From the NCBI GenBank assembly GCA_014730275.1, contig WJIL01000009.1, positions 1 through 64,000 on the forward strand: a stretch of 64,000 nt of DNA, in the 5' to 3' direction. This document shows, one piece after another, positions 1 through 64,000 of this stretch; the stretch's first letter is position 1; each line of letters starts with the position of its first letter. The stretch comes from Candidatus Lokiarchaeota archaeon (GTDB taxonomy: Archaea; Asgardarchaeota; Thorarchaeia; Thorarchaeales; Thorarchaeaceae). A program made the position numbers and the translations under genes. The notes beneath the pieces are model-generated. The model searched no databases. It saw only the letters and a list, made by a program, of their open reading frames with translations, and had not been told where the DNA came from.

Positions 1-2235
1 GCTCAACAACGGCTCAAGTAGCAGCCCACCTCTAACTTTTAGGTTATTCTTGGGGAATTGAGTTTCAATCGTGATTTGTTTTTCCTGAGCAAGCGCCTGT
101 TTGCGTTTGGTCACGCCTTTAACCAATGAGTTGATAGGTATAGCTTGCAATTCTTCGGTTTTCATGTCTCGAAGTTCGCGAATCATGTCTATGACTCTCC
201 CCACCTCTTCTACAGCTTGTTTTGCTTTGTTTAGGAAGATTCGTTGTTTGTTGTCGATGTTGCCGGATTCTAGGAGTTCCAAGCTCGATTGGATTATCTG
301 GCTCTTGTTCGCTACTTCGTGACTCAATAATTGATGAAGAAGCTGCCTTCGTTTTCTTTCTTGCTGATGTTCCGGGACTTCTGTTGATGTTGCTACTAGG
401 CCCAACGGGTTTCCAACGTCATCACGTAGTATTTGAATACGGCTTCTCAGTAAGTGCTTTCTTCCTTTGTTGTCGTAGTTTAACACTTCCCCTTCCCATT
501 TGCCCTGACTTAATGCAGTTTCCAAGATGTTCTGCTGTATTCCCTGCATTCCGGTTCTGCCCACAAAAACCTCTACAGGCTTTCCAATCAGTTCGTTAGG
601 TGACATCGCAACCAAATTTGCGAATGCTTTATTCACATAGGTAATCTTTCCTGAAAGATCTACTGTGATGACCGTATCATCTATGGAATTCAGGATGTGG
701 CTTTGAAATTGTAGTTTATTCTCTGCATTCTTTCGCTCTGTAATCTCCCTTACAACCGAAATTATATCTTCCCCATTTTCGTGCTGGCTGATTCGGGAAG
801 AAAACCACCGCACTTTCCCATCGATTCTAAGGGGATAATCGAAGGTCTCTACCTCACCAGTTTCTCTAACTCGGTTCATACATTCGATATACTCGTTGGC
901 AACCTCAATGGGAAGGATATCATCGATCGCCTTGCCCATGAATTCGTCCGGAGGTGCAACAAGCTGAGATTTGTCTGAAACGTAATAGTCTACGTGAACG
1001 TTATTGTCATCATAGACGAAGATACTATCTTGCATGGAAGATACAATGGTGCGGTATTTTTCTTTGCTTCTTCTAAGACTGTCTCTTGCACGTTTTCGTT
1101 CGGTAATATCGTGCCCCGAACAAACAACGTATTTGACTTTGCCCTCCGAATCGAGCTTCGGCGTTTTCGTTATTGCAATTAGACGTTTCTCACCCTTGCT
1201 GTTACGGAGCCACTCTTCTGTGTGTATCTGCTTTCCGCTTTGGAAAACTCTCCGATTTCCAATCTTGCATATCTCGGCTTCTTTATCTGAAAGGAAATCA
1301 TCTAGTTTGCTATATTCAAGCTGTTCTTTGGGTACTCCGACAAAACGAGCATGGGCCTCGTTGACGGCCCCATATGTGTTGATGTCTTTGAGGTACCAGA
1401 TTTGAGTCGGGCTGCTGTTCAGAAGCAAATCTTGTTCCTCTGTTTTTCGTCTAAGTGCATTCTCGGCCTTCTTCTTATCAGTGATGTCCACATGCGTGCC
1501 TGAAATCCTGATTGGGTTGCCTTCATCATCCCACTCAACAACTTGCCCCCTGTCTCTTACCCAAATCCATTGACCATTCTTGTGTTTCATCCGAAGTTCG
1601 CATTCATAGATATCTCTCTCTCCAGCTAGATGCTCATGAAATACTCTATCTGATTTTTCCGCGTCGTCAGGATGACAAAGATTTCTCCATGTTTCTTTGA
1701 TGCTGGGTTGCAGTTCATCAAGGGAATATCCAAGCATTTTTGCATATTGTTCATTATACACACATTTTCCCGTATCCAAAAACCAGTCCCATAACCCCGC
1801 CCGTGCTCCCTTGAGCGCTAATTCGAGTCTTTCTTGACTTCGCTTCAAATCTTCTTCTGCTTGATGAAGATGTACCAGTTGAACTACGTCTTCCGCAAGC
1901 ATCTTGTATTGTGTTTCCACATCATGGCTCTTACGCAGATAACGGTCAGCTCCAAGATTCAGTGCTTTCATGGCAACTTCTTCGCGGCCTTTGCCTGTAA
2001 AGAGAATAAATGGGATATCTGATTTTTCGCGCAGTTTCTGCAGAAATTCCAGCCCATTTATGTTGGGCATAGCATAGTCAGATATGACCAAATCAAAGTC
2101 TTTCTGATTGAGAAGTTCCAAAGCCTCTTCTGCCGATTCTGCAGTTTCGATTTCTAGACGATCATCCTCTTTTTCCAAGTATTTCTTTGCAAGCCAAAGG
2201 ATGTCTCTGTCATCGTCTACATGTAAGACCTTCAT
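1..2235 (-). CDS. Hybrid response regulator / multi-PAS sensor histidine kinase (3' end outside window)
   Basis: Cytoplasmic sensory phosphotransfer protein with no membrane segment in the visible 745 residues; its C-terminal ATPase lies beyond the left edge. The ATG at 2235 opens a receiver domain (residues 1-120) with the acidic pocket D7-D9, phospho-acceptor D53, T80 and K102. Four PAS/PAC units follow (about 135-265, 270-390, 390-505, 510-630), each ending in a typical I/VTE/DRK linker. The dimerisation helix then carries an S-H-E-V motif with H639 as the likely phosphorylated histidine. An N-terminal receiver on a kinase usually means the protein takes phosphate from another kinase as well as signalling itself. 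The frame is open from start to edge. The conserved D, T, K and H residues make this a confident call; the signal sensed is unknown. Confidence 0.93.
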   Translation of the reverse strand, partial: MKVLHVDDDRDILWLAKKYLEKEDDRLEIETAESAEEALELLNQKDFDLVISDYAMPNINGLEFLQKLREKSDIPFILFTGKGREEVAMKALNLGADRYLRKSHDVETQYKMLAEDVVQLVHLHQAEEDLKRSQERLELALKGARAGLWDWFLDTGKCVYNEQYAKMLGYSLDELQPSIKETWRNLCHPDDAEKSDRVFHEHLAGERDIYECELRMKHKNGQWIWVRDRGQVVEWDDEGNPIRISGTHVDITDKKKAENALRRKTEEQDLLLNSSPTQIWYLKDINTYGAVNEAHARFVGVPKEQLEYSKLDDFLSDKEAEICKIGNRRVFQSGKQIHTEEWLRNSKGEKRLIAITKTPKLDSEGKVKYVVCSGHDITERKRARDSLRRSKEKYRTIVSSMQDSIFVYDDNNVHVDYYVSDKSQLVAPPDEFMGKAIDDILPIEVANEYIECMNRVRETGEVETFDYPLRIDGKVRWFSSRISQHENGEDIISVVREITERKNAENKLQFQSHILNSIDDTVITVDLSGKITYVNKAFANLVAMSPNELIGKPVEVFVGRTGMQGIQQNILETALSQGKWEGEVLNYDNKGRKHLLRSRIQILRDDVGNPLGLVATSTEVPEHQQERKRRQLLHQLLSHEVANKSQIIQSSLELLESGNIDNKQRIFLNKAKQAVEEVGRVIDMIRELRDMKTEELQAIPINSLVKGVTKRKQALAQEKQITIETQFPKNNLKVRGGLLLEPLLS

Positions 2236-2471
2236 GTGGTCACTTCCCCCGTACAGATTAGACATAGGTACCGACTGATGAGACTGAGAGAGTGTGTTAG
2301 TTCCCGTTATGCTGTCCTCATGTGTTCAATTTTTTCTGAATCTTTACACACTTCTTACACAACTTGTGCTGGGCGACCCCATCATGAATTCTAATATGAC
2401 TTTTGTGATGACGAATATGATAGATAGCTTTTCGGGATTCTTAGCTATATTATTTCGGCTCATTTTGCAGA

Positions 2472-2696
2472 CTAGAATCGATGTGTAACTGCGGTGGACG
2501 CAATTCCGTTGATGACTAGCAGAATTGGACAAGTTCTTTCGTCAGGAAAGCTGTTGTACAGAGGACAAGATCCCATATTTCTAGTTCGACAATACTCCTG
2601 CGAAGAATTATTGCACTCTTGATTACCGGCTGGATGACACACTTGCTGGATGCCCAGAAGAACACCGGGTATAGCTTTTCTGGTTAGATATCCCAC
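2472..2696 (-). CDS. Possible small cysteine-rich protein
   Basis: Putative 74-residue protein whose GTG start overlaps the end of the DapA-family gene by 13 nt, so translation could be coupled. Five cysteines and a histidine fall in a compact stretch (C20, H21, C28, C36, C43, C55, with a CPLY segment at 43-46), which resembles a small metal-binding protein. Against it: no good Shine-Dalgarno site just before the GTG, and the family is not recognised. If it is not real, 2236-2683 is a non-coding stretch in which I see only the promoter region of the upstream kinase. Confidence 0.35.
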   Translation of the reverse strand: MGYLTRKAIPGVLLGIQQVCHPAGNQECNNSSQEYCRTRNMGSCPLYNSFPDERTCPILLVINGIASTAVTHRF

Positions 2697-3583
2697 GCAG
2701 AGACGATTTCTCCAATCCGCTTCTTTTCTTTCTTGTTTAAACAGTGAATAGGTGGTCTACAATCCCCACCTTGGAGGCCAAAATGATCCATTGCCGCCTT
2801 TACCGCAGGAACATTGTTGGCTTTCCCTCTGCTTTCCCTAAAATTCTCGAATGGGGTTATTTTTTCGACAATGTTCATGGTCTTCTTGGAGTCGTTACCC
2901 GCCAGAGCATCGTAAAGAGCAAGTGAAATTCTTGGAGCGAAATTGCCCAGCCCTGTAGTAAATCCAGTGGCTCCGGCATAGAAATAGAAGGGCGCAAATC
3001 TCTCGGCGGTTCCACATGACCATATGAATGAATTACCATGCCTGAAAACAGTTCGCGAGAAATCAACAATCCGTCCATAAGCGTATTTGACTCCAACTAT
3101 GTTGTCTCTGCCTGCAAGTTTCTCAAGAACATCATCAGTCATCAAGGGGCCTTTCTTGTAGAGGACCACGCCGATTGGAGCGGCTGCCTTTGCAATTTCA
3201 CGAATGTAGTTCAGCATTCCCTCCTCTGACTTGAAAACATGTTGAGGGTACATGATCATAACTGCATCAGCACCACTTTCTGCTGCATACTCAGCTTGTT
3301 CCTTTGCTGTGGTGATGGAACCTCCTACGCCTGGCATCACTACCGCTTCGCCTTCAGCCGTATTCAGTGTTGTCTCCACAACTTCAAACCATTCTTTCTG
3401 TGAAAGCGAGTAGAATTCACCTGTGTTGCCACATGGCAGAAGGAGTTTAGCTCCCCTATCTATGAGGTATTCAAGGTTGCCATTAATTGCATCGGTATGT
3501 ATGCGTTCCAGGTTTGTTGAGAATGGTGTTGCCGTTGTGAAGGCTACCCCGTGCAATGCTTCTTCTATCCTTTTTGTCTGCAA
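2684..3583 (-). CDS. DapA/N-acetylneuraminate lyase family aldolase or dehydratase
   Basis: Class I (Schiff-base) lyase of the DHDPS/NAL superfamily, a cytosolic TIM barrel. Visible marks are G-N-T-G-E near the N-terminus (the carbonyl-binding turn, with N for the first T), the Tyr in V-L-Y-K-K, and the Schiff-base Lys in V-G-V-K-Y (about K166), close to its usual place. The C-terminus departs from true DapA, so a 2-keto-3-deoxy sugar acid lyase or 5-dehydro-4-deoxyglucarate dehydratase is as likely as lysine biosynthesis. KDG kinase and KDPG aldolase elsewhere in the window support a sugar-acid role (inference). The frame is open back to a TTG at 3619, but the TATA box at 3635-3645 puts the transcript start near 3614, so I prefer the TTG at 3583. 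It lies 60 nt after the C45-type hydrolase. Confidence 0.85.
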   Translation of the reverse strand: MQTKRIEEALHGVAFTTATPFSTNLERIHTDAINGNLEYLIDRGAKLLLPCGNTGEFYSLSQKEWFEVVETTLNTAEGEAVVMPGVGGSITTAKEQAEYAAESGADAVMIMYPQHVFKSEEGMLNYIREIAKAAAPIGVVLYKKGPLMTDDVLEKLAGRDNIVGVKYAYGRIVDFSRTVFRHGNSFIWSCGTAERFAPFYFYAGATGFTTGLGNFAPRISLALYDALAGNDSKKTMNIVEKITPFENFRESRGKANNVPAVKAAMDHFGLQGGDCRPPIHCLNKKEKKRIGEIVSAWDI

Positions 3584-3634
3584 AGTATTCAGGCCGCCAA
3601 TTATTTTGATTATGTACAAGAACTAAACGCCCTT

Positions 3635-3645
3635 CATATATAACC
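3635..3645 (-). promoter_or_regulatory. TATA box of the DapA-family gene
   Basis: On the minus strand this reads GGTTATATATG, a good archaeal TATA element. With normal spacing of about 26 nt, transcription would begin near 3614, inside the longest open frame. That argues for the internal start at 3583 and for transcription independent of the upstream C45-type gene. Confidence 0.55.
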
Positions 3646-3679
3646 AGCTTCGGTGGTTTTCGAAGAGGGGGGTACCACA

Positions 3680-4528
3680 TCATTTGGGATATGTAGCGGC
3701 CAGCTTTCTTTTGTCTTCTTCAGAACTGTTGAAATCAATATGCAGCCTCCTATAGGTGGTTACACACGGATTCCCTGGAGCTACATGAAAGGTGATCTCG
3801 GGAAACGAATTATCTCCGTAGAACACATCAAAAACGTAGCTATAGACAGTTTTCCCCAAGACGGCCTTCCCAAGATTATCCCCATCTGAATGCCTACATA
3901 TGGAATCGAATCCTCTACCCTCACTATGTGAGCTTAGAATCTCTGTTACGTCTACAACCGTTCGAGCAGCGGCTAGTTCTCTTTCTGCTTTCTGACGACG
4001 ACGTCTACTTGTCCAAACTGGACCACCCGTTCCTGTTCTTTCTGCACGAGCCGCTTTCAAATCATCGATTGTGTTCAAGAGAACATGATGATTTGTGCGA
4101 ACAACATAATCATCTGCCCTCTCTAGCTTACATTGATCATTCGAAATCTCGATGGCGGCTACACTCCTGGAATCGCCTAAGACCAGATTACACCACTGAT
4201 ACGCTATACCCGAGGAAGTCTTGTCTTCAACTATCTGATAGGCTGAATCGATGTCATCAGCCACTTGAATGATGTTTTCGAGAAGATGGTCATACGGTCG
4301 GTCTTCCGTTGCAAGCACCGTTGCGCTACAACCAGCGAGTCCATGTCTGTTGATTCCAATGGAAACACCTGCTCTCTCACCGGAGCCTATGACGACTCCG
4401 CTGACGGCAAACATCTGATTATTGAAGACCAGATTGTCTACATGATTCTTGTTGAGCAAGTCTTTGTTCTTGAACATGAGTAACCTTGGACCTAAACTAG
4501 CCGCTCCTATGGTGCATCCAGCTGTCAT
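3680..4528 (-). CDS. C45-family Ntn hydrolase (acyl-CoA:6-APA acyltransferase-like)
   Basis: Amide-bond hydrolase or acyltransferase of the N-terminal-nucleophile class. The M-T-A-G-C-T opening puts C5 as the candidate nucleophile, which would become N-terminal after a four-residue propeptide is removed. Other family marks are R-T-N-H-H in the middle, a G-R-G-F-D-S-I-C-R-H segment and the late V-T-T-Y-R. At 282 residues it is shorter than fungal isopenicillin-N acyltransferase (about 357) but within range of prokaryotic relatives. No signal peptide. It is divergent from the amidohydrolase at 4636 and precedes the DapA-family gene. Substrate unknown; the neighbourhood suggests scavenging of N-acyl or peptide-like compounds (inference). 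Confidence 0.8.
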   Translation of the reverse strand: MTAGCTIGAASLGPRLLMFKNKDLLNKNHVDNLVFNNQMFAVSGVVIGSGERAGVSIGINRHGLAGCSATVLATEDRPYDHLLENIIQVADDIDSAYQIVEDKTSSGIAYQWCNLVLGDSRSVAAIEISNDQCKLERADDYVVRTNHHVLLNTIDDLKAARAERTGTGGPVWTSRRRRQKAERELAAARTVVDVTEILSSHSEGRGFDSICRHSDGDNLGKAVLGKTVYSYVFDVFYGDNSFPEITFHVAPGNPCVTTYRRLHIDFNSSEEDKRKLAATYPK

Positions 4529-4635
4529 GCTCGTATAGTTGTACTAAACTGATTTGAAGATGTTGTCTCGTTTCATGTGTGCGATAAGAAGACTTTTGTC
4601 TTACAAGATAATACGCTCAAACTGGAGGCATACTC

Positions 4636-5832
4636 TTGAAGGCTTTGGTTAATGGTACGGTTCTATGTCCTGTGAACGGACAGATAGAGAACGCTACAGT
4701 TTTGTTTGAAAAAGGTAAGATCCTCGAAGTTGGTGCAGATGTAGATGTACCGGATAGTGCAGATGTTGTTGATGTCAAAGGGAAATACATCCTACCCGGC
4801 TTTGTTGAAGCTCACGCCCATCAGGGTCTCTTCGATGGCAGTATTGGGTGGGCTGGAGCGGATGGAAACGAAGCAACTGATCCCGTAACACCTGAAGTGC
4901 GTGGTATCGATTCTTTCAACCCCGATGAACCTAGTATAGCTGAAGTTCCGAAAGGTGGTGTGACCTGCGTGAACACTGGCCCAGGATCGGCCAATGTTGT
5001 ATCTGGCGAGGCTTTTGTGTTCAAACCTACTGGTGACGCTGTTGTTGATGATATGGTCATTATGGCTCCATCAGGCTTGAAGATTGCTACAGGTGAGAAT
5101 CCAAAGGGAGCCCATGGCAAACAGCATGACCGAATGCCTTCAACACGAATGGGGGTAGCTGCGTTGCTTCGAAAAACATTTACTGAGGCACGCAATTACA
5201 TGGATGAATGGAAAGCGTACGGCGAGAAAAGGAAAGAAGCTAAGGAGAAAGGAGAAGCTCTGCCAAAACCCCCTAATCGTGATTTGGGCAAAGAGACCCT
5301 CGTCAAGGTACTAAAACGAGAGATTCCGTTACATGCGCATGCACATAGAGCAGATGATATCGCTACGGTGGTGCGTGTGGCCAAAGAATTCAATCTCAGA
5401 GTTATGATTATTCATTGTACTGAAGGCCACAAAATAGCGGATTTCCTTGCCGAAAATGATGTTCCTGCTGTAGTAGGCCCGACAATGTTCTGGGTGAGTA
5501 AGCCCGAAACAAGAGAACGAGGTTTTGAGACGGCGGTGAAGCTGAACGAAGCAGGAGTCAAAGTAGCTTTGCAAACGGACTCACTTACTCCCATGAATTT
5601 CTTCCCACTACTACCAATGCATGTCATAAAGAAAGGCATGAGTAGAGAGGACGCACTTCGTTGTGTGACTATGAATCCGGCAGAGATGCTTGGTATTGAT
5701 GATCGTGTAGGATCACTCGAAGCTGGGAAGGATGCTGACATGGTTGTGTGGTCTGGTCATCCCTTTGAATTCTATAATGAAGTCGAAAAGGTTTTCATCA
5801 ACGGTGAGGAAATGGAGCTGGAAAGCGACTGA
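4636..5832 (+). CDS. Metal-dependent amidohydrolase (imidazolonepropionase-like)
   Basis: Cytosolic amidohydrolase-superfamily enzyme hydrolysing C-N bonds. An N-terminal beta-sandwich ends in LPGFVEAHAH, the H-x-H metal ligands. Further metal or catalytic residues are in H-A-H-A-H-R (about 240), I-I-H-C-T-E-G-H and the Q-T-D-S aspartate near 317. The C-terminus has the usual G-S-L-E-x-G-K-D-A-D segment that closes the sandwich. At 398 residues the length is normal. The start is TTG at 4636, preceded by GGAGG at 4624-4628; no ATG in frame keeps the N-terminal strand. It is divergent from the C45-type gene, possibly with a shared regulatory region at 4529-4635. Imidazolonepropionase or prolidase-like activity are both possible. 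Confidence 0.9.
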   Translation: MKALVNGTVLCPVNGQIENATVLFEKGKILEVGADVDVPDSADVVDVKGKYILPGFVEAHAHQGLFDGSIGWAGADGNEATDPVTPEVRGIDSFNPDEPSIAEVPKGGVTCVNTGPGSANVVSGEAFVFKPTGDAVVDDMVIMAPSGLKIATGENPKGAHGKQHDRMPSTRMGVAALLRKTFTEARNYMDEWKAYGEKRKEAKEKGEALPKPPNRDLGKETLVKVLKREIPLHAHAHRADDIATVVRVAKEFNLRVMIIHCTEGHKIADFLAENDVPAVVGPTMFWVSKPETRERGFETAVKLNEAGVKVALQTDSLTPMNFFPLLPMHVIKKGMSREDALRCVTMNPAEMLGIDDRVGSLEAGKDADMVVWSGHPFEFYNEVEKVFINGEEMELESD

Positions 5833-6329
5833 CAGAATTGTTGCTTGACTTTTGCCTGTTCAGGATAATGAATCGCTGAACGGTCTTGAGTATCACTTCC
5901 CAAATGGCTTCCAATATACTCAGCAAGGACAATGCGTCCAATTGCATATGTATTCCTGATGAGAAGTGATACTATCTCATTGTAGATTGCGATGAAGAAC
6001 AGCGCTAGGGTGCCGCGCACTACCAATAGTAAAGTGACTTGTATCCTCTATATTTTGCTATTAAAAAAGCCAGCCGCAATTGTCAGTTGTTCCTGCACTT
6101 TGTACCCAGTAACCAATGAAGCTACTACCGAAGTAAGGAACAGAATAAGTAATACTCTGCTATTCACATTCTGCAGTTGAAAGAGTACCCACGAAATAAT
6201 CCAGAGAATCACATTGAACCACGCGTATCTCGCCAAAGCACTATCCTCACAGAAGATTTGTTTGTATTTGTGATGGAGAAAGGCTCCATATTCTTCAAGG
6301 AGATTGGAATTGTCATAAGCATTGAGAGC
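5833..6329 (-). pseudogene. Remnant of a small polytopic membrane protein gene
   Basis: One minus-strand frame stays protein-like from 6329 down to the end of the amidohydrolase gene. It has a hydrophilic N-terminal stretch, two hydrophobic helices around 6230-6090 and two more around 6030-5950, but it is interrupted by TAG at 6048-6050 and closed upstream by TAA at 6330-6332 with no usable start codon. The hydropathy on both sides of the TAG in the same frame suggests a four-helix protein that has lost its start and gained a nonsense codon. Pyrrolysine readthrough of the TAG is possible but would not explain the missing start. No other gene is seen between 5833 and 6370. Confidence 0.4.
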
Positions 6330-6370
6330 TTAGATAATTACTGCATCGTTACTAGGCCAAGGCTTAAGTG

Positions 6371-6399
6371 TGTGTTACTATTTCTCAAAATGTAACACA
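6371..6399. promoter_or_regulatory. Palindromic operator-like site at the start of the HemN-like gene
   Basis: TGTGTTAC at 6371-6378 is matched exactly by GTAACACA at 6392-6399, with 13 nt between. The second arm touches the ATG at 6400. The geometry, with two 8-bp arms and centres two helical turns apart, fits a dimeric DNA-binding repressor. A bound protein would block transcript start or early elongation. No close copy was seen elsewhere in the window. Confidence 0.5.
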
Positions 6400-7635
6400 A
6401 TGATGGCCTCAATAGCTCAACGGATGATTTCAAAGAACCTTTCGAAGGTCAAATTTGAATTCGGGGAAATTAACTGGGATACTCTTCGAACAGATGAATT
6501 TGGAGTGTATGTACATGTACCGTTTTGCACCAGACTCTGCGCGTTTTGCCCCTTTTACAAAGTGCTCTATGACGAAGACCTAAAGGATTCATACCTGGAC
6601 GCTCTAAAGAAGGAGATAGAGTCACGACCCCTAGATGGAAAAATGAGATGGCTGTATATGGGTGGCGGCACACCAAATCTACTGAGTGTGGATGAAATCG
6701 GTAGCATTCTGTCGGTCATTTCCGATCGCGTTGAACTACAAGATATTGGCATGGAGGGAAATCCCAACAGATTTACTGGTGATTACATTCGAAAACTAAG
6801 TAGGCTTGGTTTTGGAAAAATCAGTACTGGTGTTGAATCTCTTAGTGCTGAAGCGCTAAAACGAGTGAATCGTGAGAAAACCAGTCCATCGCTGGTTCGG
6901 AGAATTGTTGAAACTGCAAACGAAGAAGATATCAAAACCAATGTCGACTTAATGACAGGTCTACCGGGTCAATCGGTGGAAAGCTTCCTTAGGGATGTCG
7001 ATATTCTTGGAAGAATTGGCCCGAGTCAAATCACTATCTACCCATTTTTGGCAATACCCGGTGTCAGGATTGAACCATCTTTGTCATCAGAGCGTATGTT
7101 TGCGGTAATCGAGGAGTCTGGGCAGATTTTGGAAGAATACGGCTATAAGAGAGACAGCATCTGGATTTTCGCTCAGACTAGTGAAATCTATGATTCTTCA
7201 GGTGATGAGCTAGTAAATGACTATCTGGGTTTTGGTCCTGCCGCATTCAATACAATTGGTCAAACGCAAGCTGTGAATCCGCCACTGGAGCTCTACCTTG
7301 ACATGATAAAGGAAGATAGCCACCTAGCTCTTACCAAGCAAGTTGACAAAGCCTCTGAGAACTGGAGGAAACTGGCTCATGAACTTTATGGGTTGAGTGT
7401 TGATGAGAAAGTTGTAACAGAGCTGCCTTTTGGTGCAAGATTCATGTACCGCATTTTGAATTTGACAGGAAATGTACACGATGGCAAAGTGACGAAGAAA
7501 GGATTGAGATTTGTGCATGGGGTTACCAAATCGGTTGTTGAAAGCCTACCGTTTCCTATAGGGAATAAAGCTGCAATTGAGAATGTGTCTGAATTCATGA
7601 CAGCTTTGGAAAACAGCGGTACAATTACTCAATAA
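6400..7635 (+). CDS. HemN/HemW-like radical SAM protein
   Basis: Cytosolic radical SAM enzyme related to oxygen-independent coproporphyrinogen III oxidase and HemW. The 4Fe-4S motif C-x3-C-x2-C is at C43, C47, C50, preceded by Y-V-H-V-P-F as in HemN-type proteins. The SAM-binding G-G-G-T-P is near residue 88, a V-E-S motif follows near 140, and the D-L-M-T-G-L-P-G-Q segment is near 185. A C-terminal HemN-like domain follows. The residue after the last cluster cysteine is proline, unlike typical HemN. True coproporphyrinogen oxidation, heme insertion or another anaerobic tetrapyrrole reaction are all possible. The start is ATG 6400 or 6403, at the edge of the palindrome; the frame extends to 6370 but that would put the palindrome inside the gene. 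Confidence 0.88.
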   Translation: MMASIAQRMISKNLSKVKFEFGEINWDTLRTDEFGVYVHVPFCTRLCAFCPFYKVLYDEDLKDSYLDALKKEIESRPLDGKMRWLYMGGGTPNLLSVDEIGSILSVISDRVELQDIGMEGNPNRFTGDYIRKLSRLGFGKISTGVESLSAEALKRVNREKTSPSLVRRIVETANEEDIKTNVDLMTGLPGQSVESFLRDVDILGRIGPSQITIYPFLAIPGVRIEPSLSSERMFAVIEESGQILEEYGYKRDSIWIFAQTSEIYDSSGDELVNDYLGFGPAAFNTIGQTQAVNPPLELYLDMIKEDSHLALTKQVDKASENWRKLAHELYGLSVDEKVVTELPFGARFMYRILNLTGNVHDGKVTKKGLRFVHGVTKSVVESLPFPIGNKAAIENVSEFMTALENSGTITQ

Positions 7636-7728
7636 ATCCTCCTTTCAAATCCATGGTTCTTGAGCAGATTACATAATACTGAGGGCTCCTCCAATCAAAC
7701 CGGAGAAGTGGTGTACCCTCTATCCTAT

Positions 7729-8583
7729 TCAGATGCTTCTAATCGCACTTCCAAGACCGTCTCGTTCAACACGAGATTTCGTGTCAATCCCTTCGATTTC
7801 AGCAATATCAAGTAGGGTGGATAGAAGCGAGAAGTCGATGGCGACCTCATGTGCCAATTCTCTATCTTTCATCTTCTGTTCGGAGGATTTCAGGATATCA
7901 ACTAATCTTCTGTACGAAAAGAAGAGTTTGCTCAGCTCATATTTGAGTTGAAAGAAGGAATTCTCTCTTGAAAGAGCATCTTTCACAATTTTCTCAAAAT
8001 GCTTGGAATCTACCTCGACACTTTCTTTTACAGGTCTAGTCATCTGTAAATCGAAAATGAAGGCGTCTTGCTTCTTTATTGACGCAAGAGAATCATGATC
8101 AATCACGCTGACAAGTTCAGCAAGCTGGCTCTGTTCTGTCAGGAGATTGACGAGATTGGATTTTACTAACCTGCCCATTGCTTTATCATCGTGAATCAAG
8201 TAGACTGGTTTCTCTATCATAATATGAACTATCAAATGAGAGAAATTTACAATTGCTTTCTTCTTTTGCTTTCCGAAGAAGTCAACCAGGATATGAAGGC
8301 TAAAGTCACCCTCCATTTCATCCCAGACATCAGCTTCGGACTCATCTACGGCTGAGACTTGTGGTGTGTCTTTTATCTGAATTGCAGTTGGATATTCTAT
8401 ACCCCGCACTCGCAACTCCTTATCGATGTATGCTAGAAGAGCATGTTGTGGTGAGCCATGAACTGATAGAACTGCCACGAGTCCACTTTCTGCTTCTTTG
8501 ATCTCCTGCTGTGATATGTTCAGTCTGACATTTTCCTTGCATTGTTTGCAGAATGCGTAGACCTCGTTCTCAGTTTCTGACAT
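7729..8583 (-). CDS. Zinc-ribbon protein of GTPase module A
   Basis: Uncharacterised 284-residue soluble protein. The N-terminus has a C-x2-C pair (C12, C15) and then a short beta-rich domain with a V-H-G-S-P-Q-H segment and an I-D-K-x-L-R-V-R-G strand. The same arrangement occurs in the protein at 43596, which is also in a GTPase cluster. The middle (about 120-190) looks alpha/beta, and the last 90 residues are helical and charged, possibly coiled coil. It is the last gene of a minus-strand group of GTPase, seven-helix membrane protein and this gene, all facing the same way. It may act as an adaptor or regulator for the GTPase, inferred from context only. Confidence 0.85.
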   Translation of the reverse strand: MSETENEVYAFCKQCKENVRLNISQQEIKEAESGLVAVLSVHGSPQHALLAYIDKELRVRGIEYPTAIQIKDTPQVSAVDESEADVWDEMEGDFSLHILVDFFGKQKKKAIVNFSHLIVHIMIEKPVYLIHDDKAMGRLVKSNLVNLLTEQSQLAELVSVIDHDSLASIKKQDAFIFDLQMTRPVKESVEVDSKHFEKIVKDALSRENSFFQLKYELSKLFFSYRRLVDILKSSEQKMKDRELAHEVAIDFSLLSTLLDIAEIEGIDTKSRVERDGLGSAIRSI

Positions 8584-8668
8584 CGGAAAAAGACCGTCCG
8601 TTCGTAGTATCTGTTATGTATAGAGTCGTCAGTCCTAATAATGCTGTCTAGCTTCTATTAGGAGAATA

Positions 8669-8696
8669 CTTGGTTACCTTTGAATGGGTAACCAAG
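8669..8696 (-). terminator. Perfect hairpin after the membrane protein gene
   Basis: CTTGGTTACC (8669-8678) and GGTAACCAAG (8687-8696) are a perfect 10-bp inverted repeat with an 8-nt loop, starting 11 nt past the stop codon of the minus-strand gene at 8707. No T-run follows in the direction of transcription, so it may be a processing or stability hairpin, or a protein-binding palindrome before the gene at 7729. Confidence 0.4.
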
Positions 8697-8706
8697 CAAC
8701 TTGTTC

Positions 8707-9405
8707 TCAACTTGGTGGCTGCCGCAGAATGCTGAATGCCATCATGGACATTCCAAGTAGGCTGATAACTGGAGTAATAACGGACAATTGCACGCTAAGC
8801 AGTAAGAACTGAGCGAATACGATTATCAACCAGCCGAGAAGCAAGAGAATCGCTTTGGTTCTGTAGAACGGTTCTGTCTCAACTCTTATCATCTGCACCA
8901 GAAAAGCGGCTGCAATGAGTGCATAGACCGCATCTATTCCGAGGATTATCTGATATGTGAAGGGAATCACGGACGTCACATTGTAGTGAGACAGTCCATA
9001 GATATCATCAAAAGTCCAAGTGATTTCGGATATGAAAGGCAAAATCATTCCGAATATGCCTATGATAACTAGAACCAGTAGCAATATGCGAAGTCTGTCT
9101 CCTTCAGGAGTTCCTTCTTTCTGTTCTATCTGTGGATAAAGAAGGAACAGTATCAACAGTATTGCAATTATGATATGGTTTGACTGGATGAATCTGAAAG
9201 CCAGAATATCTTCAAAAGCACTTGCAGCCCATAACCCTCTTACAAAGTAGAGAGAAGCTTGGACTGTGAGTGATAGAAGGAATCCCACAAAAATCAGAGT
9301 CAGCAGGTTTCGTTGTTCTCTGTATCTATTCAGCAGAAGCAGAATACAGATACCGATTCCTACTGCGTCTGCTAGAAATGCGTAATGAATAACACCAAAT
9401 CCCAT
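8707..9405 (-). CDS. Seven-helix integral membrane protein of GTPase module A
   Basis: Unrecognised 232-residue protein made almost entirely of hydrophobic helices: about 5-25, 34-54, 72-90, 105-127, 145-172, 185-206 and 208-226, with a charged loop (residues 92-105) between helices 3 and 4. No signal peptide and no catalytic motif were seen. It sits 64 nt after the Ras-like GTPase and about 120 nt before the zinc-ribbon protein, all on the minus strand, suggesting one functional group. A sensor or GTPase docking role is inference. Seven helices alone do not make it a GPCR homologue. ATG start at 9405. Confidence 0.85.
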   Translation of the reverse strand: MGFGVIHYAFLADAVGIGICILLLLNRYREQRNLLTLIFVGFLLSLTVQASLYFVRGLWAASAFEDILAFRFIQSNHIIIAILLILFLLYPQIEQKEGTPEGDRLRILLLVLVIIGIFGMILPFISEITWTFDDIYGLSHYNVTSVIPFTYQIILGIDAVYALIAAAFLVQMIRVETEPFYRTKAILLLLGWLIIVFAQFLLLSVQLSVITPVISLLGMSMMAFSILRQPPS

Positions 9406-9469
9406 AGTACTTTCCCCATTGGTACATCAAATCTTCTCTTTTAGATAATATTACTTTCTTGTTCAAATA

Positions 9470-9976
9470 TCACAATGAAGATTGCAAAAGATTTGTCAGT
9501 ATTTCTATGAGTCTATCAAAATTCTCCCCGGTTTTTGCGCTCAGCAGGATATATGGAATATCTAGGGTATGAGCCTTTTCTGCGATGTCCTGCTCGGAGA
9601 GTGATTTATCAACCGCATCCAACTTATTTGCGACCAATACCCACATGTCCGGTGAAACGTGTGGGATAAGGTCAATCCATTCATCAATTTCGATAAGGGT
9701 TCGAAATCTCGTGAGATCTACAACAAGAAGAACCACCTGTGTGCCTTTTAGTAGAGATGACTGAAAGAACCGAAACTGCTCCTGTCCCCCAAGATCAAAT
9801 ATTGTAGCTTTAATCTCTCCATTGCATTCTTGGTCTAGAAGAGACCAGGTTTCGATGCCGAGACCTGCAGTCATCATGGTTTCTACGAATTTGCCAGTAA
9901 CCAGCCTTGAGGCAATCGTGGTTTTTCCCGTGCCTCCTGCGCCAACCATTGCAACCTTTACCACACGTTGATTCAA
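9470..9976 (-). CDS. Small Ras-superfamily GTPase (module A)
   Basis: GTP-binding switch protein of 168 residues, the length of a bare G domain. G1 is G-A-G-G-T-G-K-T-T at residues 12-20. G3 is D-L-G-G-Q-E at 61-66, with the catalytic-type glutamine at Q65. G4 is N-K-L-D at 117-120, and G5 is S-A-K near 145. A threonine in the T-A-G-L-G segment (about 36) could serve as G2. There is no C-terminal cysteine for prenylation and no N-terminal extension, so membrane recruitment would need a partner; the adjacent membrane protein is a candidate. It is first in its group. AT-rich TATA-like sequence lies upstream around 10065-10105. Confidence 0.93.
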   Translation of the reverse strand: MNQRVVKVAMVGAGGTGKTTIASRLVTGKFVETMMTAGLGIETWSLLDQECNGEIKATIFDLGGQEQFRFFQSSLLKGTQVVLLVVDLTRFRTLIEIDEWIDLIPHVSPDMWVLVANKLDAVDKSLSEQDIAEKAHTLDIPYILLSAKTGENFDRLIEILTNLLQSSL

Positions 9977-10541
9977 TGAGTCTGTTCTCCATAGTTAAAC
10001 AGGTTTTGAATGATATATTCGGGGCCTTGACGAAAGTAGATATTATTTGCTATAACCGACCTTTTTTTGACAATATCATAATGAATAAATAAAATAATAT
10101 TTACACTGCCTGTGGGTTGAGAAATGTAAACCGATTTACTCTTCTGAATGACATAGGACAATCAAGAAGGGTGCGTCGGTCGCTATCGTTGTATATGGCG
10201 GGACCAAATACTGATTCTTATTGGTTTTGCTGCATTATCTTACAAATGCTTATTGATGTAGTCGCTGCCTATCCTTGACCGACGCTTTGAGGAGCATATG
10301 ATAGTAGATATTAAAAACTATTTGTGCATGTCTATGTATAGATTTTTGATGCGTGACCTACTCAATAATACTGAAAAGACATAATGCCCTATGATAGAAG
10401 AAGTACGCTGATAGAGAATGACAACATCGATTTCATCTCACATGTAGCTGTTCATAAGGAAGTTTCTTTAATCGCGTACAAAACGCCACAGAATAGTCTA
10501 TTTTCATGAATGTAATCTGGTAGTAACTGGAGGATGGCTGC
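9977..10541. other. Intergenic region with a long-range inverted repeat
   Basis: No protein gene is seen in this stretch between divergent genes. The 10060-10105 part is very AT-rich and probably holds the GTPase promoter. GCGTCGGTC at 10173-10181 is the exact complement of GACCGACGC at 10277-10285, with one further G-U pair inside. That would close an RNA or cruciform of about 113 nt containing ACCAA/TTGGT as a shorter inner repeat. Whether it is transcribed cannot be told from sequence. The remainder up to 10541 holds the leader of the histidine kinase gene, with GGAGG at 10529-10533. Confidence 0.45.
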
Positions 10542-11792
10542 TTGGACCTTAGAGAACTCGTATGTTTTCCAAACTTGGAAATCGATCCAGAATCGAGCAA
10601 TAAACAACGGCGAAGAGGGTTGCTGAAGGTCCAGCTTCTGGCAATTATAATCTGTGCCGCTATTCTATTGATTCTTGTAATCTTACTGACACCAAGTGGT
10701 TTGGTTGGCACTCAAACCGAGTGGGAGTATTTGATTTTTGGTGCCCTTGCTGCATCACTTGGGGCCGCATTCATTTATGCCATTAACGAGAAACTGTCGA
10801 TTGATTTAGCCGCAATACTGTATTTGCTTTTCCTCATCTTTCTGGTCGCAGTATCCGATACCCCTCAGCACGTAGTAAATGGGCGGGCTCTTTTCCTATT
10901 CTCACTTCCGATTACAGCTGCCAGTTTCACTTTTCGGCCGTGGGCTAGTTTTGCAACAGCAACTTTGTCGAGTATGGTTCTATTGGGTTATGCAGCATTC
11001 ATCGGTGGAGTTCTACCAAACATACCTGGCATCATGGCGTTCTTCATATTAGCAACAGTCATGTGGCTTTCAGCTGAAACCCTGAATAGAGCTTTGAAGA
11101 ATCTGTCAAAAACCAAAGAGGAGCTAGAATCACAGAGAAACAGAGCTTTGTTCTATCTTGATTTGATAGGCCACGATATCACTAACAAGCTCCAAGCTAT
11201 TCTCATGGCGACAGAAGTCTTGAGATCTACTGATGGGACCGTTTCCGTTGCAGCTATTACGGATTTGATTGAGGACACTGTAGAAGAATGTGCTAGCTTG
11301 TCCAATCAAGTACGAAAGACTCACAATCTGTATTCTACGAAATTGCAGAAATTACTCCTTGTCGATGAAATTAAAGCTAGTCTGAGATTATTCGAATCGG
11401 AATATCCCGACGCAGATGTGGTTACTGATTTCGAAATAGACCAACCATATGTACAGGCTGACGAGTTCCTCCAAGAGCTTTTTCTTATTCTGCTACGAAA
11501 CGCTGCCCAGCATGCTGAAAGAGATACGGTCACTGTTTGGGTAAATGCAACTGAATTGGACTCGCAGTTCCGAGTATCAGTAGCAGACAACGGTAGAGGA
11601 ATTCCTGATGAACGTAAAAGACATCTTTTCGATTCTGAACGGAGGTATGGTGGGGTTGGTTTACATGTGGCCAAGCAAATAGTAACCAAGTATGACGGAG
11701 CGATAGATATTACGGATCGGATTGAAGGCAATCCATCAGCTGGAGCGAAGTTCAATATATACTTACCAAGATGGCAAAACCAGCAAGAATAG
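10542..11792 (+). CDS. Membrane sensor histidine kinase
   Basis: Signal-transducing kinase of 416 residues. The first 180 hold about six membrane helices (28-50, 61-81, 88-107, 115-130, 135-157, 160-178). A short coiled coil leads to the dimerisation helix with G-H-D-I-x-N and H211 as phospho-acceptor. The ATPase domain shows an N-box (L-L-R-N-A-A-Q-H), a G1 box D-N-G-R-G-I-P and an unusual R-R-Y-G-G-V-G-L G2 box. The same H-box and G2 signatures recur in the kinase at 55218. There is no extracytoplasmic domain, so it may sense something in the membrane. TTG start at 10542 with GGAGG 8 nt before. No response regulator is adjacent. Confidence 0.92.
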   Translation: MDLRELVCFPNLEIDPESSNKQRRRGLLKVQLLAIIICAAILLILVILLTPSGLVGTQTEWEYLIFGALAASLGAAFIYAINEKLSIDLAAILYLLFLIFLVAVSDTPQHVVNGRALFLFSLPITAASFTFRPWASFATATLSSMVLLGYAAFIGGVLPNIPGIMAFFILATVMWLSAETLNRALKNLSKTKEELESQRNRALFYLDLIGHDITNKLQAILMATEVLRSTDGTVSVAAITDLIEDTVEECASLSNQVRKTHNLYSTKLQKLLLVDEIKASLRLFESEYPDADVVTDFEIDQPYVQADEFLQELFLILLRNAAQHAERDTVTVWVNATELDSQFRVSVADNGRGIPDERKRHLFDSERRYGGVGLHVAKQIVTKYDGAIDITDRIEGNPSAGAKFNIYLPRWQNQQE

Positions 11793-11877
11793 AAAACGAC
11801 ATAAGAACAGGACATAACAACATAATACGAAATACTCGTTTGTCTTTGAACGGCATAAAGTAATCGAGGTCCTGTAT

Positions 11878-12294
11878 ATGAGTAAACCTCCTTTATTCAA
11901 AATCGCGATGGGTTGTTTCTTTGCTCTATTCTTCTTGATTGCAGTTGGAATGGGCATTACTGCTTTCAATAGTGGTGCGCCCCTAATTATCGCAATCACT
12001 ACAATTGGGATGGGAAGCGTTGCATTGCTTTTCGGAATCGCAATTCTTGCAGGCGGCAACAAGTCTTCCATGCCAGAACCTCCAGCTTTCGATTTACAGA
12101 CTCCTGATAGCGGAGACTATCTGGTTGGCCAGAGGACAACTGACTTTGGAAGAAAAATCGTATATCAAGTACCTGCTAAATGTCCAGAATGCGGAGCAAA
12201 TCTCAGTGAGGAGGATATTGAATGGGTTGGCCCTCTCCAAGCTCGTTGTCCATATTGTTCTGCTACTGTTGATGCCAACGAACGGGAACTCTAG
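11878..12294 (+). CDS. Membrane protein with C-terminal zinc ribbon
   Basis: Uncharacterised 138-residue protein. Two membrane helices (about 10-32 and 36-58) are followed by a linker and a four-cysteine zinc ribbon: CPEC near residue 101 and CPYC near 125, spacing C-x2-C-x21-C-x2-C. The positive N-terminus and a helical hairpin suggest that both ends, including the ribbon, face the cytoplasm. It follows the kinase by 85 nt on the same strand and could be co-transcribed. ATG start at 11878; no convincing ribosome site is seen. Function unknown. Confidence 0.8.
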   Translation: MSKPPLFKIAMGCFFALFFLIAVGMGITAFNSGAPLIIAITTIGMGSVALLFGIAILAGGNKSSMPEPPAFDLQTPDSGDYLVGQRTTDFGRKIVYQVPAKCPECGANLSEEDIEWVGPLQARCPYCSATVDANEREL

Positions 12295-12404
12295 TACAGC
12301 GAACCATGGGCAGGCTTTGAAATCCAGGGAGTTAGAAATCTTGCAGAATCCTAAATAGATCGGCACATAGAAGTCTAAAATATCTGTAAGATTTCCTGTA
12401 TGCC

Positions 12405-12885
12405 TTCTTATGACCAAGGGCGAGGGGAGTTCATTAGGCCTAGTAAGAAATCCGAGTCTAGTAGGACTAGGGCGGTGGGCCACTCCCCCACGGGAGAAGC
12501 GCCCAGCCCCGAAGGCTGTAAGGAAGACTGGTTCTTCTAAGCAGAAGTCCTCACTCTCCAAACAAGGGACCTCATCAGGTTCCAAAGAGTCCTCGGCTGT
12601 TCACCATGTCCAGACGGACCTCCTCAGCTACGGCGACAAAGCTGAGGTGGGTGATCATGACCATGCCGTGGCAAGAACTGTGGAAGACCTCGCTGTTGCC
12701 GGGAGTGATGACCCGGGATGACAACAGGAGACGGAAGCCAGGACCGCGGGAGGAACCCCGTTCCAGTGAACGCGGACAAAGCCCCTGCTGACTCATGGGC
12801 CTACGGGTACCGTGGGGGCGGCGACGCTGGCAGGGGAAGGGTGGAACACAGAAGTTTCCTCGGTTGGGTTCACTCACCCAACTGT
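12405..12885 (+). ncRNA. Large structured non-coding RNA of unassigned family
   Basis: A GC-rich island with no credible protein frame. A long-range helix pairs 12421-12432 with 12851-12862 (11 of 12 paired, including two G-U). Inside are perfect or near-perfect hairpins: 12439-12444/12466-12471, 12483-12487/12492-12496, 12504-12508/12514-12518, 12534-12538/12543-12547, 12566-12571/12578-12583, 12622-12629/12640-12647, a two-part stem 12693-12703/12712-12727, nested stems 12744-12756/12760-12775, and 12782-12788/12830-12836 enclosing 12800-12806/12810-12816. A last hairpin (12863-12869/12876-12882) may end it. G-U pairs at three helices fit only plus-strand RNA. A TATA-like CTAAAATAT at 12375-12383 would start it near 12405. 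Size suits RNase P or SRP RNA, but I could not find the conserved CR-I/CR-V or helix-8 sequences. Confidence 0.75.
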
Positions 12886-13294
12886 AAGAAACAGGTTATC
12901 CAAGGAAAGAACCGGATTGATCCTGTGGTTGTTATCTTCTCATTTCGATATTTTGCAGGTCTCGTCAACTTGTCGAATTAACTGTTGAGTTGTGCGGGAA
13001 GGATTAGTGTGGCACTCTAGTCTCTATATTTCTTCTAAACGTTCCTGAGAGCGATAATAAACCCGTGCACGATGCTCATAATCAATATCTTGTCCTAAGA
13101 AAAAGACAAATGTTATATCCAAACTCACATTTGGAATTACCGACATTCGCTGGGCGACCTTGAATGAGAGATCTTGAGTCGCATGCCCCCGGCGGTTACG
13201 CACATGAAATGCAATGCCACCGTCATTCAAGGGGAGTGCATCACATTAGCTACTCAATCAGGTCGAAGTGATTGGGAGAGAGATGTGTGTGCAT
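12886..13294. other. Leader region of the giant surface-protein operon
   Basis: No gene is seen. GTTATATCC at 13112-13120 is the best TATA candidate for the plus-strand giant gene and would give a leader of about 150 nt. A GGGAGAG purine run at 13273-13279 can serve as ribosome site for the ATG at 13295. Confidence 0.4.
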
Positions 13295-16200
13295 ATGAAG
13301 GCAAAGTTGCTGAAACTGCGTTTGTTCACTGTTTCTGTAATTATTCTAATGCTTATTGGATTGATACCTCAGGCTGTTTGGGCAAGTCAATCAATGGAGA
13401 GAGAAGAGGATGTTATACCTCAGCCATTTGAGGGATATGACCTAGACGGTATCTATCTGTTCTATGATTCCACTGACGAGATTATGTCGGCAGTGGCTGA
13501 TGGGGTTCACGAGATAGCTTCATTTAGAATCAACAACATCATGCGGATACCTACAAAATCGCCGCATGATATCGAATTCTATCTTTCGGATGAACCATGG
13601 ATTGGAGTCTACGCCTTGCGCTCCAATTTGACCCATGTTATGTTTCCCGACTACGACATTACTTGGCAACAGTTCTACAAATTGCTGAGAGAGCACAGGT
13701 CGTCCCAGCATGTTGTAGGAATGGGAAATACGCTTTCTTTGGACCGTTGGATGACAGATGGTGATTCGAGAATCTATCACAGCGAATCTGAGCAAATCGA
13801 TGGATTGGTGCTCATTCTCTACGATATATGGGCTATCAAAGAAATCTGTACTCTCCGTGCAACGAAGAATGCAGAATACGGGGATGCCGCTAATGATCTC
13901 GAAAAGATGGCTCTGCAAATATATGCAGACAATTTCAATGCCCTATTCCAAAGAAGTGTAGATCCTGTAAATCCTGTTGGCCAGGTTGATCCCTTAGCTG
14001 CGGAAAAACGTGCCGAGAGGATGTGGGCGGAACATACTCCAGAAGTCCGAGAAGCAGCATATACTGTAACTTCAAACGGTAGTCTTGAAGCAGTGCCGGT
14101 TGAGGAGACCCCCGAAGATTTCTCGCCAATGATGCGCCTTGGTTCGCCCGCTGATGTCGTTCCAGGCGATTTCATACTTGGAGAAATTCCTCTCTTGTCC
14201 GGTCTTCGAGGTCCCATCGGCAAAATCGTGGATGTCCTTCTTGATGTACTGGCCGGCGCTGGCAAAACCGTCCTTTCTATTCCTTCGGGTGCATTGGATT
14301 CGCTAAAGGGAGTATTCGAGGAGATCTTGCCCTTCTTGGGTATTGTATCAGACTTCGATCTTGAATCTCCACTGAAATCGATAATAAATGGATTGGCGGA
14401 TCAATTCCCGTTCGGTGCTGAGCTCAAAGGATATCTTACGCCCATACTGAAGGCTCTGTTCAATCTCCGCGGGGATCTAAGCAGCATTACTGATGTCTTT
14501 GAAGAATTACTGACCGGTCTGCTGCCAGCGATTATCCCTGACGAAGTGATGACTTTCCTCGATTCTGTATTGGATATTGGCGGCGGATTGTGGAACCTGA
14601 TATCCGATGTTGTTACTGGTGGCAAGGACGTTTTTGATGCGATTCTCAGCTTTATGATGGACAATGTCCTAACTTCCTTACTCAACAAGACATTGGTGGC
14701 TTCATTAGGGGTTGCTGGTGATGTTACTGATTTGCTTTCTGATTCTATGGGGTTCATCAAGTCAATAGTCAATTACCTTTCTACTTTTGATTTCACGAGG
14801 TTCATCACCGATGTTGGAGATAATCTGATTACAAATGTGCTTGGTCTCCTAGGGGATGCTCCCGGCCAGGAAGTCGTCGGGCAGATTATGAACTTGGTCA
14901 AGCTTGGTTTCACAGCAGTGGAACAGATAGATACGGTTACTCCTGAAAGCCTCATTCAGATTCTCACGCAGACGACAGAGAGTTTCATTGACCCTTCGGA
15001 TATTACTGGCGACCCTGAAGACTTCTCCCGAGCGTTGATGAATGTCACCAAGAAATACTCCGAGCAAGGTCTCACAAGTTTGAGTGCATTCCAGGACGAG
15101 CTAGACCCAATCTTTGATGAATACGTTGCGAGCGGAGTCCCGACTGAAATCATTGCTGCCATGACTGACACGGTAAGCATGATTGCAGGTTTCTTCAACG
15201 ATGGTTTTCCAGACGCAGACCTGCCAGATATTTTCGATATTGCAGAAACACTTGTGAATCAGTTATCCTTCTCATCAGCGGAATACACCACCGCAGACGC
15301 TGCCGAAATAATGGATGCTTTTCATACGGTGCTCAAACCTGTACTGGGAGCAATTGCAAGCATAACCGGTGATCTCGGTCTCAAACGAATGATTACCGGA
15401 ACTTTGGGCAGCTTCGCAAGCGAAATAGGATCGATACCGGGTATTTTCTTGAATGTCATTCAGTTTTTGGATACAGGAAATCTACTCGACGGATTGTCCA
15501 ATCTTGAATCTGTAATGGGTGTCTTTGGCGAGATTGCAGGAGGGGCCTTCAATCTTCTTGGTCTTGTCCGTGGACAATCATTCGGTGGAATCATGAATAC
15601 TCTTCTCATGGCGGTTGGTTCGATATTTGGAACTTTTCCGCAATTCGATAATGTACCAATAGATGCGATGTTAAAGCTCATGCAGTCCTTCTTCCCCGAT
15701 GCGTTCGGTTTTGACTTGAATACTCCACCCGATGTGGCGTCGGTCATTGCCGAAGTACTGGATATGGTTACTGGCAGCATGAGCGCTGGTATCCTCAATT
15801 TGGATATGATTGGTGACATTGTCAATTTCTTCATGGACATCAAGGGCATATTCACTGACGGCATTCTATGGATAATGGAGAAGGTCTATGATTGGGTTAG
15901 CGGGATGTTAACGTCTCTGCTGCAGAATCTTGAAGACATGGTGAACGGTGTCTTTGGCGGCATGAGTGACCTTCTGGGATACGCAGGCAAATTGCCTATC
16001 GGACTTGGTGAATGGTCGCTCTTTGACCTGATTTTCGATCTTGGTATTCGCCCACAGTTTGCTATCAATGAAGAACCGCTGCTTCAGCTGATTGAAGGCG
16101 TTCTTCTCAAAGGTAGAGCGGTGTTCTCGCTCGGAACGGTAGGTGAATTCTTGAGTGCTATTTTCTCATTCTTCGAGATTACTCCGCAATTCTATGCAGA

Positions 16201-19200
16201 GCTTGGAGTATCCGGATTCGACTCCTCCAAGAACAAGTTCATGGAACATCTGCTGAGCGTGTTGGGTGTTGATCTCCAGTTCAGTGGTTATGCAAAATTC
16301 GTTATCAATCTCTTCTCGTTCAGAAACGGCATGTTCGAGTGGAGAGAATTCCTCTCCGTGAAAGAGTGGGTCATGTCGCTCAAAGTAGCTCTTGAGCGCA
16401 CATTCACATTACTTGACTTCTTGACTGGCGGCGTTGGCGGCTCAGTTCTGAATAAACTTGCAAGCTACATCGGCTTGAACTCAATCAACGTGAAAGTATG
16501 GTTCAGCCTGGAGCTTGATATCGTCAGGAAGGCTGCAACTGCAACTGGACCGATGGTAGCTACGCTTTCGCTTGTGACTATCATTGGTGCATCGATGTCC
16601 TTGGGTATCGATATTATAGTTGCGTCAGCAAAACTCTATGGCTCGCTGGAGATAGCATTCTCCTTCTTCCAAGATTTCGCTAAATCTTCACCTATGAAGA
16701 TCATGCTCCGCTTGACGCTTACACTCAAACTCAAAATCAAATTCCTGTTTGCAAAATGGAAGAAGACATGGACTTGGCAACCAGGTGGGCCTTGGGATCT
16801 ATCACCAAACAAAGGCGAAGCAGAATACGAAAACACGGGTGTGGGCTTCGATTCGGATAACGATGGGCTCAGCGATGACTACGAAAATGATGTACCAGGT
16901 CTTGATCCCAACAATCCCGATACGGATGGAGATGGGGCGAACGACAAGCTAGAGGTCATGACAATGGGGTCTGATCCCGTTGTACCTGACACTGACGAAG
17001 ACGGGCTGTTGGATGGCGAAGAATGGGAGCTGGGAACGAATCCACTTCGGGTCGACAGCGATTATGACGGTATCTCTGATTTTGATGAAGTAAGGAAATA
17101 TGGTACAGATGCTCTTACGCCTGATACCGATGGAGACGGTTTGACGGATCGCCAGGAGATTTACACCAGCTATAACATGACCGACGTTTGGGTACCGGCG
17201 GGTACTGCTATTGAGGTCTACATCGGTGGCGAACTCTTCACGGATCACACCGACCCCCTTGTAGCAGATACAGACGGCGATGGTTTGGTTGATGGTGATG
17301 AAGGACCCTCGGGCGCGTACTATGGACTTCCATCCTTGTATAATGACACAGAGGAAACAGAGGGTTCTGGTGACTGGGTCATGGATCCGAACCCACTCAT
17401 ATTCAACGGCGGATATACTCACCCGCTAGACCCGGACACGGACGACGACTCGTACCTCCAGCTGTATAATGGGGATGTGGACTCACAGGCCCTGACATTC
17501 CTCAAAGATATGAACGATGGGGCTGAAGTCGCCGGCTTCTGGATTATCGTGTATGATGACGAAGGCGAACCCGAAGATAAGCAGGTGTTTACGAATCCGT
17601 GCAACCCGGACACAGACGGCGACACGGGTATTACAGATCGGACGCCACAGCCAGGTGCGTGGATAAACAGCGACGGCTACGAGCTCGCACAGACTCCCCC
17701 GTCCGATCCGACAGATGGGGATACTGACGATGACGGTTTGCTTGACGGTCTCGAAGGCGTGCTCAGGCAGGACAGTAATCACACGGATTATCTTGACGCT
17801 GATACGGATGATGACGGATTATTCGATATGCAGGAAATCCTGCTTGGTACAGACCCTCGATGCCAGGACAGTGACTTTGACATGATTTCCGATGGCGATG
17901 AGTTCTACAAGTTCTTCACGGATCCGACGATAAGCGACTCAGACTTTGACGGCTTATCTGACGGTGAAGAGGTCTTCTTTTGGCATTCGAACCCGCTTAT
18001 TGACGATAGTGATGGGGATGGCATTCTTGACGGAAGAGAGGTTCTGAAGTACGGTTCGGATCCCATGGATGAAGATAGCGACAACGATGGGCTCACCGAT
18101 TTTGAAGAGATTATGATCTACTACACGGATCCATTCTCCTATGATAGTGATTCAGACGGACTCAGCGATGGCGAGGAGATTCTATATTATGGTACGAATC
18201 CGCTTGCTTGGGACACTGACAACGATACTATAACACATCCCAACGAGCTGGGTGAATTCTCCTGGCCAATGAGCGACTACGATGAAGTTATGATTCATGG
18301 TACCAATGCCACAGAGGCAGATTCTGATTTGGATGGACTTTCTGATGCGTATGAGCTGTATCTGGGTTCTGGTCTGATTCCGTGGATGGACCCAATCCCC
18401 TTGGATCCGATGGACTACGATACTGATGATGATTGGCTAAGTGATGGTTCAGAGCTGGTCATTGAAAACATCAGCACCTTGCTGTATCCCTTCCAAGCAC
18501 CCGTTCTTGTGTTCAGGTACAACACTTCACCAGTCCTGCAGGATACGGACAACGACACGCTCATAGACTACCAAGAAGTGATGGTTTTCAACTCTAATCC
18601 TGCTTCGAATGATTCGGATAACGATACGCTGCCGGACTGGAACGAGATTTGGGTATACAACACGTCCGCCATATCGAACGACACTGATGGTGACGGGTTG
18701 CTAGACAATGAAGAGACGCTATACGAAGTGTATCCGTACGGAGATTGGCCACCAGTCAATTGGTCAATCGGCATGACGACCGAGAATGAACCGGAAGGTG
18801 GTGGTTTCTCAGGTGGCGCGGCTCAGGCTTACGAGCAGGCTCAAACTGACCCTGTATATGAGAGCTCAGCGACTGATCCCGACAGCGATGACGATTGGCT
18901 TCCTGACGGCGCGGAGGTCTTCTTCTACGAGACTGAACCGATGGATGATGATTCGGACGGAGATGGCCGCGCCGATACCTACGAGTTTGATACGGATTAT
19001 GACGCTTTGCCAGACGGCCTTGAGTTCAAGTTGGGACTTCAGACCATACCTGGTGGGGGTATCATGAGCCCAGACAGCGACCTTGACGGTTTGCTTGATG
19101 GAGACGAGTACTACGTCTATGGAACGGATCCTGGAAACAGAGATACAGATGGCGATGGGTACTCAGACGGCCTCGAAATAGCCTTGGGATTGGATCCACT

Positions 19201-19909
19201 GACAAACACTACCAAAGATGAATTCGAGATGGCCTTGGCGTATCAACGTGGCAAGAGTACGCTCAAAATCATGACACCAGCTAACGGAACAGAGGTCTAT
19301 CAGAATACAGCTGTTAGTGTCGCCAACTTTACTCCCTTCCAAGAGGTCTGGTTCAAGTTCCAGAATGGTTCGGACTGGAGCGAAGACTACCAAATGGAGT
19401 ACAACCCGGGAGCCCAACAATGGCAGAGCAATGAAATCAAATGGAGCCCGGGAACTTACACTCTGAGAGTTTACGCCCTCAACAATACTGGTGTTATTCA
19501 CGCAGCTACGGTGACCTTCGTGGTTATTCCAGGAACTGGATTCATGGCTACCGTACTCATGGCGGCCGCTATTGTTGGTTTGATTGCTGTTGTGGCAATC
19601 GTTGGTTATGTCGGTCACAGGAAGGGTTGGTGGTCGAGAGTGCTTGGCGGAATTAGACGTGGTGGAGGAGTACAGGACTATGGCCTTGAGCTCTCCGATT
19701 TGCAGGGTGTTGGTGCTACACTTGAGAAACGACTGAAAGAAGGTGGATTTGATTCGGTTTCAAAAATTGCGGAGGCCGATTCACAGGAACTGGGACAGAT
19801 TAAAGGATTGAGTACGGATCGTGCTGAGAACATGATAGAACAAGCGCAGAAACTGCTACAGGAAGCGAAGGACAATGCTGAGGCTGGTATACAGGAGGGA
19901 GGTGCATAA
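13295..19909 (+). CDS. Giant membrane-anchored surface protein with thrombospondin type-3 calcium repeats
   Basis: Roughly 2,200-residue protein outside the cell, anchored near its C-terminus. A signal peptide covers residues 1-26. A mixed domain (to about 270) is followed by about 880 residues (280-1160) of glycine-punctuated amphipathic and hydrophobic helices. From about 1184 to 1965 come some twenty thrombospondin type-3-like repeats of the D-x-D-x-D-G-x-x-D type, expected to bind calcium and form a stiff stalk. An Ig-like domain lies near 1990-2080, a membrane helix at about 2083-2108, a basic stop-transfer segment, and then a cytosolic helix-hairpin-helix-like domain (about 2128-2200). 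The frame extends to a GTG at 13268, but the ATG at 13295 gives a proper signal peptide. It is followed after 1 nt by the second giant gene. Confidence 0.9.
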   Translation: MKAKLLKLRLFTVSVIILMLIGLIPQAVWASQSMEREEDVIPQPFEGYDLDGIYLFYDSTDEIMSAVADGVHEIASFRINNIMRIPTKSPHDIEFYLSDEPWIGVYALRSNLTHVMFPDYDITWQQFYKLLREHRSSQHVVGMGNTLSLDRWMTDGDSRIYHSESEQIDGLVLILYDIWAIKEICTLRATKNAEYGDAANDLEKMALQIYADNFNALFQRSVDPVNPVGQVDPLAAEKRAERMWAEHTPEVREAAYTVTSNGSLEAVPVEETPEDFSPMMRLGSPADVVPGDFILGEIPLLSGLRGPIGKIVDVLLDVLAGAGKTVLSIPSGALDSLKGVFEEILPFLGIVSDFDLESPLKSIINGLADQFPFGAELKGYLTPILKALFNLRGDLSSITDVFEELLTGLLPAIIPDEVMTFLDSVLDIGGGLWNLISDVVTGGKDVFDAILSFMMDNVLTSLLNKTLVASLGVAGDVTDLLSDSMGFIKSIVNYLSTFDFTRFITDVGDNLITNVLGLLGDAPGQEVVGQIMNLVKLGFTAVEQIDTVTPESLIQILTQTTESFIDPSDITGDPEDFSRALMNVTKKYSEQGLTSLSAFQDELDPIFDEYVASGVPTEIIAAMTDTVSMIAGFFNDGFPDADLPDIFDIAETLVNQLSFSSAEYTTADAAEIMDAFHTVLKPVLGAIASITGDLGLKRMITGTLGSFASEIGSIPGIFLNVIQFLDTGNLLDGLSNLESVMGVFGEIAGGAFNLLGLVRGQSFGGIMNTLLMAVGSIFGTFPQFDNVPIDAMLKLMQSFFPDAFGFDLNTPPDVASVIAEVLDMVTGSMSAGILNLDMIGDIVNFFMDIKGIFTDGILWIMEKVYDWVSGMLTSLLQNLEDMVNGVFGGMSDLLGYAGKLPIGLGEWSLFDLIFDLGIRPQFAINEEPLLQLIEGVLLKGRAVFSLGTVGEFLSAIFSFFEITPQFYAELGVSGFDSSKNKFMEHLLSVLGVDLQFSGYAKFVINLFSFRNGMFEWREFLSVKEWVMSLKVALERTFTLLDFLTGGVGGSVLNKLASYIGLNSINVKVWFSLELDIVRKAATATGPMVATLSLVTIIGASMSLGIDIIVASAKLYGSLEIAFSFFQDFAKSSPMKIMLRLTLTLKLKIKFLFAKWKKTWTWQPGGPWDLSPNKGEAEYENTGVGFDSDNDGLSDDYENDVPGLDPNNPDTDGDGANDKLEVMTMGSDPVVPDTDEDGLLDGEEWELGTNPLRVDSDYDGISDFDEVRKYGTDALTPDTDGDGLTDRQEIYTSYNMTDVWVPAGTAIEVYIGGELFTDHTDPLVADTDGDGLVDGDEGPSGAYYGLPSLYNDTEETEGSGDWVMDPNPLIFNGGYTHPLDPDTDDDSYLQLYNGDVDSQALTFLKDMNDGAEVAGFWIIVYDDEGEPEDKQVFTNPCNPDTDGDTGITDRTPQPGAWINSDGYELAQTPPSDPTDGDTDDDGLLDGLEGVLRQDSNHTDYLDADTDDDGLFDMQEILLGTDPRCQDSDFDMISDGDEFYKFFTDPTISDSDFDGLSDGEEVFFWHSNPLIDDSDGDGILDGREVLKYGSDPMDEDSDNDGLTDFEEIMIYYTDPFSYDSDSDGLSDGEEILYYGTNPLAWDTDNDTITHPNELGEFSWPMSDYDEVMIHGTNATEADSDLDGLSDAYELYLGSGLIPWMDPIPLDPMDYDTDDDWLSDGSELVIENISTLLYPFQAPVLVFRYNTSPVLQDTDNDTLIDYQEVMVFNSNPASNDSDNDTLPDWNEIWVYNTSAISNDTDGDGLLDNEETLYEVYPYGDWPPVNWSIGMTTENEPEGGGFSGGAAQAYEQAQTDPVYESSATDPDSDDDWLPDGAEVFFYETEPMDDDSDGDGRADTYEFDTDYDALPDGLEFKLGLQTIPGGGIMSPDSDLDGLLDGDEYYVYGTDPGNRDTDGDGYSDGLEIALGLDPLTNTTKDEFEMALAYQRGKSTLKIMTPANGTEVYQNTAVSVANFTPFQEVWFKFQNGSDWSEDYQMEYNPGAQQWQSNEIKWSPGTYTLRVYALNNTGVIHAATVTFVVIPGTGFMATVLMAAAIVGLIAVVAIVGYVGHRKGWWSRVLGGIRRGGGVQDYGLELSDLQGVGATLEKRLKEGGFDSVSKIAEADSQELGQIKGLSTDRAENMIEQAQKLLQEAKDNAEAGIQEGGA

Positions 19910-19910
19910 A

Positions 19911-22900
19911 ATGAAGATGAAACTATTGACACTCATATTCCTAGGTATCATGCTTGTTGGCCCTCTATGTGTCGTGCCAACAGTACCGATGAACCGAGCT
20001 GCTGAACCCTATCCAGAATCGGATAATGTAACTGAGGAAAACTACTCCCGGCAATCTCCTGAAGGACTTCTTCCCCGAAGCACAGCCATGCCATCTAATG
20101 TGAGCGAGGTCTATCCTTCCGACTATGATATCGGTAATGTGCTTGCTGATCGTCCTAATGATTACAAGGTCACCTACGAACCATGGCGGTCAAAGGCGGC
20201 TATCCATGCTGTGGCATACGATGAGGCTACTGGTTTCTTGGCACTTGGAGGTGGCTATTTGTATGATAACCAAGTCCACATTTTCAGGCTGAATACAGAA
20301 ACAGGCAAGTACGACAAGGTTTGGGATACTGGAGGTAGCATCATACAAGGTGACGTCCTGGACTTGGACTTCGGGGATACCGACTTGAATGATTTCCTAG
20401 AAATCGTCGCAGCATCTGCAGATGGCCACGTCTATGTTTTCGAACAAAGACATCTCTATGATCCATATGCAAATACGGAGAATATGTTTGATTTAGTATG
20501 GACAAGTCCGTCCATGTTTCGTGCCTTTTCAGTCAAGGTGGACGATATCGACCGCGACTACCGACCTGATATTATTGCAGGTGGTTGGGATGGAAAGGTT
20601 CACCTCTATGAATATGACAACCATTCCGGCTATCCCTTCGTTGAAGAGCACTGGATAACATACGACGAAGTCTCGACGCTTGACGTGGGTGAGAAAGTGT
20701 ACACACTCGAGACTGGTGATACAAATGAGAATGGTCTTCCGGAGATAATTGTCGGTACCCGTGATGGCACAGTTTTGGTGTACGAGAATGATGGCGTATC
20801 CATAATGATCAATGGCTATCCGTTCCCTCTGATTAATGACAACCGCTACTATCTTAATTGGACCAGCCAGAACTACACATGGACTCCGATTCAATCAATG
20901 GCCGTTGGTGAGTTGGACGGAACACTGGGCAATGAGATTGCGCTTGTAGCTCAGGGTCAAGGTCTATTTACACTTGATTGGAACGAGGCTGACAAAACCT
21001 ATGACTACAAGAAGGTCTACAAGGACTTTGAAGCATGGGAGACATTTGGATACTGGGGGCTTGATTTCTGGGCAGACAGTGTGGTGTCTGCAAACAACGT
21101 AACGTACCACGATCCTTACAATTCATCTATCAACGTTGATGAACCCATCAATTACCAGTGGGGAGGGTCCTATTTCTTGCCGAATGCAAGCGTCTATCCA
21201 TACAACACAGGCATGGCGATGGAACCTGATGGGAACTATTCCGCCTTCGACGCAAGCATAGCTGGAGTTGATAACGCAACCGCGATAGTTGATTTCGGCA
21301 AGGACGAAGAAGGGACCGGCAGTGCCAGTGATGATGCTGATGTCTGGATTTACTTCAGAAGTACGTTGACCAGCTCTATTCATGACGAGTTCAACTTCTC
21401 TGTTTCGCAAGATGGCTCCGATTTCGAGCAGGTTTCCAACTCCAGCTTCATCATAGATGGCAACATATTGAAAGTAGATGTTGATGGTGCTTTAGCTCGA
21501 CGTGAATGGGACTATTTCCGTTACGTGAAGTTGTCAGTCTATGAAGATGGCTTCTATGAAGTGAATTCGCTTCAGCTCAAGCAGGTATACAATCTGATTA
21601 CTGATGCACTCAGCGTTACAATCGGCCCCTTAGCAATGGACGGAGACGCTTTACTTGCAGGGGAGACCGATGAGATGCAGAAAATCCTCCTAGGTACGGT
21701 TGTTGGTGAATTTATCGGGGTAGAGTGGAATCAGGCTGAATCCAAATATGGAATTGTTTGGGAATCTGGAGATGAAGATCGATATACAATGGAGGCGAAT
21801 GTTTGGGATATTATGCATGTGTCAAGTGTGAAAGGTGTGCCCACGTGGCGACATCTTAAGGCACCCAATCCTAGCTGGAGCCCACCTATACTCACTCCAC
21901 CGGGCGGAATGGAATATAATTCGTGGTCATACGGTTGCCTTGATCCCTGGCCATATGGAGAAGGAAGAAAGAACTACTTCCTAGGCACAAAAGACGGTGA
22001 AATCAGAGCTTACAATATGCTTGGTGAGGTAGATGGCGACATTACCTCCTATCTGGATCCGATAAATGACCCCACTCAGTATCATCGTGTACTTGGGCAG
22101 AATCACGTTTCTGTTGAGGCTCCATGGCTATGGTCAAGCATCTCTGGGTGGCCAATGATAGCGCTTGGTAGCTATGATCCTGAAGCAGAAATCACAGGTA
22201 TCTCCAATCTCGATTACCGAGCTAGGATTCGATTCTTCTACAGATCAGATGCATTTTCACCGTTCAATGAGCATGTTGATCTAGTCGATCTGGATATTAA
22301 CGGAGAGCTTTCTCAACAGATTAACTATGCCCGTAACACACCAAAGATGGATTTCGTAGATATTGACGGTGATGGCGACAAAGACATGGTTGTATCGAAT
22401 GGGTACGTCTATCTCGGCAGAAATACCCGGGTGGAACATGGCGGCTCAATTTTGAACTTCACGCTTGTCCGAGGCTACTTCGAGGATGTCAACGATGTGG
22501 CAACGAGTAGGGTCTGGGGCCAACCTGAAATGTGGGACTTGGACGAAGACGGTGACCTGGATCTCATTCTGAGTTACGGAAATAAGAATGGAGCAACCTG
22601 CTTCCTTAATGAAGGTACTAATGAAGAGCCTAGATGGGTTGAAGACAAGCGGATTTTCTCCAATCCCGGCCTTACTTCTAACATGAATTACCTCAACCTG
22701 ACTGACGTCAGAATCGTACCGACTACGGGAGGTTATTCCTTTGAGAAACAGGCCGATGCGTTTGGTATTGAGGTTGAAGACGAGTATTCCATGGTGAGCT
22801 ACAACACCTACACAACTCAGACATGGTGGGCAGAACCTGAATACGAGTCCATAGACACCTATATGGTTGCGACCTATCCAAGGGTTGCAAGGCTGGACTT

Positions 22901-25900
22901 CAATCTGCTTAACGGTACTGATTACACAAATCTTGGCTACAGAATACACGAATCCTGGAACAACGATGAGGACCTAGATAACTGGACGCTGGCAATCTCA
23001 TCGGGCGACATTGATGGTGATGGGAATGGCGAGATGATTGTAGGCGACTATGATAACAATGTGTATGCCTTTGAGCATCTGGTGAATAACACCTACAAGA
23101 GGATGTTCAGGTCGTTTGATTTGAACTACACTCTAGAAACCGATACCAGCCCCTACTACTATGAGGAATTGGAAGGTATTTCTGGGGACTTCATGCGAAG
23201 AGTCTGGAATCATGCTGAGCATCTGGTTACTGATTGCGATCTCGACCAAGATGGGCTCAAAGAAATTGTAGTTGGTGCCGGTCTGCAGATTTACATATTT
23301 GAAGACAAGAACCTGACTGGCGGTGACCAGCTTGAATTTGCCTATGAGATTGATTTGAGGTCTATGGATGTCAACGATACCAGCGAATGGAATCTTGTCA
23401 AAAAGATAACAGCGATGGCGGCTGGTAAGGATATTGACTATGATGGTCAAAACGAACTGGCAGTAGCAGCAGGGCCATTCCTGTTCATATTCAATGTACC
23501 AATTGGCACATTTGATGGAACTGAAGACAATGATTACTTCGTTACCAGCCAAAGCTTAGCAGGTCGCTACTTCTTGGTTGGCAATCCTCTGGATGAGACC
23601 AATTACGATTATGCAGAAATATCTGCAATGGTTCTTTGCGATACCGACAAGGATGGTTACCGCGAGGTTATCATAGGTGGAACCATTGATACTCGCCTTG
23701 ACAAGAAGAACGGCTTTGTTTTTATCTACGAATGCCAAGGTGGGACTTTCTACAAAGCTTGGGAGGCCCCCGAGGAGCTTACCTACTGGAACCCCGTTAG
23801 TGTACTCACTCTCGATGATCAGGACTACGATGGTAATCAAGAAATTGTTGTGGGTCACACGCATGGTTTTGATCTCTGGGAGTGGATTCCAGGAAGCGAT
23901 TCGGAATACCAGAAAGTTGAGCATGTCACTGCGTCTCCAAACTATCCGAAGGTGAAAGTAAGGACGGTAATTTCGCCGGTCGATGATGCGTACGTCTTAT
24001 CAAGTAGAGCTGAATCTGATATTGTGTCTTATCCCGAGAGTAGTAGCAATATTGCACTTCTCACATACGTGGACAATGATAGATTGATGGGGAAGGCCAT
24101 GCAATCGAACGGAATATGGACTCCTGAGATTCCATGGGTCGGACCAACCTACTTTACGTATCCTAATGAACCACTTGGACCTGCAGATGATGAAATGCAG
24201 CCAGATATGGTCTATCTTGAGAATGGAGACTTTTACATGACATGGAAGGTTGAGTATAACAATGGCACTCGGGCTTTCTGGATTGTACGGTACGATAGTG
24301 GAACTTGGTATGGCCCTTATGTGGTTCGGTACGATGTAGAAGGAGATCGATATTACCCTCGGATTGTACAATTGAATTCCACACATCTTCTTTGGATGTA
24401 TGTTCGACGGTATGGTCCCACTTCTGCTCAAATCTGGTGCAGCCTACTGCCCAATGATTTAAACAATCTTGTTTCTGGACCTTTGGGTTCTGGTGACTAT
24501 TTCGTTCTCAATTTCAAGGACTACACCAACTTCGTTCCCTATTCCTTTGACGCTGTTGACCTTCCTTCGGACTACTCCAATCGTCACGTAGGAGTTGCAT
24601 TCTCTTCGACTAATCCCCAGCTTTCAAAGCCGGACAAGGACATCTACATGGTTTTCTTGGAGGGAAGCTTAGATCTAGACAAGGCGATTCTCAATGCAAC
24701 AGCTCATCAAGCCACTACATCGATGAATGAGCAGATGTTCCCCAATATTGATTATCTCCGAAATGATGACGAGACAATGTTCATTGCTTATGAGAATGTC
24801 GGAGCTCCCTTTGAGAACAGCTTGGGTATGGTTTCAAGTACAACTAAGGGCTCACTATGGAGTTTTGAGAAGGACCTAAACACAATTCCAGAGGACGTCG
24901 TACGAACCGAGGAACCTGATGGATCAGTCACCTATGAGAGGGGAGCCGTTGAACTCTACGGTGTTAGAGCATATGCTCCCACAGTTGTAGGCCGCAAAGA
25001 TGGTGGATTCATTCAAGTAAACGCATTCACAGCCATGATTCCAAAGGCGTCATCCTATATTGTTGGGTCCACACGAATCTGGATTCATGGTTTCATTTCG
25101 GATTTCGTTTATGGTGTGAATTCTCAATCTGATTGGGCCTACAATCATCTTCGAGACGTTACAGATTTGGATGTGGGCGACACCGATCAGGATGGTAGAA
25201 GAGAGGTGGTTGTTGGTTTCGATCATCAGGTAGGTGTTTACGAACTTAAGCACTCCACCAACAGCACCAGTTTCATGTCCTACGAGGAAAGCTGGCTTTC
25301 TAATCCATATGATGAGCCTGTTACAGGGGTGACTGTCTACGATTCCAACGGTAATGGTTTCGAGGAAATCGGCATTTCTACACAGCGCGGAGATGTTTAC
25401 CTGATTGAATTCCCGAAAACAGTAATGGGTGTATCCACTATGGAGTTCTCAAAGACTCTGTGGAGTAATAGCACTGGTGACGGCGGTAACTACGGACACT
25501 GGAACTCTCTGTCTGCGGTTGACATAGACAGTGATGGTAAGGACGAGATTTTTGCAGCTGAATATGACGGCTCTAATGTCTACGCTTTCGAGGATGATGG
25601 TGAAATGCTATGGAACAGCTCAGAGATTTCAGAGCCAATAAGAGAAATGTTCGTTGAAGACCTTGACAATGATGGGGTCTACGAAGTCATATGTGCCTCA
25701 CAGACAGATGCAATCCATGCACTTGATGTAACTGATGGTCACGAATTGTGGAATTTCTCAGAAGCTACAGGTGACATGCTTTCACTTGCATTACACGATA
25801 TCACAGGTGACAATGCATCTGAAATACTAGCAGGTGATGCAACCGGAAAGATCTGGATTCTGGATGCGGAAGGTAACCACCTCTACAATGCGTCCACTGG

Positions 25901-27887
25901 GCATACTGCTTCAGTATACGAAGTAACAGTTGGGAACTTCACCGGAGAAGACCATCTCACGATAGCTTACCTACAGTACTCCGGTCTCTTCACGGTTCGA
26001 CTCGGAGTACTCAATCCGTTCAATGGAACCGTTGTGTACGAAAGCCCGGCTGATTCGGCTATTCTCTGGTCTGATCTGGCAGCCTACGACTTCAACGATA
26101 ACGGCATTGATGATATAGCCTATGGCCTGAATTACTTGCACATCGTTGACCCATCTGATGGATCAGTGTACTACAACGGGACAATATCCGGTTTCGCTCA
26201 GAATTTTTACATCGACAACTTTGATGACGACGCAGCACCTGAGCTTTTGGTTCAGACAGTCAATGGTGCGTATCTGGAGGACGTAGTTGCTGGCCATACC
26301 AAATGGGTATATTCGCCACCGATGGAATTCATGGATTCTGTTCTTGGTGAGATGGGTGGCTCTGATTCCATGGATCTTGCAATGGCAGGAGATAGTGGAG
26401 TTCTTGTTGTTCTCGATACCAGTACTGGAGTACCAATCTGGTTCAATGTAACTGGTGGTCAGCTCTGGTCTATTACTGCAGCGCACCTAGAGGACGACGG
26501 TTTTCTATCACCTGTTGCTTGGGATGACAGTAATGGTGACATCTTCGCAACTCATCATGTAATTCCAACTGACTACGAGGAAGAACCCACCTACGAGATG
26601 CATTCCGTCTACTGGAACAGGACTCTTGACGAAGAGCTATCTGGCATTTGGGTGGAAGATGTTGCAGGTGATAGTCGAGATGAAATTGTGGTTACGGATG
26701 ATTCCGGGGGATTGATGCTGCTGAATGGTACGACATCCAACCCAATATGGAATGTGACACTGGCTTCGGCGGCACTTGATGTCTCCTTTGGAACTCATAC
26801 GGGTACATCTGACTTGGACCTTACGGTCAGGACAGCAGACAAACAGGTAGTCTTGCTTGATGGGGATGATGGCTCTGTTGTATTCAATCTCTCCTCACCA
26901 CTTGATCACTACATATCGGGCCACTTTTCTGGTGAGTATAGTTCAACTAACGCCGGTGATGAAATCGTTCTCTTGTATGAGAAAAGAACTGTCCCAAGGA
27001 AGAGCTATCTGGTGTGGTATGACCGTGCTGGAATCCAGCTCTATGTCAGTGATGTCAATGTGACTAATGCTTGGAACCAACTTGTCACAGGCCACTTTTC
27101 TGGAGCATCAACCCTCGATATCGCCTTTGGTGGATATGACCACTACGTCAATGTGTACAATGGCTCTGATGGGAAGCAGTTATGGACCTACAATATTGGA
27201 GGTAGCATCTATGGCATGAGAGCGGGTGATGTGAATGGTGACTCCTACGATGATATCGCTGCTCGTGATTCAAGTGAGGACATCACGGTTGTAAACGGTC
27301 AAACTGGTGGTCTCCTCTACAAGAAATTCTTTGGCATCGGTGACATTGAGTCTTTCGAACTGATAGACTTGGTGGATAATGACGGGGAAGATGACCTAGT
27401 CATAAGCTATGCCGATGAAGGTGTGAAAGCATACGATTCAGTTGGTACCCAGAGATGGTTCTTCAATGCGCCATTGGTCATGAGCTATTGGAATAAGATG
27501 ATGACCTTTGATGATATGGATTCCGATGGACATACAGACCTTGTAGTCATGAATCACAATTATGTTACCGTGATAAGTGGAGAAGATGCCAAGCTAATTT
27601 GGCACTACCGAAGTAATGACCGGAATCAGTATCCCGCCACAGGCCATTTCCATAGCATCAGTGGTGCTCCTGATGTAGTTGTTGGATACAGGTATGATCT
27701 TTTTGTGGTATCAGGAACGAATCCAGCTCCCGATCCCCCGGACGCACTTTCTACGCCAGAACTCGCTCCCCTCGGTTTTCCAGCTGGACTTGTGGAAACC
27801 TCAATCGTGCTGATGCCGATTATGCTAACAGCTTTGGTTATTGTGATACGAGGTACTGAAATGAAGAAGAGGAAAATGCCCAAGTAA
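19911..27887 (+). CDS. Giant FG-GAP/VCBS-repeat beta-propeller surface protein
   Basis: Protein of about 2,660 residues, secreted and held by one C-terminal membrane helix. A signal peptide covers about 1-30. Nearly the whole ectodomain is made of 40-60-residue repeats with D-x-D-x-D-G calcium loops, as in FG-GAP/VCBS beta-propellers, interspersed with PQQ-like W-x-F/Y strands in the last third. Several propellers in series are likely. The last 40 residues hold a P-rich linker, one hydrophobic helix and a K-K-R-K tail. N-x-S/T sequons are very frequent, fitting a glycosylated surface protein. ATG 19911 lies one base after the stop of the previous gene, with GGAGG at 19894-19898 inside that gene. 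The coupling suggests that the two giants form one surface assembly; adhesion or glycan binding are possible roles (inference). Confidence 0.9.
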   Translation: MKMKLLTLIFLGIMLVGPLCVVPTVPMNRAAEPYPESDNVTEENYSRQSPEGLLPRSTAMPSNVSEVYPSDYDIGNVLADRPNDYKVTYEPWRSKAAIHAVAYDEATGFLALGGGYLYDNQVHIFRLNTETGKYDKVWDTGGSIIQGDVLDLDFGDTDLNDFLEIVAASADGHVYVFEQRHLYDPYANTENMFDLVWTSPSMFRAFSVKVDDIDRDYRPDIIAGGWDGKVHLYEYDNHSGYPFVEEHWITYDEVSTLDVGEKVYTLETGDTNENGLPEIIVGTRDGTVLVYENDGVSIMINGYPFPLINDNRYYLNWTSQNYTWTPIQSMAVGELDGTLGNEIALVAQGQGLFTLDWNEADKTYDYKKVYKDFEAWETFGYWGLDFWADSVVSANNVTYHDPYNSSINVDEPINYQWGGSYFLPNASVYPYNTGMAMEPDGNYSAFDASIAGVDNATAIVDFGKDEEGTGSASDDADVWIYFRSTLTSSIHDEFNFSVSQDGSDFEQVSNSSFIIDGNILKVDVDGALARREWDYFRYVKLSVYEDGFYEVNSLQLKQVYNLITDALSVTIGPLAMDGDALLAGETDEMQKILLGTVVGEFIGVEWNQAESKYGIVWESGDEDRYTMEANVWDIMHVSSVKGVPTWRHLKAPNPSWSPPILTPPGGMEYNSWSYGCLDPWPYGEGRKNYFLGTKDGEIRAYNMLGEVDGDITSYLDPINDPTQYHRVLGQNHVSVEAPWLWSSISGWPMIALGSYDPEAEITGISNLDYRARIRFFYRSDAFSPFNEHVDLVDLDINGELSQQINYARNTPKMDFVDIDGDGDKDMVVSNGYVYLGRNTRVEHGGSILNFTLVRGYFEDVNDVATSRVWGQPEMWDLDEDGDLDLILSYGNKNGATCFLNEGTNEEPRWVEDKRIFSNPGLTSNMNYLNLTDVRIVPTTGGYSFEKQADAFGIEVEDEYSMVSYNTYTTQTWWAEPEYESIDTYMVATYPRVARLDFNLLNGTDYTNLGYRIHESWNNDEDLDNWTLAISSGDIDGDGNGEMIVGDYDNNVYAFEHLVNNTYKRMFRSFDLNYTLETDTSPYYYEELEGISGDFMRRVWNHAEHLVTDCDLDQDGLKEIVVGAGLQIYIFEDKNLTGGDQLEFAYEIDLRSMDVNDTSEWNLVKKITAMAAGKDIDYDGQNELAVAAGPFLFIFNVPIGTFDGTEDNDYFVTSQSLAGRYFLVGNPLDETNYDYAEISAMVLCDTDKDGYREVIIGGTIDTRLDKKNGFVFIYECQGGTFYKAWEAPEELTYWNPVSVLTLDDQDYDGNQEIVVGHTHGFDLWEWIPGSDSEYQKVEHVTASPNYPKVKVRTVISPVDDAYVLSSRAESDIVSYPESSSNIALLTYVDNDRLMGKAMQSNGIWTPEIPWVGPTYFTYPNEPLGPADDEMQPDMVYLENGDFYMTWKVEYNNGTRAFWIVRYDSGTWYGPYVVRYDVEGDRYYPRIVQLNSTHLLWMYVRRYGPTSAQIWCSLLPNDLNNLVSGPLGSGDYFVLNFKDYTNFVPYSFDAVDLPSDYSNRHVGVAFSSTNPQLSKPDKDIYMVFLEGSLDLDKAILNATAHQATTSMNEQMFPNIDYLRNDDETMFIAYENVGAPFENSLGMVSSTTKGSLWSFEKDLNTIPEDVVRTEEPDGSVTYERGAVELYGVRAYAPTVVGRKDGGFIQVNAFTAMIPKASSYIVGSTRIWIHGFISDFVYGVNSQSDWAYNHLRDVTDLDVGDTDQDGRREVVVGFDHQVGVYELKHSTNSTSFMSYEESWLSNPYDEPVTGVTVYDSNGNGFEEIGISTQRGDVYLIEFPKTVMGVSTMEFSKTLWSNSTGDGGNYGHWNSLSAVDIDSDGKDEIFAAEYDGSNVYAFEDDGEMLWNSSEISEPIREMFVEDLDNDGVYEVICASQTDAIHALDVTDGHELWNFSEATGDMLSLALHDITGDNASEILAGDATGKIWILDAEGNHLYNASTGHTASVYEVTVGNFTGEDHLTIAYLQYSGLFTVRLGVLNPFNGTVVYESPADSAILWSDLAAYDFNDNGIDDIAYGLNYLHIVDPSDGSVYYNGTISGFAQNFYIDNFDDDAAPELLVQTVNGAYLEDVVAGHTKWVYSPPMEFMDSVLGEMGGSDSMDLAMAGDSGVLVVLDTSTGVPIWFNVTGGQLWSITAAHLEDDGFLSPVAWDDSNGDIFATHHVIPTDYEEEPTYEMHSVYWNRTLDEELSGIWVEDVAGDSRDEIVVTDDSGGLMLLNGTTSNPIWNVTLASAALDVSFGTHTGTSDLDLTVRTADKQVVLLDGDDGSVVFNLSSPLDHYISGHFSGEYSSTNAGDEIVLLYEKRTVPRKSYLVWYDRAGIQLYVSDVNVTNAWNQLVTGHFSGASTLDIAFGGYDHYVNVYNGSDGKQLWTYNIGGSIYGMRAGDVNGDSYDDIAARDSSEDITVVNGQTGGLLYKKFFGIGDIESFELIDLVDNDGEDDLVISYADEGVKAYDSVGTQRWFFNAPLVMSYWNKMMTFDDMDSDGHTDLVVMNHNYVTVISGEDAKLIWHYRSNDRNQYPATGHFHSISGAPDVVVGYRYDLFVVSGTNPAPDPPDALSTPELAPLGFPAGLVETSIVLMPIMLTALVIVIRGTEMKKRKMPK

Positions 27888-28069
27888 TGATTGATTCCGT
27901 ATCTATGGAAGGATTCTCAGAAAAGCCGCGGTTCGCAGGGATAAGGTTTTTCTATTGCTTATTCTCATACCATATGGGACCAAGCTTCGAAAAGCGATTT
28001 CAACGGGACTTATTCCGATAACCATACCACTCTGACTTGACTCTCTAAGCTGTTCCCTTTCGTCTAGCG

Positions 28070-28119
28070 CCTTATGGAAACAATTCATAAGGGGAGAGAA
28101 GTGGGGGCTTCTATCCCCC
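28070..28119 (+). other. Two consecutive hairpins before the PAS-GAF kinase
   Basis: CCTTATG (28070-28076) pairs with CATAAGG (28086-28092), and GGGGG (28103-28107) pairs with CCCCC (28115-28119). They lie about 180 nt past the giant operon and 33 nt before the kinase start. They could be a transcription end for the operon or a structured leader of the kinase. No T-run follows, so the role is open. Confidence 0.4.
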
Positions 28120-28151
28120 TAAATCCTCTACAAATCATAGTTACGGATTGA

Positions 28152-30794
28152 GTGAATTTGGACAGAAATTCCACAAAATCAGGTGACAGAATCAAACAGA
28201 ATTGGGAAAGCCGGACTAACCTCGACACTGAGTGGCTGCTTTCTATATTCGAAGGGATGCCAATTCCAATTAATGTCTTTGATCTAGAGGGGAATATTAT
28301 CGCAGCCAATGAAGCGCTCATCGAATTTGCTGGTGTTTCTTCATTCGACGATTTGAAGGGGTTCAACATATTCAATGACCCAAATATGTCTGCGGAAATG
28401 AAAGAGAGATTACACAGCGGCGAGAACATCCGATATCAATCGGAAATCGATTTTCAGCTGGTTCGAGAGTTTGACCTCTATCCGACTGAAAGAACAGATA
28501 TCGCGTATGTTGAAACCGGTATGACTATCCTTGAATCCCCATTAACGGGTAAGAAAATCGGTTACCTGGTGCAACTAGTAGATATATCCGAACAGAAAAG
28601 GCTTGAAACAGAGCTAAAGCAATCTCAAAAGGAGTTCAAAGAGATCAGCAGAGAATTTGAGAGAATACTTGATACAATCCCGGGTATCGTGTTTTATAAA
28701 GATCGAAATGGCAACTTTATTCGTGTAAATGAGTATTTAGCAAAGGCTCATGATATGTCAAAAGATGAACTTGAGGGAAAATCCACATTCGACCTCTATC
28801 CTGAAAGCCGGGCCGAAGCGTATCTCAAGGATGATTTAGAAGTAATTGAAAGCGGTGAACCGAAAACGAACGTGGTTGAACCTTGGACAACCAAGGATGA
28901 AACCAAATGGATAAACACGAGCAAGATACCTCTTCGAGATGATGATGGAAAAATTGTTGGCGTGGTAGGAATATCAATAGATATTACCGAAAGAAAGAGA
29001 ATGGAAGACGAACTCAAAGATCGCGAGAGACAGGTTAGAAAAGTACTGGAATCTGTCCCCGCTGGAATAGTTATTGTGGAGGCAAAGACCAAGCGAATCG
29101 TTGAAGCTAATTCGAAGGCCTGCGAAATAACTGGTTTCGATGAAGATGAACTCGAAGGAGCACTATGCAATAGATATCTCTGCCCCGCCGAAAAAGATGA
29201 ATGTCCAATTCTCGACTTGGATCAAGAAGTCGATAATTCTGAGCGTACATGTCTTACAAAAGATGGGTCAAGGGTTCCCATACTAAAAACGGTCAAGAAG
29301 ATAACGCTTGGGAAAAACGAATACCTTCTGGAGAGCTTTGTTGATATATCTCAACAAAAGGGTATCGAAAAGGCACTGCGTGCAAGCGAAAAACGATACA
29401 GAACTCTGATTGATGTATTGCCTGCAGGGGTTGCAATCGCGGATTCAGATGAAAAGTTCGAGATGGTGAATCAACCGATGAGTGAGCTTCTAGGCTATGA
29501 TTCAGAAAAGCTGATTGGCCGGTCATTGTTAGAATTTGTAGATCCAGCTTATCACTCAAAGATTTTTGCGGAAACGAAAAAAAGGGAGAATGGAGTCGAT
29601 TCCAGTTACGAAATACAGATAATCAACGTGGATGGAGAGAAACGAGATATCCACTTGACAGCGACTCCCCATTTCAACGATTCCGGCGAAGTGGCAGGTT
29701 CGATAGGCATATTTTATGACATCACAGAACGCAAAGAATCACAGCGGGAGCTTAGAGAAACAGCCTACCAGCTCCAAGAACGGATAAAGGAAATGGAAGC
29801 CCTTTATGCAATGGCAGATCTTTCAAATGAAACGGATATTCCAATGTCGGAGGCCTTGCAATCTGCCGCTCAAATTACAAAAGACGCTTTTCAGTACCCT
29901 AACATAACTTGCGTTAGGGTACTATTCGAAGGTCAGGAATACGCAACTTCCAACTTCGAAGAGACTGAATGGAAACTTGAGCAAGATATCTGGTGCGAAG
30001 GAGAGAGAATAGGCAACCTACAGGTGTACTATTTGGAATCCCGACCCGCATCTGATAGAGGTCCATTTCTCAGTGAGGAGGTTGATCTTATAGCCTCGAT
30101 AGCTATTCAGATTGGCGAATACATAGAATTACGAAGAACTCAGCAGAGGAGAGAAGAACAACATCGAGAACTAGAGTTGTATGCATCGCTTCTTCGTCAC
30201 GATCTGAAAAATGACCTTGGTGCCATACTAGGCAATTTGGATATCCTCAAGATGATTCTACGAGATGCTGACGAGGAGACAAGAAAAACAATCTCGTCTG
30301 CAGAGGCAGTTTGCGAAAGAATGAACAGCCTCTTGACCGCTCTCAGTCGTCCCGCAGAAACTATTGAGACCAATTTGTACCGGTTGATAGATAGAATCGC
30401 TGGACAAACCACCGAAGAAGAACCGCAGCTTACCATCAATATCACAGCAGACGCTGATGCTGAAGGCGCAAGAATTCCAGCAAGCCGTCTGTTACCAATG
30501 GTTTTTGAAAACTTGTTTCGGAACAGCCTAGATTTCATTGAGGAAGATCCAGTAATAGCAGTGAAGCTTTCCAATGAGAGCGGAATGGTCGAAGCTCTGG
30601 TATCTGACAACGGACCTGGAGTGGCAGATGAAGTCAGAGATAGTCTCTTTGAGAGAGGTTCGTCAACACGAGGTGGAGGCATGGGTCTATACCTGTCTAA
30701 GCAAATCCTAGAGGGTCTCGATGGGTCAATAGAACTGGTTGATGCTTCATTACACGAGGGTGCTACCTTCAGGGTTATGCTACCCACGCGATAA
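28152..30794 (+). CDS. PAS-GAF sensor histidine kinase
   Basis: Soluble sensor kinase of 880 residues with no membrane segment. Four PAS/PAC units (about 22-150, 165-285, 295-410, 415-535), a GAF-like domain (about 545-655), a short coiled coil, the dimerisation helix L-L-R-H-D-L-K-N with H683, and the ATPase domain with N-box F-E-N-L-F-R-N-S, G1 box D-N-G-P-G-V and G2 box G-G-G-M-G-L. The first PAS is of the same sub-type as PAS3 and PAS4 of the kinase at 55218 (shared G-F-N-L/I, F-D/Q-x-S/Q-L-V-R-E and Y-x-T-x-x-x segments). GTG start at 28152; no strong ribosome site. No partner regulator is adjacent. Confidence 0.92.
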   Translation: MNLDRNSTKSGDRIKQNWESRTNLDTEWLLSIFEGMPIPINVFDLEGNIIAANEALIEFAGVSSFDDLKGFNIFNDPNMSAEMKERLHSGENIRYQSEIDFQLVREFDLYPTERTDIAYVETGMTILESPLTGKKIGYLVQLVDISEQKRLETELKQSQKEFKEISREFERILDTIPGIVFYKDRNGNFIRVNEYLAKAHDMSKDELEGKSTFDLYPESRAEAYLKDDLEVIESGEPKTNVVEPWTTKDETKWINTSKIPLRDDDGKIVGVVGISIDITERKRMEDELKDRERQVRKVLESVPAGIVIVEAKTKRIVEANSKACEITGFDEDELEGALCNRYLCPAEKDECPILDLDQEVDNSERTCLTKDGSRVPILKTVKKITLGKNEYLLESFVDISQQKGIEKALRASEKRYRTLIDVLPAGVAIADSDEKFEMVNQPMSELLGYDSEKLIGRSLLEFVDPAYHSKIFAETKKRENGVDSSYEIQIINVDGEKRDIHLTATPHFNDSGEVAGSIGIFYDITERKESQRELRETAYQLQERIKEMEALYAMADLSNETDIPMSEALQSAAQITKDAFQYPNITCVRVLFEGQEYATSNFEETEWKLEQDIWCEGERIGNLQVYYLESRPASDRGPFLSEEVDLIASIAIQIGEYIELRRTQQRREEQHRELELYASLLRHDLKNDLGAILGNLDILKMILRDADEETRKTISSAEAVCERMNSLLTALSRPAETIETNLYRLIDRIAGQTTEEEPQLTINITADADAEGARIPASRLLPMVFENLFRNSLDFIEEDPVIAVKLSNESGMVEALVSDNGPGVADEVRDSLFERGSSTRGGGMGLYLSKQILEGLDGSIELVDASLHEGATFRVMLPTR

Positions 30795-30963
30795 TCATCC
30801 AGTAGGAAGATGTAATCTAGTAACACTACTCCAAAAAAGATTCAAATACTTTCTATTGTTCCTTAGAATCTGCAGAAAAAGCCGCCAAATGTACATATTC
30901 TGGTTGTTATATGGACATAATGAAGCAATGCACTTATACGCGCATAACCAAGACTTTAACTGC

Positions 30964-30976
30964 AAACTATACTATG
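30964..30976 (+). promoter_or_regulatory. TATA/BRE promoter of the 31-kb structured RNA
   Basis: AAACTATACTATG with a purine/A-rich upstream part gives a plausible BRE-TATA pair. Its centre near 30969 lies 27 nt before 30996, the first base of the long terminal stem of the RNA. This is the normal archaeal distance to a transcript start. Confidence 0.6.
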
Positions 30977-30995
30977 AATCATATGTAGTAAATAA

Positions 30996-31147
30996 GGGCA
31001 CAATGGGTTTCAACGTGAGCCGACTCTCAGTTCTGGCGTGCGGCTGGAGTCTTGCAGGAGCCTGAGAATAGGTTTCCTGGAACGCGGCGTGCAAAACAAA
31101 TTAGGTGGTGGCGCGGCAAACGCCGGTTGCTCACTACCATTGTGCCC
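30996..31147 (+). ncRNA. Structured RNA, about 152 nt, possible riboswitch-like leader of the ABC operon
   Basis: GGGCACAATGG at 30996-31006 is the exact complement of CCATTGTGCCC at 31137-31147, closing the element with 11 perfect pairs. Inside, GGTGGTG (31104-31110) pairs with CACTACC (31132-31138) using a G-U pair that works only on the plus strand, though it competes for two bases of the closing stem. GGCG/CGCC and TCTCAG/CTGAGA helices add branches. GTTTCAACG at 31007-31015, inside the closed element, is also exactly complementary to CGTTGAAAC at 31181-31189 outside it, 34 nt before the first gene. That allows two mutually competing or pseudoknotted folds. It has its own TATA box. It could be a separate small RNA or a regulatory leader; no known family was recognised. 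Confidence 0.7.
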
Positions 31148-31222
31148 ACCTTCTTCCTGAAAGAAATCATTACACCAATGCGTTGAAACGTTTTCTATTA
31201 AGGACCTATGGAGTAACAGTGA

Positions 31223-31783
31223 GTGATTGAGATGCTAGAATCCACCAAAGCACGGATCGCAATGTGTCATTGTCTGTTCCTGTTAGTGCTAGTCAATCTA
31301 TTTCTTCCATTCAATAATTATCACACAACAGATATGGACAATTCTCAGTACATTGTATCGCAAGATACCGTCCGTCCCGAGATTTCAAGTTGGAATTTCA
31401 CGAAAGAAGCTAGACGCGGGGAAGATTTCGAGGTATGGGCTGATGTGACTGATACCGGCTCTGGGGTTAAGAATGTCTCATTGGTGGTTGAAGAGACCGC
31501 ATCTATCAAAACAGTGCATTCCTTATCGTTCAATAGCTCACTGTACACCGCCCAAATCCAGGCGCTACAAGCCAACAGAACATACGAATTGTTCATACGC
31601 GCTTTTGACAATGCGAATAACTCGGCAACGAGCTATAGGCGCTCAATTAATTTGATGATTGCTACGACCACCCGAATAGATCCTAATGCAACATTTGTAC
31701 CCGTGGTTGTATCAAGCTCCGTTGTTGGAGTCCTTGTAATCGTTCTTGCATACTTCTATGATAGAAAATATGGCGGCGATTAG
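31223..31783 (+). CDS. Membrane-anchored protein with Ig-like ectodomain, first gene of ABC operon
   Basis: Uncharacterised 186-residue protein. An N-terminal hydrophobic segment (about 12-32) acts as signal peptide or anchor. A beta-sandwich-like domain (about 50-145) has the D-x-x-S-G-V-x-x-V pattern of bacterial and archaeal Ig-like modules and several N-glycosylation sequons. A membrane helix (about 155-178) and a short basic tail follow. GTG at 31223 has GGAG 9 nt before; ATG at 31232 is an alternative. It lies 80 nt ahead of the FtsX-type permease and may be an accessory ectodomain of that transporter (inference). Confidence 0.78.
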   Translation: MIEMLESTKARIAMCHCLFLLVLVNLFLPFNNYHTTDMDNSQYIVSQDTVRPEISSWNFTKEARRGEDFEVWADVTDTGSGVKNVSLVVEETASIKTVHSLSFNSSLYTAQIQALQANRTYELFIRAFDNANNSATSYRRSINLMIATTTRIDPNATFVPVVVSSSVVGVLVIVLAYFYDRKYGGD

Positions 31784-31863
31784 TTTGTCTGCCACCCACC
31801 GGATGATTGATACATTCTCCTTTTATTGTCGTTTCTAGCACACAACTTACAAGCGTGGACACT

Positions 31864-34638
31864 ATGTTCAAGTACGCCATCAAACGAGTGGTTCGAAGTT
31901 ACAGATTATTCATTGCTCTCACGATTGGCGTACTGGTTGCAACTACGTTTTTCGCAAGTACTAACGTATCGGCAGACTTGTTGGCACGTGATGCTTTGAA
32001 TGGTGCAATAGACGGCGTTGTCTATGATTTTGTAGTAAACGATGTCCAAGGTTCTAATTGGACCGCCGATACTTTCGAAGAGGTAGAAGAGGAAATCGAT
32101 GCAGTGTCGCAAATCACTTCGCATACACGGACTACAAGTCTATCCTATGACTACAACGACACCGGCACAACATTCCAGATTCACGGACTCCAGTGGAACA
32201 GCAGTATGACGATAGGCATGCAGGTGGTATCTGGGGCCTCTTCATTAGGTCCGAATGAAACATACGTCGTTAAAGGTTCGGAAAACGAATCGCTTTTCGA
32301 AATAGGACAGGAAATTACGGTCCCGATAGCGGTCGGAAAGAGCACTCCTCCATTTCAGGAGATTGTTGAATGGAATATGACCGTCGCTGGCTATGTTTCG
32401 GTCCCAGAAGATAAATTGTATGCCATAACTCAGAATCCCTTCGCTGGCATTCTACTTGGACCTTACGGATTCGGGGTGGAACTTGAATACAATCTTCTAA
32501 TCTCAGATTGGAGCACAACCATGTCCCCGATTTTGGATGCCTGTAATCAGGTTGAGAATTCGACACAGTATGGCGTCTTGAACAGCATTCATTGCCGGAT
32601 TGACAGAGATGCACTCATAGATCCTTACAACATAGACGCTTCTATTGATAGGCTGCGTGAGAAAAGAGAAGCTGTTCTCTCCCGCGTGGAGCGGTTTGGT
32701 GCAACGGTTTCATCAAGTCTTACAACTCCCCTACAGCTCTACTCAGCGATTTCCCTGATAATGAATATCACGTTCATGGGCCTCTCGCTTCCAATTTTCT
32801 TCATGGCCTACTTCACAGGAACAATGGTTAGTGATGTAGGATACAATCTTCGAAGACGTGAAATCGGGCTGCTTCTCACCAAAGGATACAAACGGGGAAC
32901 CATTCGGAACATGTTTCTGATCGAGGGGGTTGTAGTTGGAGCACTTGCTGGAGCTGCTTCCATCTTCTTGGGAACTGCTATTTCATTCTTTGTCGTTGCT
33001 CCGTCTGGAATGAGTTATCTATCAGTTGTAACGAACAATCCAATCTCCATTGTACTATCCGTTATTCTTGGCATGGTTTTGGCTCTCATTTCAGTATGGA
33101 GACCAGCAAACAGAGCATCCAAGTTGGAACTCCTTGATGCCCTGAAGCATTACGTCTATGTGGAGGAGACTTCAGAGTACAAACGACTACTCCCGACGCT
33201 CACTTTTGTGCTTGGTACCTACAAAATCGTAATTTGGCTGCTTGGCATTGATATGAACGTCCTGCTCACAAGTCTTAGCCCTGGTAACTGGTTGCTTGCT
33301 ATTGGGATTGTTGCTTGGCTTGCTATTGACGGGGTTCTGAACACTCTAGGTCCGCTTTTCTTCCTTTACGGGGCGACGAAGCTTTTCATGCGTGGATCTA
33401 CCAAGTTCCAAGAGTCGGTCGTTAACGCAGGCAAACGTTTCTTTGGAGCTTTTGGAAAAATAGCAACACGAAATGTCAAAAGAAATCCAGCCCGTAATGC
33501 CGCTCTTGTCTTTATTGTCTCCCTTATTGTCTCCTACGGTGTATTCTCAATTGGCAGTCTATTCTCTGAATATGATCGTGTGGAGCGTGATGCCCGATAT
33601 GAGGTGGGAGCTGACCTAAGATTGGAGCTTGAAGGCGAGTTCAATGCTACTGACATAATTGCTAATGTAACTGCGGAAGAAGAGGTTGTACAAGCAACGA
33701 CTGAACACCGGCTCGGTCTAACGTCTGGAGGAAGAGATATCTCCGCGCGGGGGATTAAACCTCAAGAGTGGCTTGACACAGCATTCTATGAACCAGGATG
33801 GTTCATAGGTGATGTGGAGGAGATGATGTCTCAGCTCGAAACAGAAGACGGCATCATTCTATCAGTGAGAATTGCCGATGCATTAGGACTGGAAACAGGA
33901 GATGACATTTACGTGAAGGGGCCTTTGGCATCATCTTCATATCGGCTGCGCATTGTAGGTCTCATTGGCTATCAGTCCTTCTTAGAAGCTTTCTTGGAAG
34001 ACATTGATGTTTCAGCCATGGGATCCTATCCATCATATGTTTCTTGGTCCTTCCTCAATGACACAGGACTGGTCGATACTGCTACCACCAATATTCTGAT
34101 CGACACTCCATCAGCAACCAATGGAACCCTATTACAACAGGAATTCGATTCCTCCTATCCCGACAGTATCTATCGCAGTTACTCTTACACTAGTCAAATC
34201 AAGAATTACTATGAGCGACCAATCGAAAGCGGTATCACCAAAATACAATGGGTAGCAGTTGTGTTTGCAGTCATACTCGCTGTGGTTGGAACAGGTCTGG
34301 TAATCATTCTCACGCTTCGAGAGAAGAAGGCTGAGACTGCACTCCTAACTGTTCGCGGGTTCAGCAAATGGCAGCTGTTCAGGACACTGTTCGCTGAGGT
34401 TATGGTCATGGTGGGCTTCTCATTGCTTCTTGGAACTGGAGTAGGCCTGATTCAGATATTTGGAAACACGAATCTCCAGTCTCAGCAATATACTGGTTTA
34501 ATTAGGCCACGGGTCGTGCTAGGTGGTTTACCGGGTCTCAACATGATTCTTGTAGTGATAGCTGTGATTTTGGCTGCGGCACTACCTGTCTACTGGGAAT
34601 CAAGGAAGCCCGAAACAAAGGTGGATGTTCTTAGATAA
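31864..34638 (+). CDS. MacB/FtsX-type ABC transporter permease
   Basis: Membrane subunit of a type VII (MacB-like) ABC system, 925 residues from the ATG at 31864. The first helix (about 16-36) is followed by a large sequon-bearing ectodomain. FtsX-type bundles follow: one near 290-420, with the G-x-L-L-x-K-G-x-K/R coupling segment before its second helix, and one near 800-925 with E-K-K-A-E-T-A-L-L-T-V-R-G-F in the same place. A middle helix is near 560. Such complexes extrude or mechanically act on extracytoplasmic substrates such as lipids or lipoproteins rather than importing solutes. The matching ATPase starts 11 nt after the stop. An in-frame extension to 31807 lacks homology-like character, so the ATG at 31864 is preferred. 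Confidence 0.9.
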   Translation: MFKYAIKRVVRSYRLFIALTIGVLVATTFFASTNVSADLLARDALNGAIDGVVYDFVVNDVQGSNWTADTFEEVEEEIDAVSQITSHTRTTSLSYDYNDTGTTFQIHGLQWNSSMTIGMQVVSGASSLGPNETYVVKGSENESLFEIGQEITVPIAVGKSTPPFQEIVEWNMTVAGYVSVPEDKLYAITQNPFAGILLGPYGFGVELEYNLLISDWSTTMSPILDACNQVENSTQYGVLNSIHCRIDRDALIDPYNIDASIDRLREKREAVLSRVERFGATVSSSLTTPLQLYSAISLIMNITFMGLSLPIFFMAYFTGTMVSDVGYNLRRREIGLLLTKGYKRGTIRNMFLIEGVVVGALAGAASIFLGTAISFFVVAPSGMSYLSVVTNNPISIVLSVILGMVLALISVWRPANRASKLELLDALKHYVYVEETSEYKRLLPTLTFVLGTYKIVIWLLGIDMNVLLTSLSPGNWLLAIGIVAWLAIDGVLNTLGPLFFLYGATKLFMRGSTKFQESVVNAGKRFFGAFGKIATRNVKRNPARNAALVFIVSLIVSYGVFSIGSLFSEYDRVERDARYEVGADLRLELEGEFNATDIIANVTAEEEVVQATTEHRLGLTSGGRDISARGIKPQEWLDTAFYEPGWFIGDVEEMMSQLETEDGIILSVRIADALGLETGDDIYVKGPLASSSYRLRIVGLIGYQSFLEAFLEDIDVSAMGSYPSYVSWSFLNDTGLVDTATTNILIDTPSATNGTLLQQEFDSSYPDSIYRSYSYTSQIKNYYERPIESGITKIQWVAVVFAVILAVVGTGLVIILTLREKKAETALLTVRGFSKWQLFRTLFAEVMVMVGFSLLLGTGVGLIQIFGNTNLQSQQYTGLIRPRVVLGGLPGLNMILVVIAVILAAALPVYWESRKPETKVDVLR

Positions 34639-34649
34639 AGGTGACAAAC

Positions 34650-35534
34650 ATGAATTCGTATATTGAAGCGAAAGATTTGGTTAAGGTGTACCGCCTCGGT
34701 GAAGTGGAGGTACAAGCGTTACGAGGTCTTTCAATGAGTGTGCATGAGGGAGAGATGGTTGCTATTGTAGGCGCCAGTGGTTCGGGGAAAACTACATTGC
34801 TCAACATTCTGGGAGGAATAACAAGAGCTACTGCTGGCCAGACTGTAATAGCTGGACATGATGTCACAAATGCAAGTCCTGCGCAGCTGGGACGCCTGAG
34901 AAGGGACGTTGTTGGCCATATTTTCCAGGAACTCAATCTCATCCCTACTCTTACCGCCTATGAAAATGTGGAGCTTCCTATGCTTGCGGCAAAGAAATCT
35001 TCGAAACATCGGGAGGAGCGAGCAACCCATCTCCTCACAGTTATGGGATTGAAGGAGCGAATGAATCACAAACCCGATGAGCTTTCAGGTGGACAAAGAC
35101 AACGAGTGGCTATCGCTGCAGCTTTAGCTAATGATCCACAAGTTCTCCTTGCAGATGAGCCTACTGGCGACTTGGACACAGAAACCGGCGCAGTTGTTAT
35201 TGATCATCTTCACACGGTAAACAAGCAGCTTGGCAAAACCGTGCTCATGGTTACGCACGACCCCAGTCAGGCACGGCAGTGTGATAGGATTCTCAGGATT
35301 CAGGATGGCCAAATCATATCCGCACAAAGACCTACTGCTGATGATGAAACTAAAGCAGTATCTCGTGTTGATGTTGTTCAGGAAAGAATAAGCGAAATCA
35401 AGGAGGAGATGTTTTCTCTCGATAAGCAGGTACGAGACGGCCAGATACCTCCCGCTGAATTCGCCAGAAAACGAGTAGACCTAGAAGAACGATTGGAAGT
35501 ATTCGAGAAGGAATTACATCGGCTTGGCTTCTAA
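34650..35534 (+). CDS. ABC transporter ATPase, MacB/LolD type
   Basis: Nucleotide-binding subunit for the upstream permease. Walker [10 protein letters not shown] is near residue 41, the Q-loop Q-E-L-N-L is near 90, the signature L-S-G-G-Q-R-Q is near 142, and Walker [10 protein letters not shown] is near 164, with the H-loop histidine in T-H-D near 198. The T-G-D-L-D after Walker B is typical of LolD/MacB ATPases. A charged, probably coiled-coil tail of about 60 residues (from 235) is not in the basic family. ATG at 34650 with GGTGA at 34640-34644; a GTG at 34641 would remove the spacing. Last gene of the operon. Confidence 0.93.
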
Positions 35535-35713
35535 TCCTAATTTCAATCATGTGGGATTGGTTCCCGCTCCGGTATGTGATTGCGTTAGCATTCCTAAATG
35601 AACTCCTAGGAAGAGAACCAAAGAAAACATGTATTACGAATAGGTATGATATTGTTAGTCGCTAAAGAACCCTAAGTATTGCTATACCGACGTGATACCG
35701 CTCATCTAACTAC

Positions 35714-35724
35714 TTTATATATTT
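35714..35724 (+). promoter_or_regulatory. TATA box of the PARP-finger gene
   Basis: TTTATATATTT at this place would start transcription near 35744, leaving a leader of about 14 nt that still contains the GAGGTG ribosome site at 35744-35749 before the TTG at 35758. Confidence 0.6.
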
Positions 35725-35757
35725 CAAATCAATCTATACTACTGAGGTGCATGATAC

Positions 35758-36447
35758 TTGACAGAGTGGACCGAAGTGGAACTTGACTGGGCATATTTCA
35801 TAGCTCAGAGTACACTTGAGATGCAGAGAGTCAAAAGGCGAATACCCGTTGGATCTCTGGTACTTGAGAAAGAGAAGGAACAAGATGAAGAGACTGGCCA
35901 AGCTTGGATATCCACCTACTATGCTATTGCAGAAGAGTCTGGACTCCGCCGGCTTCCCGGAAAGACACAAGCCACTGATTATGTGACGAAGATGCTGTTG
36001 GGATACATGAAAGACAAAGAAAAGATCCCTCCGAATACAAGAATCGATAAAATCTACAAAAATGGAAATGCCAAACTGAAGTATGATCCTTCAGAGTATG
36101 ACAGTTTTTCAATACACTTAACACCACAGAGCGTTGGAGAAAACGTCGAGAACTTCCTGCGATTACTGGATGAACCGGCAAGAACTAAATTCACGCCTTC
36201 TGAGGTTTGGAGAATAGAACCTGCCAAAAGCAGCAGGTCAAAATGTCGGACCTGTGGAGGAAAGATACCGAAAGGGGAGCTTCGATTGGGCGAACCGGGG
36301 TACTATGAAGATCATCTTACATACAAATGGCACCATTTCGACTGTAAGGCTGATGAAATCTGGGGTATTCCAAAAGATATGCTGGAAGGCCTTGGCAATC
36401 TAGAAGAAGAGGACCAAGAAGAAGTTAAAGAAGAACTATGGTCCTGA
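35758..36447 (+). CDS. PARP-type zinc-finger protein
   Basis: 229-residue soluble protein with a C-terminal PARP-type zinc finger. C163-x2-C166-G-G-K-I-P-K-G-E-L-R-L-G, then an aromatic Y-K-W segment and H193-x2-C196, is the C-C-H-C layout of nick-sensing fingers in eukaryotic PARP1 and DNA ligase III. In those proteins the finger recognises DNA breaks. The N-terminal 150 residues are not recognised: alpha/beta, with basic patches and no ADP-ribosyltransferase or ligase motif. A short acidic tail ends the protein. TTG start with GAGGTG 8 nt before; the ATG at 35751 is in another frame. It stands alone with its own promoter. A DNA-damage role is inferred from the finger only. Confidence 0.85.
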   Translation: MTEWTEVELDWAYFIAQSTLEMQRVKRRIPVGSLVLEKEKEQDEETGQAWISTYYAIAEESGLRRLPGKTQATDYVTKMLLGYMKDKEKIPPNTRIDKIYKNGNAKLKYDPSEYDSFSIHLTPQSVGENVENFLRLLDEPARTKFTPSEVWRIEPAKSSRSKCRTCGGKIPKGELRLGEPGYYEDHLTYKWHHFDCKADEIWGIPKDMLEGLGNLEEEDQEEVKEELWS

Positions 36448-36507
36448 AACGGCACAAAAGCTTCTCTCATTTGATTTGAAGGAACTGAGTTGAGAGGCAT
36501 TTAGCTT

Positions 36508-36783
36508 CTAGTATCTGATGGAGAAGTCCTCAAAGACACCGGTGTGATCTTCCCAATTTACCTCAACGTCCTCTACCCTTGCAGATCTAGGTCCATCGTG
36601 GCAAAACTGAATCATCTCTTTCACTTTGTCTTGATCTCCTTCAAAAACTGCCTCCACTCGACCATCTCGTAGGTTTTTGACCCAACCATTTACTCCTCTT
36701 TTTCGGGCTTTTCTTTTCGTTGTCGCCCTGAAAAATACACCTTGCACTCTGCCGCTGATGAAAACGTGAGCTCTCCTCTTCAT
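36508..36783 (-). CDS. acyP: Acylphosphatase
   Basis: Small cytosolic enzyme hydrolysing acyl phosphates such as 1,3-bisphosphoglycerate and carbamoyl phosphate. It has 91 residues, the normal family length. The signature G-R-V-Q-G-V-F-F-R places catalytic R19, and G-W-V-K-N-L-R-D-G places N37, both at the expected spacing. The frame is open to 36858, but ATG 36783 gives the canonical length and follows a GTGAGG ribosome-site-like sequence. It is a single gene between the PARP-finger gene and the CPBP protease. Confidence 0.93.
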
Positions 36784-36904
36784 ACATAACGCCTCACAAT
36801 AACAGGACGAAAATAGCCGTATTCGTCTTTGCTTTTCTATTAGCTTTGCTTCGGTCAATTAAAGAATTCTGAAATCCGAACCGAGTATTGTATGGTTATC
36901 GTAG

Positions 36905-37675
36905 TTACATGAACCAAGCAATAATGCCGCTAGCGAAATCAATCAAGTAATGCGAAGCAATACATGGTACCAAGTTCCTTGTTTTGATGTAGAGTACGCC
37001 CCAGAACCAACCTGCTGCAATTTGCCCCGCAAGAGCCAGAAATGACATCATGATGTCTCCATGAGAAGCGGCTATTGGACCAAAGAAATCCGTTGGAATA
37101 TGCATTAGGCCAAACAGAATACCTGCAATGAACCACGCCTTCTGCTGTCCCAGCGCTCGCTCAAGCTTCGATTGGATTACTCCGCGATGTACTAGTTCTT
37201 CAAGGAACGCCGGAGTATAGATGTAGTACAGGAGCAAAGGTATTGGAATAGGATCGGGTGATTCAAAGAGCGCAGGTACGATACCCCAAAGCAAACCAAT
37301 GACGATCACAAACACTGCTGGCTTCAGATAGAAACTCTTTCGAAATCCTAGGTCAGAGAATTGCCACTTGTTTACAAGTGTAACAAAAGCGATTGGAAAT
37401 ACGAGCATGAGGATACTGTGAAGTGGTACATTGAGGGGGCCAAGCGGTACGTAAGGGTAATATGCGTCTAGTACAAACTGTGAGTATATGAATACGAAAA
37501 CCGATGCGAATGCCACCATCCAAATAAAAAGAGCCTCTAGAACTTCTCTCTGTGCATTGTCGCTTCCTGGCACCACTTCAGGATAGTCCCCAAGTTTGTC
37601 ATGAGCCAAGGCGGTGAATCCAATAAGCCCGACTGCATTCCCAATCATCATCACATAGTTGGCAAGGCTTGACAT
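36905..37675 (-). CDS. CPBP-family intramembrane metalloprotease
   Basis: Polytopic protein of 256 residues with about eight membrane helices, of the CAAX protease/bacteriocin-processing (Rce1-like, ABI) family. The motif E-E-L-V-H-R-G carries the paired glutamates and arginine, F-G-L-M-H holds the first histidine-motif residue two helices later, and a further histidine lies in S-H-Y-L-I-D-F. These are the motifs of glutamate intramembrane proteases related to Rce1. No prenyl-acceptor (CAAX-like) tail was seen on the two GTPases in this window, so a link to them is not supported. ATG start at 37675. Confidence 0.88.
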   Translation of the reverse strand: MSSLANYVMMIGNAVGLIGFTALAHDKLGDYPEVVPGSDNAQREVLEALFIWMVAFASVFVFIYSQFVLDAYYPYVPLGPLNVPLHSILMLVFPIAFVTLVNKWQFSDLGFRKSFYLKPAVFVIVIGLLWGIVPALFESPDPIPIPLLLYYIYTPAFLEELVHRGVIQSKLERALGQQKAWFIAGILFGLMHIPTDFFGPIAASHGDIMMSFLALAGQIAAGWFWGVLYIKTRNLVPCIASHYLIDFASGIIAWFM

Positions 37676-37943
37676 CTCTGTGCACCTGATTTGGTCATAC
37701 TTGTAGATGCGTCAGGAAAGGGAATGTCTTTTCAATTTTAGTCTGCTGTACTTTCCACTCTATATCATTCAAAGTCCCAATCACCCAGATAATGTGCGAT
37801 ATCTTCCAGAATACTGCTTGCTTAATCCTGAAGCAGATTGAGCATGACGCCAACTAGATGGTTCCAGAATCTGTTCTCATTTTTCTGGCGCGTATAGTCG
37901 CAAAAATCGTGATGAAGTAGATTTTTGAAGCATTCAGAGTAAA

Positions 37944-38828
37944 ATGCATTCGGTGTTTAGAACGAGTCTTCCGGTTGTGCTTGTTCATGGAGGAGCTACC
38001 AGATTCAAGAATGAATCTCATGCAGCCGTTCTTGAGGCTGTATCCAAGGCCGCAAAACAAGGAATGTCAGTCCTCGAGTCTGGTGGATCTTCGCTTGATG
38101 CTGTTGAAAGTGCTGTCTGGCTTTTGGAAGAAACGACGCTATTTACTGCGGGCAGGGGCGGTTGCAAGAACAGTGAGGGTGTTGTTGAGTTGGATGCAAT
38201 AGTCATGGACGGGCATCGACTTCAGAGCGGCGCCGTCATGGCTGTAACCGATGTCATTCATCCTGTATCTTTGGCTCGATATGTTATGGATCGTACGCCC
38301 GTGGCTCAAGTAGCTGGCAAAAACGCGACGAGACTTTATGAAAAAATGATATCGGAAGGTTATCGAAAGGAAAGAGCAAGCGGAGAATCAGGATTACCAG
38401 TCATAGCCGATCCATGCGATACCGTTGGTTGTGTTGCGGTGGACGAACATGGACGAATCGCAGTAGCTTCTTCAACAAGTGGGTGGCCAGGAATGTTACC
38501 TGGTCGCGTTGGTGATACAGCCGTAATCGGAAGTGGTGTCTATGCAAACGAGGTTGCAGGAGTCGCGTGTACCGGCAAAGGAGAACAGATCCTACGTATA
38601 TGCATGGCAAGAACAGCGGTTTCCTATATCGAACAAGGAATGGTACCTTCGAAGGCAGCTGAGAAGGCAGTACGTGTACTGAGGGAGAAGACTGCTGGTC
38701 AGGCTGGCCTTATTATTCTCGATGCAGAAGGTGAGGTGGGACTGGACTATGATACTCCTCACATGCCTGTTGCTCTTTGCTTGGACGGGCCTGAAATCGT
38801 TATTCAATCAATGAAGCCCAAGTTGTGA
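37944..38828 (+). CDS. Isoaspartyl peptidase / L-asparaginase (Ntn, T2 family)
   Basis: N-terminal-nucleophile hydrolase removing beta-aspartyl (isoaspartyl) residues or asparagine amide. The 294-residue precursor has V-V-L-V-H-G-G-A at the N-terminus and a glycine-rich S-A-V segment. The cleavage and nucleophile site C-D-T-V-G-C-V-A near residue 157 makes the threonine N-terminal after autocleavage. Substrate-binding G-R-V-G-D-T and T-G-x-G-E are also present, and length is normal. The ATG at 37944 has no ribosome site and may be leaderless. It is convergent with the thioredoxin-like gene at 39005. Confidence 0.9.
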   Translation: MHSVFRTSLPVVLVHGGATRFKNESHAAVLEAVSKAAKQGMSVLESGGSSLDAVESAVWLLEETTLFTAGRGGCKNSEGVVELDAIVMDGHRLQSGAVMAVTDVIHPVSLARYVMDRTPVAQVAGKNATRLYEKMISEGYRKERASGESGLPVIADPCDTVGCVAVDEHGRIAVASSTSGWPGMLPGRVGDTAVIGSGVYANEVAGVACTGKGEQILRICMARTAVSYIEQGMVPSKAAEKAVRVLREKTAGQAGLIILDAEGEVGLDYDTPHMPVALCLDGPEIVIQSMKPKL

Positions 38829-38915
38829 GTGTTACGCGGGAAATTATCACTACCGATTTCTGTACAAGAATTGAGTTATCCTATCTCGGAATCTAGGTAC
38901 ACAAGAAAATGAGGA

Positions 38916-38929
38916 GCCCCAGATGGGGC
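38916..38929. terminator. GC hairpin between convergent genes
   Basis: GCCCC, a four-base loop and GGGGC make a perfect short hairpin in the 176-nt space between two genes that end facing each other. A bidirectional end-of-transcript element is likely, though without a T-run. Confidence 0.4.
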
Positions 38930-39004
38930 GTACAAGGTCACTCTGACACCGGAACATCCTAAACAAATCAACGCCAGAACACTACGTATGATAACTAGTA
39001 TTTC

Positions 39005-39487
39005 CTATTTCCCGTCGTTTTCTATGATTGCCAGAATCTCCTCTTCAATTGTTGGAGTCATTTTTGGTCTGGTCTTGATTCTCCCGACTTCTTCGCCATC
39101 TTCATCGAAAATAATGATAGTTGGACTGCTCGTGATGCCAAAGGTATCTACTTCCTCTGGACTTGGCGGTACTGCCCAGTGCTTGTTGGATGGTCTTCTA
39201 GGCTTCTCCATTCCCCCTAAAGCTCTGATTTCAATACCTGTTTCATCTTCTAGAAGGGAAAGCACTGGCACGGCCTTTCTAGCGTCACCGCACCAATCTG
39301 CGAATACGACAATGAGCGTGTAGCTATCAGCATATTTTTTGAGTTCCTCAACGGTATCCTCGTTGAGCTGATATCTTTCACGCACTGTCTGGTACATCCT
39401 GCTATAGCGAGGATTCATTGATTGAATGTAGCTTGTGCAAGTAGGGCATTCCTCTTGTACATCATTCAGATTGGGAATTCCAACCAC
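39005..39487 (-). CDS. Thioredoxin-like protein with single active-site cysteine
   Basis: 160-residue thioredoxin-fold protein. The central strand-helix has V-V-F-A-D-W-C-G-D-A-R-K where thioredoxins have W-C-G-P-C, so only the first redox cysteine remains. The cis-proline segment S-S-P-T-I follows at the right distance. An extra N-terminal C-P-T-C pair (about residues 14-17) could supply or bind a second sulfur or a metal. WCGDA-type proteins are known among bacterial thioredoxin-like proteins. It is preceded after 10 nt by a ferritin-like gene on the same strand, suggesting a shared redox or metal role. Confidence 0.82.
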   Translation of the reverse strand: MVGIPNLNDVQEECPTCTSYIQSMNPRYSRMYQTVRERYQLNEDTVEELKKYADSYTLIVVFADWCGDARKAVPVLSLLEDETGIEIRALGGMEKPRRPSNKHWAVPPSPEEVDTFGITSSPTIIIFDEDGEEVGRIKTRPKMTPTIEEEILAIIENDGK

Positions 39488-39497
39488 CCTCCGTATC

Positions 39498-39974
39498 CTA
39501 CTCCTCGCAGATGATATCGCTGCCTTTTTCGCCTTTCTTGGGTTGCAGTGGATATTGTTTTACAAGCGATACAAGTTCCTTTATGTCCTTCTGATGTCTC
39601 ATCTCGTCTTCTCGCAGATGACTCAGAAGCTTCCTTGCTACAGGATTGTCCATCTCTTCAATAGCTTGGCCGAGGTAGTCTGACATCTGTTTCTCTTGTT
39701 CCAATAGTGATTCAAGACGTCTCTCGAGCTGAATCCTCTCGGTATACCGATCTACTTTTGCGCTCCATGTATCACAAGGCGCTTCATTGAGCAAATCAAT
39801 CACACCTTCAAGGAATTGTTGGTGCTTCCAAGTGTCAAGTCGCATAAAGAGAAGTACTAGACGGACAACTGCTTGTCTAGACTCACCTTCATACTCTGAA
39901 AGCTGCTCAAGAGTACTACTCTCTACATCAATTTGATTCTGCAAAACATCCATGAGCTTCTGTTGGTTCGACAA
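39498..39974 (-). CDS. Ferritin-like / rubrerythrin-like helical protein
   Basis: 158-residue four-helix protein. E18 in the first helix, K-H in the second, E-x6-E in the third and R-E-D-E-M-R-H in the fourth follow the di-iron pattern, although the first half-site is incomplete (D-T-W-K-H rather than E-x-x-H). The last helix is very similar to that of the protein at 47640, so the two are probably paralogues. No rubredoxin domain. Iron binding or a purely structural role are both possible. It lies 10 nt upstream of the thioredoxin-like gene, in the same direction. Confidence 0.78.
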   Translation of the reverse strand: MSNQQKLMDVLQNQIDVESSTLEQLSEYEGESRQAVVRLVLLFMRLDTWKHQQFLEGVIDLLNEAPCDTWSAKVDRYTERIQLERRLESLLEQEKQMSDYLGQAIEEMDNPVARKLLSHLREDEMRHQKDIKELVSLVKQYPLQPKKGEKGSDIICEE

Positions 39975-40063
39975 ACCTTTTTCACCTCAATAGTTTTCTT
40001 CACTATCGTTAATTACAACTTCACTAATAAACCCATCGTTTGAGACTATTAATTTCATAATCA

Positions 40064-41143
40064 TTATACCAAATTTGTCTTAGAATCTAACCAGGGCTGA
40101 ATATGGGCAAAAAGCTTTCTATACCCTTCGCATAGGAACGTCCGGGCTCCTTCTAAGCGGTCCTTAGGACAACCTCCGTGACACAATCCCCACCAAGGAC
40201 AATCAACACATTCTTCCTTTGTTTGAGCCTTCCGCTGTTCAAATTCGCTTCTGCGAGATAGAACATCCTTCCACGATACATCTCTGAAATTGCCGAGGTG
40301 TTCATCAGGGAACACGAAAAAATCGCAGGGATATATGTCTCCGTTATGCTCAATGACGAGATATCTCCCACAGTCCTTAGATATTGAACATAGTGATGTC
40401 TGTTGTCTGCCGGCAAGGTTCTCAAATATGGCATCAAACAGACGGATATGAACTTGCCTTGGGTTATCTTCTTTCTTCCACTGATCAAACAAAGTACATA
40501 GGAATTCCCCATATGCTCTTGGCTCAACCGAATGATCCTTCAGCTTCCCGGTATTTTGGTCAATATCTGCGGCAGGAATGAACTGTAAATGCTGGAACCC
40601 TTGTTGTCTATGAAATCGATAAATTGTGCGGGCATTTTGCATGTTGCCCTGATGAATGACTGTGAGAATATTGAATTGCACACCATGTTTCTTGAGCAAA
40701 TCAGCACTATCCATTGCTTGTTGCCACGTACCCTCACCCCTAGCTGAATCATGGATTTCTTTTGGCCCATCTATGCTTAAGCCTACAAGGAATTTGTATT
40801 CTGCCAAGAACTCTGCCCAGTCACGGTCAATCCTCGTGCCGTTTGTCTGTAACGCATTGCCAATTCTCTGGCCCTTATGACCGAATTTAGACTCAAATCT
40901 CACAGCTTGTTTGAAGAATTCAAGTCCAGAAAGTGTTGGTTCGCCACCCTGCCAAGAAAACACGCTTGGACTGAATCCCAATTGCAAGTAGCTCTTAACT
41001 AACTCACGAAGAGTATCGGTTGACATAACAGTCCGTTCTTTGTTGGAATAACAACGCTCTGGAACATCAAGATAGAAACAATAGTCACATGTGAGATTGC
41101 ACATACCGGATACCGGCTTAACCAGCAACTGAAATGGTCGCAC
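40064..41143 (-). CDS. Anaerobic sulfatase-maturating enzyme (radical SAM/SPASM)
   Basis: Oxygen-independent formylglycine-generating enzyme that oxidises the active-site Cys (or Ser) of sulfatases. Radical SAM cluster C15-x3-C19-x2-C22 with following Y, G-G-E-P-T near residue 65, and a C-terminal SPASM region with about eight cysteines (CSISKDC, C-D-F-F, C-V-D-C, C-H-G-G-C-P and a final C-E-G-Y) binding two more clusters. The C-H-G-G-C-P-K segment is typical of anSME. 359 residues, usual size is about 370. It follows the sulfatase by 11 nt, the natural substrate pairing. ATG start at 41143. Confidence 0.93.
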   Translation of the reverse strand: MRPFQLLVKPVSGMCNLTCDYCFYLDVPERCYSNKERTVMSTDTLRELVKSYLQLGFSPSVFSWQGGEPTLSGLEFFKQAVRFESKFGHKGQRIGNALQTNGTRIDRDWAEFLAEYKFLVGLSIDGPKEIHDSARGEGTWQQAMDSADLLKKHGVQFNILTVIHQGNMQNARTIYRFHRQQGFQHLQFIPAADIDQNTGKLKDHSVEPRAYGEFLCTLFDQWKKEDNPRQVHIRLFDAIFENLAGRQQTSLCSISKDCGRYLVIEHNGDIYPCDFFVFPDEHLGNFRDVSWKDVLSRRSEFEQRKAQTKEECVDCPWWGLCHGGCPKDRLEGARTFLCEGYRKLFAHIQPWLDSKTNLV

Positions 41144-41154
41144 TACTCTGACAC

Positions 41155-42465
41155 CTAAATTGTCTCATAGAACAACGAAGCTTCCTTATCTTCGTCTGCC
41201 TCTATCTTGCCTTCCAAAATGGGATCACTGGTCCGTTTCATCCAATCGAGGGTCTCCCTCTTGAGTCTCGCTTTTGTATCCGCATACGTAGAGTCATCAG
41301 CTAGATTATTCCTCTGTAATGGATCTTCATGAAGGTCATATAGCTCTTCTTGAGGGCGAGGTTGATTGTACTTCTCTTCGCCGAAAGCTTCAATGAATGC
41401 CCTGCCTGCATCAGAATTGCGGATGTCATCCGGCATTTCAAACAGGAATGGGAGCTCTTCCATGTTCCTAATGTACTTGAAACGGGTGCTCCTTGTACCT
41501 CGCATAGGATTGTAGCCTATATCATGATACGTTAGTTCAGCGTGTATGAATTCCCTCCCGATGAACTCTTCCTCAAGGAGCAATGGTGCATAGCTTCTAC
41601 CCTCAACTTCCCTAGGAGCTGGGAAACCTAGAAGGTCGCATAGGGTTGGAAGAATGTCCACATTCGAAACCAGCTGCTCTATTCTGCGACCTGCTATGAA
41701 TTTCTCAGGCCACACCATTATGAGGGCTGTTCGTATACCTGGATCATACAGTGTACATTTGGCTCGAGGAAAAGCTATGCCATGGTCAATAGTGAAGATG
41801 AAAAGTGTATCATTTCTCAGGCCATTCTCTTCTATGGATTTCCTTACCCTACCAACTGCATGATCGAGAGCCTTCAGGGATTTTTTGAAGCGGGTGAAAT
41901 CGCGTTTCATGCCTGGATGTGCAAAAAGGAACGGTGGAAGATCAGCAAGATCGTCGCCATCTTCAAAGTGTGGGAATGGCCTATGAGTTTCAAAAACTCC
42001 AATCGAAACCAAAAACGGATCTTGGTTGTCACTCACACGTTCGAAGAAATCCTGAGCTTTTGGAACCACTGATTGGGTGAGGTATGGAAAGTCTGTCCTA
42101 TCACTTACCTCCTCATAGCCGAGTTCATGCGGATCATTGGTCTCGTGTTGGAGGCCGATTAGATGTGTTGAATAGCCGGCCTCTCTGAAAACTTCTGGGA
42201 GTGTCTTGTTTTCAGATGGTAGCTTCCATCCATAATTTACCAGTCCCATTAGCCCATTGCTGTGTGGATACTTGCCAGTCATGATGCTTCCCCGTGAAGG
42301 CGTACACTGAGGTGCCGTACAGAAGTTATTGGTGAACACGACGCCTTCTTCAGCAGTCTCATCAATCTCAGGCGTTTCTACTGGTGCCCCATAACAACCA
42401 AACTGTGTTCCTGAATCATGGCTTGTGAAGATAACAACATTGGGCTTTTCTTGTCTATCTTCCAT
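41155..42465 (-). CDS. Cys-type sulfatase
   Basis: Arylsulfatase-family hydrolase of sulfate esters, 436 residues. The C-T-P-S-R motif at 54-58 marks C54 for conversion to formylglycine; the adjacent maturase fits. Metal ligands are in T-S-H-D-S (D17) and the I-D-H-G segment near 215. No signal peptide, so it is apparently cytosolic, unlike many sulfatases that are exported. A longer start at TTG 42486 overlaps the preceding gene by 4 nt, but ATG 42465 has GGAG 8 nt before it and begins just ahead of the first conserved strand. It is the middle gene of an oxidoreductase-sulfatase-maturase operon. Confidence 0.92.
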   Translation of the reverse strand: MEDRQEKPNVVIFTSHDSGTQFGCYGAPVETPEIDETAEEGVVFTNNFCTAPQCTPSRGSIMTGKYPHSNGLMGLVNYGWKLPSENKTLPEVFREAGYSTHLIGLQHETNDPHELGYEEVSDRTDFPYLTQSVVPKAQDFFERVSDNQDPFLVSIGVFETHRPFPHFEDGDDLADLPPFLFAHPGMKRDFTRFKKSLKALDHAVGRVRKSIEENGLRNDTLFIFTIDHGIAFPRAKCTLYDPGIRTALIMVWPEKFIAGRRIEQLVSNVDILPTLCDLLGFPAPREVEGRSYAPLLLEEEFIGREFIHAELTYHDIGYNPMRGTRSTRFKYIRNMEELPFLFEMPDDIRNSDAGRAFIEAFGEEKYNQPRPQEELYDLHEDPLQRNNLADDSTYADTKARLKRETLDWMKRTSDPILEGKIEADEDKEASLFYETI

Positions 42466-42482
42466 AGTTTTGTCTCCATGAT

Positions 42483-43493
42483 TCAATAGAGATGAACAAT
42501 CTCTCTACAGTCAGGATGATCGAACATTTCTTCCTTCTCGTACTCATTCCCAAGGAACTGATTTATCATCAGCGCTGCGTAATTTGCTGTTCCGGTTGCC
42601 ATTGACACTTGTTGAGTAATCGGACGCACATCACCGGCTGCCCAGACTCCTTCAATGTTTGTTTTCCCTCGCTTATCCGTCAGGATGTTTCCATTGGAAT
42701 CAACTTCGACGCCGAGGTCGACTGCCAGTTCTGAACGGGGCTCTGCGACATGAGCTACGAAGAATACCTCTGAGCGGATACTCTCTCCGTTTTCCAATTT
42801 TACTCGCTGTACCTTCCCAGGCAGAGGAAATTCAATTTCCTTTATTTTCCCATGCATCCATTCAAACGGACTATCATCCAACTTGGATAAATCCTGTTCC
42901 TCAAATGGCATGTAAGCATCTTCTGTCATCAGAATCCTGATTCTGTTAGTGAATCTTGACACGGCGTGTGCTACATGCAAAGCACTTCCAGTAGTGCCTG
43001 TATTCACTACTAGTACGTCTTTGTCCTTGCATAATGGAGCTTCACAATCAGGGCAGTAGAAAGCACCATTCCCTACGTTGGCGACTGGTAACCATTTCCT
43101 CCATTTGCCATCTACTCTGGGATGTTTTCGGGCTGTGCCAGTGGCGAAAATCAGAGTTTTTGAATGATATTCGTTTTCATCCTGTGTTCTATAGCTACGC
43201 TTGGTCTTAACTGTAAACTCTGGATATTCTCCTGAAACTTCGACGACATTAGCAGCTTCATACTTTGCACCAGCGGAACTAGCAACTCCCTGCAGTTTTC
43301 TCAGTAGCGAGCGACCTTCATGGTAGGTTCCTTCTGAAGCAAAATTCATGATGCTGTTAGTATGAAAATGCATGGGTGATGTTCCTCTATCCAAAATCAA
43401 TACAGATCTGTCATGGTATGCCAAATGCAATCCTGCTGAACACCCTGCTGGTCCACCACCAATTACTATTGTATCAAGAATATGTGATGACAT
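42483..43493 (-). CDS. Thioredoxin-reductase-like FAD/NAD(P) oxidoreductase
   Basis: 336-residue flavoprotein. The FAD-binding G-G-G-P-A-G motif is near residue 12, the redox pair C147-P-D-C150 is in the NADPH domain, a nucleotide-binding N-T-G-T-T-G segment is near 168, and the C-terminal A-A-G-D-V closes the FAD site. The redox motif marks a disulfide reductase of the TrxR/Trr type. First gene of the sulfatase operon; it might supply reducing equivalents for maturation, or the linkage may be incidental. Another TrxR-like protein is at 49026; the two differ in redox motif (CPDC against CALC). Confidence 0.88.
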   Translation of the reverse strand: MSSHILDTIVIGGGPAGCSAGLHLAYHDRSVLILDRGTSPMHFHTNSIMNFASEGTYHEGRSLLRKLQGVASSAGAKYEAANVVEVSGEYPEFTVKTKRSYRTQDENEYHSKTLIFATGTARKHPRVDGKWRKWLPVANVGNGAFYCPDCEAPLCKDKDVLVVNTGTTGSALHVAHAVSRFTNRIRILMTEDAYMPFEEQDLSKLDDSPFEWMHGKIKEIEFPLPGKVQRVKLENGESIRSEVFFVAHVAEPRSELAVDLGVEVDSNGNILTDKRGKTNIEGVWAAGDVRPITQQVSMATGTANYAALMINQFLGNEYEKEEMFDHPDCREIVHLY

Positions 43494-43595
43494 TGGAAGT
43501 ACCTATAGTTTTCAATTGCATTTAGCCACATAAGCTTAATCTACCCTGCTTTCAGTTCTCTGTTCTAACAGGATAACATAAGGAGTTGAACCAAC

Positions 43596-43886
43596 CTGCG
43601 AATCCTTTTCCAATGCCCGGAGTGCGGTAAACCCGCAACTGTAGAAATGGATGACCCCGAAGCTGAGGCTGTCAAGAAAAGGATCGCTGATGAGGGGAGG
43701 TCACCTACCATGATTGTGAACTGCTCTGATGGTCACGAGTTACTAATAACACTCTACATGAACGGTGGAAAATTGGCTGTTCGCGATGTCGTCGTTCCAA
43801 TGAGAGCCGAAGATGAGGATACTGGCGATGACAAATCATCGTCTGAAATTGACTGGCTCAAGAAAACATTTGGAGGTGACAGTTAG
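43596..43886 (+). CDS. Small zinc-ribbon protein of GTPase module B, apparent CTG start
   Basis: About 97 residues. The protein begins with an R-I-L-F-Q-C-P-E-C-G-K strand-knuckle (C-x2-C), then a C-S-D-G-H-E-L-L segment and a final beta strand with V-R-D, the same order as the N-terminal domain of the protein at 7729. The frame has no ATG, GTG or TTG before the zinc knuckle: TGA is at 43587-43589, and the only near-cognate start is CTG at 43596, 10 nt after AAGGAG (43580-43585). The ATG at 43647 would delete the C-P-E-C pair. CTG initiation is therefore the best reading, barring sequence error. First gene of module B, one base before the next. Confidence 0.75.
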   Translation: MRILFQCPECGKPATVEMDDPEAEAVKKRIADEGRSPTMIVNCSDGHELLITLYMNGGKLAVRDVVVPMRAEDEDTGDDKSSSEIDWLKKTFGGDS

Positions 43887-43887
43887 C

Positions 43888-44259
43888 ATGGTTCTGCGAT
43901 TGGCGGCTAGGGTAGAGCTTGACGATATGGACTTCGACGTAATATACCCTGATACAGAGCCAGACGAAGAGAAAATTGCCAAGTTGACTGGAATAGTTCA
44001 GCTGGTCTCTCACGCCCTAGAAAGTAGCGAATCATCTAACCCCTGTGCTCCGATGTTTATGAAATCAGAACATGGAGTGATAGGCTATTGCCAAGTCGAC
44101 GGCTATGTCATGATCTGTGAGGGCGACACAGAGAGAGAAACTGAAGATGCTCTCAGAGCCCTGCTCAACAGTCCAACGGCGAACGCTGTGGAATTGGAAG
44201 AGAATCTCGAGCGGGTGGTCAATAAGACCGGCAAGGAGATTGGGGATCTGTGGCGTTGA
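43888..44259 (+). CDS. Small alpha/beta protein, possibly roadblock/longin-like
   Basis: 123 residues, unrecognised. The order looks like an N-terminal strand, a helix (about 28-48), two strands with G-V-I-G-Y and G-Y-V-M-I-C, then two helices. That could fit a roadblock or longin-like fold, the class of small proteins that partner with Ras-like GTPases in Asgards, but no diagnostic motif is present. ATG at 43888 with GGAGGTGA at 43872-43879, one base after the upstream stop. The GTPase at 47045 is further along the same cluster. Confidence 0.75.
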   Translation: MVLRLAARVELDDMDFDVIYPDTEPDEEKIAKLTGIVQLVSHALESSESSNPCAPMFMKSEHGVIGYCQVDGYVMICEGDTERETEDALRALLNSPTANAVELEENLERVVNKTGKEIGDLWR

Positions 44260-44290
44260 TTTCAGAGTACGAATCTTGTGATGGCGGTGG

Positions 44291-45643
44291 ATGAAACTGG
44301 ATTTCAGATTAGCGTTGTTCATTAGTGGTGGTCTTTCTCTAACTATACTTCTTATTTCGGTAGCAGTTTTTGCAAATCGTCTTCGTTCTGTCTATGATAC
44401 ACTTACGGAAAACACGAAACGGGCATTGATTTCTTTCGCAATGAGTGGGATTTTCTTGGCGATGGTTCCTCTACAAGCCATATTCTCCCCTAGGTTAGTT
44501 AGCTTGTGGCTTCCGGCGTTCCTTTGCTCTCTTATTATTTCGGAACTTCATTTGTTCTCCGAGTCTAGGACTGTAATATTGGGCGGAACGATTGTGAGTG
44601 TTTGTATTGGAATAGCCGTTGTTATTGAAACAATCCTTCGTTTGCAGGTAGATCTGATTCCTGTTATTCTCATTGCTGGTCTTAGCTCTCTGCTACTAGC
44701 CGCAACTATTCTGGGAGGCTATCTAGTAAAAACGAACCCATCACCATTCACTGTATCGATTTTTGTTTTGGTGCTAGTTTTCATTGGTACTTGGATTTCT
44801 GCAAGTTTAGGAAATGTTGCAACTAATCCCGAGTATTTTATGCTTGAAGCTGCTCCACTTCTAATCACCGCAGCTGTTCTGGGAACCATTTTGAGACCAT
44901 GGCGCCTTATTATTTCCGTTGCTCTTGTTCTGTTAGGCATTGTGACTGCTATTTCAATTATCATCCCTTCAGCTATTGCTGGTGAAGTCGCCATTTGGAT
45001 GTATGTTATTTGTGCTGTCTTTGCTGGTTTGGCATGTGTACTCCCACTTAACTACTTCATAAAGCAAGCACTGGATACAGGCACAAGAACGCCTCTATAT
45101 ACCTCGATCACACTCATTTCTGTAGCACTTCTAGCGATAACTCATTCCAATGCATGGTCTATTGCTCTCGAATTCGGAGTTTGGGATATCAATCTCTTGT
45201 ATGTAGACTGGGTGATTGGAGTAGTCGCTGTGCTTTCCTTTACCCTTTCATCGGCATCTCTTCTCTATAGCGAGAGAATAACAAATTTGGTCATTGATGG
45301 TTTTGTTTTTGGAGGTGTGGTTTTCCTGACCTTAGGACATCCTTTTGTATCGGCCGGGCGATATCAGCTTAACCCTCTCTATCTGCCCCTCTCTTTTGTC
45401 ATCGCGTCAGGCATAGTGGGGTTCATTTTGGTTGCATACAAACTAAGAAAAGCCGGTTCGGGAGGGGCTGCATCGCGCTTTATCCTTTTCAGTTTTGCTT
45501 CACTAAGTGTCGGTGTCGTTGCAATGTTCTCAGATATTTTTCCATTACCCTTGACTCTGTTTCTTATGGTCGCCCCTGGAATCATGCTGATAGCTGCAAG
45601 TCCCTACCGACCTCAGGTCTTTGGTGGAAAGGAGGCTGAATAG
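44291..45643 (+). CDS. Polytopic membrane protein, first of a tandem pair
   Basis: 450 residues with about 13 membrane helices and little else; no signal peptide or enzymatic motif. It is clearly related to the next gene: both have a short basic stretch after helix 1, an N-P-E-Y-F segment after helix 5 (about residue 180), a P-W-R-x-I-I segment after the next helix, and N-L-L-Y-x-x-W-V-I-G-V-V-A near 305. The shared N-L-L-Y/W-V-I-G motif may be functionally important. ATG at 44291. Family not recognised. Confidence 0.85.
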   Translation: MKLDFRLALFISGGLSLTILLISVAVFANRLRSVYDTLTENTKRALISFAMSGIFLAMVPLQAIFSPRLVSLWLPAFLCSLIISELHLFSESRTVILGGTIVSVCIGIAVVIETILRLQVDLIPVILIAGLSSLLLAATILGGYLVKTNPSPFTVSIFVLVLVFIGTWISASLGNVATNPEYFMLEAAPLLITAAVLGTILRPWRLIISVALVLLGIVTAISIIIPSAIAGEVAIWMYVICAVFAGLACVLPLNYFIKQALDTGTRTPLYTSITLISVALLAITHSNAWSIALEFGVWDINLLYVDWVIGVVAVLSFTLSSASLLYSERITNLVIDGFVFGGVVFLTLGHPFVSAGRYQLNPLYLPLSFVIASGIVGFILVAYKLRKAGSGGAASRFILFSFASLSVGVVAMFSDIFPLPLTLFLMVAPGIMLIAASPYRPQVFGGKEAE

Positions 45644-45644
45644 A

Positions 45645-46979
45645 GTGGATTTTGTCTTTGCTTCAATGATTGCTGGTCTAGTGACGTCATTACTGCTTGT
45701 AGTTTCTTTGATTGTTTACGCACGATCGGTTCATAGCGTGAAAGGAAGAATAGCCTCCAACACATTGCATGCACTCATTCTATTCGGTGGGGCCGGTGTA
45801 GCCTTAGCAGGGCTATCCGTTGCTTCCTCCCTGTATTCCGGCACAGCAGCCAATAGACCGTGGATTGTTCTCTTCTTCGCCTTTCTTATAGTTTCTCAGG
45901 TCAAGGTAGCCACTAAATCAAAGCGTATTCATTATGCAACATACGGTATTGTAATATTGGCAATTCTTTTTGGCATGGTTGTTGCACACGCCAGCCCGAC
46001 TCAGACATCACCAATTCTTCTTTTCGTGTTGTCCATAATTTTCGCTGCCTCGTTACTGCTTTCGCTTTTCCTCCTCTGGGACTCGCCATCTCCCTTCTCT
46101 GCGGGAATGTTGGTTCTCTTAGCTGCATTTCTAGTCTCTTGGATTTCTATTGTTTCGGGGATTTTTCAGCAGAACCCCGAGTATTTCTTGGTTTTATTCG
46201 TACCTGCTATTATTGACAGTGCGTTATTGGCATCAATGCTAAAACCTTGGAGAAGAATTATCACACTGGTCGTGCTATTCACGGGTATTGTTGTAGGGAC
46301 TTCGATGTTCATAGCATCTTTTTTGGCTGGAGATACACGAATTTGGCTGCTCACGGTATTCTCATTTTTGGCGGCCTTTTCGGCTATTGGTGGAATTGAT
46401 TTCTTTGTCGAGCAATACCAAGAAACTAGAGCTAGGATTCCTGGTTATATTTCCATTTTCTTGGTTTCACTTTCTTTGTTGATCATCAATCATATCATTT
46501 TCTTTGGAGTGTTTGAAACCTATGGGCATAATGACTGGAACCTGCTTTATCTTGAATGGGTTATTGGTGTTGTCGCTGCAGGCGCATATGTCATGACATC
46601 GATTCAACCAATGGTTTCTACAGGAACAAGCAAGTATGCGAGACGTTTCGTTTTAGCATTCATGGCAGTTATGACTGTACTTGGCAATGAATATGTGCGA
46701 TACGGAAGGTGGGTTTACGACGATATCTTTCCGCTTCTGCTATCTTTTGTCGGTATAGGTGTTATTGGTTATATTCTGGTTGTAAGAAGACTGCTTGATT
46801 CCGGCAACCGTAATGCTGCGGCTAATTTCGTGGGCCTAATGACTGGAGCTCTTGCAACCGCATTTGTAATAGAGTACTCAGACAATCTGCCATTTGTTGT
46901 AACGTTGATTCTGTTGATTATTACGACGGTAATGATTTATCGCAGCAGTCCCCGTGAGTTTTCATTTCTCACCGAATAA
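45645..46979 (+). CDS. Polytopic membrane protein, second of a tandem pair
   Basis: 444-residue paralogue of the preceding protein with the same helix count and the shared N-P-E-Y-F, P-W-R-R-I-I and N-L-L-Y-x-E-W-V-I-G-V-V-A segments. The GTG at 45645 follows the upstream stop by one base and has AAGGAGG at 45629-45635; an in-frame TTG at 45621 would overlap the first gene. A heterodimer made by duplication is a natural idea (inference). The Ras-like GTPase starts 65 nt downstream under its own TATA box. Confidence 0.85.
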   Translation: MDFVFASMIAGLVTSLLLVVSLIVYARSVHSVKGRIASNTLHALILFGGAGVALAGLSVASSLYSGTAANRPWIVLFFAFLIVSQVKVATKSKRIHYATYGIVILAILFGMVVAHASPTQTSPILLFVLSIIFAASLLLSLFLLWDSPSPFSAGMLVLLAAFLVSWISIVSGIFQQNPEYFLVLFVPAIIDSALLASMLKPWRRIITLVVLFTGIVVGTSMFIASFLAGDTRIWLLTVFSFLAAFSAIGGIDFFVEQYQETRARIPGYISIFLVSLSLLIINHIIFFGVFETYGHNDWNLLYLEWVIGVVAAGAYVMTSIQPMVSTGTSKYARRFVLAFMAVMTVLGNEYVRYGRWVYDDIFPLLLSFVGIGVIGYILVVRRLLDSGNRNAAANFVGLMTGALATAFVIEYSDNLPFVVTLILLIITTVMIYRSSPREFSFLTE

Positions 46980-47002
46980 ATGAGACAGAAATATCAGAAT
47001 CA

Positions 47003-47013
47003 ATTATATATTC
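47003..47013 (+). promoter_or_regulatory. TATA box of the module B GTPase
   Basis: ATTATATATTC here predicts a transcript start at about 47034, giving at most a 10-nt leader before ATG 47045. The gene thus has its own promoter within the cluster. Confidence 0.6.
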
Positions 47014-47044
47014 GAGGTTTTCTCGTACATAAAATGTGGTCTTT

Positions 47045-47587
47045 ATGCCTATAATGAAGGCGGTTGTACTAGGAGATACCGAGTGTGGCAAGACTTCCTT
47101 CACTATGCGTTGGACCACAGGATCTTTTCCTAATCCAGAAATGCTGAAGACTACCGTTGGAGCCAGCTTTGATACTAAGAAAGTAACCCTTCCTAGCGGC
47201 CGGGATGCGACATTATCCATCTGGGATTTCGGTGGTCAACGTAGATTCATCGATACGTTGAAAAGCATGATTCGCGGTGCGAAAATAGGCTTACTCTTCT
47301 TCGATGTCAGTAAAATGGCTACTCTTGATAACTTGTTCAGATACTGGGTTCCCGCCATCAGCGAAAATACACGATTCGATTTAAAAAATGGGGACGGTGA
47401 GCGATTCATCGTAGTTGGCAATAAAATCGACTTGCTAACTCCGCCGTTTGACGAAGTTTGTGATGAAATGGATCGTATGGCCGAACCCTATGGAATGAAA
47501 ACTAAACTGATTTCTGCGAAGACAGGGGTTGGAATTGAATCACTTGACTACGAGTTTCTAAAAGTCGCAGACAGATTTCTGGATTAG
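47045..47587 (+). CDS. Small Ras-superfamily GTPase (module B)
   Basis: GTP-binding switch protein of 180 residues. G1 is G-D-T-E-C-G-K-T-S at 10-18, a T-T-V-G segment supplies the switch-I threonine, G3 is W-D-F-G-G-Q, G4 is G-N-K-I-D-L near 125, and G5 is S-A-K-T-G near 157. The G3 glutamine is followed by R-R rather than the usual E. No lipidation cysteine at the C-terminus. It differs in G1 and switch regions from the GTPase at 9470, so the two are not recent duplicates. GTG 47036 and ATG 47054 are alternative starts. It probably works with the membrane and zinc-ribbon proteins upstream (context only). Confidence 0.93.
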   Translation: MPIMKAVVLGDTECGKTSFTMRWTTGSFPNPEMLKTTVGASFDTKKVTLPSGRDATLSIWDFGGQRRFIDTLKSMIRGAKIGLLFFDVSKMATLDNLFRYWVPAISENTRFDLKNGDGERFIVVGNKIDLLTPPFDEVCDEMDRMAEPYGMKTKLISAKTGVGIESLDYEFLKVADRFLD

Positions 47588-47639
47588 CTGGCTGCTATAA
47601 GCAAGCAACCAATCCCAACCTATGCCTTTTGGTATACAG

Positions 47640-48179
47640 CTACCCGCCAGGGCTGCCATGCCAGGGGCTGTCCTTCCAGAACGCATCCCATATCATATCT
47701 TCAGTAAGCGTTTCTGGTTCTATCATAGTCTTGTGAAGTTCTTTAAGCAGATTATGATGTCGAATCTCGTCTTCACGAATCATGGACGCTATAGACTTCA
47801 CCTGTTGGTCATCGCTTTCATTCGTTAACTTCTCATATGTCTCGATTGCTTTCGCTTCAAGCTTGATGTGTTTCTCTATGCCGTCTGCAATCTCATCACG
47901 TTCCTCCTCACTAATGAATGGCGTCGGACCTTCAACAGCTTTCCGTAACGAAGTTAGCAGCGCTGCATGCTTCTTGGAATCCTGAGCTATTCCCAACAAC
48001 ATCTGCTTCACAAAGGCATTACCAAGCTTGTCTGTTGTCTCCTCAACTATCTCAATGATCTTGTGTTCCAGTTTGATCTGGTTGTCAATGAAACGAAGTG
48101 TTTCTTTCTCATTCACGGGCTTCGCACCTTCCGAGATAGTAGTGGCGAGCATTTGCATTAATACTCTTTGTTCTACCAT
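47640..48179 (-). CDS. Ferritin-like domain protein
   Basis: Four-helix bundle protein of 179 residues. Carboxylate and histidine ligands are in K-L-E-H, D-S-K-K-H, K-L-E-A-K-A-I-E-x-Y-E and R-E-D-E-I-R-H-H, giving a fuller set than the related protein at 39498, so di-iron binding is plausible. A W-rich C-terminal tail is unusual. ATG 48179 is preferred over TTG 48197, which adds six residues before the first helix. It is convergent with the GTPase and divergent from the gene at 48264. Confidence 0.82.
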   Translation of the reverse strand: MVEQRVLMQMLATTISEGAKPVNEKETLRFIDNQIKLEHKIIEIVEETTDKLGNAFVKQMLLGIAQDSKKHAALLTSLRKAVEGPTPFISEEERDEIADGIEKHIKLEAKAIETYEKLTNESDDQQVKSIASMIREDEIRHHNLLKELHKTMIEPETLTEDMIWDAFWKDSPWHGSPGG

Positions 48180-48263
48180 AAGACACGTTTCGGGCAATAT
48201 TGATATTCAAGTGATACATGAATGACCTACGTATTCCGCAAAAACCACAAGGAACGAAGAAAG

Positions 48264-48611
48264 ATGCCGCGAAAAAAGAACAACACGAAGAGGAACGCAC
48301 TGATTGTCTTGGTGCTTATTGCTGTTGGAGGAGTAATTGCATGGCATGATGGACTGTTTGGTATAACCGCCATCAGGGACATAAACCAAGGCGAACTTGA
48401 CACTGGTACCAATGTGAGAATCAAAGGCGAGCTAACAGCTATTGTTGGAAACTTGATGACAGTTAGTGATGGGGATGGCCACACTGTTGCTTTCAGCTGG
48501 TCTGGTGACAAACCAGCTCTTGGATCCATCGTTGTGGTAAGTGGAGAAGTTAGCTCATTCATATCCCTTAGCGATGTATCTTCTGTCTGGGCTGTATGGA
48601 TTTTCAAGTAG
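48264..48611 (+). CDS. Membrane-anchored OB-fold-like protein
   Basis: 115 residues: a basic N-terminus (R-K-K-N-N), one membrane helix (about 11-29) and an all-beta domain of about 80 residues resembling a small OB fold (R-I-K-G-E-L strand, V-S-D-G-D-G turn, V-V-S-G-E-V strand). Similar tethered OB domains occur in archaeal membrane proteins, but no exact family is recognised. ATG at 48222 in the same frame is an alternative that adds 14 mostly basic residues. Function unknown. Confidence 0.72.
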   Translation: MPRKKNNTKRNALIVLVLIAVGGVIAWHDGLFGITAIRDINQGELDTGTNVRIKGELTAIVGNLMTVSDGDGHTVAFSWSGDKPALGSIVVVSGEVSSFISLSDVSSVWAVWIFK

Positions 48612-48773
48612 CTAGGGATAGTCTCTTGACCGAAAACCCATTGGAGCACTGCGAAAGCACATACCCGTCACAGTGCTCGTGCATTTTCGTATTGCTCCGC
48701 CTCCTTTTCTAAATCCTGAGCGTAGCTTGGCAAAGCTTTTTCTTATCAAAATCAGGTGGAGACTCGATTCAAC

Positions 48774-49019
48774 ATGAAAGTCGAAGTATACACCGCGCCC
48801 GAAGATCCAAACTCTGACCAACTCAAGGAGTTCTTAGAGAATAGAGGTGTCAACTACGAAGAGAAATGCGTGGTGACACAACCGGAGCTTTTCGACGAAT
48901 TGGTTGGCAGAACCGGGCAAGGCTCAGTACCTGCTTGCATCGTTGAAGGTGACATCTTCGTCGGCTTCGATTCTCGAGTGAAGCGGAGACTGACTCAGGC
49001 TCTGGATAACAACAGGTGA
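48774..49019 (+). CDS. Glutaredoxin-fold protein lacking the active-site cysteines
   Basis: About 81 residues with glutaredoxin strand order: V-E-V-Y-T, a helix, a second strand-helix, S-V-P-A (the cis-proline turn) and F-V-G-F. Where glutaredoxins have C-P-Y-C there is A-P-E-D-P-N-S, so both redox cysteines are missing; the only cysteines are elsewhere (about C33 and C56). It is unlikely to be a dithiol reductase and may bind a partner or a cluster. It overlaps the ribosome site of the TrxR-like gene 7 nt downstream, so the two are co-transcribed. GTG 48756 is an alternative start. Confidence 0.8.
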   Translation: MKVEVYTAPEDPNSDQLKEFLENRGVNYEEKCVVTQPELFDELVGRTGQGSVPACIVEGDIFVGFDSRVKRRLTQALDNNR

Positions 49020-49025
49020 CGCTGT

Positions 49026-49964
49026 TTGTACGACTTCGCAATCATTGGATCTGGAGTCACAGGGTATGGTGCTGCCATGTACGGCGCTCGACTGGAGATG
49101 CGCACTGTGGTAGTGGGAGATGAAGAAGGGGGAACCATAACCCTCACTGATGAAGTTTCAAACTACCCCGGTTTCATACAACTGACAGGCACAGAACTTG
49201 CAGAGAAACTGAAGGAACATGCTCTGGATTATCCTGTGGATCTTGAGACCGGTAGAGTAGTTGATTTGTTTCGTTGTGATGAAGGTTGTTTTTATCTTGT
49301 TACCAAGTCAAGGACATATGTATCTAGAACCGTCCTGATTGCGACGGGTATGGAAGATAGAGAACTGGATGTTCCGGGACATGATGAATTCAGGAATAGA
49401 GGTGTAAGCTATTGCGCTCTTTGTGATGGGCCAATATTTCGAGATAAAGAGGTTGCAGTGGTCGGAGGCAGTGATAGCGCAGCCAAAGAGGCTTTGTTAC
49501 TCACCAAGTACTGTTCGAAGGTGTACATTATCTACCGAGGGGATAAGATTCGCCCTGAACCTATCAATGCGGAGAGAGTAGAAAAGTCTGACAAGATTGA
49601 AGTTCTTACGAATACCAATGTCACCGAGATTTATGGAGATCGAAGCGTCTCGGGAGTGAAGCTGGATAATCCCTACAATGATTCTGATACTCTCGAAGTT
49701 GAAGGTGTTTTCATTGCCATAGGCGGCATCCCGAATTCAGAGCTTGCTAAGAAAATCGGGGTTGAAGTTAACGACAAGGATGAAATCATCATCAACCGAA
49801 AGAGCGAGACGAACGTTGAAGCTGTTTTTGCTGCAGGTGATGTTGTAGATACAGAGTTCAAACAGGCCATTACGGGAGTTGCTGAAGGTGTTCACGCAGC
49901 CTACCAAGCATATCGCTACGTTAACGAGAATGAGTTCATTTATGCTCGCCAGCACAAAGAATAG
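49026..49964 (+). CDS. trxB: Thioredoxin reductase
   Basis: 312-residue flavoprotein reducing a disulfide protein with NAD(P)H. FAD motif I-G-S-G-V-T-G-x-G at the N-terminus, redox pair C130-A-L-C133 followed by D-G, NAD(P) motif V-V-G-G-S-D-S-A near 144, and FAD-closing A-A-G-D-V near 276. Typical TrxB length and order. TTG start at 49026 with AGGTGA at 49013-49018 overlapping the stop of the glutaredoxin-like gene. Its usual partner, a two-fold disulfide oxidoreductase, lies convergently at 50062. Confidence 0.92.
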   Translation: MYDFAIIGSGVTGYGAAMYGARLEMRTVVVGDEEGGTITLTDEVSNYPGFIQLTGTELAEKLKEHALDYPVDLETGRVVDLFRCDEGCFYLVTKSRTYVSRTVLIATGMEDRELDVPGHDEFRNRGVSYCALCDGPIFRDKEVAVVGGSDSAAKEALLLTKYCSKVYIIYRGDKIRPEPINAERVEKSDKIEVLTNTNVTEIYGDRSVSGVKLDNPYNDSDTLEVEGVFIAIGGIPNSELAKKIGVEVNDKDEIIINRKSETNVEAVFAAGDVVDTEFKQAITGVAEGVHAAYQAYRYVNENEFIYARQHKE

Positions 49965-50029
49965 CAGAAAAAAGCTCAATCTACTCTAGCCACGTATGCA
50001 GTACCTGGCGAATTCCTTTGAATCTGTTT

Positions 50030-50059
50030 GACAAAGAGTTAGGTGTTTGTCTTCTTTTT
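50030..50059 (+). terminator. Hairpin plus T-rich tract after trxB
   Basis: GACAAA (50030-50035) and TTTGTC (50046-50051) form a short stem followed directly by TTCTTTTT, a reasonable terminator for the plus-strand gene. The tract ends just before the stop of the convergent minus-strand gene. Confidence 0.45.
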
Positions 50060-50061
50060 GG

Positions 50062-50709
50062 TCACTCTTCAGTTGCCTCGTATAATTTGTCAACGAATTC
50101 GTTTGGTGTGATATTACCCTCGGCTGTGATTACTTCGTTGAAAATCGCTTTGGGAACTCCGAAAACCTCATACTGCTGAGCTAACTCCTTGAATTCCAAT
50201 GATTCTATCATGTCTGCTTCTATTTTCGGATTGATTATGGCTGCTTGATGTGCAAGACGAACTACGTTGGGGCAATAAGGGCATTGAGGTGTTGTAAATA
50301 CCTGAACATGAACAGCCCTGTCTATTGCTTCGATATCCGCGACCATTTCGTCAGGCAAATCGACAGACCCTGTAGATACATTGATTATATCTGAAATGAG
50401 TGCTCCAAACTCATGGCCTGCTGGGATTCCATAGAAACGCACTTTGTATTTTTTCTCACCATGAAGAACAATAGCAGGGGTAAACCGTATACCCATCTCC
50501 GTTGCAGTTTCCTTTTCCTGGGGGAAACTGTGCTCAACTAATTCAATCTTGTCGGAAACTTCCGCAACGTTGCCAGTGAGACCTCTCGTGTCATTACAGT
50601 AAAGGCAATCATGATCCTCTAAGAAAAGATGCATGGTAACTTGGTTTTCAAGTGCCTTGAACCTCTTCTCAACCTCTTTTCTCGTTTCTTCGTCCATTTC
50701 AACAACCAT
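50062..50709 (-). CDS. Protein disulfide oxidoreductase, two thioredoxin folds (PDO/glutaredoxin-like)
   Basis: 215-residue cytosolic thiol oxidoreductase of the archaeal PDO family, with two thioredoxin folds. The first has C35-L-Y-C38 with cis-proline at F-T-P-A, the second C-P-Y-C (near 143) with cis-proline at G-V-P-K. Two functional C-x2-C sites are the family hallmark for disulfide exchange in archaea. It is probably reduced by the adjacent thioredoxin reductase. ATG 50709; ATG 50697 is also possible. Confidence 0.93.
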   Translation of the reverse strand: MVVEMDEETRKEVEKRFKALENQVTMHLFLEDHDCLYCNDTRGLTGNVAEVSDKIELVEHSFPQEKETATEMGIRFTPAIVLHGEKKYKVRFYGIPAGHEFGALISDIINVSTGSVDLPDEMVADIEAIDRAVHVQVFTTPQCPYCPNVVRLAHQAAIINPKIEADMIESLEFKELAQQYEVFGVPKAIFNEVITAEGNITPNEFVDKLYEATEE

Positions 50710-50829
50710 TGGTCACCATCTCTAAGCATGTACTCTATCAGTTCATTATATTCGTTTCCACGATTCTGTCATAAGGCCAAATCCAGATGGGGGGTTAGCG
50801 AAGACTGTTGGTTTCTATCTTCTAAATGA

Positions 50830-51894
50830 CTAAATCCATGCAATTCTGGATTTCTCCATGAGCTTTTCCATTGCTGGGGGGATATCTTCCCTGTCTTTGC
50901 ACTTCTTGTCAGCCACAAGCTCAGCGTCTTCTGGCAATATCACATCGATGAGATCAGGGCACTCGAACAGCGGCGTTAAATCCACCTGTTCAAATTCATT
51001 TTCTTCCTGTTCATGATGGCTATAGATATAGAGTTCCTCAAGATTCTTACATTCTGAGAGTGGTTCAAGTGAAATTTCGCTGAGCTTATTTCGGGAAATA
51101 TCCATGCTGTAAAGCGCAGAGCACTCTGATAGAGGCGTCAAGTCTATCTCTCGGAGCTTATTCATGGCGATTCCAATTCTCCCCAAATTTTCGCAGCTTG
51201 ATAATGGTTCCAAGTTAATTTCTTCCAGTTCATTGCCTCCAAGTCTCAGGATGTGCAGTTTCGAATCCGCAAGTGGAGTCAAATCGAGGGCCTCCAGATA
51301 GTTGTGATGGAGATACAGGTAGCGGATCCCTTCTGCATTTTTTAGTGGGGCAATGTCTATCGAGCGTAATTCATTATACATGAGATTCAATTGCTCAAGC
51401 TCATTACAGTTTTCCAAGGGTGATAGGTCCAAACTAGTGAGTAGGTTATTGGCAAGTTCCAATCGATATAGATGAGGACAGTTGGCTAAAGACTGAAGAC
51501 TTACCTCTCTCAACTTGTTATTGAATAACCGTAGGCTTCGTAATTCCGTACATTTTGCTAATGCAGAAAGATCAACATCTTCCAAAATATTAGTCCCCAA
51601 GTTAAGCTTCTCTAGATTCTTACATTCCCTCAAAGGGGCTATATCCAAACTTCTGAAGCTATTCTTAGATAGGTCTAGATTGCGAAGATTAGAACAAGTA
51701 CCCAGAGGCTCTAAGTCAATTGCAGTAAGCTTGTTCCCGTCAAGTTCTAGCTCAGTAAGCCGATTACAATCCTTAAGCTCTGAGAGATCTATATCTTCAA
51801 TGGATTTCTTCCGCAGATTAATCATACCATTTTCAAGGCTGGCTGTTTCGGATACTCCGTCTGTTGTCGTGTAAGAAACACTGCATTCTGTCAA
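50830..51894 (-). CDS. Cytosolic leucine-rich-repeat protein
   Basis: 354 residues, mostly about ten leucine-rich repeats of 24 residues from about residue 24 to 290. The pattern is L-x-x-C-x-x-L-x-x-L-x-L-x-x-N-x-L-x-x-I-D-L-x-P. No signal peptide or membrane helix, so it is intracellular like eukaryotic scaffold LRRs. A final irregular repeat is followed by a charged helical tail. The cysteine at position 4 is nearly invariant, and D-L-x-P-L is a strong sub-motif. TTG 51894 has GAGGA 7 nt before it. A protein-binding scaffold is likely; the partner is unknown. Divergent from the secreted protein at 52045. Confidence 0.9.
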   Translation of the reverse strand: MTECSVSYTTTDGVSETASLENGMINLRKKSIEDIDLSELKDCNRLTELELDGNKLTAIDLEPLGTCSNLRNLDLSKNSFRSLDIAPLRECKNLEKLNLGTNILEDVDLSALAKCTELRSLRLFNNKLREVSLQSLANCPHLYRLELANNLLTSLDLSPLENCNELEQLNLMYNELRSIDIAPLKNAEGIRYLYLHHNYLEALDLTPLADSKLHILRLGGNELEEINLEPLSSCENLGRIGIAMNKLREIDLTPLSECSALYSMDISRNKLSEISLEPLSECKNLEELYIYSHHEQEENEFEQVDLTPLFECPDLIDVILPEDAELVADKKCKDREDIPPAMEKLMEKSRIAWI

Positions 51895-52044
51895 TATTTT
51901 ATCCTCTCATCCTGAACCTAACGTATTTGTTCGTGTTAGCGATACTATTTCAGCCTTACTTCTGCTGAGCTTAACACAGATACGACTGCATACGCTTATC
52001 ATAAAAATCAATAATGTTTATATTATGAAATGTACTTTTGAGTA

Positions 52045-52953
52045 GTGGGGATTTCAGTGAAATCGAGTAAGAGCATATTGATGAAAATTGTCTTTATCCT
52101 GTTCCTTATGATTGCCTTCTGTCAGAATGGAATAACTACTGTTTCAGCACCACCTATACTCTCAGTGCAAAGAACGGGATTCTTCCTCTCGAACGAGACA
52201 AATGCAACAATCGACAATGGTGCCCTCACAGTTGGTCTTTCAGTCCTAACAGCTGATGAGGGCAATTTCAGCTATTCTGTGAATATGAATTATTCCTTCC
52301 ATATACGGAATACTATGGCAAAGAACCACAGCATCGTCCTTGCTTATGCTACTGTTGGCGGTTATAGTGATTTTGTTTCTCCTTTCAAATGGTATGTGGA
52401 ACCTTCAGGAGAAAACTACACGGCTTCTCAGCATGAATGTACAAATCTAACAGTCCATAATTGGGCTGATGAGGCTGGGATCTATCATCTTATCAATGTG
52501 ACAATGCGCCCCTTTTCCACTTCTGACATAGATATAGACATTCACTATGATTTCTGGGTCGTAGCTGACTACTTCGACTTTTCTACGGGAGTTGGCCAAA
52601 ACTTGCCATGGAAATCATCTGCCATGCAGTCTGTCGTAATTTCTATTATGAACAGGACACTATTCGAAGGCATTGATTTCCAGACAAATGAGAATTTGGC
52701 AATCTCCACTTTTGAAGAATCGAAGAATGGAACGTGGAATCTGAATATGACCAGATATCATGAGGATTTCCTAATAACCAGACTGAAGCAAAATACTTAC
52801 TTGCCACCTAGGTCTCCTGTATGTACTCCTGTCGTAGCGGTGGCTGTGGTGTTGATTACTCTGGCGGTTGGATTTTTTGCTCTATGTCAAGAAAGAAAAG
52901 CTAAGTCGATGGTACGACTTGGCACAAAGACCAATCTACATCATATTGGTTAG
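52045..52953 (+). CDS. Secreted, C-terminally anchored glycoprotein
   Basis: 302 residues, unrecognised. Signal peptide to about residue 35, a beta-rich ectodomain of about 230 residues with about ten N-x-S/T sequons, then a membrane helix (about 262-284) and a short basic cytosolic tail. A TATA-like TTTATATTATG at 52017-52027 suggests an almost leaderless start; GTG 52045 or GTG 52057 are both usable. It lies 150 nt from the divergent LRR gene. Function unknown; a receptor or surface-layer accessory protein is possible. Confidence 0.78.
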   Translation: MGISVKSSKSILMKIVFILFLMIAFCQNGITTVSAPPILSVQRTGFFLSNETNATIDNGALTVGLSVLTADEGNFSYSVNMNYSFHIRNTMAKNHSIVLAYATVGGYSDFVSPFKWYVEPSGENYTASQHECTNLTVHNWADEAGIYHLINVTMRPFSTSDIDIDIHYDFWVVADYFDFSTGVGQNLPWKSSAMQSVVISIMNRTLFEGIDFQTNENLAISTFEESKNGTWNLNMTRYHEDFLITRLKQNTYLPPRSPVCTPVVAVAVVLITLAVGFFALCQERKAKSMVRLGTKTNLHHIG

Positions 52954-53014
52954 GTTTAATACACAAGAGGCATTGTAGAGACAGAGAAATCTACTGATAA
53001 AGGTGAGAAAACAA

Positions 53015-53311
53015 TTGACCAAGTGGAAAAAGCATCTAAAAGAAGTAGACGAGCTTAGGGAAAGAAATAGAGAGCTGGATATGGAGACAGCTCAACGTCT
53101 CGATGACATGTTGGCCGACATCAAAGATACTGGGAAAGCTGTGAGTCTGGAATTTCTTAAGGATTTTCTGCGACTACGTCCATCCGATGATGATGCCATA
53201 CAGGAACTGAAAATGAAGCTCCAAGTAAAAGATGATGTCATCCACCGAGTAATCATTGACGACCAAGACCAATCTGTCTACGTTGCTTTCAACACACCTA
53301 CTAGAGAGTAG
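53015..53311 (+). CDS. Small charged helical protein
   Basis: 98-residue soluble protein, unrecognised. The first 60 residues are strongly charged and helical, probably coiled coil, followed by a helix and two beta strands ending V-Y-V-A-F. TTG 53015 is preceded by AGGTGA at 53001-53006; the GTG at 53003 lies inside that site. It lies 60 nt after the secreted protein in the same direction and could be in the same transcript. Confidence 0.65.
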   Translation: MTKWKKHLKEVDELRERNRELDMETAQRLDDMLADIKDTGKAVSLEFLKDFLRLRPSDDDAIQELKMKLQVKDDVIHRVIIDDQDQSVYVAFNTPTRE

Positions 53312-53429
53312 TAGAACCGTGTATCAGCAACCTTTGGGAGATACGGTAGCTTCGAAAAATGCACAAAGATGCGGATTAGAAACCGATCTGCCTACACAAC
53401 AAGGATATGTAGCTTCTTGAGTAAACGAG

Positions 53430-53455
53430 CTCCCCGAGTATCTTAACTCGGGGAG
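53430..53455. terminator. Perfect 10-bp hairpin between convergent genes
   Basis: CTCCCCGAGT and ACTCGGGGAG enclose a six-base loop. The hairpin lies between the ends of a plus-strand gene (53311) and the minus-strand KDPG aldolase (53476), so it probably stops transcription from both sides. Confidence 0.6.
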
Positions 53456-53475
53456 TGAATTCACCTGCAATTAGA

Positions 53476-54126
53476 TTACTGCCGATATTTGCTGATAATC
53501 GACAGGAAATCCTCTACGTTTTTGGTTATTACATCGAAATTGGCTTCTCGAATTGCCTGTTTGTCGGTTATTGCGCTTCCAACACCCAAGGCGAAAGAAC
53601 CAGCTTCGAGTAGTGATCCTGCATTTTCAAGGTTAACCCCGCCAGTTGGCACCAAGGGCACCTGAGGCAATGGTGCGCGTACAGCTTTGATATAGGAGGC
53701 CCCTCCAAGGTTCTTGTTTGGAAAGACCTTCACTGCATCCGCCCCCATTGTATACGCATCTAGGATTTCAGTGGGCGTCAAAGCTCCAGGTATGCATGGC
53801 TTAGCGTAGCGTCTGGATGTCTCGATGAGCTCCCTGGAATAGATGGGGCTGACAATGAACTCGCTACCTGCAAGTATGGCTTTTCTAGCAGTTTCTGCAT
53901 CAAGAACAGTTCCCGTACCCACAAGAACGTCATCACCGATTTCTGCAGTCAACTCTTCTACCACTTCTGCTGCACCGGGGACACTGAAGGTCACTTCGAT
54001 GATATTCACACCACCCTCAAGAAACGCATCAGCAACCTTGAAGGCGGTATCTGCTGATTCTACTCTGATAATGGGAATCAGAGCAGTATCGTAAATCAGA
54101 TTCATGGCTTCCTGCTTGTTCCACAT
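53476..54126 (-). CDS. eda: 2-dehydro-3-deoxyphosphogluconate (KDPG) aldolase
   Basis: Class I aldolase splitting KDPG into pyruvate and glyceraldehyde 3-phosphate, a cytosolic TIM barrel. I-I-R near residue 20 and I-I-E-V-T-F carry the catalytic glutamate (about E44). G-T-G-T-V-L is the phosphate-side turn, the G-A-D-A-V-K-V-F-P segment (about K137) is the Schiff-base lysine, and P-T-G-G-V binds the substrate. 216 residues, normal size. KHG aldolase activity cannot be excluded. It follows KDG kinase by 15 nt, the preceding step of the pathway. Confidence 0.92.
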   Translation of the reverse strand: MWNKQEAMNLIYDTALIPIIRVESADTAFKVADAFLEGGVNIIEVTFSVPGAAEVVEELTAEIGDDVLVGTGTVLDAETARKAILAGSEFIVSPIYSRELIETSRRYAKPCIPGALTPTEILDAYTMGADAVKVFPNKNLGGASYIKAVRAPLPQVPLVPTGGVNLENAGSLLEAGSFALGVGSAITDKQAIREANFDVITKNVEDFLSIISKYRQ

Positions 54127-54141
54127 TCTCCTCTCACCGTT

Positions 54142-55137
54142 CTATCGCTTGATTCGAAGTCCTCTCTCGTATCCTTCTACCAGGTCTTCGACTTCAGATT
54201 TATCAACGAAGGCTAGGTCGCCGGGTAGTGTTTGTTTGATTGCCGAGAATGCGGATCCGAAATTAACTGCTTCCTGCAAATCTTCCAATTCTAGGTATCC
54301 GTAGATGAATCCCGCACTGCAAGAGTCTCCTCCACCAAGTCGATCAACCACTTCGATTTCATACTTGGGACTCCTAAAGACCTCTCCATCGCTGTATGCA
54401 AAGACAGACCAGTTGTTTTTCAGGACTGAGGGTGTCTCTCTTAGGGTTATCACTACTACCTCGAAGCCAAACTTGTCAGACAGTTTCTCTGCAACTTCTT
54501 CGTAGTTGTCGCCTGTGATACCATACACCACTTCTGTATCTTCTTCGGTGGTGATCAGAACATCAATGTATTCCGAAGCTGGGTCCGTAAACTCATTTGC
54601 TTCTTTAGGTGTCCATAGTTTTCCCCTATAGTTTACGTCATATGAAACCTTGACATCATGCTCTCGAGCAGCCTTGAATGCTTCCATGGTTACTTCAGCA
54701 CAACTATCACTCAGAGCCGGAGTGATACCGCTTGTGTGGAAGAGCTTGGTACCATCAAACACATCATCCCAGTTGACCTCTCCTTTCTGAATCTTGCTAA
54801 TCGCAGAATGCTTTCGGTCGTAAATGACTCGATTTGTTCGTGGTGCTGCACCGAATTCAACAAAATAGACGCCACAGCGGTTCTCAGAATCCCAAAGAAT
54901 GTGCGATGTGTCTACACCATGTTCACGCGCTTTATTCCGAATAAAATGTCCAACCGAGTTATCTCCCAGCTTGGTAACATAGGCCGAATCCAATCCAAGC
55001 CGTGAGCACGCAACTGAGACATTCATTTCTGCACCTCCCGCATTAGCATCGTAGCTGTTGGTTTGCTCGAACCGCTGAAAATCGGGTGGTGATAGTCGCA
55101 GCATTACCTCTCCAAAAGTTACAACATCATACGCCAT
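54142..55137 (-). CDS. kdgK: 2-keto-3-deoxygluconate kinase (PfkB family)
   Basis: ATP-dependent kinase making KDPG from 2-keto-3-deoxygluconate. 331 residues with ribokinase fold: N-terminal G-G-A-E-x-N-V and C-terminal signature D-R-L-G-G-G-D-S-C-S-A-G, in which the aspartate after G-G-G is the catalytic base. A D-x-N-x-R segment near 175 binds the substrate. Fructokinase-type specificity is possible, but the directly adjacent KDPG aldolase makes KDG the likely substrate. First gene of a two-gene operon starting at ATG 55137. Confidence 0.9.
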   Translation of the reverse strand: MAYDVVTFGEVMLRLSPPDFQRFEQTNSYDANAGGAEMNVSVACSRLGLDSAYVTKLGDNSVGHFIRNKAREHGVDTSHILWDSENRCGVYFVEFGAAPRTNRVIYDRKHSAISKIQKGEVNWDDVFDGTKLFHTSGITPALSDSCAEVTMEAFKAAREHDVKVSYDVNYRGKLWTPKEANEFTDPASEYIDVLITTEEDTEVVYGITGDNYEEVAEKLSDKFGFEVVVITLRETPSVLKNNWSVFAYSDGEVFRSPKYEIEVVDRLGGGDSCSAGFIYGYLELEDLQEAVNFGSAFSAIKQTLPGDLAFVDKSEVEDLVEGYERGLRIKR

Positions 55138-55217
55138 ATTGCATCATCTCGCATTAAACTCATGTTAAATGAACTGTGTTAAAGCTGTCGTTAAGAATTT
55201 TAGAATGTTTTAGGATG

Positions 55218-58200
55218 CTAATCCCCATCTGATACCTTTGGCAACCAAATACGAAACTCGGTACCCTGTTTTGGTTGGTTTCTTATTCGGTCGTGAATAG
55301 ATATTTCAGCTCCGTATTTGTCCGCAATTCGCAGGGCCTGAGGTATTCCAACCCCTCCATATCGTCGATTCGAATCGAAGATGGCCTCTTTCTTGGACTC
55401 GGGAATACCAGACCCGTTATCAATGATTGATATTTCGTATCCCTTTCCCAGTTTTTCTATTTGGATTCTCACATATGGGTTGCTTTTATTGTTGTGAATA
55501 GCAGAATTCTCAAGCAGGTTCATAAGCAGGTTATAGAGATAATCGTCTGCCTCCACTATTGGTGAATCAACCTTTTTAATTAGTTCTACATCCATATAAG
55601 GGTAGGATGCCTTAAAGTCAGAAAGCACAACTCCCATTATATCCGAAAGTGATATTTCTCTCAATGGGGCAAACAGGAAACCTCTCATACTATTTACTTT
55701 CTGAATCAGATGAGTTGCATCGTTTGAGGCTTCTATGATAGTATCGAAGAAATGATCATCTTTCGATTTTGCAGGCTGGTCTCTTAGAATATCAACGGCC
55801 ATGATTATTGCCTGAAGATCATTTCTTATGTCATGACCCATCACATCGAGATACAGATTCGCTGTCTCAGCTGCGGTTCTAAGATTCTCCTCCATTTTCT
55901 TGCGTTCAGTTATATCAATTCCAGATGAGATGACTCCTGTGATATTGCCTTCTCCATCATACAATGGTGAATTTCGCCATTCTACTATTCGTTCGTTCCC
56001 TTCTTTTGTGAGAATGGGATTTTCCATTCTCTCAACATCTTCCCCATTGCCATTTCCCAAGGACTGCAGAACTTCTCTAATGCTCTGACGCAGTTTTCGC
56101 GGAATGAAAGAATCAATCCAGTTCTTTCCGATGAGTTCCTTTTCTTCATAACCCAGAATTGAGCAGCCCTTGTCATTTATCGTTTCAATGTGGCCATCCG
56201 GATCCAAGATGACCATTATTGAACCCGCAATGTCGAGGTACTTCTGAGCTAGGTCGCGTTCTTCTCGCAATGCTCGTTCTGCTCTGTAACGGTCCGTAAT
56301 ATCACGGATTGTGGTATAGAATTCGGAAGGCTCTTCATGTTCCAAATAGGTCAGAGGAACTGCCCTCATAATAACCCATCTCCGTTCATTCTTTTGTTTA
56401 TTCTGTATTTGATATACTAAGTCCTTCGATGGTTTTCCGGTTCTCAAGCAGATATTGAGAGGTATTTTACTTGGGGGCAATCTATTACCTTCTTCTGTTC
56501 TGAGCGGGATGCCTAGTTCCTGTATCTTAGAATTCAACCCCTCTTTCTCGGTAATTCCCAGAATTTCGCTAGCTGATGGATTCATTGATTTGATTTTTCC
56601 GTCAGAACCATGGAAAAGAAAACCCAAATCCATCGATTTAATGAGTGTCCGATATCTCTTTTCACTCCGTAGAAGCTTGCGTTGATCCCTTTGCTGTTTC
56701 GTAATATCACGGATTTTTGTTAAAATGTGAACTATTTGTCCCCCTTTCTTCACAGGCACTTTCGTAGTTTCTGTGTAAATGGTCCTTTGCCCCACCTGAT
56801 TTCGCTCACGGGTTTTGTGGACTATTCCAGCTTGAAACACTTGCCGATACTCTTCAATCGCTGTTTCATCGAGAAATGGAAATGCGTTCGTGACCCTCAC
56901 TCCCACTATGTCACTGCGAAGTCCGAGCTCTTCCAGCCATTTCCTGAGAGCAGGATTTGTCAATGTGATTCTAAGATTATCATCTATCACGTGCATTGGG
57001 TCGTCCATTGCTTCAAGTGTTGTTCGATACTTCTCTTCGCTCTCTTCCAGTGCCTTGAGCGCCATTATCTGTTCTGTTACATCTTGGAGCTGAATCATAA
57101 TGCCTTTGGGCTCAGAATTGCCAGTTCCTCCGAGCGGTGTGATTAGTGTTTCTAGATACACTATCCCTTCTCTGGATGTTTCATAGAGATTATGCTTCTG
57201 AACGAGAGAGAAATCAAACTTGGAATCAAATCTGTATGGTTCCCTGTTACGGATTTTCTCCTTGATATGTTCGGGTGTATTAGGGTCTTTCAGCAGATTG
57301 AATCCGATGATGTCCTCTTCGTCTGATACGCCAAATATTTCTTGAGCGGCGGAATTGGCTCGAATGATGCAACCTTCGTCATCCAGAATTTCAATTCCAA
57401 TTGGTGACTGTTGGAAAAGAGCAAAGAACCGTTCTTGGCTTTTCTCCAGGGCCTTCAATGCTTGCTTCCGTTCGGTTATATTCTCAATTTGAACCATGAA
57501 CCTCTCAATATCTGATTCATTATCCATTCTTAGAGGGGTAATATGCGTTTCAAGGTTCACTACTCCTGATTTGCTTGTTTCATACATTTTACGCTCCCTA
57601 ACCAGAGAATAATCGAATTCAGATTCGTATGAAACCGGCTCACGATTCCTTATCTTCTCTTTCACATAATCTGGAGTGTTTGGGTCCTCGAGCAAACTAA
57701 ATCCTAACACCTTTTCTTCGCTATCAACACCGAATATTTCCAATGCGGCTTCATTAGCTCTTACGATTTTGCCCTCAACATCCAGTATTTCCATACCGAT
57801 TGGAGATTCATTAAAAAGCGAGCGGAACCTCTCTTCGCTCTCTTCAATTGATTTTAATCTTTCCTTTTCTCTAGTTATATCGTAAATCACTGCAGCTATA
57901 CACCAAGGAGAGCCATCACTCCTATATAGGAGCCATGTGCGAATTCGTGCTGGGAATCGGGAGCCATCTTTCCTGATGTATTCCTTTTCGTAAAGGCCTG
58001 AATAGCCTCTATCAATCACCTGAGAGTTGTAGATTATTTGCTCTTTTTCATGGTATTCTTCTGGCGTAACATCATGGTATGTAAGCTGTGAGAGCTCATC
58101 ATTTGTATATCCGATCATTTCTTGAAATGCACGATTTGTCTCTATGAAATGACCATTCATATCTGTGAAGGCTATCCCATTCAAACTTGTCTCAAAAAGT

Positions 58201-58649
58201 ACTCTGTACTTGTGCTCAGTTCTTTTCACCCTTTTCTGTGCTTGTACACGGTCCGTTACATCAAGGATTATCCCGCTCAAATACTGTAATACACCCCTCT
58301 CATTCCGGACTCCTTTTCCTCTTTCTTCTACCCACCTGATTTCCCCTTCAGAATCTATAATCCGGTAGTCAATTGCAAAATGGCAGTTATGTTCAACTCC
58401 ATGCTCAACCTCTTGTCTTACATATGAACGATCATCAGGATGAATGATGCTGTTGTAAGAACGAACTTTGTTGTCTATGAAATCTGATGCAGGGTATCCA
58501 GAGATGTCTTCGATCCCGTCACTCAGCCAGTGCATGGTCCAATGCTTATCCATGGCGCACTCATAGACTGCCCCATGAATATTGTCAACTAGGGTCCGGT
58601 ACTTCTTGTCAATTTCTTCGTGGCCCCTTTCACATTTTTTCGAGTCCAT
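55218..58649 (-). CDS. Soluble histidine kinase with seven PAS domains
   Basis: 1,143-residue sensor kinase without membrane helices. PAS/PAC units at about 15-140, 145-265, 275-405, 408-535, 540-660, 665-790 and 800-925. Units 3 and 4 are close duplicates of each other. The dimerisation helix has G-H-D-I-R-N-D with H939, the N-box is L-L-x-N-L-L-E-N-S, the G1 box is D-N-G-S-G-I-P and the G2 box is R-R-Y-G-G-V-G-I. It shares the H- and G2-box style with the membrane kinase at 10542. ATG 58649. No receiver domain attached or adjacent. The number of PAS units suggests integration of several redox or small-molecule signals. Confidence 0.92.
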   Translation of the reverse strand: MDSKKCERGHEEIDKKYRTLVDNIHGAVYECAMDKHWTMHWLSDGIEDISGYPASDFIDNKVRSYNSIIHPDDRSYVRQEVEHGVEHNCHFAIDYRIIDSEGEIRWVEERGKGVRNERGVLQYLSGIILDVTDRVQAQKRVKRTEHKYRVLFETSLNGIAFTDMNGHFIETNRAFQEMIGYTNDELSQLTYHDVTPEEYHEKEQIIYNSQVIDRGYSGLYEKEYIRKDGSRFPARIRTWLLYRSDGSPWCIAAVIYDITREKERLKSIEESEERFRSLFNESPIGMEILDVEGKIVRANEAALEIFGVDSEEKVLGFSLLEDPNTPDYVKEKIRNREPVSYESEFDYSLVRERKMYETSKSGVVNLETHITPLRMDNESDIERFMVQIENITERKQALKALEKSQERFFALFQQSPIGIEILDDEGCIIRANSAAQEIFGVSDEEDIIGFNLLKDPNTPEHIKEKIRNREPYRFDSKFDFSLVQKHNLYETSREGIVYLETLITPLGGTGNSEPKGIMIQLQDVTEQIMALKALEESEEKYRTTLEAMDDPMHVIDDNLRITLTNPALRKWLEELGLRSDIVGVRVTNAFPFLDETAIEEYRQVFQAGIVHKTRERNQVGQRTIYTETTKVPVKKGGQIVHILTKIRDITKQQRDQRKLLRSEKRYRTLIKSMDLGFLFHGSDGKIKSMNPSASEILGITEKEGLNSKIQELGIPLRTEEGNRLPPSKIPLNICLRTGKPSKDLVYQIQNKQKNERRWVIMRAVPLTYLEHEEPSEFYTTIRDITDRYRAERALREERDLAQKYLDIAGSIMVILDPDGHIETINDKGCSILGYEEKELIGKNWIDSFIPRKLRQSIREVLQSLGNGNGEDVERMENPILTKEGNERIVEWRNSPLYDGEGNITGVISSGIDITERKKMEENLRTAAETANLYLDVMGHDIRNDLQAIIMAVDILRDQPAKSKDDHFFDTIIEASNDATHLIQKVNSMRGFLFAPLREISLSDIMGVVLSDFKASYPYMDVELIKKVDSPIVEADDYLYNLLMNLLENSAIHNNKSNPYVRIQIEKLGKGYEISIIDNGSGIPESKKEAIFDSNRRYGGVGIPQALRIADKYGAEISIHDRIRNQPKQGTEFRIWLPKVSDGD

Positions 58650-58876
58650 TTCGGAATTAGTCCCCTAATATTTCCGACCAAATCGCATTGCCAATTGGCA
58701 CTGATTGAGTATTTTGCAGCATTTCAGATTGCGGATATATCCCTCTGAGCCATCGGATAGCGGAATATAGCTCTTTAGTTGTAATTTTAGTCTTTTCCCG
58801 ATAGCATCCTTCAAAAGAAAAGTTGAAGAGCCTAATTTTTGTTGTTTTTAATACATAGACATTCATATGGGCAGCG

Positions 58877-61222
58877 CTAGTTTCCTGCAAATTCAGTTCT
58901 AGTTATTATTTCCTCTTGTACAAATGGATCTAATTCGATGAAATACGCGCTATACCCAGCTACTCGAACTATAAGGTTCCTATGCTGTTTTGGATGAATC
59001 TTTGCTTCTTCAAGGGTCTCCCTGTCAACTACATTGAACTGAACGTGCAAGCCACCTAGTTGGAAATAGGCATTCACCAGCGAGATGAATTTCTTTCTAT
59101 TCTCTCTATTCTTGAATATGCTTGGCGTGAATTTCATATTGTAAAGGGTTCCATTGTAACAGCAGCCATGATCCAGCTTGGCAACGGATTTCATTGCTGA
59201 AGTAGGGCCTTTTACATCCCTATTCTGTGTTGGAGATACCCCGTCAGAGAGCATGGTACCGGCTTTACGCCCATCCGGTGTTGCGCCAACACGCTCGCCC
59301 ATTGGAATATACATCGACACCGAAAAGAGCGCCCCATGATAGGGTGCATCTCTTGTAGTCATCTTGCTCTGAATAGTTGTACAGAACACTTTTCCAGTCC
59401 TTTTTGCCAATTCGTCTACTTCGTCAATGTCGTTTCCGTAATTGGCGACCTCGTTTTCAAATCTGACTCTGAGAGCTTCGTTCTCATGGTAGTTGTTGGC
59501 GAGTACATCCAGTAGAGTGCTCATATCGAGCTCTTCAGTTCTGAAGACGAATTCACGTATGACTTGGAGTGAGTCTGCCACATTGCCAATTCCGACGCCC
59601 ATTATGCCTCCACTATTGTATTTTGAGCCGCCCTCTTGCATTGTCACGCCCTCTCCAATGCAATCCTGCAGGAGAGCCGAAATGAAAGGTGTTGGTTTCT
59701 CATCTGCAAGTACTTGGGCTGCCATTCTGTCAGCTCTGGTAAGAAGACTAATGGCGTGTTTCAGCTGCGATTCATAAGCTTCCCAGAGTTCTTCAAGAGA
59801 TTCGAATTCACGAGGATTTCCTGTTTCTATGCCAACTTGCATACCCGTGATTGGGTCAGTACCATTATTGAGTGTCACCTCGAGAATCTTCAGGAGATTG
59901 ACATATCCGATATTTGGGCGCACATCTGATTTCCCTTCAACAATGGGCTCAACGCAACCGAGAATGGAATAATCGTAGGCTTCATTCTTTTCGACCCCCT
60001 TTTTCACCATCATGGGCATGATGATTTCATCATTGAATAGACCTGGCATGCCCAAGCCCTTTGAGATGAGGTCTGTGACTTTGAGTTTGTACTCCTCGGG
60101 AGTATCCGGGTGCCAACGGAAGGAAACGGTTGGTTGAGTCAGGTGGATGTTTCCAGTTGCCTCAATAATCAAATCGGTGAGTTCGTTACATGTATCCTCA
60201 CCTTCGGCGTTCTGACCCCCGATAGTCAGGTTCTGGAACATCGGATGCCCTGCAAAGGCTCTGCTATAATACTCATCTCTCAACTTGATCAAAGATGTGA
60301 ATTTAATCCAGAGCATTTCGATAAGTTCTGTTGCTTCTTCCTCAGTAAGCTTACCCGATTCGATATCTTGGTGGTAGAAAGGTAGCATATACTGGTCGAA
60401 TCGACCTGCGGATATTGAATGGCCATTGGATTCGGTCTGTACAAGAAGGTGAATGAACCAGAATGACTGCAGGGCCTCCCAGTACGTACGCGCCGGTTTT
60501 TCGGGTACTCTTCTACATATATTGGCTATCGATTTCAGTTCATCTTTTCGCTGAGAATCGGTCTCACGAGCCGCTAGGTCTTCAGCCCGTTCAGCGAATC
60601 TATGTGCGAATTTGATTACTGCCTTTAGTTCGATTTCTACGGAGCGGTAAAACTCCTGTTTATTTTTGTCTCTTGGATATTTCTGCTTCAATGATTCTAC
60701 CCGTTCGAGGATTGATTGTAAACCTTGGTTTAGTACTTCTCGATAATCAACAGTAACATGACCGATTCCTGTGCCTGGAGCCCCGATAGTGAACAAGCCT
60801 GCTTCTGCCGCTTTCTTTGCTTCTTCAGGCATCTTCTCATTGCAAATTTCTGCTGTACTCTTGCCTTCCCAATACTGGAACACTTCTCTAAGGGTATCCT
60901 TATCGGTTTCACTAATCTGGAAGGGTTCCGTTTCTCGTTCGCTAAGAGTATCCAGCTCGTCGTTTATCCATGTCCAGCTGTATTCCGGAAAAACCTGACA
61001 TGAACGTGGTGTCGGGCCCATATTGCCAACAATTCGCTCTTCCGGTTCTATTCGAATTGTCATGTTTTCAAGCACGTGCTCAAACGCCTTGGCAAGTCTG
61101 AGCATCTGGCTTTCATCTTCATGCTTCCTTAGATACTCTGTGAAGAGATTAGCACGTTCAGCAGAAAGAGTTGGTGACGCCTCAAGCATTCGTCGCTTCA
61201 TACGCTGGGTTCTCTGGGTCAT
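58877..61222 (-). CDS. Glycyl radical enzyme (PFL/dehydratase family)
   Basis: 781-residue anaerobic radical enzyme. The thiyl-radical site S-I-L-G-C-V-E-P has C423, and the glycyl radical loop R-V-A-G-Y-S-A-Y-F has G756 near the C-terminus, at the proper distance. The G-C-V-E-P form marks the dehydratase/lyase branch (glycerol or propanediol dehydratase, choline or hydroxyproline lyase and similar), not pyruvate formate-lyase, which has C-C. The substrate cannot be read from sequence. It needs a radical SAM activating enzyme, which is not in the window: neither radical SAM gene here has the activase arrangement. The aminotransferase lies 37 nt upstream in the same direction. Confidence 0.92.
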   Translation of the reverse strand: MTQRTQRMKRRMLEASPTLSAERANLFTEYLRKHEDESQMLRLAKAFEHVLENMTIRIEPEERIVGNMGPTPRSCQVFPEYSWTWINDELDTLSERETEPFQISETDKDTLREVFQYWEGKSTAEICNEKMPEEAKKAAEAGLFTIGAPGTGIGHVTVDYREVLNQGLQSILERVESLKQKYPRDKNKQEFYRSVEIELKAVIKFAHRFAERAEDLAARETDSQRKDELKSIANICRRVPEKPARTYWEALQSFWFIHLLVQTESNGHSISAGRFDQYMLPFYHQDIESGKLTEEEATELIEMLWIKFTSLIKLRDEYYSRAFAGHPMFQNLTIGGQNAEGEDTCNELTDLIIEATGNIHLTQPTVSFRWHPDTPEEYKLKVTDLISKGLGMPGLFNDEIIMPMMVKKGVEKNEAYDYSILGCVEPIVEGKSDVRPNIGYVNLLKILEVTLNNGTDPITGMQVGIETGNPREFESLEELWEAYESQLKHAISLLTRADRMAAQVLADEKPTPFISALLQDCIGEGVTMQEGGSKYNSGGIMGVGIGNVADSLQVIREFVFRTEELDMSTLLDVLANNYHENEALRVRFENEVANYGNDIDEVDELAKRTGKVFCTTIQSKMTTRDAPYHGALFSVSMYIPMGERVGATPDGRKAGTMLSDGVSPTQNRDVKGPTSAMKSVAKLDHGCCYNGTLYNMKFTPSIFKNRENRKKFISLVNAYFQLGGLHVQFNVVDRETLEEAKIHPKQHRNLIVRVAGYSAYFIELDPFVQEEIITRTEFAGN

Positions 61223-61259
61223 TTTCGGAAATCACCTTCTCTGAGATTTCTTCGTTCTG

Positions 61260-62447
61260 CTAATTCAATAGCGTTGGAAGATAATCGCCGAGTAGATCTA
61301 GTGCTTTGTTGATTCGTTCTGTAGATGTTGCATAGCAAAGCCTCAAGAAACCTTCACCGAAGCGTCCGAAAGCTGAACCATGAACGGTTACAACTTTCGT
61401 GTTTTCAAGAATGTCTATGGCAAGGTCCCATGATTTCTTTCCATATGCTTGCACATCTGGAAAGGCGTAGAATGCTCCTCCTGGAGCTGCAAGGTTTATT
61501 CCTTCGATTTCCTTCAGTCCTTCAACCATGATTCTTCGTCTTCTAGTGAATGTTTCTCGCATCTCTGTTATGCAGTCCTGTGGGCCTTCTACTGCTGCTT
61601 GGCCGGCTTTCTGAGATATTGAAGTGGGCATGGCAATCACATGCTCTTGAAGATGAACCATGGCGTCTATGATTTCCTCTGGCCCCGTTGCGAAGCCGAT
61701 TCGCCAGCCTGTCATTGCGTAGCTCTTTGATAATGAGAAGAGCGATATCGTACGCTCTTCCATACCGGGTAGAGAACCTATCGAAATCGGCGCTTCATCA
61801 GTGTAGTAGTACTTCTCGTAAGCTTCATCAGAAAGAACGTAAAAATCGTGCTTGATTGCTAAGTCTGCAATCTTCCGAAGTTCATCCTCTGTTGTAATCC
61901 CGCCTGTTGGATTGTTTGGGCTATTAACAACGAGAAGCTTGGTCTTGTCTGTAATCAATTCCTCGATATCTTCTGCCCACATACCAAAATCATGTTCCTG
62001 CTTCAATTGAATCGGTACTGGTTTTCCCTCAGCTAGCTTAACGTGTGCGTAATGGCTCACAAATCCAGGATCGGGATACATGACTTCGTCACCTGGTTCA
62101 ACCAGCACCATGTTCGCAAGCAAAAGGCCGCCCATTCCTCCAGCTGTACAAATGACTTGACTAGTGGGATCTATGTCAATGCCATTGTCTTTCTTGGCTT
62201 TCTTTGCAAATGCTTTTCTGACCTCCATAAGCCCCGCATTGTGTGTGTACTTTGTATAGCCTTGGTCTATCGCTTCTTTGGCAGCCTCTTTGATATACAG
62301 AGGTGTATCAAAATCGGGAACTCCTGCTGTTAAGTCAAGCACATCGCTTCTCTCTAGGGCCATGTTGTACATTTTGCGGATTTCGCTGTGCGGCACGGTT
62401 TGGTTTCTTTTGGCCAACATTGCTTGCACCGACGTGTTTAGTTCCAT
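61260..62447 (-). CDS. Class I/II aminotransferase
   Basis: PLP-dependent aminotransferase of fold type I, 395 residues. N-S-P-N-N-P-T-G-G near 177, the D-E-A-Y segment near 207 (PLP-nitrogen aspartate), Schiff-base lysine in S-L-S-K-S-Y-A-M-T-G-W-R near 239, and the substrate-carboxylate arginine in G-F-L-R-L-C-Y near 372. Aspartate-type or broad amino acid specificity is likely. First gene of a minus-strand pair with the glycyl radical enzyme. Its promoter lies in the 74-nt divergent region shared with the gene at 62522. Confidence 0.92.
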   Translation of the reverse strand: MELNTSVQAMLAKRNQTVPHSEIRKMYNMALERSDVLDLTAGVPDFDTPLYIKEAAKEAIDQGYTKYTHNAGLMEVRKAFAKKAKKDNGIDIDPTSQVICTAGGMGGLLLANMVLVEPGDEVMYPDPGFVSHYAHVKLAEGKPVPIQLKQEHDFGMWAEDIEELITDKTKLLVVNSPNNPTGGITTEDELRKIADLAIKHDFYVLSDEAYEKYYYTDEAPISIGSLPGMEERTISLFSLSKSYAMTGWRIGFATGPEEIIDAMVHLQEHVIAMPTSISQKAGQAAVEGPQDCITEMRETFTRRRRIMVEGLKEIEGINLAAPGGAFYAFPDVQAYGKKSWDLAIDILENTKVVTVHGSAFGRFGEGFLRLCYATSTERINKALDLLGDYLPTLLN

Positions 62448-62521
62448 GGTCGAGTCTTTTATATCATATTAAAGGGGCTTTATGTCTCGTTAGAGTTAGT
62501 TAAACAACTACGGTGAGGTCA
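62448..62521. promoter_or_regulatory. Short divergent promoter region
   Basis: Only 74 nt separate two diverging genes. TTTTATATCATATTAAA at about 62457-62473 is a TATA-rich core that could serve either direction. The plus-strand side ends in GGTGAGG at 62512-62518, the ribosome site for ATG 62522. Confidence 0.5.
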
Positions 62522-62995
62522 ATGACAAAACCCACAGCTGATGAAGTTCGAAAAGCCAATATGGAAACTCTTGCTGCCGCCCACGCTGTATACGTGGAAT
62601 CGATGCGAGAATTTGGTGGCAAAGAGGGGCTTGAGAAATTGGGAGAGGCGAACCGAATCCATGGAAAGGAACTGGGTGAAGGTGCCATAGAAGATGGAGC
62701 ACTTAGGAAAGGCGACCTTCGCTCTATATACGAATTCTTCGAAGCTGCTCATCCCTTCTTTGGTTTCGAAATTGAACTGCTTGATGTGGACGAGCATTCA
62801 TTGCGCCTGAAAGTACATTCCTGCCCATGGATTGAAACTTTCAAGTCCAAAGGCGCACAGGAAAACATCTGCCAATGGGTCTGTAAAATGGATGAGGGAA
62901 TTGGGCAGGCGGTCAATCCAGATTTAGAAATGACCATACCGAAGTGTATGATGCGCGGCGATGATTACTGCATCTATCATTGGGAGGAATCCTGA
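62522..62995 (+). CDS. L-2-amino-thiazoline-4-carboxylate hydrolase-like protein
   Basis: 157-residue soluble protein resembling the ATC-hydrolase/4-vinyl-reductase-like domain family. The C-terminal half carries C-P-W, C-Q-W-V-C, a G-I-G-Q-A-V-N-P segment and the closing I-P-K-C-M-M-x-G-D-x-Y-C pattern with conserved cysteines typical of that family. The N-terminal half is helical. Thiazoline hydrolysis is known for only a few members, so a ligand-binding or other hydrolytic role is possible. It is coupled to the RraA-like gene: its TGA is followed at once by that gene's TTG. Confidence 0.7.
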   Translation: MTKPTADEVRKANMETLAAAHAVYVESMREFGGKEGLEKLGEANRIHGKELGEGAIEDGALRKGDLRSIYEFFEAAHPFFGFEIELLDVDEHSLRLKVHSCPWIETFKSKGAQENICQWVCKMDEGIGQAVNPDLEMTIPKCMMRGDDYCIYHWEES

Positions 62996-63664
62996 TTGAC
63001 CAACAAGAAGACCGACCTCTTGAAACGCGTTCTGAAACTTTACGTAGCGGCTGTGTCAGACGCAGCTGATGAGCTTGAACTCTCTCCGGTTTGCATGGAT
63101 CGAGAAATCCGCCCGGTTACAAAAAATACACGAATGGCTGGATTTGCTCGCACAGGGAAACTCGTTCGTGCCCCGGTTCAGAGACCGTATGACGAAGAAC
63201 AATTACATGATTTCATGAGTTTGGCAACGCAAGCCAAGAAAGGCGATTTGGTAGTGATAACTAGCTCCGGTGCAAATGATTGTTCTGTTTGGGGGCAAGT
63301 GCTTACCCGAATAGGAAAGCCGAAGGGCTTGCAAGGCGCTGTTGTGGATGGCACTTCTCGGGATATTCATGATATTGATCGAATGAATTTCCCTGTGTTT
63401 GCTCGTGGAAGACACCCCGCAACAATGCGCGGACGCCTTGATATGGAATCAGTTGGTGAGCCAATAGTCTGCGGTGGTATTGTTGTCAAACCTGGAGATC
63501 TTATTTTTGCAGATGGAGATGGAGTTGTGGCAGTACCTCGGGACCACGCTGAAGACGTTATTTCAGCAGCAGAGGAGGTAGTTGGAACTGATACTTGGTG
63601 GGCCGGAAAACTCGAAGAAGGTGAAGACCCTCATGACCTTCATGAAGAAAAACCGATTCCGTAA
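62996..63664 (+). CDS. RraA-like / HMG-CHA aldolase family protein
   Basis: 222-residue member of the RraA superfamily, whose metal-dependent members split 4-hydroxy-4-methyl-2-oxoglutarate or decarboxylate oxaloacetate. Visible marks are S-D-A-A near 20, G-A-V-V-D-G-T-S-R-D near 120 (metal and carboxylate binding) and the F-A-R-G-R-H segment after it. The C-terminal P-G-D-L-I-F-A-D-G-D-G-V strand-turn is typical. True RNase E inhibition is not expected in an archaeon. TTG start directly after the upstream stop, with GGAGG at 62984-62988. Aldolase or decarboxylase are both open. Confidence 0.88.
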   Translation: MTNKKTDLLKRVLKLYVAAVSDAADELELSPVCMDREIRPVTKNTRMAGFARTGKLVRAPVQRPYDEEQLHDFMSLATQAKKGDLVVITSSGANDCSVWGQVLTRIGKPKGLQGAVVDGTSRDIHDIDRMNFPVFARGRHPATMRGRLDMESVGEPIVCGGIVVKPGDLIFADGDGVVAVPRDHAEDVISAAEEVVGTDTWWAGKLEEGEDPHDLHEEKPIP

Positions 63665-63675
63665 TAGCTAGAGAA

Positions 63676-64000
63676 CTATAGCGAAATTGGATAGGTTCCC
63701 TTCTCTTTCGCATAGTCGTACATATGGACAACTTTCTCCGGTGTAGAATCAGGCTGTATGTTATGGGCAGGAGCAAGGATGTAACCTCCCTCTGGAGCAA
63801 GGGCCTTGATTCGGGTCTCTATCTCATTCTCAAGATCCTCAATCGTTCCAACAGCAGACATAGCCTCCTGTAAATCAATGCCACCATGAAATGTGAGGCG
63901 ATTCCCATACTTCTCTTTCAGTTTGAACGAGTCCATACCCTTGGCAAGCGGCTGTATAGGATTGAGAATATCCACCCCCACCTCCATGAGATCCTCAATC
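63676..64000 (-). CDS. Uroporphyrinogen decarboxylase-family protein (5' part outside window)
   Basis: C-terminal 107 residues of a UROD-fold protein, a family including heme-pathway decarboxylases and cobamide-dependent methyltransferases (MtaA, CmuA). Diagnostic parts are V-D-I-L-N-P-I-Q-P, a K-x-K-Y-G segment, F-H-G-G-I-D and the final A-P-A-H-N-I-Q-P-D-S-T-P. The H-N-I-Q segment is common in the methyltransferase-like members, and true HemE is less likely. The frame stays open to the right edge. Convergent with the RraA-like gene, with an 11-nt gap. Confidence 0.85.
   Translation of the reverse strand, partial: IEDLMEVGVDILNPIQPLAKGMDSFKLKEKYGNRLTFHGGIDLQEAMSAVGTIEDLENEIETRIKALAPEGGYILAPAHNIQPDSTPEKVVHMYDYAKEKGTYPISL

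What the first reader, a model, noticed from the sequence alone, without database searches (positions are those of the whole stretch)
12405..12885. Unassigned large structured RNA with a long closing helix
A GC-rich island with at least ten hairpins inside one long-range helix (12421-12432 with 12851-12862), its own TATA-like box, and G-U pairs that fit only the plus strand. It is the size of a housekeeping RNA, yet the hallmark sequences of RNase P RNA and SRP RNA were not found by eye. It is either a very divergent copy of one of these or a new large archaeal RNA. Its place just before a giant surface-protein operon may be incidental.
Basis: seen in the sequence. Interest (0 to 1): 0.82.

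Follow-up and report, generated by a model that had tools for sequence, protein, structure and literature searches.

The report
Mobile guide RNA without its nuclease
The 'unassigned large RNA' is a 570-base jumping-gene fragment in a Thorarchaeota (Asgard) genome that keeps the guide RNA of an RNA-guided DNA-cutting enzyme (TnpB) but not the enzyme; its full-length relatives form an apparently undescribed ~8-kb transposon that also seems to carry a second, short guide aimed at its own promoter.

Summary
The structured plus-strand RNA is real, but it is not a housekeeping RNA. It is dispersed: 19 matches in its own genome, up to 21 or more per genome in Thorarchaeota relatives, none in 72 sampled genomes outside the family. 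It ends sharply at 12898. In other copies the same sequence is the 3' end and right end of a TnpB transposon: a TnpB omega-RNA of about 440 nt. Across 38 copies its structure covaries very strongly (94% of pair cells kept; 354 double-changed cells against 109 in shuffles). The TnpB 'tail' it overlaps shows almost no codon signature. The window copy (12329-12898) is a MITE-like derivative: left end plus omega-RNA, near-identical 6-bp target duplications, guide from about 12900. The genome encodes intact TnpB with a rearranged, Fanzor-type active site. Full elements (~7.7 kb) have a TCNNGA duplication and a divergent 1,400-1,800-aa unknown protein; no Y1 or serine transposase was found in this genome. 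Unexpected: in 45 of 55 tnpB loci the tnpB leader ends like the omega-RNA and carries 11 or more nt identical to its own TATA region, behind a TTNAT motif, suggesting RNA-guided self-repression.

The parts
12323..12328 (.). left target-site duplication TCCAGG
   Evidence: pairs with TCCAAG at the right end (5/6); 7 of 12 related copies have perfect 6-bp duplications of the form TCNNGA, permutation p 0.0002
12329..12898 (+). whole 570-bp MITE-like element (left end + omega-RNA/right end)
   Evidence: (empty site of a sister copy)
12329..12410 (+). left end; AAATCTTGCAG at 12336-12346 and inverted TCTGTAAGATTT at 12383-12394; 84-88% identical to the far left end of full-length elements in contigs C134 and C147
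12421..12462 (+). diverged junction segment, apparently a remnant of tnpB just upstream of the conserved omega-RNA; may or may not be in the RNA
   Evidence: homology to tnpB read by eye
12461..12898 (+). omega-RNA (reRNA) scaffold, about 440 nt; 5' end not mapped
   Evidence: covariation, (77 of 81 pairs kept here); last 200 nt scored 197 bits, E 3.6e-44, by model R1, to which this copy contributed
12461..12757 (+). region that is the C-terminal 'tail' of TnpB in intact copies (one in-frame stop here); evolves as RNA, not protein
   Evidence: 1 TGA; codon test
12601..12654 (+). covarying stem 12601-12605/12650-12654 enclosing two further hairpins
   Evidence: helices 3-6
12658..12662 (+). UGACC, pairs with terminal GGUUA (12894-12898)
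   Evidence: helix 7, 95.3% of cells paired
12782..12836 (+). stem 12782-12789/12829-12836 with strongly covarying inner hairpin
   Evidence: helices 13-17
12882..12898 (+). right terminus CTGTAAGAAACAGGTTA; sharp end shared by copies
12899..12904 (.). right target-site duplication TCCAAG
12900..12919 (+). predicted guide of the omega-RNA (host sequence beyond the right end; exact first base and length inferred)
   Evidence: inference from established TnpB biology; sequence here differs from copy to copy

Best explanation
12329-12898 is a non-autonomous, MITE-like copy of a ~7.7-kb Thorarchaeota transposon. It has lost the genes but kept the left end and the omega-RNA/right end. The RNA (about 12461-12898, plus strand) is the scaffold of a TnpB guide RNA; its guide is the host sequence just beyond the right end (from about 12900). 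Proposed working: TnpB made by intact copies elsewhere in the genome (C84 at least) binds this RNA in trans and cuts sister chromosomes or incoming DNA that carry the empty site, so that repair restores the element and it is retained. Shown: multicopy mobility, target duplications, homology to the right end of tnpB elements, RNA-level constraint on the structure, intact TnpB in the genome. Inferred: transcription, loading in trans, cleavage and retention. Confidence is about 0.95 for identity (omega-RNA/right end in a MITE) and about 0.6 for the trans-retention mechanism; the figure given is for the whole statement.
For: Multicopy with sharp ends; continuous with tnpB in other copies; TnpB domains and invariant D240-E401-D435; strong covariation; no codon signature in the overlapped tail; 77 of 81 pairs kept in the window copy and 92.7% in tnpB-less copies; left end shared with full elements, target duplications, empty site for a sister copy; intact TnpB ORF in C84 of the same genome.
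Against: No expression or binding data. Insertion sites show no clear TAM at the left flank (inspection of flanks). The window's own duplication is 5/6, so the copy is not brand new, and its own empty site could not be seen. The cognate TnpB need not be the C84 protein, whose own omega-RNA is only 74% identical to this one.
Confidence: 0.65

Rival explanations
1. The element is an inert, recently deleted transposon relic; the RNA is kept only because the deletion is young and MITE copies spread by their termini, not because the RNA works.
For: Deletion derivatives of transposons are common; the window lacks any gene; ORF remnants are still open in several copies; some tnpB-less copies are losing structure (L117 keeps 78% of pairs).
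Against: tnpB-less copies keep 92.7% of pairs overall and show double changes at 36 of 81 pairs among only 12 copies; several MITE lineages keep the omega-RNA rather than just the termini.
Confidence: 0.25
2. The solo omega-RNA has another role: a decoy that titrates TnpB, or a guide exapted to act on another locus.
For: tnpB-less guides are free of their nuclease gene and so could be repurposed; TnpB-derived regulators with repurposed guides exist (TldR, PMC13418256).
Against: The guide here is simply the flanking host DNA, as in every other copy, and the flanks are target duplications, as expected for plain transposition.
Confidence: 0.08
3. The region encodes a protein domain (C-terminal tail of TnpB).
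For: The frame is open for about 100 codons past the zinc finger in intact tnpB copies.
Against: Flat codon-position profile 0.259/0.244/0.293 and 40% synonymous single changes, against 0.277/0.181/0.547 and 76% in the body of TnpB; strong RNA covariation; window frame carries a stop.
Confidence: 0.01
4. A divergent RNase P/SRP RNA or a new single-copy archaeal housekeeping RNA.
For: Size and GC island only.
Against: Multicopy and absent in many relatives; no Rfam hit even permissively; bounded by transposon ends.
Confidence: 0.01

Closest known systems
TnpB omega-RNA / reRNA of IS200/IS605 and IS607 elements (PMC8612924, PMC10278001)
   Same: Overlaps the 3' end of tnpB, ends at the transposon right end, structured scaffold with a pairing next to the guide, guide taken from the flank; length about 440 nt lies inside the published range of 79-466 nt (PMC10278001).
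   Different: Sequence family not in Rfam; transposon has a ~6-bp target duplication and a giant divergent gene instead of a Y1 or serine transposase; the window copy has no tnpB.
PATEs of Haloquadratum, especially HqIRS71 (PMC3119063)
   Same: Short tnpB-less derivative; HqIRS71 keeps a terminal segment including the TnpB C-terminal region with broken ORFs, as here.
   Different: PATEs belong to IS605-type elements with subterminal palindromes and no target duplication; they were described before omega-RNAs were known.
Ealt TnpBs and Fanzors (PMC10711439)
   Same: Glutamate six residues before the zinc finger, matching the published ExxxxxxCxxCx(12,18)CxxCx(4,8)D pattern.
   Different: RuvC-I is DLG, not the Fanzor DPG; archaeal host; not in an IS607 element.
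TldR, TnpB-derived RNA-guided repressors (PMC13418256)
   Same: RNA-guided control of transcription, as proposed for the leader RNA of the full elements.
   Different: Here it would be a nuclease-competent TnpB targeting its own TATA region; no such case was found in the papers searched.

Membership tests
TnpB omega-RNA | Overlaps or abuts the 3' end of tnpB and ends at the transposon right end | tested here: met
   Homologous copies
TnpB omega-RNA | Conserved secondary structure with a pairing next to the guide | tested here: met
   (helix 7 ends one base before the copies diverge)
TnpB omega-RNA | Guide derived from the right flank, different in every copy | tested here: met
TnpB omega-RNA | TAM at the left flank of insertions | tested here: inconclusive
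   Flanks inspected; no strong motif beyond the duplication
TnpB omega-RNA | Bound or processed by TnpB | not testable with these tools
   Needs RNA or biochemical data
IS200/IS605 element | Y1 (HUH) TnpA; no target duplication | tested here: not met
   No PF01797 in the genome (control genomes rang); target duplication present
IS607 element | Serine recombinase TnpA | tested here: not met
   No PF00239 in the genome (control genomes rang)
MITE (non-autonomous derivative) | Short, gene-less, shares both termini and target duplication type with a full element | tested here: met
   similarity between the two ends is short and imperfect (AAATCTTACAG against GTTTCTTACAG)
RNase P RNA / SRP RNA | Rfam covariance match; single copy | tested here: not met
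Ealt-type TnpB (for the partner protein) | Relocated RuvC-II Glu six residues before the zinc finger, D and D retained | tested here: met
   Invariant in 12 aligned proteins
TldR (nuclease-dead TnpB regulator) | Catalytic residues lost | tested here: not met
   Triad invariant if the relocated Glu is counted
Group II intron | Reverse transcriptase ORF in longer copies; domain V | tested here: not met
   No plausible RT ORF near copies; no Rfam match

The most novel reading that the evidence does not exclude
The Thorarchaeota elements are an undescribed transposon class (TCNNGA target duplication, giant protein with a PD-(D/E)XK-like motif and a RecA-like fold) that carries an Ealt TnpB. The tnpB 5' leader is itself a ~70-nt mini omega-RNA whose ~12-nt guide matches the TATA region of its own promoter behind a TTNAT motif, so that TnpB represses itself by RNA-guided binding. 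Solo omega-RNA MITEs such as the window copy exploit this TnpB in trans.
Probability: 0.5. Interest if true: 0.87.

Novelty: new variant of a known kind. Interest (0 to 1): 0.72.

Why it matters
It explains a large unassigned Asgard RNA and places an omega-RNA in a transposon that has neither of the two usual TnpB-associated transposases. It supplies a natural set of solo guide RNAs that must work in trans if they work at all. The related self-guide, matched copy by copy in 45 of 55 loci including TnpBs only 45-49% identical, would be an RNA-guided autoregulatory circuit at the TnpB level, and it makes TAM and guide length predictable and testable.

Tried and rejected
Housekeeping RNA: rejected by copy number and lack of Rfam match. 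Group II intron 5' half (my first suspicion): no reverse transcriptase near the copies. Single-sequence folding energy as evidence: uninformative. Orthologous empty site for the window copy itself: the G001 contig C50 ends at the equivalent of 13230, so no test; a clean empty site was found for a sister copy instead; a second candidate (G001:C12 against G000:C4) was too divergent to read. Pfam and PADLOC for the giant protein: nothing significant. I first took the tnpB leader for the transposon left end; the divergent giant gene showed it is an internal intergenic region. Aloposons (PMC8813620) considered for the giant protein: different size, genes and integration sites. A first reading of a 220-236-aa ORF as a tyrosine recombinase (by eye) was dropped: no Pfam match.

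Full report
Observation. The GC island at about 12400-12900 is real and has no Rfam match at gathering or permissive thresholds. Folding energy of the single sequence is ordinary (z -0.93 plus, -0.24 minus), so the case for an RNA cannot rest on hairpins in one sequence.

It is a mobile repeat. The DNA matches 19 places in its own genome (eight of them near full length, 74-100% identity, the window itself included) and 24 of 59 sampled genomes, all in one family. A covariance model of the last 200 nt (R1) finds 36 of 47 genomes of that family, up to the 21 candidates scored per genome, and none of 72 outside it. The organisms are Thorarchaeota (titles; one related record is labelled Lokiarchaeota).

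What it belongs to. Aligned copies share a sharp 3' end at ...CAGGTTA(T), after which sequences diverge. In several copies the upstream part continues into the C-terminal zinc-finger and RuvC-III region of a TnpB; intact ORFs of about 555 aa end roughly 135 nt before the common 3' end. The protein matches NCBIfam guided_TnpB (81-86 bits, below its cut-off of 100) and Pfam PF07282 above cut-off. The canonical RuvC-II glutamate is replaced by glycine, but an invariant glutamate lies six residues before the zinc finger, the Ealt arrangement described in PMC10711439. So the window sequence is the omega-RNA and right end of a TnpB transposon.

RNA, not protein. In intact copies most of this sequence is also read as a ~100-aa tail of TnpB, yet the tail has a flat codon-position profile (0.259/0.244/0.293) and 40% synonymous single changes, while the TnpB body shows 0.277/0.181/0.547 and 76% (33 copies). 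On 38 copies the consensus structure of 81 pairs keeps 94.1% of cells paired (shuffles 85.5%, slid partners 45% or less), with 51 pairs and 354 cells changed on both sides (shuffles 31.3 and 108.7); no shuffle of 500 reached these values. Caveats: the shuffle control does not keep the relatedness of the sequences; the slid control does, but favours the given structure because it was derived from this alignment. A conserved long-range helix is UGACC with the terminal GGUUA.

The window copy. It contains a left end (12329-12410) that is 84-88% identical to the far left end of full-length elements in the same genome, then a diverged scrap of tnpB, then the omega-RNA. It is bounded by TCCAGG/TCCAAG. 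Seven of twelve sister or full-length copies have perfect 6-bp duplications of the form TCNNGA (permutation p 0.0002; the 6-mers were chosen by eye and then located by script in most copies, so the p value is a little generous). One sister copy has an empty orthologous site. The window copy keeps 77 of 81 consensus pairs; tnpB-less copies as a group keep 92.7% against 94.7% in tnpB-bearing ones. The genome encodes at least one intact TnpB of this family (C84), a second, more distant long ORF (C130, 48% identity) and others cut by a contig end or a stop.

Full-length element. tnpB is divergently paired with a gene of 1,415-1,817 codons. The copy in contig C147 runs from TATCTGGA|ACAATAGAAATCTTACAG to GGGT|TATCTGGA, about 7.65 kb. 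No Y1 or serine transposase was found in this genome. The giant protein has no Pfam or PADLOC assignment; its alignment shows a conserved D...(D/E)xK motif (my reading), and the AlphaFold model of its first 900 residues (pLDDT 85, pTM 0.84) matches RecA/Rad51-type domains (best Foldseek E 1.4e-4, TM-score about 0.3-0.45 by target length). It is the natural transposase candidate, but that is inference.

The leader of tnpB. Upstream of tnpB in the full elements lies CTTAAT-[AAcTTTATATA..]-~17 nt-TACGAG...CUGACC..GGUCAG-[AAcTTTATATA..]-ATG. The two bracketed stretches match each other copy by copy: mean best match 13.3 nt within a locus against 8.3 between loci, 11 nt or more in 38 of 45 main and 7 of 10 divergent loci, mostly at a spacing of 92-99 nt. 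A separate test on 31 copies, some of them the same loci, gave 0 of 2000 permutations. The second stretch follows a terminus like that of the omega-RNA; the first follows a TTNAT-type motif and overlaps the presumed TATA box. ISDra2 TnpB uses only the first 12 nt of its guide (stated in PMC10278001). The simplest reading is a mini omega-RNA that targets its own promoter. Caveats: the leader stem has little covariation, no RNA data exist, and a guide of this length might cut rather than repress. This feature is not present in the window copy.

Mechanism. Shown: mobility, element boundaries, homology to a TnpB right end, RNA-level constraint, intact TnpB in the genome. Inferred: the window RNA is expressed, loaded in trans and promotes retention of the MITE. 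A relic without function remains possible for this individual copy.

Known versus new. By position and structure the RNA is a TnpB omega-RNA; its length is inside the published range (79-466 nt, PMC10278001). tnpB-less relatives that keep a TnpB C-terminal segment have a precedent in the haloarchaeal PATE HqIRS71 (PMC3119063). New, as far as the searched open-access papers go, are the transposon architecture, the Thorarchaeota RNA family and the self-matching leader; the main census of TnpB diversity (PNAS 2023) could not be read here, so its coverage of this clade is unknown to me.

Noticed in passing
Upstream of tnpB in L135-L208 and L037-L049 (e.g. L139, the 120 bases before 3001): Copy-specific direct repeat: 11 or more nt after an omega-RNA-like terminus (..CAGGTCAG) identical to the TATA region 92-99 nt upstream, which follows TTAAT/TTCAT/TTGAT; 45 of 55 loci. 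Possible self-targeting mini omega-RNA.
   Followed up: yes
L229, L230, L231, L233, L235, L237, L239, L240: Giant gene (1,415-1,817 codons) divergent from tnpB in full elements; conserved D..(D/E)xK motif by eye, RecA-like fold in the model.
   Followed up: partly
L229 851-1559 (tnpB-plus orientation) and L231 4361-5021 (tnpB-plus orientation): Related-looking 220-236-aa ORFs convergent with the giant gene near the left end in two subfamilies; no Pfam match for the one tested.
   Followed up: no
TnpB family, alignment A1: RuvC-II Glu is moved to six residues before the zinc finger (Fanzor-like Ealt) in all 12 aligned proteins.
   Followed up: yes
Right ends of L004, L005, L006, L007, L051, L052, L075: These tnpB-less copies lack the TTGGGTTCACTCAC insert next to the right terminus and have a short CCTA or GCTA loop instead; two right-end types coexist in the same genomes.
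   Followed up: no
Window 9470-9976 (minus): Small Ras/Arf-like GTPase ORF by eye (GAGGTGKTT, NKLD), a typical Asgard feature.
   Followed up: no
Window 13268-19909 (plus): 2,213-aa surface protein with many DxDxDG repeats; its ortholog in G001 (87% identity) sits at a contig end that breaks just upstream.
   Followed up: partly
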